DNA from: an uncultured Clostridium sp.
GTDB lineage: Bacteria; Bacillota; Clostridia; TANB77; CAG-508
Length of the DNA: 64,000 bases
Assembly: GCA_930986425.1 (NCBI GenBank)
Contig: CAKNJR010000001.1
Location: 62,001 to 126,000, forward strand
Reading direction: 5' to 3'
Positions 1 through 64,000 of this stretch are shown piece after piece. Within the stretch, counting starts at the first letter, position 1, and each line of letters begins with the position of its first letter. Both the position numbers and the translations under genes were made by a program. The notes under the pieces are model-generated. The model was given only the letters and a program-made list of their open reading frames with translations. It was not told the DNA's origin and did no database searches.

Positions 1-1187
1 TTAAGTTCTTTATTCCATTCTGTCTGTAGCATATAAATATCTCTACCATTAGCTTCATAATATAATTGGTATTTTATTTTATCAATATTTGGAATAAAGG
101 TTTTAATTTCTAATATTTTGTCTTTCGTTGATAAATCACACTTTGCTAAAACATTATCTTTTTTATTAACAACTAATTCTTGTGATAGAATCTGTTCATT
201 ACCAAATATATCTTCTCTTATATATTTTATTAAAGGTTTTATCTTTTCTTTTATTATTTCAGTTACTTTATTAATTTCATCAACTCTTTTTTTATCTTCT
301 TTATTTAATGCTGTTATTGTTCCATCTTTGTTAAATAGAATAGGTATTTCATGAACTATTGATGGTAATCTTCCTAGTTTCTTTAATTTTTTCTTGTTTT
401 CTAATTGAAATAAGTATGTTTCATTATTCATGTCTTTTACATTTAATAAAGTGTTTATCAAATGTTCTATTGTAATTCCACTTATATTAGTTTCAAATTT
501 TTTTATTTCTGAAGAATTCATTCGTATTTTTTTTATTTGATTAATTTCTGCATGTATTTTTGGAAAATCTTTTATGCAATACTTAAAATTCGTATATGTT
601 GTTAAGTAACTTACAGGAATGATATATTCATTATTAAATTCAAACACTTCATTATTTATAATTATCAATTTATTTCCATTCATACTCTTAAAAAGATTCC
701 ATTCTAAAATACAATCATTTAATCCACTATGTACTTCTTGTATATTGTCAATTCCATAAATCTTACATAAATTATCTTTAGTAATATTCCCTTCTGAAAA
801 TCTACTAGAGATAATATCATGTTTAAAATTATAAAATTTAAGTTTATCAAATCCTTTCAGTTTTTTTCTTTTTAAATAGTTTTTGATAAATTTTTCGTCA
901 ATATTTCCATATACTAATATTGTCCTCTTTTCTAATTCAAAACTACTAATAACTTCATCTAATTCATTTTGGGTTAATGGGCTTTTGTCTTTTAACATAT
1001 CTTTTGTGATTCCATTAATATATGTTGTTTCTACTTCATCTGATAATTCAAGTGGTAAAAACCTATCATATATTTTGCCATCGTCTGGCTTATATATTGA
1101 AATTGATAAAAGATCATCTTTAATAGATGACAATCCATTAGTTTCAACATCTAGTACAACATACTTTTTCTCTAATTTTTTTTCCAT
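1..1187 (-). CDS. DnaQ-family 3'-5' exonuclease with C-terminal PD-(D/E)XK-like segment (partial)
   Basis: The gene reads out of the window, so its C-terminus is missing. ATG at 1187 follows a GGTGA ribosome site. The N-terminus has the DEDDh exonuclease motif DVETNG (residues ~13-18), then NGITKDML, and the ExoIII-type H-x4-D motif in VHSGLNDC (~150), so a metal-dependent 3'-5' exonuclease fold is well supported. Near the visible end, LAKCDLSTKDKILEIKT has the D...ExK pattern of PD-(D/E)XK nucleases, followed by QLYYEANG, similar to RecB/Cas4-type C-terminal helices. I infer a two-nuclease fusion. It lies in a mobile-element block with helicase and par genes, so it may act in element DNA processing or defence; that role is inference. 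Confidence 0.75.
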   Translation of the reverse strand, partial: MEKKLEKKYVVLDVETNGLSSIKDDLLSISIYKPDDGKIYDRFLPLELSDEVETTYINGITKDMLKDKSPLTQNELDEVISSFELEKRTILVYGNIDEKFIKNYLKRKKLKGFDKLKFYNFKHDIISSRFSEGNITKDNLCKIYGIDNIQEVHSGLNDCILEWNLFKSMNGNKLIIINNEVFEFNNEYIIPVSYLTTYTNFKYCIKDFPKIHAEINQIKKIRMNSSEIKKFETNISGITIEHLINTLLNVKDMNNETYLFQLENKKKLKKLGRLPSIVHEIPILFNKDGTITALNKEDKKRVDEINKVTEIIKEKIKPLIKYIREDIFGNEQILSQELVVNKKDNVLAKCDLSTKDKILEIKTFIPNIDKIKYQLYYEANGRDIYMLQTEWNKEL

Positions 1188-1206
1188 TAACTTCACCTTT
1201 ACTAAA

Positions 1207-1497
1207 TTATTTTAATGTTTCGTATATTTTAAGTAGCCTCAAAATCAAGTAGTTCATCTGTTCTGTATCATTTCCTTTAGCAAGTTCATTTTTTCTTTTT
1301 CTGTCTAAAGCATTTAATATGACTCCTAGATTATATCTATCAGCTTTCATTTTATTTTTTAATTTTCCTATGGCTTCATTAGCAACATCCGTGTACTTAT
1401 TCTCTTGTATTAATTCTGTTCTTAATTCATTTAACGCATATAAAATTATTCTTTGTTCTTCATCGGATAATTCAATTTTTACTTTCTTCTTAAACAT
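1207..1497 (-). CDS. small mobile-element-associated protein, unknown function
   Basis: About 96 residues beginning MFKKKVKIELSDEEQR. An upstream in-frame ATG at 1512 exists, but the GGAG at the start of that extension sits at good spacing for the ATG at 1497, so I prefer 1497. It is highly charged, helical and has no signal or membrane segment. Short proteins with this FKKKVKIELSDEE start are familiar from conjugative elements of Firmicutes, but no function is known to me. It lies 20 nt upstream of the exonuclease gene on the same strand and probably shares its transcript. Confidence 0.6.
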   Translation of the reverse strand: MFKKKVKIELSDEEQRIILYALNELRTELIQENKYTDVANEAIGKLKNKMKADRYNLGVILNALDRKRKNELAKGNDTEQMNYLILRLLKIYETLK

Positions 1498-1557
1498 TAT
1501 AATTTTCTCCATACCTATTTTTATATTTCAAGAAAATTATACCATAAGAACTTTAAA

Positions 1558-3129
1558 TTAACAACGCTCTGGAGATTTTTTATTAGTCTGTCTTTCTTCT
1601 TTTTCTTCTTGCTCATCTCCTAACATTTCGTGATCATTATCATTTATTTTTAATTCTGCATTTATTTTGTCTAGTTTTTGTAATTTTTCTTTTAATTCCT
1701 GCTCTTTAGGAAATTCTTTTTGTATTTCTTGTTTTGCATTTTCTAGTTGAAACATTGTATTATCTAGTTTTTCCCTTTCTGTTGGTATATCTTTAGCTAT
1801 ATTTTCTAAACAATTATTTATTCTAGTTATATTACCATTTATATCAGTTCCTAAATCTATCAAATAACTAAACTTATTTTTTAGTTTAAGCTTAATATTT
1901 TTTGAAAAAGAATCAAAACTAACAGTCATATTAAAGCCTCTATATTCTCCAATATCTTTTTCTTCCATACTTTTTAAATTTTGTACACACTCTAATAATT
2001 TTTTACCTGCGTCTTGCTTTTCAGAATATATAATACCTTCTATTTTCATAGGAGAGAATCCATCTTTATTAGGTTTGGTATATTCTTCTAATTTTACTGT
2101 ATCTTCTTCCATTGCAGCTATTTTATTATTTAGTCTTGCTATTTCCTCTGGAAAATATTTTATAACTTTATCTTGCAAAGAATATCTTTGATTCATAAAT
2201 TCTTGTTTCAATAATTTTAGTTTTGAAACTTCTGTATCTAGTGTTGTTTTTTCCAAAATTAATGGATTTCCTGTGGCTAGTGCCTTGATTTCACCATAAG
2301 TTAGAGCCTTATCGTCAATATCTTCCATTGTTCTTGCTGGAGTCTTTGATGTCATTATTTGAGATATAAACTTTTGCTTTTGTTCTACTAATTGGTACAT
2401 ATAACTATCAAATGTTTTCTCTGTTACATAGTAATAAACATATACATTTTTATTATCATTATGCTGTCTAATCATTCTACCATTTCGTTGCGTTAAGTCT
2501 GATGGTTTCCATGCACAATCTAAATGATGAGTTGCAATTAATTTATTTTGAACATTCGTACCTGCTCCCATCTTTTGTGTTGATCCCATAAGCACTCTTA
2601 CTGTTCCTTGTCTTACTTTACTAAATAATTCTTTCTTTTTTACTTCTGTATCTGCCTCATGAATAAAAGCTATTTCATTAGGCGGTATTCCCTTTTGAAT
2701 TAGCTTTTTCTTTAATTCATTATATACATCTGTAAATTCTTCTTTTTCATAGCCTTTTAAATCTTTAGGAGTAGATAAATCGCAAAATACTAACTGAGTA
2801 GATTTTTTATCTTGATTTTCATTCCATATTTTATATATATTATCTGCACAAGAATTAACTTTACTACTTTCCTCATCTGGTAATAAAGGATTCATAAGTC
2901 TTTGGTCTAAAGCAAGTTTTCTTCCTTCATTAGTAATTTTCAGCATATTATCTTGTGTTGCATCTACTGCTCCATTTCTAATATTTTCTGCTCTTTCTCC
3001 TAATTGTTGCACCATTTCTTGTTGTATTTCACTTGGTCTTACTACTACATTTATATTTTCAAAAGCTGGTGTTGGTAAGTTTAAAGTGTCAGCTGTTTGA
3101 ATATCAGCTATTTCTTTAAACATTGACAT
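1558..3129 (-). CDS. C-terminal part of split SNF2-type helicase/methylase (frameshifted)
   Basis: This frame carries the second RecA-like lobe of the helicase begun at 8452. MGAGTNVQNKLIATHHLD and QRNGRMIRQHNDNK match SNF2-family motifs V and VI, followed by a long coiled-coil-rich tail. Its first ATG, within LPELMSMFKEIADIQTAD, is internal to the family, and the frame is open upstream to about 3186, where it meets the end of the N-terminal part. One extra base at 3187 separates the two frames; removing it gives a continuous 2297-codon reading frame. It is therefore the downstream half of one gene rather than an independent protein, unless it is re-initiated at MSMF. Confidence 0.8.
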   Translation of the reverse strand: MSMFKEIADIQTADTLNLPTPAFENINVVVRPSEIQQEMVQQLGERAENIRNGAVDATQDNMLKITNEGRKLALDQRLMNPLLPDEESSKVNSCADNIYKIWNENQDKKSTQLVFCDLSTPKDLKGYEKEEFTDVYNELKKKLIQKGIPPNEIAFIHEADTEVKKKELFSKVRQGTVRVLMGSTQKMGAGTNVQNKLIATHHLDCAWKPSDLTQRNGRMIRQHNDNKNVYVYYYVTEKTFDSYMYQLVEQKQKFISQIMTSKTPARTMEDIDDKALTYGEIKALATGNPLILEKTTLDTEVSKLKLLKQEFMNQRYSLQDKVIKYFPEEIARLNNKIAAMEEDTVKLEEYTKPNKDGFSPMKIEGIIYSEKQDAGKKLLECVQNLKSMEEKDIGEYRGFNMTVSFDSFSKNIKLKLKNKFSYLIDLGTDINGNITRINNCLENIAKDIPTEREKLDNTMFQLENAKQEIQKEFPKEQELKEKLQKLDKINAELKINDNDHEMLGDEQEEKEERQTNKKSPERC

Positions 3130-3172
3130 TAACTCTGGTAAATTATGAAATTTAGCAAATCTAGTTTTTGCT

Positions 3173-6100
3173 CTATATCCAGTTCCGCTCTGGTGCTAAT
3201 TCTATCGCTGTTACTGTTTCTCCAAATGTACTAGCCCAATTATCAAAATGGTCAAGTCCGTTCTTCTTTAATTCATCATATTGCAAATATCTTTGCATAG
3301 TGTACAACTCTGCCATACTGTTTGAAACTGGTGTTCCTGTCGCAAATACTGTCCCTTTTCCATTTGTAATCTCATCTAAATATCTACATTTCATAAATAA
3401 ATCAGTAGATTTTTGAGCCTCTGTTTGAGCAATACCACCTACATTACGCATTTTAGTATATAAAAATAAGTTTTTGTAGTTATGAGCCTCATCTACGAAT
3501 AGCTTGTCAACTCCTAATTCTTCAAAGGTTACTACATCATCTTTTCTCTCTTGTTTATTTAACTTTTCAAGTCTTGTTTCTAAAGATCTTTTTGTTTTTT
3601 CTAATTGCTTAATTGTATAGTATTCTCCTTTATTAGCTTTTTCTTCAGCAATTCCATTAGTTATATCATTTATTTGTTCTTGTAATATAGTTTTTTGCCT
3701 TTCTACTGACATAGGTATTTTTTCAAATTGACTATGTCCAATGATAATTGCATCATATCCACCTGTGGAAATTCGACTACAAAATTTCTTTCTATTTTTT
3801 GTTTCAAAGTCCTTTTTAGTAGCAACTAAAATATTTGCACTTGGGTATAAATCTAAAAATTCTGATGCAAATTGCTCTATTATATGGTTAGGAACTACAA
3901 AAAGAGATTTATTACATAACCCTAATCTTTTTGACTCCATTGCACTTGCCACCATTTCGTAAGTTTTTCCTGCTCCAACTTCATGAGCTAACAAGACATT
4001 TTTTCCATAAAGTACATGAGCGACAGCATTTAATTGATGAGGTCTTAGTTTCTTTTCTGGATTCATTCCTACAAAATCTATATGTGATCCATCATATTCA
4101 CGAGGTCTTATTGAGTTAAATTTATCATTATAAAGTCTTACTAATTTATTTCTTCTATCTGGATCTTCCCATATCCAATTTAAAAAGGCTTCTTTTATTG
4201 CGTCTTGCTTATTTGAGGCAATAGCTGTTTCTTTTTTGTTTAATACTCTTTGCTTTCTTCCCTCATCATCTATAATAGTGTCAAATACTTTAACATCTTT
4301 TAAATTAAGTGTTTGCTCTATAATTTTATATGCATTTATTCTTGTTGTACCATAAGTAGAATATGCTTTTACATTATCTCTATCTTCACTTTTTCCTTCT
4401 ATGTACCATTCGGAAGTTATATTTGAATATTTAACATGAATGTCCCATCTATTATATCTTGGTGTTTCGAGTAGTTCAAAAATAAATTCTCTAATTACTT
4501 CTGCTGGAATCCATGTAGAGCCTAATTTCACACCTATTTCACTTGCCCCTAAATCCTTAGGTATGACCTCTTTTAATTTTTCTACATTTATATTGAAACT
4601 AGAATCTTCTTTTGCAAATTCTTCTGCTATTTTTAGCTTTTCTCTAACATTACCAGACAAATATTCATCAGCTGTTACCCAATTATTAGGATTACCTCTA
4701 TCTGGAACTCTAAATATAACTCCTTGTAAATTTTCTACAATTTTTTCTATATCTATTCCACATAGATTATGCATATAATCTAAATCAACTTTTGCTTTTT
4801 CTTTTATAGATATAATAAGTGCTTCATATGCTGTATCTACCTTTGTTATTTGTCTTTTAGCCTTTATAGTCCTTTTACTGAACATATCTGCTTTTCCAAC
4901 AAACTTACCTTCTCCGTCTAATTTTTCAAGAGAACATAATAAAAAGAAACTACTATCGTTTGAAAAAGCATTTTCATTAGCTCGTGAATTAATTAATCCA
5001 TATTCTTTAGTAAATCTATTATATAACTCATTTAATTTTGTTTGTGCAATATTTATATACTCATCAGAACGATCTTCTAATTGAAAATCTATTAATTCTC
5101 TAACTTGTTCTCTTAAAGCAATTAATCCTTTTATTCTATTTTGATTAGTTAATGGTAAATTATCTTGCAAATACATTCTCGAATTTTCTCTAAAGTAAAT
5201 CTTATCATCAATAACTGTATACGAGAAATTTTTTACATTTGGACGTGCAGAAATTGAAGTATCTTCCTGCTCTACTTCATTTTCAATAATATAATCTTGT
5301 AATTCTCCATGAATATTACTAATAGCATAATTTAATTGTTCTTTTAATGATATACTATTATCAGCTTTACATGTTGAATCATAGCCATAAGCAGTAGAAA
5401 CAATTTCCATATTTCCTAATACCATTTCTGGATTATCTACAAAATACTTGTTCATTGTAATGTCATTTTCATTTTTATCAAGATATACCCAATCTGGCAT
5501 TATATCTGTTAGACTTTCCCTTTTTTGTAGGAATATAATGTCAGAAGTAACTTTTGTCCCTGCATTTTTTGTAAATGTATTGTCTGGTAACCTTATAGCT
5601 CCTAATAAGTCTGCTCTTTGTGCAATATATTTTCTTACTTCTATATTTTCCTTATCCATAGTACCTTTAGAAGTTATAAAGGCAATAATTCCTCCAGGTC
5701 TAACTTTATCAAGAGTTTTAGCAAAGAAATAATCATGGATTAAAAAATTATTTTTATCATATCTACTATCATTTACTTTAAAATCCCCAAAAGGAACATT
5801 CCCTATTGCAACATCAAAAAATGAGTCTGGTAAATCTGTTTTCTCATATCCTTCCACTCTTATATCTGCTTTTTGATATAACTGTTTTGCAATTCTTCCA
5901 CTTATAGAGTCCAGTTCTATACCATATAAGTTAGAATTTTGTAATGCTTTTGGCAACATGCCTAAAAAATTGCCTGTACCACAACTTGGCTCTAAAATGT
6001 TTGCTTGTTCTAGTCCCATATTTTGTAATGCTTGATATATTGCACTAATAACTACTGGTGGAGTATAGAAAGCTGTTAGTGTAGATGCTCTTGCAGATTC

Positions 6101-8452
6101 ATATTCTTCTGTTGAGAGTAATCCTTTTAGTGTGTTATATTCTTCACTCCAACTAGTTTTCTTTTCATCAAAAACATCTGGTAGTCCACCCCAACCCACA
6201 TAATTGGACAATATTTTTTGTTCATTTTCATTTGCTAGTCTTTTTTCCTCTTCTAACTTCTTTAGTAATCTTATAGCTTCAATATTTCTTGCTACTTTTT
6301 CTTTTGGAGTACCTTCCCCTAAAGAATTATCATCAATATGGTAATTTATTTTTTTTTGTGTTTTATAATATTCTTCTCTATCTAGTGGTTTCCCATTTTC
6401 TTCTCTTGCTTTAAATAAATTTATTACATTTTGTGCTTGCTCAATGTAACTTTCTTTTGTTTCATCTTCTGTTTTTTCATGATTCTCTAAATTATCAATA
6501 AATTCTCGACTAACTTCTTCTAAATCTTTATTTATAAGTTCTTTAATATCTGTAAATTCTGCTAATCTTTTTCTAATATCTGATAAAGTTTGATTTTCTT
6601 CATTATCAGAATATTCTAGTAATCCACCATCTTGTTCTACACCGTATTTATCATATATAGAATAGTAATAGCCTTCTTCGTTTGTATGAAAATGAAAATA
6701 ATTTTCATTAGATAGTTTATAATTTTTCTCAATGTGTTGGGTATTTATTTCTGTTTGATAATCTCTGCTTTCTTTATTTAAGGCTTTATCAAACATCCAT
6801 TTTTCATTTTCATATTCATTTTGTAGCCAGTTTTGATAATCTTCTTTTTCTTCTTTGGTAAAATATTGATCTGATAATATAATTTCTCCAATTCTTTTTT
6901 CTATTGTATTCCAATTAACTTGCAGATTATTTTCAAAACCACTTTTAGAAAGTTTTAAACCTTTGCCTGGTGTATATTCTACCCATATTCCATCAAGACC
7001 TTTTACTCCATTAGTTCCATAATAATTAAATTCTGATTTTAAAAAGTCTATTCTTTCTTTGGAAGAAAATGTTTCTTGATATAATCTATATACTCTAAAT
7101 TTTCCATTTTCATGTCCTGTCCCATCTTTTAATGCTATATCTACCATTTCTTGTGTAAAAGTAAAAGCAGGAGTATTTTCTACTTCTGCTTGTATTTGTA
7201 TAGTATTTCTTTGTTCATCTACACTAGGTAAATCTTTTATTGGTGGTATATAAGAATCTGTAAATAAGTTTAATTGTAAATCAATTCCTGTATCACTATT
7301 TCTTCTGCTTGATTTTTTATTGCGTTCATTTCCTGTACCCAAAGCATTTGATTTTGTGCTTTCAAATTCTCGTCTATCTTGTTCTTCTCTGCTAGGCTCT
7401 TGATTATCTCTTTCAACATTTTCTGTGCTGTCATTTCTATTTCTCCTAAATGTTCCTCCATTTTGCAATCTAGCATTAATTCCTCGTATAGTCCTTTTTT
7501 GTATTCTTTTAGGTATTTCTCTCTCATTCTCGAGAATCTGCCTTGTGGTATTTGTTTGATTTTTGGTAGTGCTACTTGTGGTATCTGGTAATCTCCCATT
7601 TGTTTGTATTCTAACTTCATCATAATCATTTCTCCCTTCATTATTTTTATTTTCATTATTATGATAATTAATTTTTTGATTATTTACAAATGTACGATTT
7701 ATATTTTTTTCAAAATTTCTAACACTTGAAGCAATCTCTCTTATAATTTGTTCTGATATATCGCTCGTGGCTGCACCTAATCTTGATATAACACTTTTAG
7801 TATCAAATTGTTTTATTAATTCAAAATCATTATAGCTAAAATGCTCTAAAGGATCTATTCCACATCTATTTAAAGTCATATATGAAATAGAATTTATCAA
7901 TATACCTTTAAACAATGATTCTAATTCATCTTCACTTAAATTTTGTAAGGAACTATTTTCTAAAACATCTCTTAAATCTACTAAATAATCTTGATAATTA
8001 TCTTCTACTAAGTTCATCGAGCTTGAATAAATAGCTTCAGCCAGATTACTTTTTATCTCTAAATTGCCAAAACTATTTTCTAATGTTTCTATTAGTCCAT
8101 TTTCATAAGAAGATCTTACTTCCCACAATTTTATGTTTCTATTTATACCACTATGTGTATCTGAAATATCAAATACATGCCTTAAGACACTTCTACCATC
8201 TTCAATAGAAATTAGAGCTATACCTTTAGCACCTTTGTTAACCCACCTTTTTAGTCTGTTATTCCATGTTTCTATATCTGCACAAGCAGTTGCATTTGGT
8301 TTTTGAGCATATATTAGCACTTGTTCATTAAAAGAATATTTATAATTATTACTTGCCGTATTTAAAAATTTTGTCCAGTCTTCACCATTTTGTGTGATTT
8401 CTTTTAATGTTTCATTTGCCATTTCATTAACTAACTGATATTTATTAGGCAT
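3173..8452 (-). CDS. N-terminal part of ArdC-like/N6-methylase/SNF2 helicase giant protein (frameshifted)
   Basis: This 1759-residue frame holds most of a mobile-element multidomain protein. The N-terminus (~1-110, WTKFLNTASNNYKYSFNEQ) resembles ArdC-type antirestriction domains, followed by a low-complexity Asn/Arg-rich linker (~265-395). A DNA methylase core has SAM motif I EPSCGTGNF (~826) and GNVPFG (~886, a variant of NPPF). The first helicase lobe has AHEVGAGKT (~1489), FVDEAHN (~1654) and ATGTPVSNS. The frame ends prematurely after LAPERNWI, where relatives continue LAPEGTGYR. The start overlaps the stop of the preceding gene (TGATG). Such proteins are usual in Tn1549-like elements. 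One extra base near 3187 breaks it. Confidence 0.85.
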   Translation of the reverse strand: MPNKYQLVNEMANETLKEITQNGEDWTKFLNTASNNYKYSFNEQVLIYAQKPNATACADIETWNNRLKRWVNKGAKGIALISIEDGRSVLRHVFDISDTHSGINRNIKLWEVRSSYENGLIETLENSFGNLEIKSNLAEAIYSSSMNLVEDNYQDYLVDLRDVLENSSLQNLSEDELESLFKGILINSISYMTLNRCGIDPLEHFSYNDFELIKQFDTKSVISRLGAATSDISEQIIREIASSVRNFEKNINRTFVNNQKINYHNNENKNNEGRNDYDEVRIQTNGRLPDTTSSTTKNQTNTTRQILENEREIPKRIQKRTIRGINARLQNGGTFRRNRNDSTENVERDNQEPSREEQDRREFESTKSNALGTGNERNKKSSRRNSDTGIDLQLNLFTDSYIPPIKDLPSVDEQRNTIQIQAEVENTPAFTFTQEMVDIALKDGTGHENGKFRVYRLYQETFSSKERIDFLKSEFNYYGTNGVKGLDGIWVEYTPGKGLKLSKSGFENNLQVNWNTIEKRIGEIILSDQYFTKEEKEDYQNWLQNEYENEKWMFDKALNKESRDYQTEINTQHIEKNYKLSNENYFHFHTNEEGYYYSIYDKYGVEQDGGLLEYSDNEENQTLSDIRKRLAEFTDIKELINKDLEEVSREFIDNLENHEKTEDETKESYIEQAQNVINLFKAREENGKPLDREEYYKTQKKINYHIDDNSLGEGTPKEKVARNIEAIRLLKKLEEEKRLANENEQKILSNYVGWGGLPDVFDEKKTSWSEEYNTLKGLLSTEEYESARASTLTAFYTPPVVISAIYQALQNMGLEQANILEPSCGTGNFLGMLPKALQNSNLYGIELDSISGRIAKQLYQKADIRVEGYEKTDLPDSFFDVAIGNVPFGDFKVNDSRYDKNNFLIHDYFFAKTLDKVRPGGIIAFITSKGTMDKENIEVRKYIAQRADLLGAIRLPDNTFTKNAGTKVTSDIIFLQKRESLTDIMPDWVYLDKNENDITMNKYFVDNPEMVLGNMEIVSTAYGYDSTCKADNSISLKEQLNYAISNIHGELQDYIIENEVEQEDTSISARPNVKNFSYTVIDDKIYFRENSRMYLQDNLPLTNQNRIKGLIALREQVRELIDFQLEDRSDEYINIAQTKLNELYNRFTKEYGLINSRANENAFSNDSSFFLLCSLEKLDGEGKFVGKADMFSKRTIKAKRQITKVDTAYEALIISIKEKAKVDLDYMHNLCGIDIEKIVENLQGVIFRVPDRGNPNNWVTADEYLSGNVREKLKIAEEFAKEDSSFNINVEKLKEVIPKDLGASEIGVKLGSTWIPAEVIREFIFELLETPRYNRWDIHVKYSNITSEWYIEGKSEDRDNVKAYSTYGTTRINAYKIIEQTLNLKDVKVFDTIIDDEGRKQRVLNKKETAIASNKQDAIKEAFLNWIWEDPDRRNKLVRLYNDKFNSIRPREYDGSHIDFVGMNPEKKLRPHQLNAVAHVLYGKNVLLAHEVGAGKTYEMVASAMESKRLGLCNKSLFVVPNHIIEQFASEFLDLYPSANILVATKKDFETKNRKKFCSRISTGGYDAIIIGHSQFEKIPMSVERQKTILQEQINDITNGIAEEKANKGEYYTIKQLEKTKRSLETRLEKLNKQERKDDVVTFEELGVDKLFVDEAHNYKNLFLYTKMRNVGGIAQTEAQKSTDLFMKCRYLDEITNGKGTVFATGTPVSNSMAELYTMQRYLQYDELKKNGLDHFDNWASTFGETVTAIELAPERNWI
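7270..7623 (-). CDS. TnpV-like transposon protein nested in the helicase gene
   Basis: About 117 residues starting MMKLEYKQMGDYQIPQVALP, with LKEYKKGLYEELMLDCKMEEHL, NQMLWVQEMNAIKNQAEEIV and a final QELIYN. This order of motifs matches TnpV proteins of clostridial transposons, which often read GDYLIP near the N-terminus and EMNNIRNRAEEIV-NKELI near the end. It lies wholly inside the helicase/methylase gene, same strand, different frame, over the part encoding the low-complexity linker. AAGGGAG lies 8 nt before the ATG at 7623, a dedicated ribosome site, so I read it as a genuine overlapping gene. TnpV is transposon-linked with an uncertain role, and an excisionase-like function has been suggested for some. 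In-frame ATGs at 7656 and 7629 are alternatives. Confidence 0.7.
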   Translation of the reverse strand: MMKLEYKQMGDYQIPQVALPKIKQIPQGRFSRMREKYLKEYKKGLYEELMLDCKMEEHLGEIEMTAQKMLKEIIKSLAEKNKIDENLKAQNQMLWVQEMNAIKNQAEEIVIQELIYN

Positions 8453-8679
8453 CAGGCTTCCCCCTTTCTTTCTACTTTTGATTTATAATTGAAATACTCT
8501 AATGTATTATGATTTTTTATACATTCTCTGAGTGCTATTATATTTAAAACATGTGGATCATTTGTTATGTCTTTTAAATCTTCAATTTTTAAATTCGAAA
8601 TAGCTTTTTCACTTGCTTTTCCTATATTAATTAATTTATCATATGTTGCATTTCTTGTTATTTCTTTTTTTCTTGGCAT
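8452..8679 (-). CDS. small basic mobile-element protein, unknown
   Basis: 75 residues, starting MPRKKEITRNATYDKLINIGKASEKA. It is basic at the N-terminus, helical, and without membrane segments. The stop overlaps the ATG of the giant helicase by one base (TGATG), so the two are translationally coupled and probably functionally linked. The AGGTGG ribosome site before 8679 is good. I do not recognise the family. A small DNA-binding or accessory subunit of the helicase/methylase is possible but unsupported by any motif. Confidence 0.55.
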   Translation of the reverse strand: MPRKKEITRNATYDKLINIGKASEKAISNLKIEDLKDITNDPHVLNIIALRECIKNHNTLEYFNYKSKVERKGEA

Positions 8680-8699
8680 TTTACCACCTCACTTTTAAG

Positions 8700-8744
8700 T
8701 AAAAGTAAAGAGAGATTAACTTTTAATAATAAGCTAATCCCTCT
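8700..8744 (-). terminator. intrinsic terminator after adhesin gene
   Basis: Minus-strand stem AGAGGGATTA / TAATCTCTCT (one G-U pair), followed by TTTACTTTTACTT, just after the adhesin stop at 8753. It separates the adhesin transcript from the small gene at 8452-8679. Confidence 0.6.
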
Positions 8745-8752
8745 AGTTTTAA

Positions 8753-11700
8753 TTACTCATCTTTATTTTTCTTATGGTTATGTATTATTATATATGTAAT
8801 ACCTAATAAAGAAAGTAAACCTAATCCTGCAAATAGTTTCATGTTACTGTCATCTCCAGTTTTAGGAACTTCTATTTTTTTATTTTCAAATGAAAACTCT
8901 ATTGTTCCATCTTTTTCTTCTACTTGCTTGTCATCTACAAATATTCCTTTGTCATTTATTTCTACTTTTACAACTCTATTAGATAATTCATAATCTGTTG
9001 GTGCTTTTGTTTCTTTTATATAATATGTACCATATCTTAAATCTTCAAATACTGCTATACCATCTTTTTTATTAGATTGAACTTCTTTAATTAATTTCGT
9101 ACATTCAGAATCTTCATATATTGCAAAAGTGAATTTATCTTTGATGGTTTCTTTTGTTTCAGAATCCACTTTAATTACTTTTACATTTTTCAAAATAGGC
9201 ATATCTTTCATTTCTATTTTTTGAGTATTTTTATCTGTTGTTACAGTAAATTTTATTTCTTCAGTAATTTCGTATCCATAAGGAGCTATCGTTTCTTTTA
9301 GTATGTAAGTTTTACCTTCTTCAAGACTTTTTACTTGATGAGGCTCTTTAGTAGAAGTCCATTTATCTATTACATTTCCTTCTTTATCTGTAACTTCTAG
9401 TTCTGCTCCTTCAAGTTCTTCCCCTGTTGTTAAATCTGTTTTAGTTACTTCTACTAATTTATCTATCATAGTAACTTTTTGAATTTCACTTGTATCTTCT
9501 ACTTTAAACTTTATTTCTGTTGCAATAGCATAGTTATTTGGAGCAATTTCTTCTTTTAGTGTGTATTCTTTTCCAACTGTTAGTCCTTCTATTTTATGAG
9601 TTTCTTCACTAGAAGTCCATGTATCTATAATATTGCCATCACTATCTAAAACAGTTAGTTTTGCACCTGGCAATTCTTTATCTCCTGTTATATCAGTTTT
9701 AGAAAATTCTACTAACGTTGTATCATTTTCTACATCTAATTTTTGCTCATAAATTTTTGTTATTGTATCTTTTTGTTCAAATTTAACTTCATATTTTGTT
9801 GTGTTTAAAACTAATCCGTCTAAAGTTTTTGTTTCTTCAATTTCATAAGATCCCATTGGCAAATCACTAATTGTAAGTTTACCATCTTTAGATAGATTAA
9901 ATGTTTTTATTTCTTGTCCTTGCTTATATATAATACTTCCGTCTGCTTTATCAATTATATCTTTTTTTGCAGTTAGTTTAAATTCTATACCAGATAAATC
10001 TGATATATCTACTAATGATGTATCTACATTTTCTCTTATTGCAATACTTTTATCTAATTCAAGTGTTCCTGTTGGTTGTTCATTTTTTATGACTATTTCT
10101 TTTATAAAATCTCCATCTTTATCTGTGTCATAATCTTTAATGTTTTTAATTTCAAATGTTACAGGTTTATCTAATTGTAAATAACCTTCTGGAATTTTTA
10201 TTTCTGTTATTTCATAACTTCCAACTGGTAATTTTAAAGGTGTTGTAACTTCTGCTTTATTATCATTTTCAGAATTAAATGAATAATCTGGGATCACAAT
10301 ATTGTCTGCATTTGTTGTGAATGAAGTATATGTTGTATTTCCAACTTTTTGAGATATTGTTTCTCCTTTTTTATATAAGATTTCTTTAATAGCTCTATCA
10401 TATATATTTTCAGTTGCTTTTATTTCAAATGTTGTAGAATTTAATGTTACTGGTTTATTGGTTTTTAAGTCTTTTTTTATAAGTTTAATATAAGTTTCTA
10501 ACTGCTCATTGTTTACTACTATATGCTTTGTTTTCTTTGCTATTTCTACAACTTCAGATTCATCTTCTGTAATAGAAAATGTAAAATCAACTGATGTTTC
10601 ATAATCTGTTGGAGTCTTTGTTTCTTTTACAATATACTTGCCAAAAGGCAATTTATTTTGAGTATATGCATCTCCATTTTCATCTGTTGTTATAATTTCA
10701 TAAGTTGGAGCTATTCTTTGAGCTTCTGCAACTCTTTTTTCTTCTACTGTTACTAGATTTCCATCTTCATCAATTCCATTCCATACTTCTTCATAAGTGT
10801 AGCCTTGATCATAAGCTTTTTCTACATCTGCATTTAATTTTATTGTAAATTCTGCACCTGCTAATCCAGGAGTTACTCCAGAATTTTCTTTAATTCCAGA
10901 TTTGAAAATATGAAGTCCCATTTCTTTTACTTTTTCTAGACTTGTTGTAGTATTAGAAATTATTTCTTCATGTTGATTTTTATAAGTTAAATTAACTTCA
11001 TATTCTTTTGTATCTAACATATATCCTTTAGGTGCGACTTCTTCTTTCACTAGATATTTGCCTAACGGTAAGTTTGTTATATCTTCTGTTGTTCCTTTTT
11101 CATTCATAGTTCTTGTTGCAACTAAATCTCCTTTAGAATAGAATTTTTTTGTTTTAGCTTTATTGTATATATCTTCTTTAGCATATACTTTATATACTGC
11201 ACCCTCAAAAACTGCATCTCCTTGTGTTACTGAGCCAGTTTTAATATCTTTTTTAATTATAGATATACTTCCAGTTGGCTCTTTGTCAGTTCTTTCTGCT
11301 GATGCAAACACAACTGCTGTATTTTGATCTTTATATTTAAGTTCGAATGAATATACCGTATCATCTAATAAGTAACCTTCTGGTGCTTTTGTTTCTTGAT
11401 AATTATATTTTCCTAATTTTAGTCCTTCTACTTTTATTTCTCCATTATCATCTGTTGTGAATGTATTATCATAATTATCATTCCATATTCTATATTCTGC
11501 ACCTTTTAAATTTGCTGATTTATCTTCATTTTTCTTAACTAATGTAAATGTTCCAGTTGGTTCAATATTTACAACTGCTTGAGTTGCTGTTTGATTTACT
11601 TTTACCTCTACATTGTAAGATTTATTATCTAAAAGATAACCATAAGGAGCAGATATTTCTTTTATTGTATAAGTTCCTTTTTTTAGTTTGTCTAAAGTTA

Positions 11701-12697
11701 TTTTTCCATTTGTTACAGTTACTTCTCTGCTATAATTGTTCGGACCTGTAACTTTGAACACAGCTCCTGGAATTAAATCGCCTTCTTTGTTTAATTTTGA
11801 AAGTTCCAATTTACCAAAGCTTTCAATTCTCAAGCTTACACTTAATGTTATTGGATCATTATAAGACAACGAATATAATTGATTTTGAACTCCATCTTGG
11901 AACTCAAAAAATACCATTGTATCTTTATCTTCTGTTCCATCTTTAATCATTCCCCATGATTTAAATTGTGCATCAGTTATTGTGTAATTCTCCAAAGTAG
12001 TATTTTCATCTACTAATATAGTCATTGAATTACTTCCTTTTGAGTGTGTAATTCTAATTCCATTAGTAGTTTTATCTATACTAGGATAACTTGCTAAAAC
12101 ACCATTTGTATCAGTTATTGTTTTACTTTCTCCTGCTTGAACATTTATTGTTGTTCCATCAAAACTTGGTCTAGTTTCTATTTTAGCAATTTCTCTATTT
12201 ATTTCAGATTTAAAAGCTTCATATTCTGCTTGAATACCACTATCTATAAATCTTGCATTGCTTTGACCAAGTATTTCCCATATATATTGTTGTACTAAGG
12301 CATATTTCTTTTTATCAGCATTTGATATTCCACCATCCACAACATAATCGCCTTTATCACGATACCATCCTAAGTATGCAATTTTACAAGCCTTTCTTAC
12401 ATCTGCTTTAACTGGTGTATAATAACTTCCGTTATATACTACATCAGTTTTAAAATCAACTCCATGTTCTGCACAAAATACAGTTCGTTTCTCTCCCGTG
12501 TTGTAATTAATTAATTTTCTTATTATAATTCCATACTCTGTATCTGCATTATCTGTAGTTTTAATATAAGAGGCATATTGCCCTCCAACCCATTCGCCTG
12601 TTCCAGATGCTGCAAATATAGGCTGTGCTACACTTAACATTGTAATTAATAATAAAATACTAGCTAAAATTTTTTTATATTTTAATTTTTTCATCAT
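8753..12697 (-). CDS. large LPXTG-type adhesin with thioester and Cna-B (SpaA-like) repeats
   Basis: 1314 residues from the ATG at 12697, chosen because AAAGGAGGA lies 8 nt upstream. A signal peptide (ILASILLLITMLSVAQPIFA) is followed by a thioester-type domain with the reactive-Cys context VFCAEHG (~residue 73) and a partner VQQYIWEIL (~135). About eight Cna-B/SpaA-like repeats follow, each with patterns such as LKGAEYRIWND and KEETAPNNYAI or ETKAPEGYLL. The C-terminus has VPKTGDD, a hydrophobic helix and HNHKKNKDE, a sortase signal (VPKTG instead of LPXTG). It is predicted to be covalently anchored to the wall and to bind host or partner-cell surfaces. Its place between par and helicase genes says it is element cargo, perhaps aiding mating contact. 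Confidence 0.9.
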   Translation of the reverse strand: MMKKLKYKKILASILLLITMLSVAQPIFAASGTGEWVGGQYASYIKTTDNADTEYGIIIRKLINYNTGEKRTVFCAEHGVDFKTDVVYNGSYYTPVKADVRKACKIAYLGWYRDKGDYVVDGGISNADKKKYALVQQYIWEILGQSNARFIDSGIQAEYEAFKSEINREIAKIETRPSFDGTTINVQAGESKTITDTNGVLASYPSIDKTTNGIRITHSKGSNSMTILVDENTTLENYTITDAQFKSWGMIKDGTEDKDTMVFFEFQDGVQNQLYSLSYNDPITLSVSLRIESFGKLELSKLNKEGDLIPGAVFKVTGPNNYSREVTVTNGKITLDKLKKGTYTIKEISAPYGYLLDNKSYNVEVKVNQTATQAVVNIEPTGTFTLVKKNEDKSANLKGAEYRIWNDNYDNTFTTDDNGEIKVEGLKLGKYNYQETKAPEGYLLDDTVYSFELKYKDQNTAVVFASAERTDKEPTGSISIIKKDIKTGSVTQGDAVFEGAVYKVYAKEDIYNKAKTKKFYSKGDLVATRTMNEKGTTEDITNLPLGKYLVKEEVAPKGYMLDTKEYEVNLTYKNQHEEIISNTTTSLEKVKEMGLHIFKSGIKENSGVTPGLAGAEFTIKLNADVEKAYDQGYTYEEVWNGIDEDGNLVTVEEKRVAEAQRIAPTYEIITTDENGDAYTQNKLPFGKYIVKETKTPTDYETSVDFTFSITEDESEVVEIAKKTKHIVVNNEQLETYIKLIKKDLKTNKPVTLNSTTFEIKATENIYDRAIKEILYKKGETISQKVGNTTYTSFTTNADNIVIPDYSFNSENDNKAEVTTPLKLPVGSYEITEIKIPEGYLQLDKPVTFEIKNIKDYDTDKDGDFIKEIVIKNEQPTGTLELDKSIAIRENVDTSLVDISDLSGIEFKLTAKKDIIDKADGSIIYKQGQEIKTFNLSKDGKLTISDLPMGSYEIEETKTLDGLVLNTTKYEVKFEQKDTITKIYEQKLDVENDTTLVEFSKTDITGDKELPGAKLTVLDSDGNIIDTWTSSEETHKIEGLTVGKEYTLKEEIAPNNYAIATEIKFKVEDTSEIQKVTMIDKLVEVTKTDLTTGEELEGAELEVTDKEGNVIDKWTSTKEPHQVKSLEEGKTYILKETIAPYGYEITEEIKFTVTTDKNTQKIEMKDMPILKNVKVIKVDSETKETIKDKFTFAIYEDSECTKLIKEVQSNKKDGIAVFEDLRYGTYYIKETKAPTDYELSNRVVKVEINDKGIFVDDKQVEEKDGTIEFSFENKKIEVPKTGDDSNMKLFAGLGLLSLLGITYIIIHNHKKNKDE

Positions 12698-12721
12698 ATA
12701 AAAATCCTCCTTTTTTTGCAT

Positions 12722-12749
12722 AAAAAAAGAACAAGTTTTATACTTGCTC
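12722..12749 (-). terminator. intrinsic terminator upstream of adhesin
   Basis: Minus strand: stem GAGCAAGT / ACTTGTTC (one G-U pair), then TTTTTTT. It lies between the stop of the Cys-rich membrane protein gene and the adhesin ribosome site, so the adhesin is either read by partial read-through or has its own promoter that I could not identify. Confidence 0.75.
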
Positions 12750-12767
12750 CTCAAAAATATTTATTTT

Positions 12768-13451
12768 TTATCTTTTATAGTAATTTAAAGTCCATTTACC
12801 ACAATATGGACAACTCCATGTCTCATAGCCATAAGGACATAATTTGTAATATTCATCTGATGATATTTCTCCATTATGTACTTGATCACTATAACCATTT
12901 ATTAAATTATCATAATATGCAACCGCTTCATCGTAACTATTAAACCATAAATTAGAATTGCCTGCACTAACTCCATGTTTTGTATCAGTACATTTAGGCT
13001 TTTCTTGTACTTTATCATCATTCTTATTTTCTTGAATATTCTCTTTAGGCTTTTCTCCTTTCTGTGTATTATTTTTAGTTGTGTCTACTTTGTTGGTAAC
13101 TTGAGTTGGCTTTTCTGTTTGTTTTGGACTTTCAACTACTTTTTCCTGTGTGCTTTTAGTACTTTCTGTTTGTTTCTCATTTTTATTTTTTTGAGTTTCT
13201 GTCTTACTATCTACATTAGTATCTTCTTGTCCAAATTTCTCTTGGTTATCTTGATTTATATTTGTATTTTCTATAACATTTGCTTCCGTTTCTTGAATTT
13301 CATTAGTTGAATTCATTTCATTTACAACCTTATTTTCAAATTCAATACTACTTTTATCATGTTTATCTATAACCTGATTAACTATTAAAGTTGTTATAAT
13401 TAATGCTATGATTAGAGCTAAAATCACAATTATTATTTTCTTTTTCTTCAT
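12768..13451 (-). CDS. membrane-anchored secreted protein with Cys-rich C-terminal domain, unknown
   Basis: About 227 residues from the ATG at 13451 (AAGGAG at suitable distance; an upstream ATG at 13460 is too close to the SD). A lysine-rich start MKKKKIIIVILALIIALII gives one N-terminal membrane helix. An extended Glu/Asn/Lys/Thr-rich linker (~35-150) follows, then a compact domain KHGVSAGNSNLWFNSYDEAVAYYD with CPYGYETWSCPYCGKW at the end. The CxxC pair suggests a small metal- or disulfide-stabilised fold. The linker-plus-domain layout resembles surface proteins that reach through the wall. I do not recognise the family. It precedes the adhesin in the element and may share its surface role. 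Confidence 0.6.
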   Translation of the reverse strand: MKKKKIIIVILALIIALIITTLIVNQVIDKHDKSSIEFENKVVNEMNSTNEIQETEANVIENTNINQDNQEKFGQEDTNVDSKTETQKNKNEKQTESTKSTQEKVVESPKQTEKPTQVTNKVDTTKNNTQKGEKPKENIQENKNDDKVQEKPKCTDTKHGVSAGNSNLWFNSYDEAVAYYDNLINGYSDQVHNGEISSDEYYKLCPYGYETWSCPYCGKWTLNYYKR

Positions 13452-13606
13452 ACTTATCATCTCCTTATGCTTTAATTATACTGCTTAAAAGACTAAGTTC
13501 AAGTTTATAAATAAATATAAATAAAATTAATTAAATAAATTATTATTCTTTTAGTTTGTAATATAGTATGTATTTGAAAGGGTTTGTAAGGGAAAACTTT
13601 GTAATG

Positions 13607-13650
13607 TGTTCACACATAAAGATGTATTTTATTTTTAATATGTTCACACA
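13607..13650. repeat. two direct copies of TGTTCACACA downstream of parB
   Basis: TGTTCACACA occurs at 13607-13616 and 13641-13650, 34 bp apart start to start and in the same orientation, right after the parB stop. The core TGTG-TTCACA is partly palindromic. Spacing near three helical turns would suit a protein-binding pair, for example ParB or a regulator. No functional assignment can be made from sequence alone. Confidence 0.45.
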
Positions 13651-13652
13651 CA

Positions 13653-14606
13653 TTATCTAGCATTTCTTTCTTGTTTTAATCTTTCTCTCTTGTTATGTTC
13701 TTCCACACATTGAATAATAAAATCTTCTACTTTACCAGATTCTTTTATTTTTTGTGGTATATATTTATCTATTCTTTCATTGTGTATTTTGATAAATTCT
13801 TTCTGATTAGGTTTTTCTTGACCTAAAATTTCTTCTATTTTTTCTTCTGTTAATTTTCCCTCTTGTTCAAGTTTCTTTAATCTTATTGCTTGACTTAATG
13901 AGGGTGTAACTTCATCAAACTCAAATATATTTTGTACTACATATTGGTTATCTTCACTTAAATATGAAAGTTCTACTGCTGGTCTAAAAGCAATTCTTTT
14001 TAAGTCTACTTGTTCTAAAAGCTCTGGAATAAGATGTGTTAGACGAATATATCTTCTTATGTTTTCTCTACTTTCTCCAACTTCATTGCCTAATATTTCT
14101 CTCGAGGTCAACTTCTGCACCATTGGTGCCGAAGTTTCACTTTCATCAATATCAATATTTTTACCTTGGTGTCGCATTGCTTCAAGTTTTATTTTATAGG
14201 CAAACGCTTTTTCACTAGGCAATATTTCTTCTCTTTGTATATTGCTGTCTACCATGAGAATTGTTGCTTCATCATCTGATAAATCTTTAACAATAGTTCT
14301 TATTTGTTTTACTCCTGCCAACTCGCAAGCTCTTTTTCGTCTATGTCCAGAAATCATTTCATAAGTTCCATCATCTTTTGGTCTTACAATTACAGGCAAT
14401 ATAACTCCATATTGTTTTATACTTTTTACCATTTCTTCCATTTTATCATCGTCTTTTACTTTAAAAGGATGATTTGGAAAATCTGATATTTTACTAATAT
14501 CAATTTCTTCTACCTTTTCTGCTCTTTCATAATCTCTTTGAGCTTGACTTGTAAATAGATCATCTAACTTTGGAAGTTTCATTTTTTGTTCTTGCTCTTT
14601 CATCAT
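13653..14606 (-). CDS. parB: ParB/Spo0J-family partition protein
   Basis: 317 residues. The N-terminal ParB domain runs from EEIDISKISDFPNHPFKV through the CTPase/nuclease-type signature SGHRRKRACELAG and STEIREE-like DSNIQREEILPSEKAFAYK. A helix-turn-helix region follows (LTSREILGNEVGESRENIRRYIRL), with a charged C-terminal tail. It binds centromere-like sites and works with ParA. The ATG at 14606 has AAAGGAGG six bases upstream and overlaps the end of parA by 47 nt, an overlapping operon order typical of clostridial conjugative elements. The function here is likely element maintenance while excised, an inference from context. Confidence 0.92.
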   Translation of the reverse strand: MMKEQEQKMKLPKLDDLFTSQAQRDYERAEKVEEIDISKISDFPNHPFKVKDDDKMEEMVKSIKQYGVILPVIVRPKDDGTYEMISGHRRKRACELAGVKQIRTIVKDLSDDEATILMVDSNIQREEILPSEKAFAYKIKLEAMRHQGKNIDIDESETSAPMVQKLTSREILGNEVGESRENIRRYIRLTHLIPELLEQVDLKRIAFRPAVELSYLSEDNQYVVQNIFEFDEVTPSLSQAIRLKKLEQEGKLTEEKIEEILGQEKPNQKEFIKIHNERIDKYIPQKIKESGKVEDFIIQCVEEHNKRERLKQERNAR

Positions 14607-15378
14607 CTAAAACCTCCTTTGCTAATTCTTTATAACTTAAAGCTACTGGACTATTTTTATCAAACTCAAAAATACTTTTGCCAGTAGATGTGGATTTTGC
14701 TGTGTTCACAGCTTTTGGAATTTCCGTATTATATATTTTTACATATTGTCCATAGTTTTCAACAATAGTATTTCTCACTTGTTTAGATAATTTAGTTCTT
14801 TTATCTACAAGTGTTAATAATACTCCTTCTATCTTTAAGTTAGGATTTATTTGTTTATGAATTCTATTTACAGTTTTTAATAAATGTCCCATTCCTTTTG
14901 CTGCTAAATATTCTCCTTGTACAGGAATTATTACTTTATCACTACAAGCCAATGCATTTATAGTAATCATTCCTAAACTAGGCATGCAGTCAATTAAAAT
15001 ATAGTCATAATTATCTTTTATGTCCCTTATTGAATTCTTAAGTGTGAACTCTCTACTCATTGCATTTACAAGTGAAAACTCTATTGCTGATAAATCTAAA
15101 TTAGCTGGAATTAAATCTATTCCCTCTTTATGATGAAGAATAGCCTTTTCTGCATTCATTTCATTATCATATATTGTATCAGACATTAAAGTAGCAATAG
15201 TATTTTGCAATTTGTCTTGGTCATAGTATCCCATACAAGTAGTTAAATCTCCTTGAGGATCTGCGTCAATGAGTAGAACTTTATTGCCTTGCTTTCTTAA
15301 AGCAACACCTAAAGAAAAAGTGGTTGTAGTTTTTCCTACACCACCTTTCTGATTTGCTATTGCAATTATTTCACTCAT
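14560..15378 (-). CDS. parA: ParA-type partition ATPase
   Basis: 272 residues from the ATG at 15378 (AAGGAG seven bases upstream; an earlier in-frame ATG at 15399 lacks a site). The N-terminus MSEIIAIANQKGGVGKTTTT contains the deviant Walker A box KGGVGKTT, followed by LLIDADPQGDLT (Walker A') and YILIDCMPSLGMI (Walker B). The ATPase drives ParB-DNA complexes over the nucleoid. Its stop overlaps the start of parB and its start overlaps the end of the preceding gene, so the three form one operon. Full family length, no missing catalytic residues. Confidence 0.95.
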   Translation of the reverse strand: MSEIIAIANQKGGVGKTTTTFSLGVALRKQGNKVLLIDADPQGDLTTCMGYYDQDKLQNTIATLMSDTIYDNEMNAEKAILHHKEGIDLIPANLDLSAIEFSLVNAMSREFTLKNSIRDIKDNYDYILIDCMPSLGMITINALACSDKVIIPVQGEYLAAKGMGHLLKTVNRIHKQINPNLKIEGVLLTLVDKRTKLSKQVRNTIVENYGQYVKIYNTEIPKAVNTAKSTSTGKSIFEFDKNSPVALSYKELAKEVLDDERARTKNETSKVR

Positions 15379-15988
15379 TGATATTCTCCTTTTCTTCATT
15401 TTTTATACTATTTCTAAAACTAACAAACTGCTCATATAACTCGTGATTTTGTATATCTTCTACATATTCCTCTGCATTTTCTACAAAATCTTTAATGTTT
15501 TCATTTATAGTAATGCAAATGTCTTTATAGCTTGGTGCTTCATAAAGTTCTTCAAAAATCAAAGTCAGAGTTTCTGCTATTTCTTCTTCTAAATCTACCA
15601 TATAATATAAATTTCTAGACATTTCTGGAATTTCTTGTTTAAAACAATGTTTTATTTCATCTGATGATAGCATTTGATGTAGTAATATATATAGACTATC
15701 TTCAGAAATTTGAGCAAAATGTAAAGAGTTTCTTAATCTATCTTGTGCCAATTTTATTTCTCTCATATCTTCTTCTGATTTATTCTCTTTAATTAGAAGA
15801 TTCCTTATTGTATCCATATCTGGATCCATATAGTTTTCATATTTAATACAATCTTTTATTGTATTTATTAACATTGCTTTTATTGTTTCATGCAATGTCC
15901 TTTCGTCTAATCCTTCTAAAGCACCCTCATTTAAAAGTTCATCTTGAACTTCATATTTTCTTTCAAAATCATAAATTGTTTTTTTCAT
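15371..15988 (-). CDS. acidic helical protein upstream of parA, unknown
   Basis: 205 residues, strongly acidic and predicted almost wholly helical (LDERTLHETIKAMLINTIKDCIKYENYMDPD). No membrane helix, signal, or metal motif is visible. AAGGAGG lies upstream of the ATG at 15988 and the 3' end overlaps parA by 8 nt, so it is the first gene of the par operon. I do not recognise the family. A regulatory or partition accessory role is suggested only by position. It is the first gene inside the mobile element next to the chromosome. Confidence 0.6.
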   Translation of the reverse strand: MKKTIYDFERKYEVQDELLNEGALEGLDERTLHETIKAMLINTIKDCIKYENYMDPDMDTIRNLLIKENKSEEDMREIKLAQDRLRNSLHFAQISEDSLYILLHQMLSSDEIKHCFKQEIPEMSRNLYYMVDLEEEIAETLTLIFEELYEAPSYKDICITINENIKDFVENAEEYVEDIQNHELYEQFVSFRNSIKNEEKENINE

Positions 15989-16025
15989 CTAGTTTTACCT
16001 CCTTAAAATTATTTTTGAGGCAAAT

Positions 16026-16059
16026 AAAAAGAAGTTAACTTGTTTTTAAATTAACTTCT
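16026..16059 (-). terminator. intrinsic terminator of the queH-GNAT transcript
   Basis: Minus strand: stem AGAAGTTAA / TTAACTTCT, then TTTTTATTT. It follows the queH-fusion stop at 16091 and marks the end of the chromosomal operon just before the mobile-element genes. Confidence 0.8.
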
Positions 16060-16090
16060 ATATGTTAGATATTATTTCAATAACTACATC

Positions 16091-17125
16091 TTATTTCTTT
16101 TTTAAATCTTTTGAATAATATATCATATCAGTACAAATTAAATTTCCATCTCTAATTTCTTCATTGTAATTATCTATAAAATAATTTTTTATTGTCTTTT
16201 CATATTTATCAAAACCTTGTTTTACATAGAAAGGAATATTATTTTCTGTTGTTCCAACTAACATCTTATCATATTTTTGTTTGTAATTACCACATAAATG
16301 TTTTAATAATCTTTTTGCATACCCTTTATTTCTATATTCCTTTTTTGTTACTAAATTTTTTAATTCTAATGTTTTGTTATCAATGTGCAAAATTACTGCT
16401 AAAGAAATAATCTCATCATTTAATTTTAATCCATACACATCAGAATCTTGCAAATACTTCATAATACTAGCTTTTGATGGGTCTGCGTCTAAAAGTAAGT
16501 CTATGTAATCTTCTTTATTTTCTATTCTTTTTACTTGTGGTTTTTCTTCTTTAATAGTCTTTAAATCCATTGCTACATCTAGCTTTGCTTGATTGTGGCA
16601 ATAATATCTAATCTCCTCACTAAAAATACATCCACAATATTTTTGCATATAAAGACCAATATCATGTGCTTTTTGATGTCCTTCCCAAAAGCCCTCTCTA
16701 AAATCTCTATATAAAAAATCTATACCATATTCTTTGCTGTATTTTTCCATCAGCTCTTTAATGAAATCATGTTTTTGATAAATGCTATATAAAAGAGTAG
16801 TTGTAACAGTATCATATCCATTTTCTTTTGCATATTCAAAAGTCTTTTTTAACCTTACTGGATAGCAATAGTTTGTACATCTATTATTCAAGTCTTTTAC
16901 AGCCTCTTTGCAAAATGCATCTAAGCCATATTCCTCTTCGAATATGGCTTGTATATTTATGCTATTTGCGTATTCTTTTAAGCAATCACGTCTTGCTTTA
17001 TATTCCATATATGGATGTATATTAGGATTATACCAATACAGTACTGGTTCAATTCCTTCTGCTCTCAAAGTGTCTATACAATAAATACTACATGGAGCAC
17101 AACAAGTGTGCATTAATAATTTCAT
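16091..17125 (-). CDS. queH: epoxyqueuosine reductase QueH fused to a GNAT acetyltransferase domain
   Basis: The start is taken at 17125 (MKLLMHTCCAPCS, AAAGG 9 nt upstream); an ATG at 17134 overlaps the SD. Residues ~1-200 are a QueH/DUF208 domain: CC in HTCCAPCS, the paired cysteines in RCTNYCYPVRL, and KYCGCIFSEEIRY, which in QueH bind iron and the Fe-S cluster for reducing epoxyqueuosine to queuosine in tRNA. From ~205 a GNAT domain follows, with RNKGYAKRLLKHL (acetyl-CoA loop) and ENNIPFYVKQGF. Solo QueH is about 200 residues, so this is a fusion. tgt and queA, earlier steps of the same pathway, lie at 50797-53020. The GNAT substrate is unknown. Confidence 0.85.
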   Translation of the reverse strand: MKLLMHTCCAPCSIYCIDTLRAEGIEPVLYWYNPNIHPYMEYKARRDCLKEYANSINIQAIFEEEYGLDAFCKEAVKDLNNRCTNYCYPVRLKKTFEYAKENGYDTVTTTLLYSIYQKHDFIKELMEKYSKEYGIDFLYRDFREGFWEGHQKAHDIGLYMQKYCGCIFSEEIRYYCHNQAKLDVAMDLKTIKEEKPQVKRIENKEDYIDLLLDADPSKASIMKYLQDSDVYGLKLNDEIISLAVILHIDNKTLELKNLVTKKEYRNKGYAKRLLKHLCGNYKQKYDKMLVGTTENNIPFYVKQGFDKYEKTIKNYFIDNYNEEIRDGNLICTDMIYYSKDLKKK

Positions 17126-17155
17126 TTGACTCATCCTTTCTTTTTAGTCCATATA

Positions 17156-18163
17156 TTATTGTTCATTCATTTCTATTCCTAAATGTTTATATGCCTCTGG
17201 AAGTGCAATTCTTCCTCTAGGAGTTCTTGATATATATCCTATCTGAATTAGATATGGTTCATAAACATCTTCAATTGTAGATATTTCTTCTCCTAATGTT
17301 GTTGCTAATGTTTCTATTCCTACTGGTCTTCCTTGATATTTTTCTATCAACGTATTTAGTATTTTCCTATCTGTTGAATCTAATCCCATATCATCAATAT
17401 CCAGTTTGTTCAAAGCTATTTTGGCAATATCTAATGTTATTGTTCCATTGCCTAAAACAGCTGCATAATCTCTGACTCTCTTTAAAAGTCTATTAGCAAT
17501 TCTTGGAGTTCCCCTTGAACGTTTTGCTATTTCAATTGCTGCATCATTTTCTATAACTATATCTAATATATTTGCAGAACGTTTTACTATTGTAGTTAAT
17601 TCTTCACTGCTGTATAATTCTAGTCTTTCAACTATTCCAAATCTATCTCTGAGTGGTGTAGTTAAAGCTCCTGCTCTTGTTGTTGCACCAATTAAAGTAA
17701 ATTTAGGTAAGTCTAATCTTATAGACCTAGCACTAGGACCTTTTCCAATGATTATATCTAATGTAAAATCCTCTAATGCTGGATACAATATTTCTTCAAC
17801 ACTTTTATTTAATCTATGTATTTCATCTATAAATAACACATCAAATTCTGAAAGATTTGTAAGTAAAGCTGCCAAGTCTCCTGGCTTTTCAATTGCTGGA
17901 CCTGATGTAATTTTCAAATTAGAATTCATTTCATGTGAAATAATATTAGCTAGTGTTGTTTTTCCTAATCCAGGTGGTCCATATAAAAGCACATGGTCAA
18001 GAGGTTCTTCTCTTTTTTTAGCGGCTTCTATATATACTTTCATATTTTCCTTAACTTTAGTTTGTCCTATATATTCGCTTAATGTTTTGGGTCTTAACAC
18101 ATTTTCTTGTTGTGACTCCATTTCATCAACTACATTAGGACTAATTAAATTCTCTTCATCCAT
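17156..18163 (-). CDS. ruvB: Holliday junction branch-migration helicase RuvB
   Basis: 335 residues, normal family length. Walker A GPPGLGKT at 62-69, Walker [10 protein letters not shown], sensor-type [18 protein letters not shown] with the arginine finger region, and a C-terminal winged helix ending [17 protein letters not shown]. RuvB is the AAA+ hexamer that pumps DNA through RuvA-bound Holliday junctions. ruvA and ruvC are not adjacent. It sits 88 nt downstream of the glycan initiation gene and 22-31 nt before queH, so it may share the upstream transcript. AGAGGAAG lies before the ATG. Confidence 0.97.
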
Positions 18164-18251
18164 TTTTGCTTCCTCTTGAAATTTTTTTAACCTTCACTTT
18201 ATTTTTTAAATTATTTTATTATCTTAATCATTTATACTACGTTTTAAATTT

Positions 18252-19448
18252 TTATTTTTTCTTCTTATGATTATTTACTTTGTTGCTTTGTACTGTATTT
18301 TGCACATTATCGTGTATGTCATCATTTGCAGAGTCTTTTGAAGAATTCAATTTTTTCATATTTTCTCTATATTCTCTCATGCTTTTTATTTCTTCATTTT
18401 TAAAGTTTTTAAGTTCTTTATATCCTATTGCGATAATTGCAATTACTATTAAAGCAAATGATAAAGCTTTCCATATTCCATCATCAATTAATATTACTGC
18501 AAACATTCCTAATGTTGCACTTGCACCATATAAAATTGTTACAGCTTGCTTTTGAGAAAATCCTCTCTTCATTAATCTATGATGCAAATGTCCTTTATCT
18601 GCCTGAAATACTGCTTTTAATGATTTACCTTTTACTATTCTTCTTATTATTGCAAATAAAGTATCAAATATAGGTAATGCCAATACAAATACTGGTGCAA
18701 TAAGTACAACTAATGTTACAGTTTTTGCAACACCCAAAATTGATATCGTTGCCAAGCTAAATCCCAAAAATTGAGCACCTACGTCACCTATAAATGTTTT
18801 CGCTGGATTTAAGTTGAATGGTAAAAATCCTCCTATTGCTCCAGCTAAAGCTGTTATTAATATAATTGATATTATAGGTGAATCATTTGTTGCAAATATT
18901 ATTAATAAGCTTATACAAGATATTAGTGAAACTCCTGATGAAAGTCCATCTAATCCATCAATTAAATTAATTGCATTTGTTATACCTACAATCCAACCTA
19001 TTGTTAATATAAAACTAAGTACTGGATGGATTGCAACTTCATTTATTGTATCTATTCTTATTCCAAAACAATATACTATTACCGCTGCTGCAACTTGTCC
19101 AATTAGCTTTTGCCATGGTTTTAAAGTTTTTACATCATCAATAAAGGCAAATACAGATAATACTATTATTCCAAGCAAAAATCCTAACAATTTCATCCTG
19201 TAATTATCTTGAGTGTCTAATTCTAAATTTCCCTCTATTGCCATTGTTATTACTAAGTATATTGCTGATACTAAAAATCCTAATATAACAGCAATACCTC
19301 CAATTCTAGGTATTGGTCTTTTATTTACTCTTCTATCCGAAGGATAATCTATTGCTCCTACCTTTTTAGCCAATTTTATTGTATATGGTACCATTACAAA
19401 TGATGTTATAAATGCAAGCAAAAATGCTATTGCAATATCTCCCCACAT
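18252..19448 (-). CDS. MraY/WecA-family polyprenyl-phosphate sugar-1-phosphate transferase
   Basis: 398 residues with about eleven membrane helices. Catalytic motifs of the family are visible: NLIDGLDGLSSG, FIGDVGAQFLG, and the nucleotide-sugar loop DKGHLHHRLMKRGFS (HxHH-like motif of WecA/TagO). It loads an N-acetylhexosamine-1-phosphate on undecaprenyl phosphate, the first step for teichoic acid or other wall glycans. The last ~30 residues are a hydrophilic Asn/Lys tail (HDNVQNTVQSNKVNNHKKKK). GGGGAGG precedes the ATG. It heads the housekeeping side of the surface polysaccharide locus; TagO is the closest functional analogue, but the sugar is not fixed by the sequence. Confidence 0.9.
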   Translation of the reverse strand: MWGDIAIAFLLAFITSFVMVPYTIKLAKKVGAIDYPSDRRVNKRPIPRIGGIAVILGFLVSAIYLVITMAIEGNLELDTQDNYRMKLLGFLLGIIVLSVFAFIDDVKTLKPWQKLIGQVAAAVIVYCFGIRIDTINEVAIHPVLSFILTIGWIVGITNAINLIDGLDGLSSGVSLISCISLLIIFATNDSPIISIILITALAGAIGGFLPFNLNPAKTFIGDVGAQFLGFSLATISILGVAKTVTLVVLIAPVFVLALPIFDTLFAIIRRIVKGKSLKAVFQADKGHLHHRLMKRGFSQKQAVTILYGASATLGMFAVILIDDGIWKALSFALIVIAIIAIGYKELKNFKNEEIKSMREYRENMKKLNSSKDSANDDIHDNVQNTVQSNKVNNHKKKK

Positions 19449-19540
19449 GCGTCTTTACCTCCCCGCATTGATTTTTTCATTTTATTTTTTATGCTTACTT
19501 TGTACTATCATTGAATTTCAATAATTTATATTAACAATTT

Positions 19541-20488
19541 CTACTCATCATTTTCTTCTCTTTTTCCGTTATATTCATTTACTAAATATAATGGTCTATT
19601 TTTTGATGCATTAAATATTCTTCCTAGGTATTCCCCTATTATTCCAAATAAAAGAATCTGCACACCAGAGAAAAATAATACTAATAGTATAATTGCTTGA
19701 AATGCTTGAATAGCAACATCTAATCTAATGCATTTGATTATTACATATATAAAATATATAACTAATGCTAGAAATGTTGGTATTGCTATATAAGTTGATA
19801 TTCTAAGTGGAGATGTTGTAAATGAAGTTATTCCATCAATTGCAAGATTAACTAGTTTTTTGTAATTCCATTTTGTTTTTCCTGCAACTCTAGCATCTCT
19901 ATCATACATTACTGCTTTTTTCTTATATCCTATCCAACTAAACATTGATTTAGAATTTCTATCTGTTTCTCTAAGCTTTTTTAAAGCATTTACACATCTT
20001 CTATCTAAAAGTCTAAAATCTCCTGTATCTTTTTGGATTGGAACAGTTGTAAGCATTTGTAATACTCTATAATACATTTTTGATGTGAATTTCTTTAAGA
20101 AACTTTCTCCTGCTCTTGATTTTCTTTGAGCATATACATCATCATATCCTTCTTCCCAATACTTTATCATTTCAGGAATTAGCTCTGGTGGATCTTGTAA
20201 ATCAGCATCCATAAATATTACAGCATCACCTTTAGCATAATCTAAACCTGCTATCATAGCTGTTTCTTTTCCAAAGTTTCTTGAAAAATCTACATATGAA
20301 ATTCTTTTATCTTTTTCTCTATATTCTTTGATTAAATTTAATGTATTATCTTTTGAACCATCATTTACAAATAGAATTTCAAATTCATAATTTTTTACAT
20401 CATCCATTAATTTTTCTAATCTTTCATATAAAAATGGCAATGATTCTTCTTCGTTGTATGCTGGTATAATTATTGTTATAGTTTTCAT
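19541..20488 (-). CDS. GtrB/DPM-like family 2 glycosyltransferase (polyprenyl-phosphate sugar synthase)
   Basis: 315 residues. The GT2 domain starts TITIIIPAYNEEESLPFLYERL with MDADLQDPPELIP (DxD) and DTGDFRLLDRR, followed by two C-terminal membrane helices (STYIAIPTFLALVIYF, IILLVLFFSGVQILLFGIIGEYLGR). This is the GtrB-type layout: transfer of a hexose from a nucleotide sugar to undecaprenyl phosphate on the cytoplasmic face. The neighbouring gene (20581-22080) is a GtrII-like protein, which in known systems takes the lipid-linked sugar and adds it to a surface polymer outside, so the pair probably decorates the glycan made by this locus. Confidence 0.9.
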   Translation of the reverse strand: MKTITIIIPAYNEEESLPFLYERLEKLMDDVKNYEFEILFVNDGSKDNTLNLIKEYREKDKRISYVDFSRNFGKETAMIAGLDYAKGDAVIFMDADLQDPPELIPEMIKYWEEGYDDVYAQRKSRAGESFLKKFTSKMYYRVLQMLTTVPIQKDTGDFRLLDRRCVNALKKLRETDRNSKSMFSWIGYKKKAVMYDRDARVAGKTKWNYKKLVNLAIDGITSFTTSPLRISTYIAIPTFLALVIYFIYVIIKCIRLDVAIQAFQAIILLVLFFSGVQILLFGIIGEYLGRIFNASKNRPLYLVNEYNGKREENDE

Positions 20489-20580
20489 AATTATTTTTCG
20501 TATATTTTTTTATTAATATACAATCTCCTTGTATAATAGATTTAGGTTTTTAAAAGGTCACCTATAAACCTTAGAAGTTA

Positions 20581-22080
20581 TTAAAATTTACAGTAATGGA
20601 TTGTATCTCCTATAAATATAATTTGCTCATCATTATAATTAGTCCAGTCCATATTTTTAAATGTTTCTTCTATTTCTATGTCTTTTTCACCTGTTGTTAA
20701 ATTTAGCCCATTATAATAATTAATCATATTTATAATAGACCAATCTGGATAAAATCCAGTTACATTAATATCTCCAATAGCTTTAATTCCACTATAAGTA
20801 AATGATGTATTCATATCATTGTATATACATATTTTAGTAACTTTATTTCCTGTTTCTTGTTCATATAATTTAATTTGATTTCCTATTGCTTGTGAATTGA
20901 TTTTGTCCAAATAATTTAAATTATAATGGTCAAGCTCAATCTTATTAAATGAATAGAATTGCATTCCTAATAATACAACCGCAATTATTGTTATAATTGT
21001 ATTATTAATATATAGTTTATCATACTTTTTAAATAATTTTACATTTTTCAAAATATTTTTATCTTCTACATTAAGTAGTATATATAAGCACATTATTCCT
21101 ACAATAGATGCAAAAGTATATGTTGACCTAGGCACAAACCATATAGAGGATGTATTTTGCATAATTTGTGGAACTATTGTTATTCCTATTGTAGCAATTA
21201 TCACATATCCAATTCCTAATATTTTTAATACTTTAGTAGATGTTTTTTCTTTTTTGTTTATACAAATCATAATAATTGCAAGTATAATTAACAAGCTTAA
21301 AACTATTACAAATGTATATTTAGGTAAAATATTGTATGTTGCAAGCATTGTTTTTGAGCCATCAATTATCTTTTGTAATGACTCACTCAAGATTATTTCT
21401 CCACTTACTCTTTCATTTGTAAAGAATAATCTAATAGTTAATAGATTAATCACTGCTGGAATCCCGTAACATAGTAGCATAACTACATTGTTCTTTATAA
21501 AATCTTTAACATTTTTTGCATATAGAACAATGAATACTACTGAAATGGCAATAAATAAACTTATTACTCCTTGATAGCAAAATGTTGCAATCAACATATA
21601 TATCAAAGCTGGTATAATCGCTTTTTTGTTTCCTTTTATGTATTCTATAAATTTCTTAGTTGCAAGCACTGATAATAATATAGTAAGTGCTAGCACACCT
21701 TTTTCTATGTACATAAATAGTTCTACTGAAAATGGATTTATTATAATTAATGTGCTAACCAAAAAACTTACACTTTCACTTTTTACTTTTTCGTTTATTA
21801 ATTTAAATAATAAATATATTGAAAAAGTTATACTAATAATTGCTAGTACAAATGAGCAAAAATATATTAAATAATCACCAAAATTTAATACATTTACTCC
21901 TCCCCATAGAAAAGCTGTAACAAATCTACCTGAAAGCATGAAATGATCGAATATTTCTTTAGGAGAACTTCCTAAAACAGAATATGTATCAGTTGCATAA
22001 TCCATTTTTATAAATATTCCAAAAAACACTAATGTTATTAATAAAGATATACACAAATTTTTATCTTTTAACTTTTTCAT
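20581..22080 (-). CDS. GtrII-like polytopic glucosyltransferase
   Basis: About 499 residues from the ATG at 22080 (AAAGGAAAA upstream; a TTG at 22110 is an unlikely start). Around ten membrane helices. The first loop has KMDYATDTYSVLG and a following HFMLSGRFVTAFLW, matching the pattern of O-antigen glucosyltransferase GtrII/GtrIV-like proteins. A C-terminal extracellular segment ends YNDEQIIFIGDTIHYCKF. It probably transfers sugar from undecaprenyl-phosphate, made by the adjacent GtrB homologue, to an exported polysaccharide. Family assignment rests on topology and the N-terminal motif, so it is less certain than its neighbour. Confidence 0.75.
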   Translation of the reverse strand: MKKLKDKNLCISLLITLVFFGIFIKMDYATDTYSVLGSSPKEIFDHFMLSGRFVTAFLWGGVNVLNFGDYLIYFCSFVLAIISITFSIYLLFKLINEKVKSESVSFLVSTLIIINPFSVELFMYIEKGVLALTILLSVLATKKFIEYIKGNKKAIIPALIYMLIATFCYQGVISLFIAISVVFIVLYAKNVKDFIKNNVVMLLCYGIPAVINLLTIRLFFTNERVSGEIILSESLQKIIDGSKTMLATYNILPKYTFVIVLSLLIILAIIMICINKKEKTSTKVLKILGIGYVIIATIGITIVPQIMQNTSSIWFVPRSTYTFASIVGIMCLYILLNVEDKNILKNVKLFKKYDKLYINNTIITIIAVVLLGMQFYSFNKIELDHYNLNYLDKINSQAIGNQIKLYEQETGNKVTKICIYNDMNTSFTYSGIKAIGDINVTGFYPDWSIINMINYYNGLNLTTGEKDIEIEETFKNMDWTNYNDEQIIFIGDTIHYCKF

Positions 22081-22141
22081 AAAATTTTCCTTTTCTTTAT
22101 TATTTTTCAAAATACAATTTATTAGTTAGAAACTCTACATA

Positions 22142-24454
22142 CTATTTTATTTTTTTGACAACTGCCTCTTTTACTTTCCTATCCATACCAGATTTCTTAA
22201 TTCTACCCATTATACCTGTCTTTTGAAGGATTCTAATAAATCCTCTCCATATTGGGTTCTGCCATAACTCGTCTTTTAATCTTTGAGTTTTTTCTTCATA
22301 AAATTCTCCGTCGACACCAACTCCACCTTTAGTAGAAAAATAATTACGTTGGTCAAGTTGATTATACAACATTAAATATTGACTATATAATTCTCTATAT
22401 TTTTCACAGTCTTGTCCTACTTTACTGCCTTCACATATTAAAGTTTCTATTTCACTGTTCATTGTCTTTATCATATTTTTTATAGTAAAGCCTTCAAGTA
22501 TTTTTTCTCTACACCTTTCTTTCATTTTGTTATAATCTTTAGACTTTAATACCTGTAATATAGCTTTAGCATATCTTTGTATTTCTTCTTCTGAATAATC
22601 TTCCTTAAATAAGTCTTTTTGGCTTTGTACATTATCTACAATTACACCACAAGAAGAATCTATAAGTTCTTTTTGTCCACCTACATTTGCTGAAACTACT
22701 GGTCTTTTCATTGCCATTGCTTCATAAGTTGTAAGAGTTAATCCTTCAGTTAGAGAACATATTAATTCAACATTACATGCTTTATAAAATGGTTTTACAT
22801 TATTTTTGCTTCCAAAGAATACCACGTGCTCATTTAATTCTAGTTTTTCTGCAAGTTTTTTCATGTTTCTTAGTTTGTCACCATCTCCGACAACAAACAT
22901 TACGACATTATTATCTGATTCACAAACTTTTTTCAAAATTTTGATGGCAAGCATAGGTCTTTTTTCTGCTGAAATTCTACAACAATATAAGATTATTTTT
23001 TTATCTTTATATTTTTCATATTCTCTTTCCAAATCCTTGTCGTCTTCAATTTTTACTTTATCTTCGTCAAACTCATTCTCATCTACGCCAATATATACTG
23101 GCATAACATTTTGCGTTGTTCTGCCCATTTTTTGAGTCATTTCCGTCTTTAAATAATTTGTGCAAGTATAAGTTCTATCTAGTAATCCTGCTATTGCAGT
23201 AGAATCCCTAGGATATTCGCCATTTCTCCAACTCCAATTTTCAGCATGCACATAATCTACAAATGGTACATTTTGAAAATATGATTTAAGCCATGGTATA
23301 ACATAATATCCAAAATAGCTATGCGATTCAAATACTAAATCAATATTTCTTGTTTTCATTAAATAATGTATAAATGCTGGCCAATCTTTTCTATGTAAAA
23401 ACGACGTCAAATCAAATACTGTAGCATATTTTTCAAATCTTTGTCTCCAAACATAATCACATGGTTCTGTTGTTATAATTGTTATATTATATTTACTTTG
23501 GTCTATATTGGATATTAAGTCGTAATTAAATTTATCTGCTCCTCCCAACTTAAACCAAGGAAAAATAAACAATATGTTTTTCTTATTTTTATCTGTTATA
23601 ACTCCTCCATTCCATTCAAATGTATATGGATAAGAATCATAATAAAAATTTGTAGACATAGGATATTGAAGAGCAACAACATTTTCTTTTATTTTCTTAG
23701 CTTGCTTTTTTATCTCTTCTTCTGCATGTTGTTGTCTTTCTTTATTTCCTTTAATTGAGGCCATTGTGCCTCCTTCTTTCTTCTGTCTATACCAAAAAGC
23801 ATAATAATTCATTCTTACTGGATAATGACCTTTTTCAATCATCCTTAGCCATAAGTGCCAATCCTCATGTACATCCTTATCTACTGCTCCATAACAACCT
23901 GCTTCTATTAAAGCTTGCTTTTTTATTAATGAACATACTGGAAGAATATTTTCCTTTTTCTCTTGCTCACAATCAAAGACTTTTTTCCACAAAAAGTTTT
24001 GGCCATCGAAAGTAACTGTATCTCCATAAGCCCAAGTTGCATCTGGATTAGTTTTCATTGTAAAATATGCACATTCTAAATATGTTTTATCTATAATATC
24101 ATCTGAATCTAAAACAAATATTAAATCACAATTTGCCTTTTTTATTGCATTATCTCTAGCTTCAAGTCTTCCTGCATTTTTTTGTTTATATACATGAATT
24201 CTCTCATCCATTTTTTCTAACTTTTCAAGAATTTCTTTAGTGCCTTCTTCATTTGAGCCATCATTCATTATAATCCATTCCCAATAAGGAAAAGTTTGAT
24301 TTAAAATTGAATTTGCAGTCTGTTCAATATATTTTGCGCTATTATAATAAGCTGTAATTATACTAATTAATGGTTTTCCTTGCGCTTTTGGACGATTTTC
24401 ATCTAATTTTTGTCCTGGTATTTGTTTAAAATTAAAATCCTCGTTTCTTTCCAT
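22142..24454 (-). CDS. bifunctional GT2-GT4 glycosyltransferase
   Basis: 770 residues with two transferase modules. Residues ~25-270 form a GT2 domain (PLISIITAYYNSAKYIEQTANSILNQT, VLDSDDIIDKTYL). From ~290 a GT4/GT-B module follows: NILFIFPWFKLGGADKFNYDL, the donor site IILYCCRISAEKRPMLAIKIL, and the ESTE-like EGLTLTTYEAMAMKRPVVSANVGG with the typical acidic pair. The protein could add two successive sugars. A short basic C-terminal tail (GRIKKSGMDRKVKEAVVKKIK) may touch the membrane. It follows wzm by 32 nt in the same operon. Start ATG with AAAGGATT upstream. Acceptor and sugars unknown. Confidence 0.88.
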   Translation of the reverse strand: MERNEDFNFKQIPGQKLDENRPKAQGKPLISIITAYYNSAKYIEQTANSILNQTFPYWEWIIMNDGSNEEGTKEILEKLEKMDERIHVYKQKNAGRLEARDNAIKKANCDLIFVLDSDDIIDKTYLECAYFTMKTNPDATWAYGDTVTFDGQNFLWKKVFDCEQEKKENILPVCSLIKKQALIEAGCYGAVDKDVHEDWHLWLRMIEKGHYPVRMNYYAFWYRQKKEGGTMASIKGNKERQQHAEEEIKKQAKKIKENVVALQYPMSTNFYYDSYPYTFEWNGGVITDKNKKNILFIFPWFKLGGADKFNYDLISNIDQSKYNITIITTEPCDYVWRQRFEKYATVFDLTSFLHRKDWPAFIHYLMKTRNIDLVFESHSYFGYYVIPWLKSYFQNVPFVDYVHAENWSWRNGEYPRDSTAIAGLLDRTYTCTNYLKTEMTQKMGRTTQNVMPVYIGVDENEFDEDKVKIEDDKDLEREYEKYKDKKIILYCCRISAEKRPMLAIKILKKVCESDNNVVMFVVGDGDKLRNMKKLAEKLELNEHVVFFGSKNNVKPFYKACNVELICSLTEGLTLTTYEAMAMKRPVVSANVGGQKELIDSSCGVIVDNVQSQKDLFKEDYSEEEIQRYAKAILQVLKSKDYNKMKERCREKILEGFTIKNMIKTMNSEIETLICEGSKVGQDCEKYRELYSQYLMLYNQLDQRNYFSTKGGVGVDGEFYEEKTQRLKDELWQNPIWRGFIRILQKTGIMGRIKKSGMDRKVKEAVVKKIK

Positions 24455-24486
24455 TTTAATCCTTTCATTTTATAAAATCTTTTATT

Positions 24487-25260
24487 CTATAACTCTTCAG
24501 CAAACTTTTTCTGTAATTTATTAAATACAGAATATCCTGTTATGCAAAGTAGTATTCCTATTCCGAGTACAATAAGTAAAGTCATTATATCTGGTGTTGT
24601 TTGTCCCCAGAAAATATCTCTATATCCTTCTATTATGTAGGTCATTGGATTTAAATTTAATATCCACCTAAAATTCTCTGGTATTACATCTACTGCATAT
24701 ACTATTGGTGTTGCATAGAAAAACAATTGCAAAAGTACCCCAATAAAGTGTTGTAAATCTCTAAAATATACTGTAATACTTGAAACAAATAAAGATATTC
24801 CAAGTAGTAAAACAAATTGTACTAATAATACTAATGGATAAAATAGTATATTAACAGTTAATCCCAATCCATATCCAAAGGTAAATAACAATATCAAAAT
24901 TGATGAAATTAGAAAAGTTACTGTTTCACTTGTTACTAATGATAATGGTAGTATCTCTCTTGGAAAATATACTTTCTTTATTATGTTACCATTTTCAATC
25001 ATTACGAATGATGCTCTGTTTATAACTGTTGAGAAATAGTTCCATGGTATAAGACCACAAACCATAAATACGACATAGTTTTCGATATCACTCTTCATAA
25101 TAAGAGGAAAGATAATTGCATAAACTAAAATTTGTAATAATGGATTTACAAATGACCAAAGCACACCTAAGAAAGAATTTTTATATTTTCCTCCTATATC
25201 TTTTTTTATGCTAGTTTTTAATAATTCTCTATAATCATATATTCTTTTAAAAATATTCAT
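24487..25260 (-). CDS. wzm: ABC-2 polysaccharide exporter permease (Wzm/TagG-like)
   Basis: 257 residues with six membrane helices and the conserved N-terminal amphipathic KDIGGKYKNSFLGVLWSFVNPLLQ, typical of Wzm/TagG/RfbD permeases. NLNPMTYIIEGYRDIFWG near the end is the family's external loop. It forms the channel of an ABC exporter with the ATPase at 25277-26017, moving undecaprenyl-linked glycan across the membrane. The gene is 16 nt downstream of the ATPase. AGAAGGAG precedes the ATG. Confidence 0.93.
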   Translation of the reverse strand: MNIFKRIYDYRELLKTSIKKDIGGKYKNSFLGVLWSFVNPLLQILVYAIIFPLIMKSDIENYVVFMVCGLIPWNYFSTVINRASFVMIENGNIIKKVYFPREILPLSLVTSETVTFLISSILILLFTFGYGLGLTVNILFYPLVLLVQFVLLLGISLFVSSITVYFRDLQHFIGVLLQLFFYATPIVYAVDVIPENFRWILNLNPMTYIIEGYRDIFWGQTTPDIMTLLIVLGIGILLCITGYSVFNKLQKKFAEEL

Positions 25261-25276
25261 AATCTCCTTCTTTCTT

Positions 25277-26017
25277 TTAAGTTGTTTCTTTTAAATATTC
25301 ATCTATAACTTTATCAGTTTCTCCATCCATTTGTACTACACCTTTATTAAGCCAAATTGCTCTGTCACAAAGTTCTCTTGCTGAGCCTAAACTGTGTGTA
25401 ACAAATACCATAGTCTTTCCTTCTTTTTTCAACTCTTTCATTTTATTTAAGCACTTTTCTTGAAAGTGTTGGTCACCAACAGATAAAATTTCATCAACTA
25501 ATAATATATCTGCATCTACATTTATTGCAACAGAGAATGCTAAGCGCATATACATACCTGATGAATATGTTCTAACAGGGTTATCTATATAATTTCCTAA
25601 TTCAGAGAACTCTATTATTTTATCTAGCCTATTGTCTATTTCTTTTTTGGTTAATCCAAATATAGACGCATTAAAATAAATATTTTCCCTACCTGAAAAG
25701 TCAGGATGGAAACCTGCACCTAATTCAAGTAGTGATGTCAATTTACCGTATGTAGTAATTTTTCCTTTATTAGGATAAATTATTTTTGTCATTAATTTTA
25801 ACAATGTAGACTTTCCGCTTCCATTTACACCAATTAGTGCTACCGCCTCACCATTTTTTATCGTAAGATTAATATCTTTTAAAACTTCTCTTGTTTCTTT
25901 TCTATTCCTTCTCCAAAATAGTAGTTTTTCTTTAATACTATTAGCCTTATCCAAATAAACATCAAATGTTTTGTATACATGTTCAACTACAATTCTATTT
26001 TCGTTATCCTTTTGCAT
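25277..26017 (-). CDS. wzt: ABC exporter ATPase (Wzt/TagH-like)
   Basis: 246 residues from the ATG at 26017 (ACAAGGAAG upstream; a TTG at 26053 gives a weak extension). Walker A GVNGSGKS, Q-loop region GAGFHPDFSGRENIY, signature YSSGMYMRLAFSVAI, Walker B ADILLVDEILSVGD and H-loop THSLG, all intact. The N-terminal VEHVYKTFDVYLDKANSIKEKL matches Wzt/TagH proteins. It lacks a C-terminal glycan-binding domain, so it resembles the TagH/KpsT core rather than carbohydrate-recognising Wzt. First gene behind a good promoter at 26092-26120, so wzt-wzm and downstream genes can be transcribed apart from the upstream glycosyltransferases. Confidence 0.95.
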   Translation of the reverse strand: MQKDNENRIVVEHVYKTFDVYLDKANSIKEKLLFWRRNRKETREVLKDINLTIKNGEAVALIGVNGSGKSTLLKLMTKIIYPNKGKITTYGKLTSLLELGAGFHPDFSGRENIYFNASIFGLTKKEIDNRLDKIIEFSELGNYIDNPVRTYSSGMYMRLAFSVAINVDADILLVDEILSVGDQHFQEKCLNKMKELKKEGKTMVFVTHSLGSARELCDRAIWLNKGVVQMDGETDKVIDEYLKETT

Positions 26018-26091
26018 TTTTGCTCTTCCTTGTTTTAAATTTAGGTTTTTCAATGAGATTTCCTATAACTCAATTATAATTAACTCCATAT

Positions 26092-26120
26092 ATAATAGTA
26101 TAAAATACTGATATTGTCAA
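26092..26120 (-). promoter_or_regulatory. sigma-A-type promoter for wzt-wzm
   Basis: Minus strand: TTGACA (26115-26120), 17-nt spacer, TATTAT (26092-26097), 75 nt before the wzt ATG. It is a near-consensus housekeeping promoter. Confidence 0.75.
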
Positions 26121-26170
26121 AATTTTGATTATTACTTTTTTATTTAATTTTCATTTTACTTAATTTTATT

Positions 26171-27544
26171 TTAACAATTACTATTTTTTTTATTTTTTCT
26201 GTTATATATATTTGCAATTTTATTCACTAGCTTAAATCTTTTGCTATTATATACACTTTTAAGTTCTTCGAAAACTTTACTGTATTCCTCTTGTATATTG
26301 TTCAATTCAGTAATTTTATTATCTAATTCTTTTTGCAAAGATAGTATTTTGTTTTTTTCATCTTCAAATCTATTCTCTAATTTATTTTTCAGATTAGAAA
26401 TTTCTTCTTGCTTATCCATTAAAATATTAAAAACATCCAAAATTGCATTTTCATAATTGTTTTTTTCTATATCTTCAATATAGATATTATTTTCTATATT
26501 TAAATTTTTCTTAACATAATTATAATTTTCTTGAAGATTAACATTACATTCTTTTATCTTGCCTGCCAATTCTTTTATTGTACTGCTCTTCAATGCATCA
26601 CCGCAAAATCCTTCATCAGCTTCTGTGCTTATATTAGAAATATCTATAATTTGCTTAGGTTCGCTATAACCTATATTTACAGCAACTCGTTTCATTGCAA
26701 TTGCTTCCAATAAAACTCTATCTAACCCAAGTACTACATCGTTTTCATTTATTAAATCAATTACATCACTTTGCTTTCCTATGAATACTATTTTATCACT
26801 GCACTCCTTGCTACTTGCATATTTTTTTACTTCTTCAAACTTATCTCCATCTCCAACAATAGTTAATTTTTTATCTTTATTATCATACTCGTCAAAAATA
26901 TCTATTCCGTTTTTAATTGATTGTAATTTTTCAGTAGATATTCTTGAAATAAGTACAAATTTATTTTTTTCAAGTACTTCTTTTGTTGATTTATATTTTT
27001 CTAAATTTATACTATTATGAATGACAATCATCTTATTTTCATCTAATTCATACCTGTTTTTTACATAGTCCTGTGCAACTGTTGATATAGAAATTACTTT
27101 TCTAGCATTTTTATAAAAAAAGCTTAATAATTCTTTAAATATAGGATATTTTGATTCATACCAATCATAGATATTTTTTTCATCGTCTCTTATTGCATTT
27201 TTAGGAGTATGCACATAAGCAACATAAGGTATATTTTTTATTATACAAGCTGGCAAAACTGATAATAAACATGGAAGCTGATTAATTATTACTTGCTCTA
27301 TATCATATTTTTCTATTATTTCTATAATCTTTTTTGTCTTTATTATATCTATATTTTGCTCTAAAGGAAAATCTATTATTTCATGTTTAATTCCATTTTC
27401 CTGTAACACGCTTCCCAATACTCCATCACCTGAAGCAATTATACAGTTTACTCCTCTTCTTTTATATTCAATGGCTTGATTTATAACTGATGTTTCTACT
27501 CCGCCAATTCCCATTTTTTCGAGACAAATTAAAATGTTTTTCAT
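26171..27544 (-). CDS. GT4 glycosyltransferase with C-terminal coiled coil
   Basis: 457 residues. GT-B fold: N-terminal MKNILICLEKMGIGGVETSVINQA, donor domain FVLISRISTEKLQSIKNGIDIFDEY and VLGLDRVLLEAIAMKRVAVNIGYS, in place of the usual EGFGL-E signature. Residues ~380-445 are a heptad-like coiled coil (EISNLKNKLENRFEDEKNK). It is the last gene of the upstream glycosyltransferase run and ends 51 nt before the wzt promoter. The coil may mediate complex formation or chain-length control, as in some capsule transferases; inference only. Sugar specificity unknown. Confidence 0.85.
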   Translation of the reverse strand: MKNILICLEKMGIGGVETSVINQAIEYKRRGVNCIIASGDGVLGSVLQENGIKHEIIDFPLEQNIDIIKTKKIIEIIEKYDIEQVIINQLPCLLSVLPACIIKNIPYVAYVHTPKNAIRDDEKNIYDWYESKYPIFKELLSFFYKNARKVISISTVAQDYVKNRYELDENKMIVIHNSINLEKYKSTKEVLEKNKFVLISRISTEKLQSIKNGIDIFDEYDNKDKKLTIVGDGDKFEEVKKYASSKECSDKIVFIGKQSDVIDLINENDVVLGLDRVLLEAIAMKRVAVNIGYSEPKQIIDISNISTEADEGFCGDALKSSTIKELAGKIKECNVNLQENYNYVKKNLNIENNIYIEDIEKNNYENAILDVFNILMDKQEEISNLKNKLENRFEDEKNKILSLQKELDNKITELNNIQEEYSKVFEELKSVYNSKRFKLVNKIANIYNRKNKKNSNC

Positions 27545-27571
27545 TATAACCCCTTTTTTATTTTTGTTCTA

Positions 27572-28486
27572 TTAATGTTCTGAATTACAATTTTTATCCT
27601 TTATTTTAAACATTCTTTTTGTTTTTATAACTCCTGGTATCCACATTATTGCCACAATTATTTTATTTATAACACCTGTAACATTAGAAATTGCATGGTC
27701 TCTTTCTGCTAAAACTGAAAACAATATATAATGTTTGTAAATATATAACCTCTTTTTTAAAGTTACACCTTCTAAATCCATCTCCAATATTTCTCTAAAA
27801 TATTCATAATACCCTAATGGATTATTTCTAAATACATTTAATATATTTTTGGTATATCCGTCTTTTTGATATTCACAAATCATAATCGGTTCATTTATAC
27901 AAAGGACATCATATTCTAAATCCATTTGATGATACATTCTTGCTTCAGTAACAAACTTTTCATCCGCTTCTAGTTTATACTCAAACTTTTTTCTAATCTT
28001 ACTGTTAAAAACTAGAGCCTTTTCTCCAGTAATTCCTTCTCTGAAATATAAACTAAACATATCACTTCTATACATATTTTCTGGAAATTCATTTCCCATG
28101 TTATTTCCATCTGTATCATATTTTAGAAACACTAAAGCATAAATTTCATCTGTAAGCTTGTCCTCATATTTAGCAATTGTGTCAAATGCTCCAACTTTAA
28201 AGTAATCATCTGAATCACACTCAATTATTACATCTCCTGTTGCATATTTAACCAAATTATTTAATGCTGCCATTTTGCCTTGATTTTCTTGGTAATAATA
28301 TTTTATGTCAATTATTCCTTGTTTTATAAAATTCGTCATAATATATCTTGTTTTATCTGTTGAACCATCATCCATTACTAGCCATTCTACTTCAACATTT
28401 GAATTGTTATTCACTAGTAAGCTTGTATAAAGTTTATTTAAATTATCTCCTCTATTGTATGCAGGTGTAAGTACTGAAATTTTCAT
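27572..28486 (-). CDS. family 2 glycosyltransferase
   Basis: 304 residues. MKISVLTPAYNRGDNLNKLYTSL opens a GT-A fold, with WLVMDDGSTDKT and the metal-binding CDSDDYFKVGAFD. The C-terminal half carries YDVLCINEPIMICEYQ and a hydrophobic patch, near TuaG-like or polysaccharide transferases. It lies between two GT4 genes with short gaps (42 and 27 nt) in the glycan operon. The acceptor is unknown. Confidence 0.88.
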   Translation of the reverse strand: MKISVLTPAYNRGDNLNKLYTSLLVNNNSNVEVEWLVMDDGSTDKTRYIMTNFIKQGIIDIKYYYQENQGKMAALNNLVKYATGDVIIECDSDDYFKVGAFDTIAKYEDKLTDEIYALVFLKYDTDGNNMGNEFPENMYRSDMFSLYFREGITGEKALVFNSKIRKKFEYKLEADEKFVTEARMYHQMDLEYDVLCINEPIMICEYQKDGYTKNILNVFRNNPLGYYEYFREILEMDLEGVTLKKRLYIYKHYILFSVLAERDHAISNVTGVINKIIVAIMWIPGVIKTKRMFKIKDKNCNSEH

Positions 28487-28528
28487 CTTTTTCTCCTAAT
28501 TTTGCTTTTTATGTTATTGTTTAAGAAC

Positions 28529-29650
28529 TTAAAGCAAATTCTTTATTTTTCTTATGATTTTTTCTTCGTTTTCTTCATTTACTTTTTCATTATCTTCATT
28601 TTGAGACTCTTTTAAATGTTTAAAATTATCTTTTTTAAGCTCTTTCTCTAAGCCTTGAACTATTCCATCAAAATTATTTTCTAAAATAATTGCTCTATCA
28701 TATCCTTTGGCACATTCTCTTGCTGCTGTATTCGTAAGTATTATTGGTTTATTAAGTATTTTTGCTTCTTCTAAAACCATTCCATAACCCTCATAATATG
28801 ATAATAAACAAAAGTAGTCACAATTTTTTATATATGGGTATGGATTCTCTTTTTGACCTAATAGTATAAAGTTTTCAGTAAGTCCCATCTCATCAATTTG
28901 TTTCTGTAAATTATATCTTTGAGGTCCATCTCCTACTATATAAATTTTTGTATGTATTCCATCTTCTTCTAGCTTTTTTTGAACTTTTATAAATCTATCT
29001 AAAGCTTTTTGCTCAACAAGTCTGCAAACTGTAAGCAAATTTATTTCTTTGTCATTAAAAGGTAATTCTGTTTCAATATTTGCTTTTTCTAAAACTTTTT
29101 TATAATCTATATAATTTCTTATAACTTCTTGGTTTGATTTATTTGCCCATTTATATTCTTTATTAAAATCTTGCCTATTTTCTTCACTTACAAAAACTAA
29201 TTTGTTATATTTTTTGTATTGTATTCCATCAACAAATTTTTTTATAAAAGCTTTTATTCCACTGCCATAAACTTTTGAAATATCATTATGAATCCATGCA
29301 ATTTTATTGCTATCTGATTTAACAGCAAATAATCTTGTTACTGGACCTTCCAAAAATGCTACTTGCGTGTCAAATCCTCTTTTCATAATTGCTTCATAGA
29401 TTTTCTTCTTATAAACCAATAATTTTAAAGAAGCCTTAATTTTTTCCATTTTACTTAATTCTTTATATGGTTTTCTGTATAATGCAATCTTTTTTATATT
29501 AGAATTTAGCTCTTTTTTTAATTCTCCGCCATCGTAAATAGTAAATATTGTTACATTATACTCCTCTGAAAGCTTATTAGCCAAATCAACTAATACTCTT
29601 TCAGCTCCTCCAATTGTTAAACTTGTAATTCCAAATATGATTTTTTTCAA
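28529..29650 (-). CDS. GT4 glycosyltransferase
   Basis: About 373 residues. The TTG at 29650 (MKKIIFGITSLTIGGAERVLVDL) fits the family N-terminus and has AAAGGA upstream; a GTG at 29659 is the alternative. GT-B architecture: GGAERVL for acceptor, NLLTVCRLVEQKALDRFIKV and the donor motif YYEGYGMVLEEAKILNKPIILTN. This matches capsular/exopolysaccharide transferases such as EpsF. The last ~40 residues are Lys/Glu/Asn-rich (LKESQNEDNEKVNEENEEKI). Within the main glycan operon. Confidence 0.87.
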   Translation of the reverse strand: MKKIIFGITSLTIGGAERVLVDLANKLSEEYNVTIFTIYDGGELKKELNSNIKKIALYRKPYKELSKMEKIKASLKLLVYKKKIYEAIMKRGFDTQVAFLEGPVTRLFAVKSDSNKIAWIHNDISKVYGSGIKAFIKKFVDGIQYKKYNKLVFVSEENRQDFNKEYKWANKSNQEVIRNYIDYKKVLEKANIETELPFNDKEINLLTVCRLVEQKALDRFIKVQKKLEEDGIHTKIYIVGDGPQRYNLQKQIDEMGLTENFILLGQKENPYPYIKNCDYFCLLSYYEGYGMVLEEAKILNKPIILTNTAARECAKGYDRAIILENNFDGIVQGLEKELKKDNFKHLKESQNEDNEKVNEENEEKIIRKIKNLL

Positions 29651-29665
29651 TATTATCACATCCTT

Positions 29666-31171
29666 TTACTTATTTTCACATTTTATGAAAATGCTAATGC
29701 ATGAAATAACTGCTATTAGTGATGAGTTAAAGAAAATATATCCAGACAAATAAGAAAGTCCTAATATTAATATCATTGCTGCTATGCTCATCAAATATCC
29801 AGTTTCTATTTTTTCTTTAGATTTTAATTTCTTTATGCATACAATCGCACCATATATTAAAATTCCTATAAAAGGTCCTGCATATAGTATAAAGCCTACT
29901 ATTCCAAAATTTAATAATAAACTTGCTAATTCGTTTTCCATAATCATCTCTCTAAAATTCGTTTCGAATCCATTTCCGAAGATGATTCCAATAGCACTTT
30001 TTTGTTCAAATACTAAATAAATATTATACATTAATTGTTGAGTTCTAGTATCATTTCCAGCTAAGTCATTTTCTAAAGCAAAGTCATATAAATCAAGTAC
30101 AGCTTGTTTTTGAGGCTCTGACATGAAACCTTCTTCCAAAGTTCCTGCTAAAATTTGATTTTTAATTTTAAGCATATCGCCAGTCATATTTCCTACTTCA
30201 CCTGTTGCTTCATCTATAATTGTATATTGTGATTCATTCATTTGGTTTCTTCTCTTTAATGTATTTGAGCCAACTAAACCAACAGTTATAACAGCAACTG
30301 CTAAAATCATAAAACCAACTATTGCTATTTTATTTTTACTAAATAAAACTTCAACTGCTATAAATACAGCGACTGCTAAGAAGAATCCAATAAGACCAGT
30401 TCTCGTTCCTATAAGTGCAACTAAGTATACTCCAACAAGTATTAAAACTATAATCGCTGGAATTCTGTATTTTTTCTCTTTAACCAAAGGTAAAATTATA
30501 AATGTAGAAATACATAAAATTGCACTAAGACTATTTCCTGATTCTATCCATCCTTTATATCCGATTTGCTCTTCCGGATATGTATATGATGATGTTCCTG
30601 TAAGTATTGCAATATATATACTTACAATGTATATTGCACACATTATTAATATTGCTATTCGTAATTTGCAAATTTGCCTTTTGTTATCTTCAATTCGTGG
30701 TTTGTAAGTCTGGCTTTTACTACCTTCATCAACTTTTTCTTTTACTTCTTTATTATCGCATTCTGATGACTTTTTAGAATTTTTTCTCCAATCTTTTTTT
30801 ATAAAAACATAGTAAAAAACAACTAAGTTAAAAATTAAAAATGTATAGTTCACTATGTATTGAAGCTCCTGCATTACTCCACCATAAGAGCATCCAGTTA
30901 TAAAGCCCTTCATAACATACAAGTGGATTATTCCATATAACGCATATAATAAAGCGATTCCCGTTAAAATCAATTTATTCTTTTTGTTAGCTTTAATAAA
31001 AATATATATTGCCAAGATTATTGGAATAATTGGCCTTACAAAAGTTGATATAGATATGTTTGTATCAAATGTGTTTCTAAATAAAAAACTTGCAATATCT
31101 AATATCGGACAAAGTATAATATAAAAGCATAATACATTTTCTAAAGTTATTTTCTTTATAAAATTCTTCAT
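29666..31171 (-). CDS. O-antigen ligase/polymerase-like membrane protein (Wzy/WaaL fold)
   Basis: About 501 residues from the ATG at 31171 (TTTAAGGAA upstream; a GTG at 31192 is possible). Around twelve membrane helices with a cytoplasmic, highly charged loop (ECDNKEVKEKVDEGSKSQTYK). A large outer loop holds LVGSNTLKRRNQMNESQYT and ending GNGFETNFREMIMENELASLLLNFGIVGF, in which E..LL..FGI.G matches the O-antigen ligase family. It may polymerise or ligate the glycan outside. With an ABC exporter nearby, a ligase role is as plausible as polymerase. Confidence 0.78.
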   Translation of the reverse strand: MKNFIKKITLENVLCFYIILCPILDIASFLFRNTFDTNISISTFVRPIIPIILAIYIFIKANKKNKLILTGIALLYALYGIIHLYVMKGFITGCSYGGVMQELQYIVNYTFLIFNLVVFYYVFIKKDWRKNSKKSSECDNKEVKEKVDEGSKSQTYKPRIEDNKRQICKLRIAILIMCAIYIVSIYIAILTGTSSYTYPEEQIGYKGWIESGNSLSAILCISTFIILPLVKEKKYRIPAIIVLILVGVYLVALIGTRTGLIGFFLAVAVFIAVEVLFSKNKIAIVGFMILAVAVITVGLVGSNTLKRRNQMNESQYTIIDEATGEVGNMTGDMLKIKNQILAGTLEEGFMSEPQKQAVLDLYDFALENDLAGNDTRTQQLMYNIYLVFEQKSAIGIIFGNGFETNFREMIMENELASLLLNFGIVGFILYAGPFIGILIYGAIVCIKKLKSKEKIETGYLMSIAAMILILGLSYLSGYIFFNSSLIAVISCISIFIKCENK

Positions 31172-31235
31172 ATATTTATTCCTTAAATTCACCTTATTGT
31201 TTTAAAATCTTTTTCGTAATCCTTAGTATTTTCAA

Positions 31236-32195
31236 TTATCTCCAAACTAATCTTAATACTTTTGTATAAATTTTAAAAGTAGTGTCATTCATGCTTTTCA
31301 TAAAAAATCCATTAACAGTATTATTTCTTTGCAATATTTCATTTTTCTTCCAGTTAGGAAATTTCCCATTTAAATTTTGCCATGTTTCATTTAGTAATAA
31401 CTCTCTAGTTACTTTATCTGGAATCTGTATCATCCTTTTTAGCGAGCTACATAATAAAATTCTTGTACATGTGTATTCTATTTCTTTCTCATATTCTTGG
31501 TAAATTCCATTATTCTTATAATAATCTATTACATCATCTAAAACTTTAAAAATCTGCTTAGTTCTATAATCCTGTTTATTTACTATTGAATTAGGTCTTT
31601 GAGTATAATAAACAAGTGGTTCTTCTACAAATGCAAATCTTTCAATATGAGGCAATAGTTTATAGAAAAACTCCACATCTTCATAATTTAATCCAACTGG
31701 AAATTCTAATTTATTATCAACTATAAGCTCTCTTTTAATAAGTTTGTTCCAAGCAACAACTCTTGCCTTCTCAAACATTTCTTTTTTATTGGTATATCTA
31801 TATCCAGTATCAATTTTTTGATGGTCCTCATATTGCCAAATGAAATCACATTCAACATAATCGCTATTAGTTTCTTTAGCTTTTTCATACATTTTTTTAT
31901 AAATATTTCTATCAACATAATCGTCAGAATCTAAAAAAGCTATATATTCACCTGTGGCATAAATAAGTCCGAAATTTCTAGCACTAGAAAGTCCGCCATT
32001 TTCTTTAGTAACATAAATTATATTGTTATTAGCCTTTTTATATTCTCTAATAATTTCATCAGATTTATCTGTTGAGCCATCATTAACAATTATTATTTCA
32101 ATATTATCTAATGTTTGATTAATCAAAGATGTTAAACATCTTGAAAGATATTTTTCCACATTATATACAGGAACTATTACACTAACTTTTGGCAC
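31236..32195 (-). CDS. family 2 glycosyltransferase (EpsJ-like)
   Basis: 319 residues. MPKVSVIVPVYNVEKYLSRCLTSLINQTLDNIEIIIVNDGSTDKSDEI is the standard GT2 opening, with ENGGLSSARNFG and FLDSDDYVDRNIY (DxD). The C-terminal half contains NYEDVEFFYKLLPH, common in EpsJ-type capsule transferases. AAAGGAGA precedes the ATG. Neighbouring GT2 genes on both sides, same strand, belong to the glycan operon. Confidence 0.9.
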   Translation of the reverse strand: MPKVSVIVPVYNVEKYLSRCLTSLINQTLDNIEIIIVNDGSTDKSDEIIREYKKANNNIIYVTKENGGLSSARNFGLIYATGEYIAFLDSDDYVDRNIYKKMYEKAKETNSDYVECDFIWQYEDHQKIDTGYRYTNKKEMFEKARVVAWNKLIKRELIVDNKLEFPVGLNYEDVEFFYKLLPHIERFAFVEEPLVYYTQRPNSIVNKQDYRTKQIFKVLDDVIDYYKNNGIYQEYEKEIEYTCTRILLCSSLKRMIQIPDKVTRELLLNETWQNLNGKFPNWKKNEILQRNNTVNGFFMKSMNDTTFKIYTKVLRLVWR

Positions 32196-32210
32196 AATTT
32201 AGTCTCCTTT

Positions 32211-33200
32211 CTACGAAGCATACCATTTTATATTTATAAATAAAATAATTTTTTTCAAAAGCTGTTTTAAATTTCGAGCTTTTATATTTTTGTAAATTTT
32301 TCTTTTTTTCAATTCTCTAATATACCAGTCTTGTTCTTTGCCATGTAACTCTTTAACCTTAAGTAAAATTGCATTTGTGCAATATATACGCACATTTTCC
32401 ACTGTTCTTTTTTGGAGATTATAACTTTCTGCTTTTTTTATAATATTGTCAAAATGATAAAGTACATCTTCAGCCTTTTTTATAGTTTTTTCATAATTAT
32501 CTTCTCTCATTATACTGCCCACTGTTTGACAATAATAGTAAACATATTTATTTAAAGAAACTACTTTATCTGCTTTTAAAATTAATAAAGGAATTAATGC
32601 AAAATCTTCATGATATTTATTTTTATCAAAAACAAAATTATTTTTAATAAATAAATCTCTCTTAAAAATGTATGACCATAATGTATCTAAGTAAACATCA
32701 GTAAAGCATAACTTATTAAAAGCATCTTCTCCTGAAGTTTCATCAAAAACTGCACCTGTTATTTTTACCTCACCATTTACTTCGCTATTATGATTTTTTT
32801 CAGTTTTATCCTTGTAATCGGTTTGATTTTCGTTTGGTAAATCAGTTTCTTTTTTTATAATGCCTTTTCTTTTAATAATATCAACACCATCATTTATATA
32901 CTTGTCAATTTCTTCAAAATAATTGTTAGAAACATAATCATCAGAATCTACAAAAGCAATATAATCGCCTTTTGCTTGCATAATTCCAACATTTCTCGAA
33001 TCTGCTACTCCTGTATTTTCTTTATAATAATACTTAATTTTATCTGATGCAAAAAGCTGTACAACTTCTTCGGTCTTGTCCTTTGAGCCATCATTTATAA
33101 GTATAATTTCATAATCATCATAGTCAGTTTCCAATATTGAATTTAAACATCTTTCAATTGTTTTTTCAGCATTATATGCTGTTATAATGATACTAATCAT
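32211..33200 (-). CDS. family 2 glycosyltransferase
   Basis: 329 residues: ISIIITAYNAEKTIERCLNSILETDYDDYEIILINDGSKDKTEE, ENTGVADSRNVG, and FVDSDDYVSNNYF. A charged insert (~120-150, NENQTDYKDKTEKNHNSEV) follows the GT2 core and is longer than in close relatives. The C-terminal segment KYHEDFALIPLLIL is the usual acidic motif. Its ATG at 33200 overlaps the end of the gene at 33193 by 8 nt, so the two are translationally linked. Product sugar not determinable. Confidence 0.88.
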   Translation of the reverse strand: MISIIITAYNAEKTIERCLNSILETDYDDYEIILINDGSKDKTEEVVQLFASDKIKYYYKENTGVADSRNVGIMQAKGDYIAFVDSDDYVSNNYFEEIDKYINDGVDIIKRKGIIKKETDLPNENQTDYKDKTEKNHNSEVNGEVKITGAVFDETSGEDAFNKLCFTDVYLDTLWSYIFKRDLFIKNNFVFDKNKYHEDFALIPLLILKADKVVSLNKYVYYYCQTVGSIMREDNYEKTIKKAEDVLYHFDNIIKKAESYNLQKRTVENVRIYCTNAILLKVKELHGKEQDWYIRELKKRKIYKNIKARNLKQLLKKIILFINIKWYAS

Positions 33201-34350
33201 TAATTATACTCCTAACCTTTTTCGTAATTTCTTCATTAAATTCTTCTGGGTTAAACTTTTGAACTTGTAATCCTTTATCCAAAAATTCTTTCATTCCTTT
33301 ATATACACCTTTTGAAGAATTATCAACAACTTTTCCATATTTTCCATCTATATCTTCTTTACTATCTGAAACATTCGTTGTAATAATTGGTAACCCTAAT
33401 ATTTGTGATTCTACAAAAACAACAGGATATCCTTCAAATTGGGAAGAAAGTAAAAAACAATCACTTAATTTAAAATAAGGATATGGATTCTTTTTAGCAC
33501 CTAACATTATTATATTGTCTAATTTCTTTTCTTTTATTATTTTTTCATAGTCTTTACTATTTGTTCCTTTGCCAATTAATAAAACTTTAAATTTATATCC
33601 TTGCTTATTAAGTTTTTCAGTTGCTTCTAAAATTCTCGAAATCTTTTTTTGCTTTTCATCATGCCTTCCCACATTAATAAATATAGGACATTTTTCTTTA
33701 TTGCTTTCTGCTTTATCATTTAATTTTCTATTAACATGAGAATTATTCATATAATTGTTGCCATAAATCTTTTGCAAATCATCTTCTGGTATTTCCTCAT
33801 TTGATAAATTTTCTATTTTTTCATAATCTATAAGATTATTGCAAACCACAGTATTTTTAACAAGTTCAGGAAATTGAGCAATAAATACTTTTTTGTCTAA
33901 GTCAGATACAAATACAATCTTCTTAAAATCCTTAATTTTTAATGAGTTAAAAAACTTTCTGTATTGGATAATGTCATTATCATAAAAATTCATGTAATTA
34001 TTGTGTATCCATATAGCATTATTTTTACTTGCAACTCTTGCTACAAATGAAGCTGGCATACTGTAAGTTGCAAAATCTGCTGAAAAATCAAATTTATTCT
34101 TATATTTAATTTTGAAAATTGATTGTTTTACAAAATTAATTGCTTTTCTAATTATACCAAATTTTATTGAACTTGGAGTATAAGTAATGACTTTAATTTC
34201 TTTTGATAAATCTTCTAAAAATATACCTTGTTTTTTTTCTAAAACTAGAGTAATATCAAAGTCTTTAACTAAATATTTTAACAAGGTAACTAGTGCTGTT
34301 TCAATTCCACCAACATCTAGTGAATATGCAGAAAAAAGTATTTTTTTCAT
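33193..34350 (-). CDS. GT4 glycosyltransferase, first gene of the glycan operon
   Basis: 385 residues, MKKILFSAYSLDVGGIETALVTLLKYL with the GT-B acceptor loop GGIETAL, and donor-site segments FINVGRHDEKQKKISRILEA and SSQFEGYPVVFVESQILGLPIITTN. It has no good ribosome site directly before its ATG. Instead its ATG overlaps the stop of a 10-codon leader ORF (TAATG, 34350-34382) that has its own AAAGGAG, and a hairpin lies between. Translation is probably coupled to the leader. First gene of the polysaccharide transcript starting at 34425-34453. Confidence 0.87.
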   Translation of the reverse strand: MKKILFSAYSLDVGGIETALVTLLKYLVKDFDITLVLEKKQGIFLEDLSKEIKVITYTPSSIKFGIIRKAINFVKQSIFKIKYKNKFDFSADFATYSMPASFVARVASKNNAIWIHNNYMNFYDNDIIQYRKFFNSLKIKDFKKIVFVSDLDKKVFIAQFPELVKNTVVCNNLIDYEKIENLSNEEIPEDDLQKIYGNNYMNNSHVNRKLNDKAESNKEKCPIFINVGRHDEKQKKISRILEATEKLNKQGYKFKVLLIGKGTNSKDYEKIIKEKKLDNIIMLGAKKNPYPYFKLSDCFLLSSQFEGYPVVFVESQILGLPIITTNVSDSKEDIDGKYGKVVDNSSKGVYKGMKEFLDKGLQVQKFNPEEFNEEITKKVRSIIND

Positions 34351-34382
34351 TACTTATTCGTATGATTATATTTAATAATCAT
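34350..34382 (-). CDS. 10-codon leader ORF coupled to the glycan operon
   Basis: Minus strand ATG at 34382 after AAAGGAGAGT, peptide MIIKYNHTNK, with the stop TAA overlapping the next gene's ATG (TAATG). The ORF is almost entirely a perfect hairpin: GTATGATTAT / ATAATCATAC with loop TAAAT. SD-to-ATG spacing is short (3 nt after GGAG), so initiation may be weak or regulated. I infer a coupling or attenuating leader; it is too short for any family match. Confidence 0.4.
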   Translation of the reverse strand: MIIKYNHTNK

Positions 34383-34424
34383 ACTCTCCTTTCTTCTTTA
34401 TTTTTTCTTCATTTTTCTTTCAAT

Positions 34425-34453
34425 AATATATCAAAAAAGTAAGAAAAATACAA
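34425..34453 (-). promoter_or_regulatory. sigma-A-type promoter for the glycan operon
   Basis: Minus strand: TTGTAT (34448-34453), 17-nt spacer, TATATT (34425-34430), overlapping the 3' arm of the inverted repeat at 34445-34486. It precedes the leader ORF by ~40 nt. Confidence 0.5.
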
Positions 34454-34486
34454 GTATTTCATGTAAAATGAAAGTACTTGTATTTT
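34445..34486. terminator. long inverted repeat, likely bidirectional terminator
   Basis: AAAATACAAGTA-TTTCAT ... ATGAAA-GTACTTGTATTTT forms a long stem with a five-base loop and A/T runs on both sides. It sits between the orphan fragment 34510-34596 and the glycan promoter, so it would insulate the operon from upstream transcription. Confidence 0.6.
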
Positions 34487-34509
34487 TAGTCTACTTTTAT
34501 AGTATTTTA

Positions 34510-34596
34510 TTATTTTCCTGTTAGTTCTTCTAATTCTTTTTGCGTTATGTTTAATATATTGCAAATTTCTTCGTCAGTCATATTCATTTTCTTCAT
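34510..34596 (-). pseudogene. 28-codon C-terminal-like remnant beside the IS element
   Basis: Minus strand reads MKKMNMTDEEICNILNITQK then ELEELTGK and stop. It resembles the helix-turn-helix-like tail at the end of Rpn-type (recombination-promoting nuclease) proteins, as does the end of the orphan gene at 41651-42188. There is no upstream body: an IS element and then a pilin gene abut it. I read it as a leftover fragment; a free-standing small protein is possible but lacks a ribosome site. Confidence 0.4.
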
Positions 34597-34631
34597 GTTT
34601 AACTGACATCCGGACACTTTTTTTAAAAAAA

Positions 34632-34668
34632 GGTTCCTAGACATTATTACTCGTCTAAGAACTTTTTT
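34632..34668 (+). terminator. hairpin inside IS left end
   Basis: GGTTCCTAGAC / GTCTAAGAAC stem followed by TTTTTT. Placed between the terminal repeat and the transposase, it would stop transcription entering the IS from outside. Confidence 0.6.
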
Positions 34669-34766
34669 CTTTTATTTTTGATTCTCGTGCGTTTTTGTCA
34701 TTATTGAAAAAAAGCAGCCTTTCCTATATAATTTTAAAAACCCATTTTACAAAGGAGGACTGCTTT

Positions 34767-35918
34767 ATGAAAGCATATTATAATCAGGAGAAAATTGCAA
34801 GTAGTTTTAGAAATTTTTTTAAAAAAGTTTTAAATTTATCTAAGCCTCATCTTTACCTTATTTCATATATTATTACTGCACTCATCTCTTCTGAATCTGT
34901 TGTTACTTCTGATATTGCTCGTGAATTAAAAGACGATTTTTCTTTAGTCTTTCATGAATCTGTTCAACGTCGTATCAGAAGATTTTTTGCTTCTTTTTCC
35001 TCTTTGGCTTATTCTGCTTTTGAAGCTTTCATATCTTTCGTTGTTTCCAAGTTTTTGCCTAAACATCCCAATGATACTTTTCATATTTCCCTTGATCATA
35101 TGTTTTGTAAAGACAAATTTACTATTCTACTCTTTTCTCTTCGTATTGGAAAACAAGGCATTCCAATTTGGTTTCGTTGTTTCAAAGGTAAGCACAACTC
35201 TGAAGCTTATTCACTAGATTTAATTAAAGATGGTATTTCCTTCTGCTCTAAGCTTTTCCAAGGTAATTCTTTACACCTTCTTTTCTTAGCTGACAGATGG
35301 TTTCCTCATCCTGAACTTCTTGCTTTTATTCAAAATATTGGTCATTTTTACTGCTTTCGTGCTAAATCTTTCTTCACTTATTCTTTTTATGACTCTTCTG
35401 GTAAACGCATTTCTAAACATCTTAGAGATATCTCCCCTTTAAAATACAAAGCTAAAGTTGTTCCTAATGTCCTCTTTACTAGAAAACTATTTAAAACTAC
35501 TATTGTCGTTTCTAACTATTCTAATACTGACGAACCTTGGTATTTAGTTACTAATGATGCTCCAAACCGTGCTGTTAGAAATTACTCTTACCGTTTCGGC
35601 TCTATTGAATGCATTTTTAAATCTCAAAAATCTAATGGCTTTAGGCTTGAATCTACTAATACTCAAAAAATTGAACATTTCATTTCATTGTTCACCGTTA
35701 TGTGCATTGCTCTTGTTTGGCTTACTATTATTGGAACTGACTATATTAGAAACAAGCATCATTACTCTCTTAAAATACGTGATACTAAAAGGAACAAAGA
35801 TAATATTACTACTAGAATTTATTCTTATTTCAATCTAGGTTTAACTATTTTTAATTTATGTTATTACAATAGTATTAATTTTACTTTGAAATTTAATTTT
35901 GTCCTCTATGACGTTTAA
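34767..35918 (+). CDS. IS4-family DDE transposase
   Basis: 383 residues from the ATG at 34767, which has AAAGGAGGA upstream (an earlier in-frame ATG at 34695 has none). N-terminal helical DNA-binding part; DDE core with ISLDHMF (first Asp), LLFLADRWF (second Asp) and YRFGSIECIFKSQK, close to the Y-R-E-K signature of IS4 enzymes. Length is within the family's range and no frameshift is seen, so the element may be active. AT-rich like its neighbours. Confidence 0.88.
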   Translation: MKAYYNQEKIASSFRNFFKKVLNLSKPHLYLISYIITALISSESVVTSDIARELKDDFSLVFHESVQRRIRRFFASFSSLAYSAFEAFISFVVSKFLPKHPNDTFHISLDHMFCKDKFTILLFSLRIGKQGIPIWFRCFKGKHNSEAYSLDLIKDGISFCSKLFQGNSLHLLFLADRWFPHPELLAFIQNIGHFYCFRAKSFFTYSFYDSSGKRISKHLRDISPLKYKAKVVPNVLFTRKLFKTTIVVSNYSNTDEPWYLVTNDAPNRAVRNYSYRFGSIECIFKSQKSNGFRLESTNTQKIEHFISLFTVMCIALVWLTIIGTDYIRNKHHYSLKIRDTKRNKDNITTRIYSYFNLGLTIFNLCYYNSINFTLKFNFVLYDV

Positions 35919-35939
35919 TCGCATATTTTTTACAAATTC

Positions 35940-36022
35940 AAAGTGGAATTTTCGCCACTTCTTTTAGTCATGTTCAATTTACATAAAAATGCGAAGAATG
36001 ATAATTTTCTCCGCATTTTTTG
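35940..36022 (+). terminator. two terminator-like hairpins after the transposase
   Basis: AAGTGG / CCACTT followed by CTTTT at ~35941-35965, and AAAAATGCG / CGCATTTTTT at 35984-36022. Both face transcription of the transposase. Confidence 0.6.
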
Positions 36023-36097
36023 TATCTTTTGGGCGCATATTTTGTACCTGAGTCTGTCTATTTTCAAGTATTTCATAAATTCTGTCCGGATGTCAGT

Positions 36098-37664
36098 TTA
36101 GCTTGGTCCCATACTATCTATACTTACATTTCCGTGTTCTGGCCAAGACGCATCTGCTGTGCCTGTTGTCTTTTCTAGTTGCTCCACTGTGACTGTAGAC
36201 TTTAGAGAAACTACGGGGCGAACGCCAAGACCGTCGCCATTCCCAATGCCATACGAGTAGAAAAGGTCTCTGCCGCCCGAAAAGACACCGCCGCCGCCCA
36301 CATTGCCAGGACCGAGGCGAGCACCGCTAGAGCCCACAATGACTCCCGGCGAAGCAAGCCAGTATGGCTTTGAGTCATAATCATATGTGTTTTTAAATAT
36401 GGCATTATACATTTCTTGTGTTACTCCTATTTCTGTATTTATGCTACTATCATTTCCTACTGGATAGTAATATGCTGTTCCATTTATTCCCGTTGTATAA
36501 TAGTCAGCTGGTATATCACTTATTTCTTTTAGTCCCAATGCTGTTGCTGGTATTTGGTCTTCTTCCCCTGAACCATTTGAATGTCTATATACATATTTTC
36601 TTCCTAATACTCCATATTCATCATAATTTGTTGTATAACTTGTATCGCTCTTTTTATATACTCCCGCATTTTCTCCTTCTTTTACTACTGTTAACTCTAG
36701 CAAGTTATTTATATCTTCTGCTGTCATACTTCTTGCTTCTTCTGCTAAATCGTTTTTGTATATTGCACTTATGTTATCTAACTCGCCTTCTCCTTGTTCA
36801 TTGTCTGTTGCATAGTATGCTCCTTCTGCTCCATACATGTAATAATAGTAGTCTGTATTCATCTCTGTTATATCATTACTGCTTACAGTATTTGCAGTGT
36901 TAGGATTCTCTGCTAATCCTCTCTTTATAGGACTTGATGTTGTTAGCAATAAATGTTGACTATCTTCACTTAGTCCTAGCACTATCCATTGTGTACTTGA
37001 ATCTACATTAAATATTTGATCTGCTACTCCATTTTTATTTCCATAGCTTATATATTGTCCACTTGTTGGATTTTGATAGTTTACATAGTCTCCTATTTTT
37101 AATTCTCCATCATTAAATGCTTGTACTACTGTTTTTGCTGTACTTTGGCTTGTTCCACTTCCATATCCAAATGCCAACCCTAAATTAATGTCATTTTTTT
37201 CTTCTGTATAATATATTAAATAATAGTCTAATGTGCTTGTTGTATCCGAAGTCACCCCGCTCGCTGTTGCTTCTCTTTGCTCTAATACATATACATCTCC
37301 GTCTGCCATGCTTCCTTTTCCTGTTTGCATGCTTCTTTCCATTAATGTTTCTACGTTCAATGTATTGTCTTCATTTACATATCCATCTGTTTTTAACCTT
37401 GCCAATATTCCTGTTTTGTTTCCTGTCTCTATTGCATCCATCTGGTAATCTGCTACTTTAAATTGTAATTGTTCATACACACTTGCATTTTCGTTTCTTA
37501 CTACTGCATCTTGCGCTCTTGTAAATATTCCGTTGTTACCTATTGTTAAATTAATTGCTACTGCTGCTAGTATTAATAGTACTATTATTGTTACTACTAG
37601 TGCTATTAAGGTTATTCCGTTTTGCTTGTCTTTTTAATCTTTTTAGTGTTCTTTGTTTTTTCAT
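36098..37664 (-). pseudogene. pilin-like variable surface protein 1, frameshifted near its start
   Basis: ATG at 37664 follows TAGGAGGGAG. An extra A in the run of five at 37631-37635 puts the start out of frame; with four A's the gene reads MKKQRTLKRLKDKQNGITLI and on for 521 codons. After the prepilin-type segment (GITLIALVVTIIVLLILA) come a long conserved surface region (~100-430, e.g. YYLIYYTEEKNDINLGLAFG) and a GC-rich C-terminal cassette with PYWLASPG, FYSYG and GVRPVVSL, like DUF6273/C-type-lectin-fold domains. Without the fix only an internal GTG (37480) opens the frame. The stop TAA is at the IS junction. It is a paralogue of genes at 39101-40643 and 59862-61118. Confidence 0.75.
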
Positions 37665-37771
37665 TTTCTCCCTCCTATAATTTTTAATAATAAAGCTTTT
37701 TCTTGATTAGAATGATTCTGGCTGAATAAAATATTCTTTCTTATAATTTTGCTCTTTCTTACACCACGCAG

Positions 37772-37811
37772 AAAAAGCCATGTATTTTAAGTTACCTTAA
37801 AACACATAGCT
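37772..37811 (-). terminator. attenuator terminator upstream of pilin-like gene 1
   Basis: Sixteen-base-pair stem (two G-U) from AGCTATGTGTTTTAAG to CTTAAAATACATGGCT with loop GTAA, then TTTT. It lies 30 nt after the leader ORF stop and 108 nt before the pilin ATG. The loop contains the stop TAA of the alternative leader frame (37792-37794). Confidence 0.8.
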
Positions 37812-37841
37812 TCTTTACATCTATGTTTATTATTTTAGTTA

Positions 37842-37901
37842 TTAAATTACATGTGTGTGTGTGTGTGTGTGTACAGCCTCAAGGCTTACAGCGTTTTTCA
37901 T
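37842..37901 (-). CDS. leader peptide ORF with (CA)10 repeat, pilin-like gene 1
   Basis: 19 codons, MKNAVSLEAVHTHTHTHVI, with AGGAAAA before the ATG at 37901. The second half is a CA dinucleotide tract (37851-37873 with flanks), encoding alternating His-Thr. Two paralogous leaders share A-(E/V)-(T/S)-L-(E/G)-A-V followed by a dinucleotide tract. In this copy n=10 puts translation in the frame that stops at 37842, before the terminator; with 9 or 12 repeats the frame runs to a stop in the terminator loop. Function inferred: translation-coupled attenuation with slippage-driven phase variation. Not a family I recognise. Confidence 0.7.
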   Translation of the reverse strand: MKNAVSLEAVHTHTHTHVI

Positions 37902-37948
37902 ATGTTTTTTCCTGCCTTTTCTTTTGATTTCATTCTAACTTATTTTTT

Positions 37949-37977
37949 ATTTTACATTTATTTACATTTTATGTCAA
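37949..37977 (-). promoter_or_regulatory. promoter for leader/pilin-like gene 1
   Basis: Minus strand TTGACA (37972-37977), 17-nt spacer, TAAAAT (37949-37954). It starts transcription just before the leader ORF at 37901. The same TTGAC-type/TAAAAT layout is found at the other two pilin leaders. Confidence 0.7.
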
Positions 37978-38010
37978 TATTTTTTGTTAATATTTTTACA
38001 GTTCCAATTT

Positions 38011-38460
38011 TTATAAAACTCTTCCTTCCACATAGCACTCATATATATAATCTGGGTTTTCATAGTACATACTACTATTATAATTATCAATTTTCTCTAT
38101 TATCCATGACGATAGTACCTTAATTAGTGTATCAACATATTTATTTTCATCATTATTTACCATAACAATCAATCTTTTATACACTTTTCCTATATCCCAA
38201 TATGTAGGCACATTATATTTGCAATTTGAAATATTATCATAATTGCCTTCATTTATATTAGCTTTTTCAATAAATTCATCTGCCACTTGTTCAATATTTT
38301 CAGAATGATATACTTCTGCCAATTCATAAATTTTATCTATATTTACTTTTCCCAATCTCTCTATAATTGTTTTCTTTGTATTTTTTGTTTTTCTCGCAAT
38401 ATATTCTATCAAACTACATGTAAAAAATAAGTCATTTTCTTTTTGAGATTCACCTGTCAT
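38011..38460 (-). CDS. uncharacterised protein paired with a DUF3990 gene
   Basis: 149 residues, CSLIEYIARKTKNTKKTIIERLGKVN, VYHSENIEQVADEFIEKANI, then KYNVPTYWDIGKVYKRLIVMV. Its ATG overlaps the stop of the DUF3990-type gene upstream (ATGA), so the two are translationally coupled. I have the impression this family often follows DUF3990 genes in gut Firmicutes, but no function is established. A toxin-antitoxin pair with the upstream ADP-ribosyltransferase-like protein is one idea; this gene would be the neutralising partner. Confidence 0.6.
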   Translation of the reverse strand: MTGESQKENDLFFTCSLIEYIARKTKNTKKTIIERLGKVNIDKIYELAEVYHSENIEQVADEFIEKANINEGNYDNISNCKYNVPTYWDIGKVYKRLIVMVNNDENKYVDTLIKVLSSWIIEKIDNYNSSMYYENPDYIYECYVEGRVL

Positions 38461-38921
38461 TTACTTAATTCCTCCGCCTTTAAAAATTTCAAACACGACA
38501 ATGATTTGTCGGTGCAAAATGCTATTTGATGCGTTGGGTGTCTAAATTTTGCTAATTCCCAAAATGCTTCTCGAGTAATTTGCCCCATCATTAAATCTGT
38601 AATATAGTTATAAACTTGGTCATCAGCCATTGCTCCAATAACAATGTCGTAATTATGAGGCTTCCCTCTTCTACAATTTATTATGAAATCCAACCATTCT
38701 TCTGTCATTACTGTAAATTCTTTTATATCTAATTCTGGATTTTCATTATATTCATATATGTTTACTACTGGTGTTTCATATTTTTTAGCCCATTTTTCTG
38801 CTTGTTCCTCTAAAATGGTGCAATAAAAACCTGTTCCAAAATCTTTAGTATATTTGCCCTGTTTAATTTCTGGATTTTCAACTTTACAATAGCTTCCATG
38901 ATATACTATTTGTTTAGACAT
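38457..38921 (-). CDS. DUF3990-type, ADP-ribosyltransferase-like protein
   Basis: 154 residues from the ATG at 38921, with AGGAGGAAG upstream (an in-frame start at 38999 lacks a site). The N-terminus IVYHGSYCKVENPEIKQ followed by TKDFGTGFYCTILEEQAEKWA is the DUF3990 signature: YHGS, DFGxGFYxT, as in ADP-ribosyltransferase-like folds. KAEELSK at the C-terminus is typical of small cytosolic proteins. Coupled by ATGA overlap to 38011-38460. It sits between two damaged pilin-like genes. An anti-phage or stress TA role is plausible, unproven. Confidence 0.7.
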   Translation of the reverse strand: MSKQIVYHGSYCKVENPEIKQGKYTKDFGTGFYCTILEEQAEKWAKKYETPVVNIYEYNENPELDIKEFTVMTEEWLDFIINCRRGKPHNYDIVIGAMADDQVYNYITDLMMGQITREAFWELAKFRHPTHQIAFCTDKSLSCLKFLKAEELSK

Positions 38922-38977
38922 TTCTCTTCCTCCTAGCATTATAGTATCATAAAAAAAATGTTTTATCAATAGAATGA

Positions 38978-39021
38978 AAAAAGAAGTAGGATAAAACATT
39001 GAATTTATCTTACTTCTTTTT
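38978..39021 (-). terminator. terminator between pilin-like gene 2 and the DUF3990 pair
   Basis: Minus strand stem AGAAGTAAGATAAA / TTTATCCTACTTCT, then TTTTTTC. It ends transcription from the pilin-like gene 2 at 39101 and separates it from the following pair. Confidence 0.75.
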
Positions 39022-39100
39022 CACTAATCCGTCTTAAATTGCTTAAAAATTTTTAATTATTCGCCTTTTTGGGATTTATCTTGACAAGCTCTTGACAAGC

Positions 39101-39251
39101 TCAATTTGGTCCCATCATACTATCTTTATTACTTACATTTCCGTGTTCTGGCCAAGACATATCTGCTGTTCCTGTTGTCTTTTCTAGTTGCTCTACTGTG
39201 ACTGTAGACTTTAGAGAAACTACAGGGCGCACGCCAAGACCGCCGCCACCC
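39101..39251 (-). pseudogene. out-of-frame C-terminal part of pilin-like protein 2
   Basis: From ~39250 down, another frame carries the cassette end: GFVYNGCVYSGHSHIFYSYG, then GLGVRPVVSLKS and TTGTADMSWPEHGNV, matching the intact end of paralogue 1. It was separated from its gene by a 53-nt deletion in the cassette. Restoring 53 nt makes 39101-40643 a 531-codon frame. Confidence 0.75.
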
Positions 39252-40643
39252 TCAGCGCCATACGAGTAGAAAATGTGGCTGTGGCCCGAATAGACACAAC
39301 CGTTGTACACAAAGCCAGTATGTCTTTGAGTCATAAACTGCTGTGTCTTTAAATATGGCATTGTACATTTCCTGTGTTACTCCTATTTCTGTATTTATGT
39401 TGCTACTACTACTTCCTACATAATATCCGTATGCTGTTCCATTTATTCCTGCCTCATAATAGTCAGTTGGTATTTCACTTATTTCTTTTAGTCCCAATGA
39501 TGTTTCTGGTATTTGGTCTTCTTCTCCATAAATATTTGAATGTCTATATACATATGTTTCACCTAATACTCCACCATTATCATAATTAGTTGTATAACTC
39601 GTGTCACTCTTTTTATATACTCCTGCATTTGATCCTTCATATACAACTGTTAAATCTAGCAAGTTATTTATATCTTCTGCTGTCATACTTCTTGCTTCTT
39701 CTGCTAAATCATTTTTATATATTGCACTTATGTTATCTAACTCGCCTTCTCCTTGCTCATTATCTGTTGCATAGTATGCTCCTTCTGCTCCATACATGTA
39801 ATAATAATAGTCTTTGTTCATTTCTGTTATGTCGTTACTATCTACTCCATTTTCTCCATATGGATTTTGTGCGGTTCCTCTCTTTATAGGACTTGATGTT
39901 GTTAGTAATAAATGCTGACCATCTTCACTTAGTCCTAACACTATCCATTGTGTTGTTTGGTCTACACTAAAATGTTGGTCTGCTACTCCATTCTTATTTG
40001 CATAGCTTATATAATCTCCGCTTGTTGGATTTTGGTAATTTACATAGTCTCCTATTTTTAATTCTCCATCTTTGAATGCTTGTACTACTGTTTTTGCTGT
40101 ACTTTGGCTTGTTCCACTTCCATATCCAAATGCCAACCCTAAATTAATGTCATTTTTTTCTTCTGTATAATATATTAAATAATAATCCATTTCTGATGAT
40201 GAGTCTGATACTGTTGATGTCGCTGTTCTTTGTCTTTGCTCTATTACATATACATCTCCTGTTTCTATTGTTCCTTTTCCTGTTTGCATGCTTCTTCCCA
40301 TTAAGCTTGTTACATTCAATATATTTGCACCATTTATCTCACTTACATGCCCATCTGCTTTTAATCTATCTAATATTGCTTCGTTCCTTCCTGTTTCTAT
40401 ATTATCCATAAAATAATCTGCTACTACCATTTGTAACTGCTCATATACACTCGCATTTTCATATTTTACTGTTGCGTCTTGCGCTCTTGTAAATATTCCG
40501 TTATTTCCTATTGTCAAGCTTATTGCTACTCCTGCTAGTATTAATAGTACTATTATGGTTACTACTAATGCTATTAATGTTATACCTTTTACATTCCTTT
40601 TTAATTGTTTTAGTAATTTACTTTTATTCTTCTCTTTCTTCAT
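39252..40643 (-). CDS. pilin-like variable surface protein 2, truncated by a deletion in its cassette
   Basis: 463 residues; AAGGAGG precedes the ATG at 40643. N-terminal prepilin segment KGITLIALVVTIIVLLILAG; the family hallmark Glu at mature position 5 is replaced by Ala. The rest closely parallels paralogue 1 (YYLIYYTEEKNDINLGLAFG, SAIYKNDLAEEARSMTAEDI). It diverges after DSKTYWL, where the frame reads CVQRLCLFGPQPHFLLVWR and stops, because 53 nt of the GC-rich cassette are missing. Thus the lectin-like end is lost in this assembly. Likely exported and membrane- or fibre-associated like type IV pseudopilins; role unknown. Confidence 0.8.
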   Translation of the reverse strand: MKKEKNKSKLLKQLKRNVKGITLIALVVTIIVLLILAGVAISLTIGNNGIFTRAQDATVKYENASVYEQLQMVVADYFMDNIETGRNEAILDRLKADGHVSEINGANILNVTSLMGRSMQTGKGTIETGDVYVIEQRQRTATSTVSDSSSEMDYYLIYYTEEKNDINLGLAFGYGSGTSQSTAKTVVQAFKDGELKIGDYVNYQNPTSGDYISYANKNGVADQHFSVDQTTQWIVLGLSEDGQHLLLTTSSPIKRGTAQNPYGENGVDSNDITEMNKDYYYYMYGAEGAYYATDNEQGEGELDNISAIYKNDLAEEARSMTAEDINNLLDLTVVYEGSNAGVYKKSDTSYTTNYDNGGVLGETYVYRHSNIYGEEDQIPETSLGLKEISEIPTDYYEAGINGTAYGYYVGSSSSNINTEIGVTQEMYNAIFKDTAVYDSKTYWLCVQRLCLFGPQPHFLLVWR

Positions 40644-40699
40644 TTTCTTTTGCCTCCTTAATTTTTTTATTTAATAAATTTTGCTATACTATAACAGAT

Positions 40700-40751
40700 A
40701 AAAAACTATGCCTCATATACGAATTTTAAATTCGCATAAAAAGCATAGTTT
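40700..40751 (-). terminator. attenuator terminator upstream of pilin-like gene 2
   Basis: Outer stem AAACTATGC / GCATAGTTT, an inner hairpin, and TTTTTT. Leader stop to hairpin is 29 nt, terminator to pilin ATG is 56 nt. The alternative leader frame stops at 40726-40728 inside the loop. Confidence 0.8.
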
Positions 40752-40780
40752 CTCCACTACGTTTACATAAGTTTATTTTG

Positions 40781-40837
40781 TTAAATCCTACGATATATAT
40801 ATATATATACAGCCTCAAGGGTTTCAGCGATTGCCAT
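40781..40837 (-). CDS. leader peptide ORF with (TA)n repeat, pilin-like gene 2
   Basis: 18 codons, MAIAETLEAVYIYIYRRI, with AAAGGAG 9 bases before the ATG at 40837. The TA tract (40793-40809) encodes Tyr-Ile. One extra TA unit or two fewer would carry the frame past this stop to TAA in the terminator loop. The N-terminal core is nearly identical to the third copy (61393-61446). See 37842-37901 for the shared design. Confidence 0.7.
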   Translation of the reverse strand: MAIAETLEAVYIYIYRRI

Positions 40838-40868
40838 TTATTATTTCTCCTTTGTTTACTTTTTATTT

Positions 40869-40898
40869 ATTTTAGCATAACATATATTGAATTTGCAA
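40869..40898 (-). promoter_or_regulatory. promoter for leader/pilin-like gene 2
   Basis: Minus strand TTGCAA (40893-40898), 18-nt spacer, TAAAAT (40869-40874). Slightly weaker than the other two pilin promoters. Confidence 0.55.
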
Positions 40899-40954
40899 AT
40901 AATTTTTATATTAAAAATATTACATTTAAATTATTACATTTTTAATAAATTTCC

Positions 40955-41590
40955 TTATCTAACAACTTCAATATTTTTATATTCTAAAAACAAACCTGAC
41001 TCAATAACTCCTGTAATTAGTTTTACTTGTTTTTCTAAATCTTTATCAATTTTTTCAAACTTTACATCTAATATTCCATTATTATTTTCTGTCATTCCTC
41101 TATAAGTAATTTCTACTGCTCCCAGTTTTTTTAGTTCATCTGCAACATACTTAAGAGCTGTTGGAAATACTTCAATTGGAACTTTGCACTTTTGACCCAA
41201 ATAATCTACAAATTTACTTTCATCTACTAATATATATGTTATAGGTGATGCAATGATATTTAATTTTTCTTTAAACATTGCAGCTCCTCTTCCCTTAATC
41301 AGCCACATATTTTTTAAATCTACTTCATCAGCTCCATCAAAGGCCCAATCTATTTTATTTTCTATTAAGTTTCCTATTTTTATCCCATATTTTTCGCATA
41401 GTTCTTTTATTTCATTTGAAGTTGATATAGCGGTTATATTAAGCCCTTCACGCTTTACTTTTTCACCTATTTTTTCTACTGCAATATATGATGTTGTTCC
41501 TGAACCAAAGCCAATAACTTGTCCATCTTTCACTTTATCTAAAATTTTTTCTGCTACTCTTTCTTTAGCTTCTCTATTTTCTATCTCCAT
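40955..41590 (-). CDS. rpiA: ribose-5-phosphate isomerase A
   Basis: 211 residues from the ATG at 41590, which has TAGGAGG six bases upstream; an earlier in-frame start at 41641 is inside a hairpin. GFGSGTTSYIAVEKI (phosphate/substrate loop), DGADEVD and KGRGAAMFKEKL (catalytic Lys and Asp region) are all present. Interconverts ribose-5- and ribulose-5-phosphate in the pentose phosphate pathway. Monocistronic. Its ribosome site is in the 3' arm of an inverted repeat, suggesting regulation of initiation or termination of the upstream gene. Confidence 0.95.
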   Translation of the reverse strand: MEIENREAKERVAEKILDKVKDGQVIGFGSGTTSYIAVEKIGEKVKREGLNITAISTSNEIKELCEKYGIKIGNLIENKIDWAFDGADEVDLKNMWLIKGRGAAMFKEKLNIIASPITYILVDESKFVDYLGQKCKVPIEVFPTALKYVADELKKLGAVEITYRGMTENNNGILDVKFEKIDKDLEKQVKLITGVIESGLFLEYKNIEVVR

Positions 41591-41597
41591 GAAAAAC

Positions 41598-41630
41598 CTC
41601 CTACTTGATAATAATATATCAAATAGGAGA
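41598..41630 (-). promoter_or_regulatory. rpiA: hairpin sequestering the rpiA ribosome site
   Basis: Minus strand TCTCCTATTTGATA / TATCAAGTAGGAG pairs through 12 bp with one mismatch; loop TATTAT. The 3' arm contains TAGGAGG, the rpiA Shine-Dalgarno, and is followed by TTTTT. It could act as a terminator for the gene upstream, or hide the SD, or both. Confidence 0.5.
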
Positions 41631-41650
41631 TAAAAAAACAATACTTTACC

Positions 41651-42188
41651 CTATGCATTATCTAGAATTTCTTCAACTCTTTTTACTGAAATACCTAGTA
41701 CTTTTGCAATTTGTCCTTTCTTTATTCCCATATCATATAATTTAGGGCAAATTGCTTCTTTCGCTTCTTTTCTCCCCTCTCTCTTTCCTTTTTTAAGCCC
41801 ATTTTCATATAAGTTTACAGCAAAATCTCCAAACATTTCTTCTTCCTCCTTTACATTTTTTTCTTTTAATATATTTATTAATTCTAATGATATTTCTTTT
41901 CCAAACTTAATTCTAATTCTATTTTTGGCATATGCTTCTATAATCTGAAATTCTCTTTCATTTAATTTTATATTTTCAATTACTTCCTTTATTTTATTGA
42001 TGTCTTTTTCCTTACACACTTTTTCTAACAAATTAATTTTACTTAATATACTTTGTTGTTCTTGAATTTTTTCTAATTCGCATTATTTTATCATTGCTAT
42101 TATTAGCTACATTATATGCCTCATCATCTTCCATGAGACAGGAAATTGAAATATCTACATTTACATATACTTTTTCAACTTTGTCCAA
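41651..42188 (-). pseudogene. frameshifted orphan gene with Rpn-like tail
   Basis: Start TTG at 42188 after AAAAGGAG, reading MDKVEKVYVNVDISIS and up to NSNDKIM, then another frame continues ELEKIQEQQSILSKIN to the stop at 41651. One extra base near 42080 accounts for the shift. The C-terminal half has coils (EFQIIEAYAKNRIRIKFG, FGDFAVNLYENGLKKGKREG) and a helix-turn-helix-like end (GIKKGQIAKVLGISVKRVEEIL) that resembles the tails of Rpn-type recombination-promoting nucleases. No nuclease core is visible, so it may be a degenerate relic. The full-length family member is not in the window. Confidence 0.45.
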
Positions 42189-42539
42189 TTTATTCTCCTT
42201 TTATTATATATTATTTACTATTTTTTCGTCAATTGTTTTTGATTTTTTCATTCTAGAAATTTTCAATTTGTTATTATTAACAGAGCAAATTTATCATGTT
42301 AACTTTAATATTATTATTTCTAATTATTGCGTAGTTTCAAGAAAGTTCCATTAATATAATTCTACAATCGAATCAAATTCTTTTGATTTTTAAATATTTA
42401 TGAATAAATTAAATACATATTTATTGTACATTGCTTTTCCATATAAAGTCAAGAAAAACCGTACGTCTTATTTCTACAATATTCGACATACGGTTTTTAT
42501 ATTTAGTTATATTTACATCATTTTTAAATAATTAAGCTC
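42189..42539. other. intergenic region, only a terminator seen
   Basis: 350 nt of AT-rich DNA between the orphan gene and pheT. Beyond the terminator at 42454-42498 I see no ORF or conserved element. Confidence 0.5.
42454..42498 (-). terminator. terminator after pheT
   Basis: Minus strand stem AAAAACCGTATGTC / GACGTACGGTTTTT (one G-U) with U-rich tail. It ends the pheS-pheT transcript. Confidence 0.85.
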
Positions 42540-44909
42540 TTATTTTCTTAATTCTGCACCATGTTTACTTTGTAATCCAGATACTACCTTTTCAATAACT
42601 TTGTTTACTTCTTCGTCTGTCAATGTTTTGTTTGCATCGCCTAAAGTTACTGAAAATGCTATACTTTTCTTTCCTTCTGGTATTCCTTTTCCATCATATA
42701 AGTCAAATACTTTTGATTCTTGCAATAATTTTCCACCATTATTTTTTATTGTTTTTAATAATTCTTGAGCTGGAACTTCTTTATTTACAAGAACAGCTAT
42801 ATCTTTCTTTACGACTGGGAATTTTGAAAGTTCTTTATATTTCATTTTTCCAACTTTTTTAGTAAGTAACTTATCTAAGCTAATTTCCATTACATATACT
42901 TCTTCTTTACAAAGTTCTGGTGTAACTCTACCAATTAGGCCTACATTTTCTCCATTTACTGAAATTATTGCAGATTTTCCTGGATGCATTTCTTCTGGAA
43001 GCTTCTCTTTATCCGCTACAAAACTATATCTTCCACCATATCCTAAATAGTCAAGTAATTCTTCACATATACCTTTTATAATATAGAAGTCAACCTGTTT
43101 TGTATTTAATCCTAAATAATATTCTCCTGTCATTAAGCAAGCTAATTTATTTTCTTCTTTGTATTCACCTCTTTCAATATAAAATGCTTTTGCAATTTCA
43201 AATAAGCAAATATCTTTATTATCTCTTGCAACATTATATTCGTAAGTTTTAAGTAATGAAGTAATCAAACTTTGTCTTAAAGCATTTCTTTCTTCTGTAA
43301 GAGGTGCTAAAATTTTGATTATATCATTATTTTTCATTGTAAACATATTTGCTTCTTTTTCACTTACCAAACTATATGTTAATGTTTCATTTAATCCAAG
43401 GTTTATCATCTTATTTCTTATTTCTCTAGTAGTTCTATCATAAGAACCCTTCTTAATAGGCATTTCTTTTAATCTACCTTGAATATTATCTACACCATAT
43501 ATACGTCCAACTTCTTCTATCAAATCTTCTTTAATTGAAATGTCTAATCTTCTTGTTGGAACATAAACAATCATTTTAGCGCCATTTTTCTCCACTTTAA
43601 ATCCTAATCTTTCAAATATGTTTATAATTTCTTTTTCTGTTAAGCTAGAACCTAATAGTGAATTAATATTTTCTACAGTAATTTCTATTTTTTTATCTTC
43701 CTTGCTAGTTTTATCATAAACTTCCATGCCGCCAATAACTGTTGCATCAGCATATTTTTCAAGCAAGTTACATGACCTTTCTATTGCCATATATGTTCTG
43801 TTAGGGTCTAATCCTTTTTCAAATCTATTGCTTGCTTCACTCCTTAAAATTTTGTTTGAAGTTCTTCTTATTTTTACACTATTAAATATTGCTGCTTCAA
43901 TTATTATGTTTTTAGTATTTTCTGTTATTTCTGTGTCATATCCACCCATAACACCAGCAAGTCCTATTGCCCTTTTTCCATCTGAAATAACTATATCTTC
44001 ACTGCTTAGAGTTCTTTCTTGCTTATCTAAAGTTGTTAGTTTTTCTCCTTCTTCTGCCATTCTAACTTCTATCATTCCTTGTAACTTATCTGCATCATAG
44101 AAATGTAGTGGTTGACCTGTTTCTAGCATTACATAGTTACTTATATCTACAACATTGTTTATTGGTCTTATGCCTGATGCCATAAGTTTTTCTTTCATTT
44201 CTGGAGTACTTTCATGTATTTTCACATTTTCTACTTTTTTAGCTAAGAATAATGTGCAATTATCTGTTGCTATATTTAATTTAAAATCTAATTTTCCATT
44301 ATCTTTATGAGTTAAATCGATTGGCTTTACCTTTTTATCATAAATAGCTCCTACTTCATAAGCCATTCCTAAAATACTAAGCAAATCTCCTCTATTTGCA
44401 GTTAATTCAAAATCTATTACTCCATCTTTCATATGCATATATTCTATTGGTTCTCCTCCTACTGGAGCATCATTATCTAACTCATGAATTCCTGCTTTAT
44501 CTTCTTCTTTTAAGAATTTACTTTCTATTCCCAATTCTGCAATTGAGCAAAGCATTCCATTAGATTCTTGACCTCTTATTACAGATTTTTTTATTTCTCC
44601 TCCTGGAAGTTTTGCTCCCGGAAGTGCAACAATAACTTTCAATCCTTTTCTTACATTTGGAGCTCCACAAACTATTTGCAAAGTTTCTTTTCCTGTATTT
44701 ACTTTGCATACATGCAAATGGTCTGAATCTGGATGCATTTCACATTCTAAAACTTCTCCAATAACTAAGTTAGTTGCTTCTATTAGCATTCCTTCTGAAT
44801 CATATTCATTTCCGACTTTTGTCATGTCTTCTGCAAGCTCATGAACAGCTTCTTTTGAATTTATATCTATATCTAAATAATCTTTTAGAAAATTTGTACT
44901 TAATTTCAT
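42540..44909 (-). CDS. pheT: phenylalanyl-tRNA synthetase beta subunit
   Basis: 789 residues, normal family length. Visible parts: EMAP/OB-fold-like tRNA-binding domain (VIGEVLECEMHPDSDHLHVCKVNTG ~50-75), the B3/B4 editing region, B5 (SLTEKEIINIFERLGFKV, DISIKEDLIEEVGRIYG), and the FDX-ACB end (KELSKFPVVKKDIAVLV, FSVTLGDANKTLTDEEV). With PheS it forms the alpha2-beta2 enzyme charging tRNA-Phe. AAAGGAATG precedes the ATG; it follows pheS by 95 nt and shares the T-box leader at 46043-46311. Confidence 0.97.
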   Translation of the reverse strand: MKLSTNFLKDYLDIDINSKEAVHELAEDMTKVGNEYDSEGMLIEATNLVIGEVLECEMHPDSDHLHVCKVNTGKETLQIVCGAPNVRKGLKVIVALPGAKLPGGEIKKSVIRGQESNGMLCSIAELGIESKFLKEEDKAGIHELDNDAPVGGEPIEYMHMKDGVIDFELTANRGDLLSILGMAYEVGAIYDKKVKPIDLTHKDNGKLDFKLNIATDNCTLFLAKKVENVKIHESTPEMKEKLMASGIRPINNVVDISNYVMLETGQPLHFYDADKLQGMIEVRMAEEGEKLTTLDKQERTLSSEDIVISDGKRAIGLAGVMGGYDTEITENTKNIIIEAAIFNSVKIRRTSNKILRSEASNRFEKGLDPNRTYMAIERSCNLLEKYADATVIGGMEVYDKTSKEDKKIEITVENINSLLGSSLTEKEIINIFERLGFKVEKNGAKMIVYVPTRRLDISIKEDLIEEVGRIYGVDNIQGRLKEMPIKKGSYDRTTREIRNKMINLGLNETLTYSLVSEKEANMFTMKNNDIIKILAPLTEERNALRQSLITSLLKTYEYNVARDNKDICLFEIAKAFYIERGEYKEENKLACLMTGEYYLGLNTKQVDFYIIKGICEELLDYLGYGGRYSFVADKEKLPEEMHPGKSAIISVNGENVGLIGRVTPELCKEEVYVMEISLDKLLTKKVGKMKYKELSKFPVVKKDIAVLVNKEVPAQELLKTIKNNGGKLLQESKVFDLYDGKGIPEGKKSIAFSVTLGDANKTLTDEEVNKVIEKVVSGLQSKHGAELRK

Positions 44910-45004
44910 TTTTCATTCCTTTCTTGCCATAGCTTTTTTAATACTTTAGGCAAAATATTTTGCTATTTATATTTAGCTTCTACATATTAGTCTTTTCTTT
45001 TTAC

Positions 45005-46042
45005 TTATATGTCCATCCTATCAAACTGACTTAAAAATCTTACATCATTTGCATATAATAATCTCATATCTGTAATTCCATATTTAAACATTGCAAGCCT
45101 ATCTAAACCTGTTCCAAATGCAAATCCTGTATATTTTTCTGGGTCATAACCATTCATTTTTAATACGTTTGGATGAACCATTCCAGAACCTAAAAGTTCA
45201 ATCCAGCCTGTATGCTTGCATAAGTTACAACCTTTTCCACCACATTTAAAACAGCTTACATCAACTTCATAAGATGGCTCTGTAAATGGGAAGTAACTTG
45301 GTCTGAATCTTAGTTTTGTATCTTCTCCTAGCATATGTTTCATAAATACTTCAAGTGTTCCTTTTAAGTCTGCAAATGTTATATCTTTATCTATAACTAA
45401 GCCTTCAACTTGATTAAATTGGTGTGAATGTGTTGCGTCATCTTCTCTTCTATATGTTTTTCCCGGTACTATAACTCTTATTGGAGATTTTTCTTCATTT
45501 GTCATCATTGCTCTTGCTTGAACAGCAGATGTTTGAGTTCTAAGCAAGTATTCGGTTGTTATATAGAAACTATCTTGCATATCCCTTGCTGGATGTCCTT
45601 TTGGCAAATTTAATCTTTCAAAACAATATTCATCAGTTTCAAGCTCTGGTCCAGATATTACATCATATCCCATTGAAACAAATAAATCTTCAACTTCTTC
45701 AATTATTCTATTTAAAGGATGTTTGCTTCCTCTTCTTGCTTTTGTTGATGGTAGTGTAACATCTATTCTTTCTGATTCTAGTTTTTTCGCAATTTCTGCT
45801 CTCTTTAACTCTTCTTCTTTTGATGATATTATTTCTTCTAATTCATCTCTAACTTTATTTACCATACTTCCTATAACTGGTCTTTTCTCCTTTGAAAGGC
45901 TTCCCATTTGTTTTAAAAGTGCTGTTAATTCACCTTTTTTTCCTAAGTATTTTACTCTAGTTTCTTCTAGAGATTTTAATTCTGCACAATTTTTTAATTC
46001 TTCTAGTGCATTTTTTTCAATTTGTTTTACCTGTTTCTCCAT
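45005..46042 (-). CDS. pheS: phenylalanyl-tRNA synthetase alpha subunit
   Basis: 345 residues from the ATG at 46042 (AAGGAAGG upstream; a TTG at 46066 is inside the terminator region). N-terminal coiled coil, class II core with motif 2 ([17 protein letters not shown]) and motif 3 ([18 protein letters not shown]), and the Phe-pocket [30 protein letters not shown] adds a Cys cluster seen in many bacterial PheS. Catalyses Phe adenylation and transfer. Expression controlled by a tRNA-Phe T-box. Confidence 0.97.
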
Positions 46043-46311
46043 TTTTACCTTCCTTTCTGGATACAAAAACGAACTATTTGCCCATAGGACGAATAGTTCG
46101 TTGTACCACCTAATTTTATTAATTTATATAATAAACTAACCTCTATAGTTTTAACGGTGCAACCGCTTTCCCTACTACTATATTCAGAAAAGAATCTCAA
46201 AAGTGAAATTTCAGTAAATACCATATGGCGTTTCTCAGCTTTCCGCCTCTCTGTAATATGTTTTCTATTTACCTACTTTGCTTTTTCTTAGATTTTATTT
46301 CTATTAAAACT
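46043..46311 (-). promoter_or_regulatory. T-box leader for pheST (tRNA-Phe)
   Basis: Minus strand has the T-box ATTAGGTGGTACAA (46101-46115) then the terminator stem AACGAACTATTCGTC ... AAATAGTTCGTT with TTTTT (46072-46103). Stem I carries AGAGAGGCGGAAAGCTGAG. The specifier, read as TTC (46205-46207) followed by A and CTT, codes for Phe. The parallel position in the ileS leader reads ATC followed by A and CTT. Uncharged tRNA-Phe would stabilise the antiterminator and allow pheST transcription. Confidence 0.85.
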
Positions 46312-46317
46312 GTATCT

Positions 46318-46346
46318 ATTGTAACATATTGTTTTGAGAAATGCAA
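46318..46346 (-). promoter_or_regulatory. sigma-A-type promoter for pheST
   Basis: Minus strand TTGCAT (46341-46346), 17-nt spacer, TACAAT (46318-46323), immediately before the T-box leader. Confidence 0.65.
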
Positions 46347-46365
46347 GTTTCAACATTATTTATAA

Positions 46366-46992
46366 TTATTTTGCACTTACTTTTCCCTTTTCATTCTTTA
46401 CAGTAACATAAATTGTAACACCTGCATAAACTATCATTACTATCGGCATTGTAAGCACATCTATTGGTAGTCTTGTTATTGCATATATGCTGTATACTAT
46501 ACCTTCTGCAAATATAAGTTTTACAAGTAATTCTACTATTTCTTTTACTCCTCTAAATCTTATAGAATAGTATACAACAATAAGTGCTGTTGCAATCATT
46601 AATGGCACTACATATGGGCTTATAATATCTCTTATTTGTACATTTGAATTATATTGTACTGCTATATCTGCTGATGTCAATTCTAAAGAATATTTTTCAT
46701 TTATTTTTGTTACTAAAGATTCTATTTGTTCTTCATTTACTGATGATACTTTTATTAACACAGATTCATTATATACTTCTACTTTTTGAACAATTATTTG
46801 TCCATCTTGCCAAACTTCTCTTGCAATTGATTTTACATCATCAGTATTAAATTGTTGGTCTAAATCAAATATAATTGAAACACCTTCTGCATAATTTAAG
46901 TCAACATTTAATCCTCTTATTCCTGTTAGTACTATTGCAATTATAAATATTATAATTAAAACAATAATTAATATTTTACTTTTTTTACTCAT
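46366..46992 (-). CDS. secF: SecF-like translocase subunit, short form
   Basis: 208 residues. One N-terminal helix (ILIIVLIIIFIIAIVLTGI), a periplasmic-type domain with the SecF-position motif LNYAEGVSIIFDL, and about three C-terminal helices (YVVPLMIATALIVVYYSIRF..., VLTMPIVMIVYAGVTIYVTV). Typical SecF is ~300 residues with six helices, so this one lacks part of the membrane core. Identification rests largely on order: yajC, a TIGR04086-like gene, secD and secF. AAAGGAACA precedes the ATG. Confidence 0.8.
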   Translation of the reverse strand: MSKKSKILIIVLIIIFIIAIVLTGIRGLNVDLNYAEGVSIIFDLDQQFNTDDVKSIAREVWQDGQIIVQKVEVYNESVLIKVSSVNEEQIESLVTKINEKYSLELTSADIAVQYNSNVQIRDIISPYVVPLMIATALIVVYYSIRFRGVKEIVELLVKLIFAEGIVYSIYAITRLPIDVLTMPIVMIVYAGVTIYVTVKNEKGKVSAK

Positions 46993-47023
46993 ACTATTGT
47001 TCCTTTCTTATCCTGCTAAGATT

Positions 47024-48466
47024 TTATTTTTCTTTTTTACTACTTACACAACTTAAAAATGTTCTAGTTATTACAAAATTGTATATTATAGTTGTAACTA
47101 AGCCCCAGAATATTATCATTCCGAAACTAAATAGTGACATCCAATTTGAGAAACAACATACAACTGCTAAGATTAGTATTGGTATCATTGATAAAGTAAA
47201 CTTAGTAATTGCTTTTGTAAATGATTTGTCTACATTTTTTTGTAGTCTATTTAGTATCATAATACAGAATATATAGTTAATTACAAATACTAATGCAATA
47301 GCAAATATTCCTTCTAATGAGATTGTTACATTTGCATATCTAAGTATTAATAGATATAGAGCAATAAATCCTATTGAGCAAACTGTTAATATTACTCCAT
47401 TTACTCTATATTTAACAATTGCAACTATAAACATTATAAGAGCTATACATATTCCAATTCCTATTAATATATATATAGTATTTTGTTCTATTGGTGATGA
47501 TATATATACATTTCCTGTAACAGAATATTGTACAGGCATAGCATCATTTTCTAATATTGAAGCTAAGCTTTCTGCTTGATAAACTAATATTCTTTCGCTA
47601 TCATCAGAAGATGCACTACCTAAAGATAAAGACATAACACCATTGTCTATTACAGTATCAAAAGATGTTGTCATCATGCTTGTACCATCTATGTACAAAC
47701 CAATTTCAATTGTATTATCTGTCTCTTCTTCACTTTCTGCTGTTTCATCAGCAACTTCATTTGAAGTTTCATTAGTTGTAGCATTTTCAGAAGTTTCGTT
47801 TGTTGCTTCTTCTGAATTTTCTGTTGTCTCGTTTGTAGCTGTTTCGTTATAAGTTGAGTTTGTTTCTCCTACAATATTTTCTTCTGCTGTATCATTTGTA
47901 ACAGTATTTTGATAATCTCTAGTTATATCTCTAAATTTTCTTGAGCCAGCATTATTGAAGTTAATATTCATATATATTGAAGAAGATGATGTATTATATG
48001 TAGATTGAATTGCTTGAACATCTACGCTTCTTATATCATCATTATTCATTAAAACTTCATCATTTGAAGTATTTCTAATTTCAAAATTACCTTTTTGAGT
48101 TATATCTGCTAAAATATAATCTGTTTGAGTATTTTCTGGAATAGTTATTTCAATTTGACCAGTTGACTCATCACATCTTACAGTATAGTCCTCAACACCC
48201 ATAGATTTTAATCTTGCTTTAATAACATTTGCTGATTTTACAAAGTTATCATAAGTAAGAACATCTTCAGTGTTTCCTTCATCTTCTTCATCTACAACTA
48301 ATAGAATTTTCCTATACCCTTCTAAATCTGTTCCTAAAGAATAGTCAGGTATTCTATTTTCCATTTGGTTCTTATCTTGATAAAAAATACCTACAAAAGA
48401 TATTATACTTATTAATATAATAATAAGTAATATTAGTACGATGCTTAGTTTTTTTTGTGCTTTCAT
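47024..48466 (-). CDS. secD: SecD-like translocase subunit with acidic Thr/Asn/Glu-rich insert
   Basis: 480 residues. N-terminal helix, domain ending YSLGTDLEGYRKILLVVDEEDE (the DLxGG motif is weak), central QIEITIPENTQTDYILADITQKGNFEIR typical of SecD, then six-ish helices (ILIGIGICIALIMFIVAI onward). Between ~180 and ~230 an insert (NETTENSEEATNETSENA...) is unusual for SecD and would lie outside the membrane. With SecF it uses proton flow to assist export. Immediately upstream of secF. AGGAGGA before the ATG. Confidence 0.85.
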   Translation of the reverse strand: MKAQKKLSIVLILLIIILISIISFVGIFYQDKNQMENRIPDYSLGTDLEGYRKILLVVDEEDEGNTEDVLTYDNFVKSANVIKARLKSMGVEDYTVRCDESTGQIEITIPENTQTDYILADITQKGNFEIRNTSNDEVLMNNDDIRSVDVQAIQSTYNTSSSSIYMNINFNNAGSRKFRDITRDYQNTVTNDTAEENIVGETNSTYNETATNETTENSEEATNETSENATTNETSNEVADETAESEEETDNTIEIGLYIDGTSMMTTSFDTVIDNGVMSLSLGSASSDDSERILVYQAESLASILENDAMPVQYSVTGNVYISSPIEQNTIYILIGIGICIALIMFIVAIVKYRVNGVILTVCSIGFIALYLLILRYANVTISLEGIFAIALVFVINYIFCIMILNRLQKNVDKSFTKAITKFTLSMIPILILAVVCCFSNWMSLFSFGMIIFWGLVTTIIYNFVITRTFLSCVSSKKEK

Positions 48467-48474
48467 TTTTCCTC

Positions 48475-48876
48475 CTATTTATGGAAATTAACACCAATTA
48501 TACCTCCTACCATTCCAGCAATTATTGAAAATATAATCATAATAACTGATTGTAAATTCAATGAAAATCCTGCCACAAATATGCTTGATAGTAAATATAT
48601 TGTGAGTATATAAATAGCTCCAACAATTGAACCATTTAGTATTCCATTTTTATTTATATTTATTGCACTAACAATGCTACCTACAAAGATGCTTAGTGCT
48701 GATATTATTATAACTGATACAGTTATAATATTTTCTGAAACATTAGTATAAGTTAGTATTATTGATATTATTAATAAGCAAATTGCACTTATTACTAGTG
48801 CTATTCCACTTCCTATTAATATTTTACTAACATTACTTTTTGTAGAACTTTTAGATATATTTTCTATTTTTTCCAT
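48475..48876 (-). CDS. TIGR04086-type membrane protein in yajC-secDF operon
   Basis: About 133 residues from the ATG at 48876 (GAGGT upstream; a GTG at 48882 is possible). Four membrane helices: ILIGSGIALVISAICLLIISIIL, ITVSVIIISALSIFVGSIVSAI, LNGSIVGAIYILTIYLLSS, and VIMIIFSIIAGMVGGIIGVNF. The Gly-rich final helix and the position between yajC and secD match the TIGR04086 family of spore-former membrane proteins. Function unknown; perhaps linked to export or sporulation. Confidence 0.7.
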   Translation of the reverse strand: MEKIENISKSSTKSNVSKILIGSGIALVISAICLLIISIILTYTNVSENIITVSVIIISALSIFVGSIVSAININKNGILNGSIVGAIYILTIYLLSSIFVAGFSLNLQSVIMIIFSIIAGMVGGIIGVNFHK

Positions 48877-48928
48877 ATGCACTTACCTCACTTTCTAAAA
48901 TCAGTATATGCTAAGTGCATATGTTTTA

Positions 48929-49207
48929 TTACTCTATTGTTCTATCATCTAATCCTGCAACTGCCCATTTTTCTATTGATAATTTTACATTGTCAGGACG
49001 TGTTTTTAGTATTATTCTATCTTCTAATACTTCTTCTATTTCACCAGACAAACCTGTATAGGTTATTATTTTATCACCTTTTTTTAGTTCATCTTGCATT
49101 TTTTTTATTTCTTTTTCTTGCCTTTTCTTAGGCAATATACTTAAATAATATAACCCAAGTATTAATAAAATAGTAATTATGGTAATAATTAATTGTTTAT
49201 AATCCAT
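48929..49207 (-). CDS. yajC: YajC preprotein translocase subunit
   Basis: 92 residues from the ATG at 49207, GGAGG six bases upstream. One N-terminal helix (LIITIITILLILGLYYLSI), then LPKKRQEKEIKKMQDELKKGDKIITYTGLSGEIEEVLEDRIILKTRP, the YajC signature, where KK-Q and GD-I-T-GG-G are typical. Accessory of SecDF. Usual order tgt-yajC-secD-secF is conserved here with the WG gene between tgt and yajC. Confidence 0.93.
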   Translation of the reverse strand: MDYKQLIITIITILLILGLYYLSILPKKRQEKEIKKMQDELKKGDKIITYTGLSGEIEEVLEDRIILKTRPDNVKLSIEKWAVAGLDDRTIE

Positions 49208-49266
49208 TTTTCCTCCATCTTTTTTATTTTTAAGATGTATATTTATATGTATTTGCTGCATCAGTA

Positions 49267-50763
49267 TTATTGGTTGGTATTATTTCCACTTATTGTATTG
49301 TCTGTACTTACAGTATTTGCATTATTTGTATCTGTTGTATTGCTTGTATTTTCATTACCTTGGTTCATACTCGCTTGTTGTTGGCGTACGAAATCTACCA
49401 AATCTATTGTTTGTCCTTGGAATAATGCATAGTAAGTAGTTTCTCCTTGAGTTGTTAGTGAATATATTGTATCTAATACTATATTTATAAATAAGTTACC
49501 ATCTGATGTAACCATTCCATATTTTTTAGTTCTAGTATTTCCGCTTACCTCATCAAGTTCCACAACTATACCATTTAGCTCAGGTATTATTATTACATCT
49601 GTTGCTCTTGACTCAATTGATGTATCTGCATCACAGCCTAAACCATCATATTCTAATGGCAATATTAGGTTTCCATTTATATCTATTAGTCCCCATTTAC
49701 CATCTCTTTGAACTGGAATACAATTATCCATTAAAATGTATCTGTTGGTTACATTTATATCATTAATTGTATTTGGTAAACCTATTTGGTCGTAGTCTTG
49801 GTAAACTATAATTTTTCCATTTCTATTTACAACACCTTGTTTATTATTACTTGTTACTAAATACAATCCTAAGTTTTTGTCTAATTCTTTAATGTCGTCA
49901 TATTCTAATCTTACTTTTGTTATACCATCACTACCGATAATTCCCATTTTTCTATCAGTTGTTTCTACTATAAAATCATTACTTCCTTCAACAAATTCTA
50001 TACTATTATATCTTGTTCCTATAATAACATTTGTTGGGTCTGCTAAGCTTGCAACACCATACTGATTCGTATTTGCATCTTTTATAACAACTAAATTATA
50101 TAATAATGCTTTTTGATTATTAAATAGTATTGTATCTGATAAGTTGCTTGTTTCTACAGTTAAAGCTGAATTTGATATTTGACCTGAATAGTATTCTGCT
50201 AAATAACTTAAACTAAAAATTGATATTGTATTTTCTTCAGTAATATAATCATATCTTACATTAAAAGCTCTTTGCAATCCATCTGAAATTATATATAAGT
50301 CTGCTCCTGATGTTAATATAGGCTCACTTAGAGTAAATGTTTGACTTTCAGTATCTTCTGTTGAAACTGCATTATATTTATAAATTTTACTTGAACCGGA
50401 TTCAAATGAAACGATTTCTTTTGAATTATTTATATAGCATTTGGTTCTATCTTCTGTATATTCTCCATAACCTCCGTTATAAACATTATAACCTAAAAGT
50501 CCCGCCATTTCACGGATGGAAATATATACTTTATCGTTTTGAAATAAAAACAAATTAGAACTATATCCACTTTGTCTTACTCCATCCAAATTAAACTTAA
50601 ATTGTGTAGTAAGTAAACTTTGGCTATAAATCCAAACAAATGCTGCTGCTATTATAAGTAATATTATTAAAATAATAACTATAATAAATCCAATTTTAAC
50701 TCCTGTAATTTTCTTAGGGTTATTTTCTGGAATATTTTCCATTAAATCCATTTTAAAATCCAT
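49267..50763 (-). CDS. membrane-anchored stalk-domain/WG-repeat protein
   Basis: 498 residues with one N-terminal helix (VKIGFIIVIILIILLIIAAAFVW). A copper-amine-oxidase-like stalk domain (VYISIREMAGLLGYNVYNGGYGEY) follows, then WG-type repeats: QYGVASLADPTNVII, KQGVVNRNGKIIVYQDYD, KWGLIDINGNLILPLEYD, KYGMVTSDGNLFI. A Thr/Asn-rich tail ends the protein. Extracellular beta-rich structure likely. Lies between tgt and yajC, probably co-transcribed. Function unknown; stalk plus WG proteins are surface- or wall-related in clostridia. Start at 50763 or 50751. Confidence 0.75.
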   Translation of the reverse strand: MDFKMDLMENIPENNPKKITGVKIGFIIVIILIILLIIAAAFVWIYSQSLLTTQFKFNLDGVRQSGYSSNLFLFQNDKVYISIREMAGLLGYNVYNGGYGEYTEDRTKCYINNSKEIVSFESGSSKIYKYNAVSTEDTESQTFTLSEPILTSGADLYIISDGLQRAFNVRYDYITEENTISIFSLSYLAEYYSGQISNSALTVETSNLSDTILFNNQKALLYNLVVIKDANTNQYGVASLADPTNVIIGTRYNSIEFVEGSNDFIVETTDRKMGIIGSDGITKVRLEYDDIKELDKNLGLYLVTSNNKQGVVNRNGKIIVYQDYDQIGLPNTINDINVTNRYILMDNCIPVQRDGKWGLIDINGNLILPLEYDGLGCDADTSIESRATDVIIIPELNGIVVELDEVSGNTRTKKYGMVTSDGNLFINIVLDTIYSLTTQGETTYYALFQGQTIDLVDFVRQQQASMNQGNENTSNTTDTNNANTVSTDNTISGNNTNQ

Positions 50764-50796
50764 CCTTTCCTTTTATATATCAAGGGATGAAATTAA

Positions 50797-51936
<1,140 letters not shown>

Positions 51937-51941
51937 TTATT

Positions 51942-51992
51942 TTTTCAGTTTTGGACGGTCCTAAAATGAAAAATGCAACTGAGAACTGAAAA
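51942..51992. repeat. short inverted-repeat element in the queA-tgt gap
   Basis: TTTTCAGTT (51942-51950) and AACTGAAAA (51984-51992) flank 33 nt that include GGACGGTCC (51953-51961). GGACCGTCC recurs at 59829-59837. Small clostridial palindromic repeats carry similar motifs; here it may be a MITE-like relic or a terminator. Confidence 0.4.
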
Positions 51993-51994
51993 TT

Positions 51995-53020
51995 TTATAA
52001 TATTAGCATTGCATCTCCAAAGCTAAAGAATCTATATTTTTCTCTTACTGCTTCTTCGTATGCTTTCATTATGTAGTCTTTTCCTGCTAAAGCTGATACA
52101 AGCATTAGTAATGTTGATTCTGGAAGATGGAAATTTGTAACTAATCCATCTATGCATTTGAATTTATATCCCGGATAAATATAAATTCCTGTATCTCCTT
52201 CACATGCTTTAACTAAGCCAGTATTTTCATCTGCAATTGTTTCTAGTGTTCTACATGAAGTTGTTCCAACTGCTATAACTCTTTTCCCTGCCTTTTTAGT
52301 TTCATTTATTTTGTCAACATCTTCTTGTTTTATATAATAATGTTCTGTATGCATATGGTGGTCTTCAATGTTTTTTTCTTTTACTGGTCTAAATGTTCCT
52401 ATTCCAACATGTAGAGTGACATTTGCTATTTTTATACCTTTTTCTTCTATTTTTTGCAATAACTCTGGTGTAAAATGCAATCCTGCTGTAGGAGCTGCTG
52501 CTGAGCCTTCATATTTTGCATATACTGTTTGATATCTATCATTTTCTTTTAGACTTTCGTGGATATATGGTGGAAGTGGCATAAGACCTATTTGGTCTAA
52601 AATCTCATTAAAAATGCCATCATATGTGAATTTGACTTTTCTTGTTCCATCTGGTAAAGTTTCAAGTATTTCTGCTTTTAAAAGTCCATCTCCAAATATA
52701 ACTTTTGCTCCAACATGAAGCTTATTTCCTGGTCTAACCATTGCTTCCCATATATCGCCTTCTATATTTTTAAGAAGTACAAATTCTACATTTGCTCCAG
52801 TTTCTTTTTTGCCATAAAGTCTTGCTGGTATAACTTTTGTATTATTTCTTACCAAGCAATCTCCTGGCTCTAAATAATCAATTATATCTTTAAATATTTT
52901 GTGTTCTATTGTTTGATTTTTTCGATTTAGTACCATTAATCTTGATTCATCTCTATTTTTTATTGGTACTTGTGCGATTAATTCCTCTGGTAAATCATAA
53001 TAAAATTCTTTAAGTTCCAT
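51995..53020 (-). CDS. queA: S-adenosylmethionine:tRNA ribosyltransferase-isomerase QueA
   Basis: 341 residues from the ATG at 53020 (GAAGG seven bases upstream; an earlier in-frame start at 53098 has no site). The N-terminal [27 protein letters not shown], the core [11 protein letters not shown] and [15 protein letters not shown] [12 protein letters not shown], and [15 protein letters not shown] are QueA hallmarks. It adds the epoxycyclopentane to preQ1-tRNA, producing epoxyqueuosine, the substrate of QueH. Confidence 0.97.
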
Positions 53021-53160
53021 TAAAAAGCCTTCTTTCTTTTTGCAATTGTTTTTTATCTTCATATGCTTTCGGAAGAGCGTTTCAAATGCATCCTCCAAAA
53101 CAGATTTTTACTTATATAGTTTACAATAATTTACAGGATAAATCAAGTAATTTAGCAAAT

Positions 53161-53200
53161 AAAAAGACTCTATTCGTTAAAATTCGAATAGGTCTTTTTG
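53161..53200 (-). terminator. terminator after ileS
   Basis: Minus strand stem AAAAAGACCTATTCG / CGAATAGAGTCTTTTT with an AT loop. It separates ileS from queA-tgt. Confidence 0.85.
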
Positions 53201-53208
53201 TTTTTCAA

Positions 53209-55965
53209 TTATTTTCCTAAAACTTCTCTACATCTTGGGCATAAGCCATCTTCTGTATGTTCATCATACATCCAGCATCTTTCACATTTTTCGCCATCAG
53301 CATGTTCAACTTTTATACCCATTTTTTCTTCCTTACGCTTGTTTTCTTCTATTTTTAATCCAGAAACTATTAAAACTAATTTTATTAAGTCTTCGTTTTC
53401 TTTTAAGAACTTGTATTCATCACCTTCTGCATAAATTGTAACTTTTGCATCTAGTGAATTTCCAATTGTTTTATTTGCTCTTGCAAGTTCCAATTCTTTT
53501 GAAACTACATCTTTTAGTTTTATTATTTTTTCCCATTTCTCTGACAATTCTTTATTATCCCATTTGTCATTTGGAGTTGGGTAATCTGTAAGCATTGGGC
53601 TTTCTACATTTTCTTGTACAGTATGCTTCATAGCTTTCCAAATTTCTTCTGCTGTAAATGAAGTCATTGGTGTTAATATTTTTACTAAAGCGTCTAGTGT
53701 ATAATACATTGTTGTTTGAGCTGCTCTTCTTTCAAGCGAATCAGCTTTTGAAGTATATAATCTATCTTTTATTATATCTAGATAGAAGCTACTCATATCT
53801 ACAACGCAGAATTGGTTTATATCGTGATAGCAATTTGCAAAATCATATTCATCATAATCTTTCGTGCAATCACGAATTAGCTTGTTAAGTCTTGTTAATG
53901 CCCACTTGTCTATTTCCATTAAATCTTCATAAGCAACTGGATTTTCTGGGTCGTAGTCATTTGTATTTCCTAATATATATCTTGCTGTATTTCTTATTTT
54001 TCTATAAACATCTGAGATTCCTTTTAATATATCATCAGATAAGTTTACGTCCATTGAATAATCAGCTGAAAGTACCCATAGTCTTAGTATATCTGCACCA
54101 TATTTTTTACATACATCTATTGGAGATACACCATTGCCTAAGCTCTTAGACATTTTTCTTCCTTGTCCATCCACAACAAATCCACAGCTTAATACTTCTT
54201 TATATGGAGCTATACCTTTTGTTGCAACAGATGTTAGAAGTGATGATTGGAACCAGCCTCTATATTGGTCATTTCCTTCAAGGTATAAATCTGCTGGATA
54301 GCTTAGTCCTCTTTCTACTAAAACACCTTGATGTGTTGAACCTGAGTCAAACCAAACGTCCATTATATCTGTTTCTTTTTTGAAATGTGTACATCCACAT
54401 TTAGCACATTTTGCGTCTTCCGGCATAAGCTCTTCTACTTCTTTTGCCCACCATGCATTTGAACCTTCTTTTCCAAATATATCTTGGATTTTCTTTATAG
54501 ATTCTTTTGTAACATATGGCTCTCCACAGTCTTCACAATAGAATATTGGAAGTGGAACTCCCCATGTACGTTGTCTAGATATGCACCAGTCATTTCTGCC
54601 TTTTATCATTTCTGTCATTCTTTCTTCGCCCCATGCTGGATGCCATTTAACTGTTTTAATAGCTTTTAAAACTTCATCTCTAAATCCATCAACTGATGCA
54701 AACCATTGTGGTGTTGCCCTGAATATGATAGGTTTTTTACATCTCCAGCAATGTGGATATGAGTGAACTAATTTAACTGCTTTTAATAAGTAACCATTTT
54801 CTTCAAGCCATTTTGTTATTTCTTTATTTGATTTAGCATAGTACATTCCTGCAAAAGGTCCTGCTTCTTCTGTTTGAACACCTTTGTCATTTACTGCAAC
54901 TTTTATTTCTAGACCATCTTTTAGGCTTTGTAAATAGTCTTCTTTACCATATCCAGGTGCAGTGTGTACAGCTCCAGTACCTTCTTCTAATGTAACATTA
55001 ACTCCATCTTCTCCGCCTAAAACAACTACTGAATTTCTTTCTAGGAATGGATGTCTACATTGTACTCCTTTTAACTCTTCACCTTTAAATGTTTTTAAAA
55101 CTTCGTAATCTTCTATTTCAGCAAGTTTCATAACTTTTTCTACAAAATCACTTGCTATAACTAAGTTTCCAACATTTGTTTTTACTAAGCTATATTCAAA
55201 GTCTGGTCCTACTGTAATTGCCATATTTCCAGGTAATGTCCAAGGAGTAGTTGTCCAAATTACTATATAAGTATTTTCATCATCTAATATTCCTTTTCCA
55301 TCAACAACTGGGAATTTAACATATATAGAAGTAGCTTCATCATCCTTGTATTCAATTTCTGCTTCAGCTAATGCTGTTTCACAATCAGTACACCAATAAA
55401 CTGGTTTTAATCCTTTATATATATATCCTTTTTGATACATATCTCCGAATACGCCAATTTGTCTAGCTTCCATTTTAGGGTCATAAGTAATATATGGATG
55501 CTCCCAATCTCCTAGAACTCCTAAACGTTTGAATCCTTCTGTTTGAATATCTTTATATTTTCTAGTAAAATCTTGGCAAGTATCTCTAAATTGTGTAACA
55601 GGAATTTTACTTCTGTCTAGTCCTAATTTTTCAATAGCTTTCTTTTCAGTTGGCATACCATGAGTATCATAACCAGGTACATATGGTGAATAATAGCCTT
55701 TCATTGACTTGTATCTAACAATAGTATCTTTTAGAATTTTATTTAGAGCATGTCCTGCATGTATTTCTCCATTTGCATATGGAGGTCCATCGTGAAGTAC
55801 AAAGCTTGGATGTTCTTCATTCTTCTTTAAAATCTTTTCATACAAACCATTTTCAAAAACATTTTCTAATATACCTGGTTCTTTTTCAGGTAAATTTCCT
55901 CTCATAGGAAAATCTGTTTTTGGTAAGTTAAGTGTTTGACTGTAGTCTTTCTTTTCTTTTTCCAT
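53209..55965 (-). CDS. ileS: isoleucyl-tRNA synthetase
   Basis: 918 residues, full length. Class I HIGH-type motif PPYANGEIHAGHALNK (~58-73), editing domain with TGAVHTAPGYG and GREMSKSLGN-type KMSKS in GRKMSKSLGNG (~595), WWAKEV, and a C-terminal zinc finger CERCWMYDEHTEDGLCPRC. AAGGAGG before the ATG. Regulated by the T-box leader at 55966-56292 (specifier ATC). Confidence 0.98.
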   Translation of the reverse strand: MEKEKKDYSQTLNLPKTDFPMRGNLPEKEPGILENVFENGLYEKILKKNEEHPSFVLHDGPPYANGEIHAGHALNKILKDTIVRYKSMKGYYSPYVPGYDTHGMPTEKKAIEKLGLDRSKIPVTQFRDTCQDFTRKYKDIQTEGFKRLGVLGDWEHPYITYDPKMEARQIGVFGDMYQKGYIYKGLKPVYWCTDCETALAEAEIEYKDDEATSIYVKFPVVDGKGILDDENTYIVIWTTTPWTLPGNMAITVGPDFEYSLVKTNVGNLVIASDFVEKVMKLAEIEDYEVLKTFKGEELKGVQCRHPFLERNSVVVLGGEDGVNVTLEEGTGAVHTAPGYGKEDYLQSLKDGLEIKVAVNDKGVQTEEAGPFAGMYYAKSNKEITKWLEENGYLLKAVKLVHSYPHCWRCKKPIIFRATPQWFASVDGFRDEVLKAIKTVKWHPAWGEERMTEMIKGRNDWCISRQRTWGVPLPIFYCEDCGEPYVTKESIKKIQDIFGKEGSNAWWAKEVEELMPEDAKCAKCGCTHFKKETDIMDVWFDSGSTHQGVLVERGLSYPADLYLEGNDQYRGWFQSSLLTSVATKGIAPYKEVLSCGFVVDGQGRKMSKSLGNGVSPIDVCKKYGADILRLWVLSADYSMDVNLSDDILKGISDVYRKIRNTARYILGNTNDYDPENPVAYEDLMEIDKWALTRLNKLIRDCTKDYDEYDFANCYHDINQFCVVDMSSFYLDIIKDRLYTSKADSLERRAAQTTMYYTLDALVKILTPMTSFTAEEIWKAMKHTVQENVESPMLTDYPTPNDKWDNKELSEKWEKIIKLKDVVSKELELARANKTIGNSLDAKVTIYAEGDEYKFLKENEDLIKLVLIVSGLKIEENKRKEEKMGIKVEHADGEKCERCWMYDEHTEDGLCPRCREVLGK

Positions 55966-56292
55966 AATTACCTCCTTGAATTTGTGGGTGCTATTATTTT
56001 TTATTGAATAGGAAAAACTTGATTTTTCCTATTCAATAAAAAGACTTCATCCTTTTAGGACGAAGTCTTTCCGCGGTACCACCTAATTTAAAAGAATTTA
56101 TATTATTTCTTATTCTTTTCTCTCTAATATCTTTAACGCAGATTTACGGCTTAAACTAATAACAACCGCTTTCGTCTAAGCAACATATAAGTGATAATAA
56201 ATAAATAGTTTCTTACTAGCATCTCACCACCACTAGCTCTCTATAAAGGCTTGTTTATTTACCGTGTCTTATATATAGTTTTTATATATGAT
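55966..56292 (-). promoter_or_regulatory. T-box leader for ileS (tRNA-Ile)
   Basis: Minus strand TTAGGTGGTACCGCGG (canonical T-box, ~56071-56088), followed by terminator AAAGACTTCGTCC ... AGTCTTTTT (56038-56071). Stem I begins near AGAGAGCTAGTGG. The specifier reads ATC (56193-56195) followed by A and CTT, coding Ile. An extra perfect 17-bp hairpin at 56001-56039 lies between the terminator and ileS. Confidence 0.9.
56001..56039. repeat. perfect 17-bp inverted repeat between the T-box terminator and ileS
   Basis: TTATTGAATAGGAAAAA and TTTTTCCTATTCAATAA with loop CTTGA. It partly overlaps the A-run of the terminator. Not followed by U's on the minus strand, so not an ordinary terminator for ileS. 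Confidence 0.6.
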
Positions 56293-56298
56293 ATGACT

Positions 56299-56328
56299 AT
56301 TTTACAACGTTTTATGTAAAAAAGTCAA
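56299..56328 (-). promoter_or_regulatory. promoter for ileS
   Basis: Minus strand TTGACT (56323-56328), 18-nt spacer, TAAAAT (56299-56304), just before the T-box leader. Confidence 0.65.
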
Positions 56329-56361
56329 GGTTTTTCTGTAAATCTAATTCATATTTTAAAT

Positions 56362-57039
56362 TTACTTTTTGTCTTTTTCTATATTTTCCACATTTTCTAT
56401 AGATTCGCTTTTCATTTTCTTGTTGGTCTTCTTCTTTTTTCTAAATCCAAACCACCAAACTAGAATTGCTACAAAAGCAATTACTAGTAATACCAAAATC
56501 ACATTTGAGAACTGGTCAAAAATATTTACAACTGTTTCCCATGAATCGCCTAAAGCTTTTCCTAAGCATACTAATACAGTATTCCAAATTGTTGAACCTA
56601 ATATTGTATACAATAAGAATTTCCACATTTTCATTTCACTCATACCAGCAGGAATTGAAATTAAACTTCTTACTATTGGTATGAATCTACAAATAAATAC
56701 AGTTTTTTGCCCTTTTGTATCAAACCATTTATCTGCTTTTTCTATATCTGATTTCTTTAATCTAAGAACTTTGCCTATTTTCCCAGATATTATTCTTTCT
56801 AATCTCTCTTTATTTAAAATTTTACCAATTAGATATAGTACAATCGCTCCAATAGTTGAACCTAATGTCGCTGCGATTATTACTCCAACCACATTTAGTG
56901 CAGTTTTTGTTGTCATGAATCCACCAAATGCTAATATTACTTCTGAAGGTATTGGTGGAAATATATTTTCTATTGCAATAAGCAAACCTACTCCTAAATA
57001 CCCCCAATTTTCAATTATTTGTATAATAAATTCTTGCAT
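56362..57039 (-). CDS. DedA-family membrane protein
   Basis: About 225 residues from the ATG at 57039; no strong ribosome site is directly upstream, while AAGGAG lies ~30 nt away, so the start is uncertain (a TTG at 57096 is open). Family motifs: ENIFPPIPSEVILAFGGF, GSTIGAIVLYLIGK, FICRFIPIVRSLISIPAGMSEM. Four to five helices. DedA proteins are undecaprenyl-phosphate/lipid transporters needed for envelope integrity. Basic C-terminal tail. Confidence 0.88.
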   Translation of the reverse strand: MQEFIIQIIENWGYLGVGLLIAIENIFPPIPSEVILAFGGFMTTKTALNVVGVIIAATLGSTIGAIVLYLIGKILNKERLERIISGKIGKVLRLKKSDIEKADKWFDTKGQKTVFICRFIPIVRSLISIPAGMSEMKMWKFLLYTILGSTIWNTVLVCLGKALGDSWETVVNIFDQFSNVILVLLVIAFVAILVWWFGFRKKKKTNKKMKSESIENVENIEKDKK

Positions 57040-57157
57040 TTTTTTATTTTCGTATATTAAATACTTTCTCCTTATATTATTTAGATTTTTTTGCAAAATC
57101 TATAAAACAATTTAAAAATTATAGTAATAAGATTATTCTTATATAATTTTAACTAAT

Positions 57158-58462
57158 TTATTTTTCTTCATACCCAGGCTTTTTCAATAATTTAAACATA
57201 TTTGTTTTATATTTTTCTACACCTGGTTGATTAAATGGATTTACTTCTAAAAGCTCTGCTGACATAGCACATGCTTTTTCAAAGAAATATATGAGTTGTC
57301 CTACTGTTTCCTCATTAAGTTCATCTATATGAATAATTATGTTTGGTACTTTGCCTTCTGAATGTGCTTTTATTGTTCCTTGCATTGCCATTTTATTTAC
57401 ATAGCTTAATTTTTTGCCATACAAATAATTCAAATTATCTAAGTTATCTTCATCCATGTTTATTGTAATATCTGTATTTGAGTTTTCAATATCTAAAACT
57501 GTTTCAAATAATATTTTTCTTCCTTCTTGTATATATTGTCCTAATGAATGTAAGTCAGTTGTAAATTCTGCTCCTGATGGGAATAAACCTTTTCCATCCT
57601 TTCCTTCACTTTCACCAAATAGTTGCTTCCACCATTCTATAAAATAATGCATTCTTGGATTATATGAAACTAACATTTCTACTGATTTATCTCTTTCATA
57701 TAATAAATTTCGCACAACAGCATATTGATAGCATTGATTATATTCAAGTGAACTGTCTGAATATTTATCCATTGCAAATCTAGCGCCTTCCATTATTTTA
57801 TCTATGTCTAAGCCACTTGCTGCAATTGGTAAAAGACCTACTGCTGTAAGAACTGAGAATCTTCCTCCTACATCATCTGGTATTACAAAACTTTCATAGC
57901 CTTCAGCTTCTGATAATTGTTTTAATGCTCCCTTTTTCTTATCAGTTGTTACATATATTCTTTTTCTAGCTTCTTTGATTCCATATTTTCCTTCTAGAAT
58001 TTCTCTAAAAATTCTAAAAGCAATCGCTGGTTCTGTGGTAGTTCCTGATTTAGATATTACATTAATACTAAAGTCTTTTCCTTCTAGTACTTCTATAACA
58101 TCATTTATGTAATCTGGGCTTAGGTTATTTCCAACAAATATAATATGTGGTTTATCATCTTTCATTTGTGAAAATGAACTATGTAATGCTTCAATAACAG
58201 CCCTAGCTCCTAAGTATGAGCCACCAATTCCTATAACTAATAAAATATCTGAATCTTTTCTAATTTTTTGAGCACATTTTTTAATTCTTTCAAATTCTTT
58301 TTTATCATATTCAGTTGGTAGTTTAAGCCAACCTAAAAATTCGCTTTCATCTTCAGATTTGTCTAGTAGTTCTTGATTTATTTCTTCTACAACACCTGCA
58401 TGTTCTAATATTTCTTCCATTTTAACTTTTGATTCTTTAAAATCCAATTTAATATTTGCCAT
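57158..58462 (-). CDS. pgi: glucose-6-phosphate isomerase
   Basis: 434 residues, as in the short Gram-positive type. [33 protein letters not shown] (phosphate-binding Ser/Thr cluster), [19 protein letters not shown], and [16 protein letters not shown] for the active-site Glu/His are all present. Interconverts glucose-6- and fructose-6-phosphate. AAAGGAGGA before the ATG. Monocistronic by appearance. Confidence 0.96.
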
Positions 58463-58592
58463 TAGATTCCTCCTTTGATTTTTGTTAATTAAGATATTAT
58501 TACTATCTTGTTAACTTAAACTAATTTGCTAATATTTTATTATACTATGGAAATAGTTTCAAGCCTTTTTTAAAGATTTATATTAAAATCAT

Positions 58593-59723
58593 TTACATCT
58601 CCTCAATTATTCTTGCCAAATATTTCATTGCTCCCATGCTTTCTTCTAAAGTATTACCGGTTGACCCCACTTCAATAATGCAAGCAGCTTTTGCAACATG
58701 TTGATTGTATTCTGAATTTCTTAATATTATTGGTTTAAAAAGCCCTGGATACAATTCATTTGCTTTTTGCTGAACTTTAATAGCAAACTTTAAATTTTGC
58801 AACCAATTTGTATGTGCTGAATTTGCTCCATCTGTACCTATTACAAACATAAGTTGAGATACATATTCATCTCCAATTTTTACTCTCGGTCCATAAGTTT
58901 CATCTGCTATTGCATCTCTATGCAAATCTATTACTATATCTGCATCTTGGTTTGTACTTAATACATTTTGAGCTGTAACAAGTGACCTTGAATATGAGCC
59001 ATTATACGCAGGATAATCATGATATGTCCTATCGTGAATTACTGTACAACCATAAGTACTTAGCCATTTTTCAAGTTCATCACCTACTCTTGAAACTGAA
59101 AAGTTCAAATCTATTGTTCTAAAATTTCCACTGGCAGTATATTGGTATTGTTCAGTTGGAGTATAACTTTCACAAGTATGTGTATGATAAATTACCACTT
59201 TGTTTTTATTTACTTCCACATCTGGTGTTAACATTTCTTGTGTTAATTGATAATTTGTTCCATTATTAATAAAAACCCCGTTATACTCGTCCGTATATCT
59301 TGGATTTACTCCACTATTATCTACTTCCGTTACTGTTAACTCTTTATTTATTTCTCCATTAGAAGTTTCATTTTGCGAATTCTCTTCACTTACATTATTA
59401 TTGTTCTGTTCTTCAACATTAGCAGTATTTTCTTCTACTATTTCATTATCTTCTATTGACTCCATCACTTCTAATTCAGAAGAAAAAGCAAATTTTATAC
59501 CACTTGTTTCTTTGGTTTCTTCTACTTTCTTATTGATACCAATCTGTGGTAACATATCATCTATACAGAAAAGCCATGCACTTGATGAATCAGTAGCAGT
59601 TTCAGTTTCACCATCTTTTTTTCCTATTTCAAGTACCTTTATAACTAAAGCTACTGCTACTAATACAATAATAATTTTCGCTAAATATCCAATTAAATCT
59701 TTTACCTTAAATACTTTTATCAT
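58593..59723 (-). CDS. spoIIP: stage II sporulation protein P
   Basis: 376 residues. N-terminal helix (YLAKIIIVLVAVALVIKVLEI), a charged Asn/Glu linker (~110-130), then the SpoIIP amidase/endopeptidase core: IYHTHTCESYTP, NFSVSRVGDELEKWL, DIVIDLHRDA, LRNSEYNQHVAKAACIIEVGSTGNTLEES. His, Glu and Asp ligands of this zinc-type hydrolase are visible. It degrades septal peptidoglycan during engulfment with SpoIID. Ribosome site weak. Together with the gerA genes it marks a spore former. Confidence 0.93.
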   Translation of the reverse strand: MIKVFKVKDLIGYLAKIIIVLVAVALVIKVLEIGKKDGETETATDSSSAWLFCIDDMLPQIGINKKVEETKETSGIKFAFSSELEVMESIEDNEIVEENTANVEEQNNNNVSEENSQNETSNGEINKELTVTEVDNSGVNPRYTDEYNGVFINNGTNYQLTQEMLTPDVEVNKNKVVIYHTHTCESYTPTEQYQYTASGNFRTIDLNFSVSRVGDELEKWLSTYGCTVIHDRTYHDYPAYNGSYSRSLVTAQNVLSTNQDADIVIDLHRDAIADETYGPRVKIGDEYVSQLMFVIGTDGANSAHTNWLQNLKFAIKVQQKANELYPGLFKPIILRNSEYNQHVAKAACIIEVGSTGNTLEESMGAMKYLARIIEEM

Positions 59724-59760
59724 AATAAAAATTATATTCTTTGTACATTAATTTTATGTT

Positions 59761-59796
59761 AAAAAATATGGTATGTAAATTTTACACACCATATTA
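59761..59796 (-). terminator. terminator after pilin-like gene 3
   Basis: Minus strand stem AATATGGTGTGTAAA / TTTACATACCATATT, then TTTT. It ends the pilin-like transcript before spoIIP. Confidence 0.8.
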
Positions 59797-59861
59797 TACA
59801 CTCTCCATTCTCAAATATTTTACGAAAAGGACCGTCCCTATTGACATCTTTACTAATTTTC

Positions 59862-61118
59862 TTACTCTTTTGGCACTTGCTGTATTGTGACTCCAGATTC
59901 TAGAGAAACTACGGAACGCACGCAGGCACCGACATCACGCTCGTTACCGTCCGAGTAGAAGAAGGCGCCAGCGCTAGACACAAGGCCAAAACCCTCACCA
60001 GCCTCAACCGCTCCGGGACCGAAGTCCGCATAGCTAGAGCCCGAAACGACCCCACGAGATGAAAGGAAGCATATTGGCATTTGCGAACTTTCGCTACTAA
60101 ATATTAATTCATACTCTGTTTGGTTATCTGCTATTTTGTATGGCATTCCTACTTCTCCCATATCTTGTGGCGCTACTGCGTAGTAATATCCATCTACTGT
60201 TCCTGTTATTGTTCCTGCTCTTGTTCCCTCTGGTTCACCTGCATTTTTCTCAGCCAAATAACTTTCTGGCGTATACGCATTATCATATGAATATGTTTCT
60301 CCGTAATCTGCTCCTTCCGAGTCATTTTGTAATGAATAGATATCATATTCTCCTATCTCGCTGTTTGCCATATGGAATAATTCGTTCATATCTTCTACTT
60401 TCATACTTCTTGCTTCTTCTACATATTGCATATTTTCAAATAATTCTTTACTTATTTGGTCTGGTACTAAGTAGCCTGTCTCGTAACTTTGAGCTCCATA
60501 CATATATAGCAATCCATCTGCATTATCTGACTCCAATGGTGTTTCCATTATTAGCTTTATTCCACCTGTTTCACTATCTATTCCTAGTACTCTCCATCTT
60601 ATATTATTATTTTTTGTGCTACTTATTGTATATGTTTGGTTTGAACTATATCCTGTTAGAGCTGAAGTTGCTACATCTGATGAGGCACTTGTTGGTGTAT
60701 TTAATTGTAAATAGTCTCCTACGTGCAAATGATTTTCTGGGTCTGAACAACTTGTTCCATCACATCCATCTGCCTCTGCATTTAAGAACATTCTTACTAA
60801 TGTTCCTTCTGCTGGCACTTCTGTTCCTCCGTTTCCTTCCAAATAACCTGCCATCCAATCTTCTAGTTCGCCCATTGCTAACTGTTCATTACTTTCTGCG
60901 TTTCGCCACGTATTTGCTGCTGTTTGCGCTCTACTAAATATTCCATTTTGTCCTATTGTTAAGTTAAGTGCTATTCCCGCTAATATCAAAAGGACTATTA
61001 TTGTTACTACTAACGCTATTAATGTAATTCCTTTTACTCCTTTTGCTACTTTGTGCACTGTAAGTTTTGTACGTTTTTTTGAGCTTTCATCATTAATGTT
61101 TAAACTTTTATTTTCCAT
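59862..61118 (-). CDS. pilin-like variable surface protein 3 (intact)
   Basis: 418 residues; AGGGGAG precedes the ATG. A basic leader (KKRTKLTVHKVAKGVK) then GITLIALVVTIIVLLILAG, prepilin-like but Ala at mature position 5 instead of Glu. The middle has NTPTSASSDV and YTISSTKNNNIRWRVLGIDSE, parallel to NYQNPTSG and WIVLGLSED of the other two. The C-terminus SSRGVVSGSSYADFGPGAV and FFYSDG with CVRSVVSLES is the GC-rich cassette. It is the only unbroken one of three paralogues, and its leader is the same type (61393-61446). Confidence 0.85.
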   Translation of the reverse strand: MENKSLNINDESSKKRTKLTVHKVAKGVKGITLIALVVTIIVLLILAGIALNLTIGQNGIFSRAQTAANTWRNAESNEQLAMGELEDWMAGYLEGNGGTEVPAEGTLVRMFLNAEADGCDGTSCSDPENHLHVGDYLQLNTPTSASSDVATSALTGYSSNQTYTISSTKNNNIRWRVLGIDSETGGIKLIMETPLESDNADGLLYMYGAQSYETGYLVPDQISKELFENMQYVEEARSMKVEDMNELFHMANSEIGEYDIYSLQNDSEGADYGETYSYDNAYTPESYLAEKNAGEPEGTRAGTITGTVDGYYYAVAPQDMGEVGMPYKIADNQTEYELIFSSESSQMPICFLSSRGVVSGSSYADFGPGAVEAGEGFGLVSSAGAFFYSDGNERDVGACVRSVVSLESGVTIQQVPKE

Positions 61119-61305
61119 CGTTTTTCTCCCCTCTTTTGAATTTCTTTTTGATGCAACCGTTATTACTGCTGATTCTTTTTGATTTTTCTCATCGTGAATT
61201 TTATGTCTCCTTTCATTTGTTTAGTATTATCACCAATAATTCGTTTTTTATGTTATACCATAAAAGTTTTTATTTTGCAATTGTTTTTAATTGCATTTGT
61301 GTATT

Positions 61306-61357
61306 AAAAAACTATGCTAATTAGACAATTTTAAATACGTCTAAAAAGCATAGTTTT
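61306..61357 (-). terminator. attenuator terminator upstream of pilin-like gene 3
   Basis: Outer stem AAAACTATGC / GCATAGTTTT, inner stem TAGAC / GTCTA, then TTTTTT. It lies 35 nt after the leader stop, 187 nt before the pilin ATG. The alternative leader frame stops at 61331-61333 within the loop region. Confidence 0.8.
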
Positions 61358-61392
61358 ATCTCTATGTTTACTTAAATATATTTGGTTAAATC

Positions 61393-61446
61393 TTACAATA
61401 TATATATATATATATATACAGCCCCAAGGGTTTCAGCGATTTTCAT
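61393..61446 (-). CDS. leader peptide ORF with (TA)9 repeat, pilin-like gene 3
   Basis: 17 codons, MKIAETLGAVYIYIYIL, with AAGGAAG upstream of ATG at 61446. The TA tract (61398-61419) ends in TTG TAA. Removing one TA or adding two would join the frame VRFNQIYL...TMLFRRI ending in the terminator loop; adding one gives another short frame. Core IAETLxAVYIYIYI is nearly identical to the copy at 40781-40837. Confidence 0.7.
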   Translation of the reverse strand: MKIAETLGAVYIYIYIL

Positions 61447-61516
61447 TCGTTTTATTCTTCCTTTTTAAATTTTTATTTTTTCAAATCTGTCCTTGCAATT
61501 TTTAATTTCCATTTTC

Positions 61517-61545
61517 ATTTTACACTTACGCCTATTTTTAGTCAA
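61517..61545 (-). promoter_or_regulatory. promoter for leader/pilin-like gene 3
   Basis: Minus strand TTGACT (61540-61545), 17-nt spacer, TAAAAT (61517-61522). Confidence 0.7.
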
Positions 61546-61743
61546 GTAATTCTATATTACATTTTCATTACAATTTGCTCGGTTAAAATATTTCTTCTAC
61601 TACATATCCATACTCTAATGGTTCTTTCATTTTCGCTTTTACTTCTTTAAAATCTAATTAATATTTGCATAATTTTTCAAAATTAGGAAAATCTAATAAA
61701 GAATTGCAAATTTAAAAATGCAAAACTGTTAAAATAATTAGAC

Positions 61744-61771
61744 AATATAGGAAAACTTGCCTATATTTTAT
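61744..61771 (+). terminator. hairpin upstream of gerA-type gene
   Basis: AATATAGG / CCTATATT with TTTTAT, 20 nt before the gerA ATG. It may end plus-strand transcription entering from upstream, or be an attenuator. The rest of 61546-61743 holds nothing that I can recognise. Confidence 0.45.
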
Positions 61772-61791
61772 AAATTATTAAGTGAGGATTT

Positions 61792-63474
61792 ATGAAGTTT
61801 ATTGAAAAAGTAAAAGAATTTTTTAATGTACTTATCAAAAATCAAGAAAGCTATGATTTTAGTATTTCTAAAGAAAATTCTAGTGAATCACAGCCAGAAG
61901 ATTTATTAAAAAATCAAAGCATTTATCCTAGTCTTGATGTAAATTTAGATTACATTAAATCTAGATATAATGTTTTGATTAATTCTGATATAAAAATAAG
62001 AGAATTTATACTTAATGCAAAGGGCAAACAATTCAAAGCTTTTATCATATATATTGATGGTTTAGTTGACACAACTTCTATAAATGATTTTATATTAAAT
62101 CCTCTTATGCTTAAAAATTTTTCAAATCAAAATAACGACCCTCAAATTGTGTCAGAAGCTATTACTACAAATATTAGTGTTAGAAAGGTTAAAAGATTTA
62201 ATATTACTGATTACATTTACGAATGTTTGCTTCCTCAAAATAGTGTTAAAAAGATTTCATCTTTTGATGAATTAGTAAAAAATGTTAATTCTGGCGATTG
62301 TGCATTATTTGTTGATACTATCAATTTTGCTTTTGATATAGATATAAAAAAATTCGCTCAAAGAAGTATTTCTGAGCCAAAAAATGAACCTGTAGTTAGA
62401 GGTTCACAGGAGGCATTTGTTGAAAATTTAAGGACTAACACTTCTCTAATTAGAAGAAATATAAATAATGAAAATTTGATTATTGAAAATATTACAATTG
62501 GAAAAACAAATAAAAATAACTGTGCTGTTTGCTATATTAAAGATATTGCAAATTCTAGCTTAGTTTCCGAAACAAAATATAGATTAAATAACCTTGATGT
62601 TGATTATGTTCTTTCTAGTAGTGAACTTATTCAGCTTATTAAAGATGACCCTGAAACTACTTTACCTGAAATAATGACTACTGAAAGAGCAGATAAAGCT
62701 TGCTCATATTTATTACAAGGTAGAGTGATTATCATTTATAATGGTTCACCTTATGCACTTATACTTCCCATTACGCTTTTTGATTTTATATCGTCTGGGG
62801 AAGATGTTAATTTAAACTATCATTTTGCAAATTTACTAAAAATTATTAGAGGAATTGCCTTTTTTATAACTTTACTTTTGCCGGGACTTTATTTAGCAAT
62901 AACAATCTATCATAGAGAACTTTTGCCTACTGAATTATTATATTCAATTGTAGCATCCCGTGTAAACGTTCCTTTTCCTATTTTAGTAGAAATTCTTATA
63001 ATGGAACTTTCTTTTGAATTAATAAGAGAAGCTGGCCTTAGAGTTCCTTCTCCTCTTGGTTCAACTGTTGGTATTGTTGGTGCTCTGGTTTTAGGAGAAG
63101 CTGCAGTTTCAGCAAGTATTGTTTCTCCAATATTAATAATTATAATTGCAATTACAGCAATTTCATCATTTGCCATACCAGATTTTTCACTTGGCTTTCA
63201 CTTAAGAATTGCAAGATTTGCTTATACACTTCTAGGTTCTCTTTGTGGATTCTTAGGAATTGGTGTTGGCTTATTTATACACTTAATTACACTATGTTCT
63301 CTAAAATCTTTTGGAGTGCCTTACCTTTCTCCATATATGCCTAAGACAAATATTAGAAATAATAGCTATTTACTAAAACCAGTATGGAAAAGAGAAAAAA
63401 GGTCTGACTTTTTAAATACAAAAAGAACTACAGTTCAAGATAATATAAGTATGAAGTGGAGAGAGAAAAATTAA
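61792..63474 (+). CDS. gerKA: spore germination receptor subunit GerAA/GerKA-type
   Basis: 560 residues. Hydrophilic N-terminal domain, then SGDCALFVDT, the conserved EPKNEPVVRGSQEAFVENLRTNTSLIRRN (GerA signature PxxExVxRGxxxGF-like), and five C-terminal helices with RVNVPFPILVEILIMELSFELIREAGLRVPSPLGSTVGIVGALVLGEAAV. GerAA-type protein acts in the inner membrane of spores to sense germinants. Plus strand, opposite to its neighbours; AGTGAGG before the ATG. Next gene gerAB-like, 72 nt downstream. Paralogue choice (A vs K) is not fixed. Confidence 0.93.
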   Translation: MKFIEKVKEFFNVLIKNQESYDFSISKENSSESQPEDLLKNQSIYPSLDVNLDYIKSRYNVLINSDIKIREFILNAKGKQFKAFIIYIDGLVDTTSINDFILNPLMLKNFSNQNNDPQIVSEAITTNISVRKVKRFNITDYIYECLLPQNSVKKISSFDELVKNVNSGDCALFVDTINFAFDIDIKKFAQRSISEPKNEPVVRGSQEAFVENLRTNTSLIRRNINNENLIIENITIGKTNKNNCAVCYIKDIANSSLVSETKYRLNNLDVDYVLSSSELIQLIKDDPETTLPEIMTTERADKACSYLLQGRVIIIYNGSPYALILPITLFDFISSGEDVNLNYHFANLLKIIRGIAFFITLLLPGLYLAITIYHRELLPTELLYSIVASRVNVPFPILVEILIMELSFELIREAGLRVPSPLGSTVGIVGALVLGEAAVSASIVSPILIIIIAITAISSFAIPDFSLGFHLRIARFAYTLLGSLCGFLGIGVGLFIHLITLCSLKSFGVPYLSPYMPKTNIRNNSYLLKPVWKREKRSDFLNTKRTTVQDNISMKWREKN

Positions 63475-63546
63475 TATTATTTTCGAAAATTATATGCTTA
63501 AAAATTATTTAAAAAAAGCAAATATTAAGAAAGGAGTTAATATTTT

Positions 63547-64000
63547 ATGAATAATAACAAAATTGGTTTTGTAGAATCAATATCCCTTACCTTAATTGTT
63601 ATTATAAGTCATATTTTACTTAACCTGCCTAATGAAATATTAGGTTCTACTGCATCTAGCGGACCACTCAATGTTATTTACATTACCGTCCTTGCTGTAA
63701 TCATATTTTTAGTTTTTAATAAACTCTTTTCTTCATTTCAAGGTAAAGACATTCTAGATGTGGCAGAATTTGTTGGTGGAAGTATTCTAAAAAAAGTAGT
63801 TTCAATTATTTACACATTATATTTTATCTTTACTTGCGGAATACTCTTACTAAACTTTGCTAACACATTAAAAACAATTTATTTACAAGACATGCCTACA
63901 TCACTTATTTGCCTAGTATTTATACTAATTGCACTTATTGCAAATCAATTTGGCTTTAAAAATGTAAGTAGAACAAATGCCATTATATTGCCATTTATTG
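63547..64000 (+). CDS. GerAB-like spore germination permease (partial)
   Basis: Runs off the window after ~151 residues. ATG at 63547 has AAAGGAGTT upstream. IGFVESISLTLIVIISHILLNLPNEIL is the amino acid/polyamine-permease-like first helix of GerAB/GerKB; DILDVAEFVGGSILKKVVSIIYTLYFIFTCGILLLNFANTLKTIYLQDMP follows. With the preceding gerA gene it would form a germinant receptor. C-terminal part and a gerAC gene are expected outside. Confidence 0.88.
   Translation, partial: MNNNKIGFVESISLTLIVIISHILLNLPNEILGSTASSGPLNVIYITVLAVIIFLVFNKLFSSFQGKDILDVAEFVGGSILKKVVSIIYTLYFIFTCGILLLNFANTLKTIYLQDMPTSLICLVFILIALIANQFGFKNVSRTNAIILPFI

Follow-up and report, generated by a model that had tools for sequence, protein, structure and literature searches.

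Each of the three type IV pilin-like genes in the window, the 64,000-nucleotide stretch of DNA analysed here, is preceded by a leader that very probably acts as a phase-variable, translation-coupled attenuator, and leaders of the same family stand before further pilin-like and other surface genes; the direction assigned to the ON state is an inference. The number of repeat units sets the reading frame of the leader, such that two of the three frames stop upstream of a terminator-like hairpin and the third enters it. Replication slippage would alter the unit number. In the long frame the ribosome would occupy the hairpin while RNA polymerase passes, and the gene would be transcribed (ON), and in the short frames early release of the ribosome would allow the hairpin to form and transcription to stop (OFF). 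This mechanism, put forward in the original prediction, stands as a predicted one that is well supported by comparison, namely by the open frame, its register with the hairpin, the presence of three repeat types in one place, variation in tract length and peptides of the other phase. The three copies that had been recognized are the full number for the window, but not for the source genome, in which the family comprises 22 leaders. With 22 leaders in one genome, a population would show shifting mixtures of surface proteins.

Leader organization in the window

All three leaders lie on the minus strand and have the same order of elements.

37949..37977, minus strand: copy 1 promoter-like site, TTGACA-17-TAAAAT (11/12 consensus matches, consensus only)
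37842..37901, minus strand: copy 1 leader ORF, in the short frame as sequenced, reading MKNAVSLEAVHTHTHTHVI
37852..37872, minus strand: copy 1 dinucleotide tract, 21 nt of AC/CA
37792..37851, minus strand: copy 1 long-frame extension beyond the tract, with TAA at 37792-37794 in the hairpin loop
37772..37815, minus strand: copy 1 terminator-like hairpin, 20 pairs, loop of 4 (-24.2 kcal/mol, z -8.5)
40869..40898, minus strand: copy 2 promoter-like site, TTGCAA-18-TAAAAT (9/12, consensus only)
40781..40837, minus strand: copy 2 leader ORF, reading MAIAETLEAVYIYIYRRI
40793..40809, minus strand: copy 2 TA tract, 17 nt
40726..40792, minus strand: copy 2 long-frame extension beyond the tract, with TAA at 40726-40728 as the hairpin loop
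40700..40754, minus strand: copy 2 terminator-like hairpin (-27.9 kcal/mol, z -8.0)
61517..61545, minus strand: copy 3 promoter-like site, TTGACT-17-TAAAAT (10/12, consensus only)
61393..61446, minus strand: copy 3 leader ORF, reading MKIAETLGAVYIYIYIL (P0191 is a long-frame database peptide with the same flanks)
61398..61418, minus strand: copy 3 TA tract, 21 nt (17 nt in L092)
61331..61397, minus strand: copy 3 long-frame extension beyond the tract, with TAA at 61331-61333 in the loop
61308..61357, minus strand: copy 3 terminator-like hairpin (-21.0 kcal/mol, z -7.3)

The leader ORFs, tracts and stops lie exactly where they had been placed for all three copies, and the three long-frame stops fall inside predicted hairpin loops as proposed. 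The unit rules were reproduced by a script, copy 1 opening with -1 or +2 units, copy 2 with +1 or -2 and copy 3 with -1 or +2; under these scripted unit changes the long frame of each copy opens at a total tract of 13, 19 or 25 nt. None of 200 shuffles matched the folding energy of any of the window hairpins. A terminator scan of the three window stretches (loop 3-8, 5 T in 8 bases after the stem) found none; our guess is that it missed these hairpins through T runs that pair into long or bulged stems. Each leader has its promoter-like site upstream on the same strand, at a match frequency not above that of shuffles, and no same-strand promoter-like site was found between hairpin and gene in the scanned stretches of the three copies. 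As in pil1 of Streptococcus gallolyticus (see below), a short leader ORF with a ribosome site follows the promoter in the window copies. A known RNA family was ruled out by the lack of any Rfam leader match at the gathering score; the only Rfam leaders in the window are two T-box leaders elsewhere, at 46082-46298 and 56053-56285 on the minus strand.

Copies were collected with regular expressions that join a conserved N-terminal core to a TA, CA or GA tract, so that other repeat types would be missed, and a copy was counted only if an ATG lay in frame 12 to 30 nt ahead of the anchor. The core pattern gave three matches in the window, compared with none in 100 shuffles, and 19 matches across the source genome with no control hits. 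A covariance model built from 58 copies recognized the 22 leaders of the source genome, 21 of them with a repeat. Alignment A1 consists of 58 of the 100 main-family rows; as these were picked by hand and omit window copy 1, the register count was redone on all 148 copies, setting aside the 27 without the arm motif.

Conservation of the open frame

Alignment with homologues, suggested in the original prediction as a check on the open alternative frame, came out in its favour: one frame remains open for at least 18 codons beyond the tract in 139 of 148 unique copies, the other nine having no open frame. The remaining frames are usually shut within five codons, upstream of the hairpin. Exactly one frame is open for 18 codons in 121 of 132 unique copies that have an ATG, and any such frame is seen in 32 % of shuffles; taking 6 nt before the tract end as the starting point, one frame reaches at least 19 codons in 124 of these 132, and the median open lengths of their three frames are 23, 5 and 2 codons. 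A hairpin with a T run follows in 123 of 130 copies and is missing in seven. Among these 123, both short-frame stops lie upstream of the hairpin in 120, and the long-frame stop lies within it in 106 (5' arm 12, loop 43, 3' arm 51), beyond it in 16 and before it in one.

Measured from the tract to the hairpin arm, the spacing belongs to a single class modulo 3 in 105 of 121 copies, and the distance from arm to arm is spread over the classes (51/43/22 of 116). Nearly all off-register copies (15 of 16, the exception being L090 with 14) still read at least 19 codons, retaining an open frame with a different sequence. Compensatory changes are present in the hairpin.

Sums of change by codon position in the long frame come to 2.16, 2.02 and 2.01, with no excess at the third position, so that the amino acids look free and ribosome passage appears to be what is kept. 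This lack of codon-position bias rules out a conserved leader peptide, and it bears on the view that the long peptide is a functional small protein or an arrest peptide that is phase-varied by the repeat. That view could draw on the protein database, in which a 41-residue long-frame leader query of the TA type matches 254 predicted small proteins at E<=0.01 and a (GA)-type long-leader query matches 16, but a second genus carries a different C-terminal half and the off-register copies keep a frame open with other residues; we regard it as extremely improbable.

Within the main family, openness alone is weak evidence, since independent resampling of columns leaves 70 % of sequences free of stops compared with the 56 of 58 observed, and it is due partly to composition and descent. 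The copies are related and come partly from the same genomes, so the counts are not independent trials. The genus of G150 is the better witness to frame-keeping. Eleven of the 12 copies in this genome (some of which are also among the 148) follow the same logic with another hairpin and another peptide, the long frame running for 31 to 40 codons through a different C-terminal half to a stop about 10 nt past the hairpin; L267 is the copy that fails, and 4 of the 12 are in the long frame.

Two further readings place the control in the RNA or in the codons of the leader. In the first, the signs of the switch are reversed: ACRTAG, left free in the short frames, would pair with CTATG of the 5' arm as an antiterminator, and ON and OFF would be exchanged. 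Five of these pairs each form in 56 to 58 of the 58 aligned copies when G-U is allowed, but the sixth forms in only 25; as the pairs hardly vary, covariation says nothing about them. The pairing is absent from the minimum-free-energy folds of the three window copies together with their flank, in which the hairpin wins at -21 to -28.6 kcal/mol, and on this ground an antiterminator was rejected as the main device. A pause site would be an equally good reading of such a small hairpin, which lies ahead of U residues, and the reversed switch is judged very unlikely. In copy 3, ACRTAG lies at 61362-61367 on the minus strand (columns 35-40 of A1), a possible pause or alternative hairpin.

In the second, the leader would sense amino acids in the manner of trp, the ribosome stalling at Tyr or Ile codons of the repeat when charged tRNA is scarce. 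The (TA) repeat does give Tyr-Ile codons in every frame, but the same place reads His-Thr in (CA) copies and Glu-Arg in (GA) copies, and the best folds of the three window copies contain no antiterminator. Because Tyr-Ile, His-Thr and Glu-Arg interchange where control codons for a single amino acid are expected, this type of attenuator was rejected and is given next to no probability. A terminator that is masked by the ribosome in the long frame remains the preferred reading.

Repeat length and predicted phase

The (TA), (CA) and (GA) repeats occupy the same place in the leader, (TA) in 139 of the 148 copies and the CA or GA kind in nine. As in pil1, a tandem repeat in the leader sets the frame by its unit number, the unit being 2 nt instead of 5. 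Of 85 pairs whose flanks are at least 80 % identical, 45 have tracts of unequal length; an example is window copy 3 with L092, whose tracts differ by 4 nt within flanks that are 97.6 % identical. Only 20 of 139 copies have a tract length that selects the long frame, where chance would give one third, and in the source genome only one of the 21 tract copies does. Tracts of 19 nt were counted 10 times, compared with 26 for 17 nt and 71 for 21 nt. Were the repeats passive microsatellites that sit in a conserved 5' region and leave the downstream gene unaffected, the variation in length would be accounted for, but not the frame-keeping relative to the hairpin, the fixed place of three repeat types or the scarcity of 19-nt tracts; this is very unlikely to be the explanation.

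Peptides of the other phase were sought among the database matches, of which 120 of the 254 were listed and entered the flank comparison. Among the matches listed, six pairs of peptides match exactly except for the length of the repeat, and at least 23 of the 148 genome copies have a database peptide identical on both flanks, although these are matches at the protein level that may partly be paralogues. Of the 23 copies with such a long-frame peptide, 20 are OFF as assembled, window copy 3 (P0191) included, and the other phase of these copies thus appears to exist elsewhere. Varying repeat number and both phases, as known for pil1, are found here between assemblies, with the database peptides counting at the protein level. 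P0184, a long-frame peptide whose flanks are those of L007, lies on a contig 81,236 bases long, and the contig of L007 itself (C6) has 81,238; the two may be assemblies of one strain in different phases.

One leader of the source genome, L015, lacks a repeat and is in the long frame. In the sub-family of L015, L178 and L076, (GA)n or a non-repeat stretch replaces (TA)n, the long-frame peptide is longer and different, and the long frame is the one assembled.

Distribution of the family

Within the genus, 17 of 31 genomes have matches, with 1 to 34 per genome; the 14 without have a completeness of 69 to 93 %. Across the order, hits to a looser pattern occur in 22 of 287 genomes, spread over 11 of 45 genera. 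Hits outside the genus are mostly one or two per genome with this looser pattern. Of those inspected, some (L246, L248, L260 and L262) resemble the leader family, and others (L245, L249, L252, L261, L263 and L276) are missing the start, the hairpin or the long frame; G150, of another genus, has its 12 copies. At least 108 stretches of genome_contigs match, and the 80 listed belong to metagenome bins of uncultured Clostridia or Clostridium and one Bacilli bin. A search of viral_contigs gave no exact core match, so a viral home of the core is unsupported.

Genes behind the leaders

Two groups account for the genes behind the leaders apart from a minority of others, one encoding type IV pilin-like proteins (GITLIALVVTIIVLLILAG) and one encoding proteins that have a membrane anchor at the N terminus. 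A prepilin peptidase and T2SSE-type ATPases are present in the source genome. In the window the genes are as follows.

36098..37664, minus strand: copy 1 type IV pilin-like gene, ATG at 37664, N_methyl match just below the cut-off
39252..40643, minus strand: copy 2 pilin-like gene, frame broken by an indel near the C terminus, N_methyl below the cut-off
59862..61118, minus strand: copy 3 pilin-like gene, N_methyl below the cut-off

The copy 1 gene is not open from its ATG owing to a single extra C at 37619 (CGG 37617-37619), which precedes the Gly codon of the prepilin cleavage site. Its GC-rich C-terminal stretch (36203-36364, minus strand) diverges strongly among otherwise similar pilins, in the way of a retroelement variable repeat; a search of this assembly for a template repeat returned only copies 1 and 2. 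In the copy 2 gene, a deletion relative to P0002 breaks the frame in the C-terminal variable stretch (39252-39332, minus strand), and this gene may be a broken display gene. The CGG at 39302 was considered as a +1 site like that of copy 1 and rejected on the evidence of that deletion.

Leaders also occur at diversity-generating retroelements. In L064 (838-4693, minus strand), one leader stands before a hypermutated target gene of 420 residues and a second before genes for MutS domain I, bAvd and reverse transcriptase. Comparison of template with target shows 21 mismatches over 142 positions, and at 19 of these the template has A. In another genome, L097 contains both leaders, the target and the MutS-like gene, and the Avd gene is seen in L020, the reverse transcriptase lying beyond the stretches read. 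A leader also precedes a MutS-like gene in L142. In L020 and L064, the hairpin that precedes the retroelement operon lacks a distinct T run, which makes termination there doubtful. It is possible, though we put it forward tentatively, that a genome-wide bank of independent frame-slip attenuators (22 here and up to 34 in a relative) runs much of the surface and also gates the retroelement target and the mutation machinery. If so, phase variation would extend both to the protein on display and to the mutation machinery of MutS-like, Avd and reverse transcriptase genes, and the retroelement copies would tie phase variation to targeted hypermutation.

Comparison with described switches

In pyrBI attenuation of Escherichia coli, the leader ORF overlaps the terminator, and a ribosome that follows RNA polymerase closely along this ORF keeps the terminator from acting; pyrBI answers to UTP through pausing, whereas in the present leaders it would be the number of repeats in the DNA that varies. 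In simple-sequence-repeat phase variation of coding regions, as in the opa genes of Neisseria, slippage in short repeats changes the reading frame and so switches surface proteins. There the repeat lies inside the gene itself, whereas here it lies in a separate leader, so that the surface protein's own sequence is untouched.

The original prediction knew of no described switch of this kind, and on this point it has to be corrected, as the pil1 and pil3 switches of S. gallolyticus had already been described (Danne et al. 2014, PMC3894217) and the kind is therefore known. In that account, out-of-frame changes in GCAGA repeats lengthen the leader peptide into a premature terminator and pil1 transcription rises; the logic was tested genetically for pil1, and pil3 has the same design (PMC3894217). 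The systems are alike, as far as described there, in having a leader ORF with a ribosome site, internal tandem repeats, a premature stem-loop terminator (a predicted one in the present leaders) and pilus genes, and in that the lengthened leader stops in or near the hairpin; the majority of S. gallolyticus cells are low expressers, and the long frame is likewise scarce here. They differ in the repeat, a GCAGA pentanucleotide of 22 and 13 units compared with dinucleotides here, in number, two loci compared with 22 in the source genome, and in the pili, which are of the LPXTG/sortase type in S. gallolyticus, in contrast to the type IV pilin-like and other surface genes here. The host there is a Streptococcus, whereas the relatives found here are named as Clostridia. 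A pilus switch of Bifidobacterium breve (PMC9187656) is similar in that replication slippage turns pilus expression ON and OFF.

Among the titles and abstract openings searched, mostly of non-subscription literature, nothing beyond Danne et al. and a review citing it was recognized as such a switch in Clostridia, with dinucleotides or with retroelements. The novelty lies in the dinucleotide repeats, in a repertoire that spans the genome, in a bacterial class and a type of pilus other than those described, and in the copies before a diversity-generating retroelement. A mechanism taken from two Streptococcus pilus loci would become a repertoire-scale system in uncultured bacteria. Repeat length modulo 3 in metagenome reads gives the predicted phase of each locus, so that the ON/OFF state of 20 or more surface genes could be measured in a population without culturing, and the scarce ON tracts offer a handle on selection from sequence alone.

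Breaks at CGG codons

The extra C in the copy 1 pilin gene belongs to a candidate conserved +1 frameshift at CGG, in which the +1 frame continues with GGA or GGT (Gly). Sites of this type are 37617-37619 (minus strand, copy 1 pilin), 3185-3187 (minus strand, in the helicase ORF 3173-8452), L242 and 13 prepilin genes in the fetched loci. Of 50 unique prepilin motifs in these loci, 14 have no in-frame start; 13 of these 14 have AAR-CGG at the site, and in every one of the 13 an ATG lies in the frame that leads into it. A C precedes GG in one of the 36 in-frame prepilin motifs.

CGG is the rarest Arg codon, at 2 of 18,590 codons, and the 30 tRNAs found, a list that also lacks other tRNAs, include none with the anticodon CCG. 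Surveys of the Shulgina type report CGG as reassigned or without a tRNA in other low-GC clades (PMC8629427), and searches for a described CGG +1 frameshift of this kind returned no such case. Nine CGG codons were seen in long frames of the source genome, some of which may be antisense; three have a +1 continuation, one of them the copy 2 indel, and in the other six none was seen.

The helicase gene of the window and the reverse transcriptase of the source genome's retroelement break at CGG in the same sense. The two helicase pieces are adjacent in one frame in five of the seven plasmid-collection records listed in the searches with both pieces, and in the remaining two their best places are apart. 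The reverse transcriptase breaks at ATA-CGG-TAA, upstream of the GNYSSQ motif.
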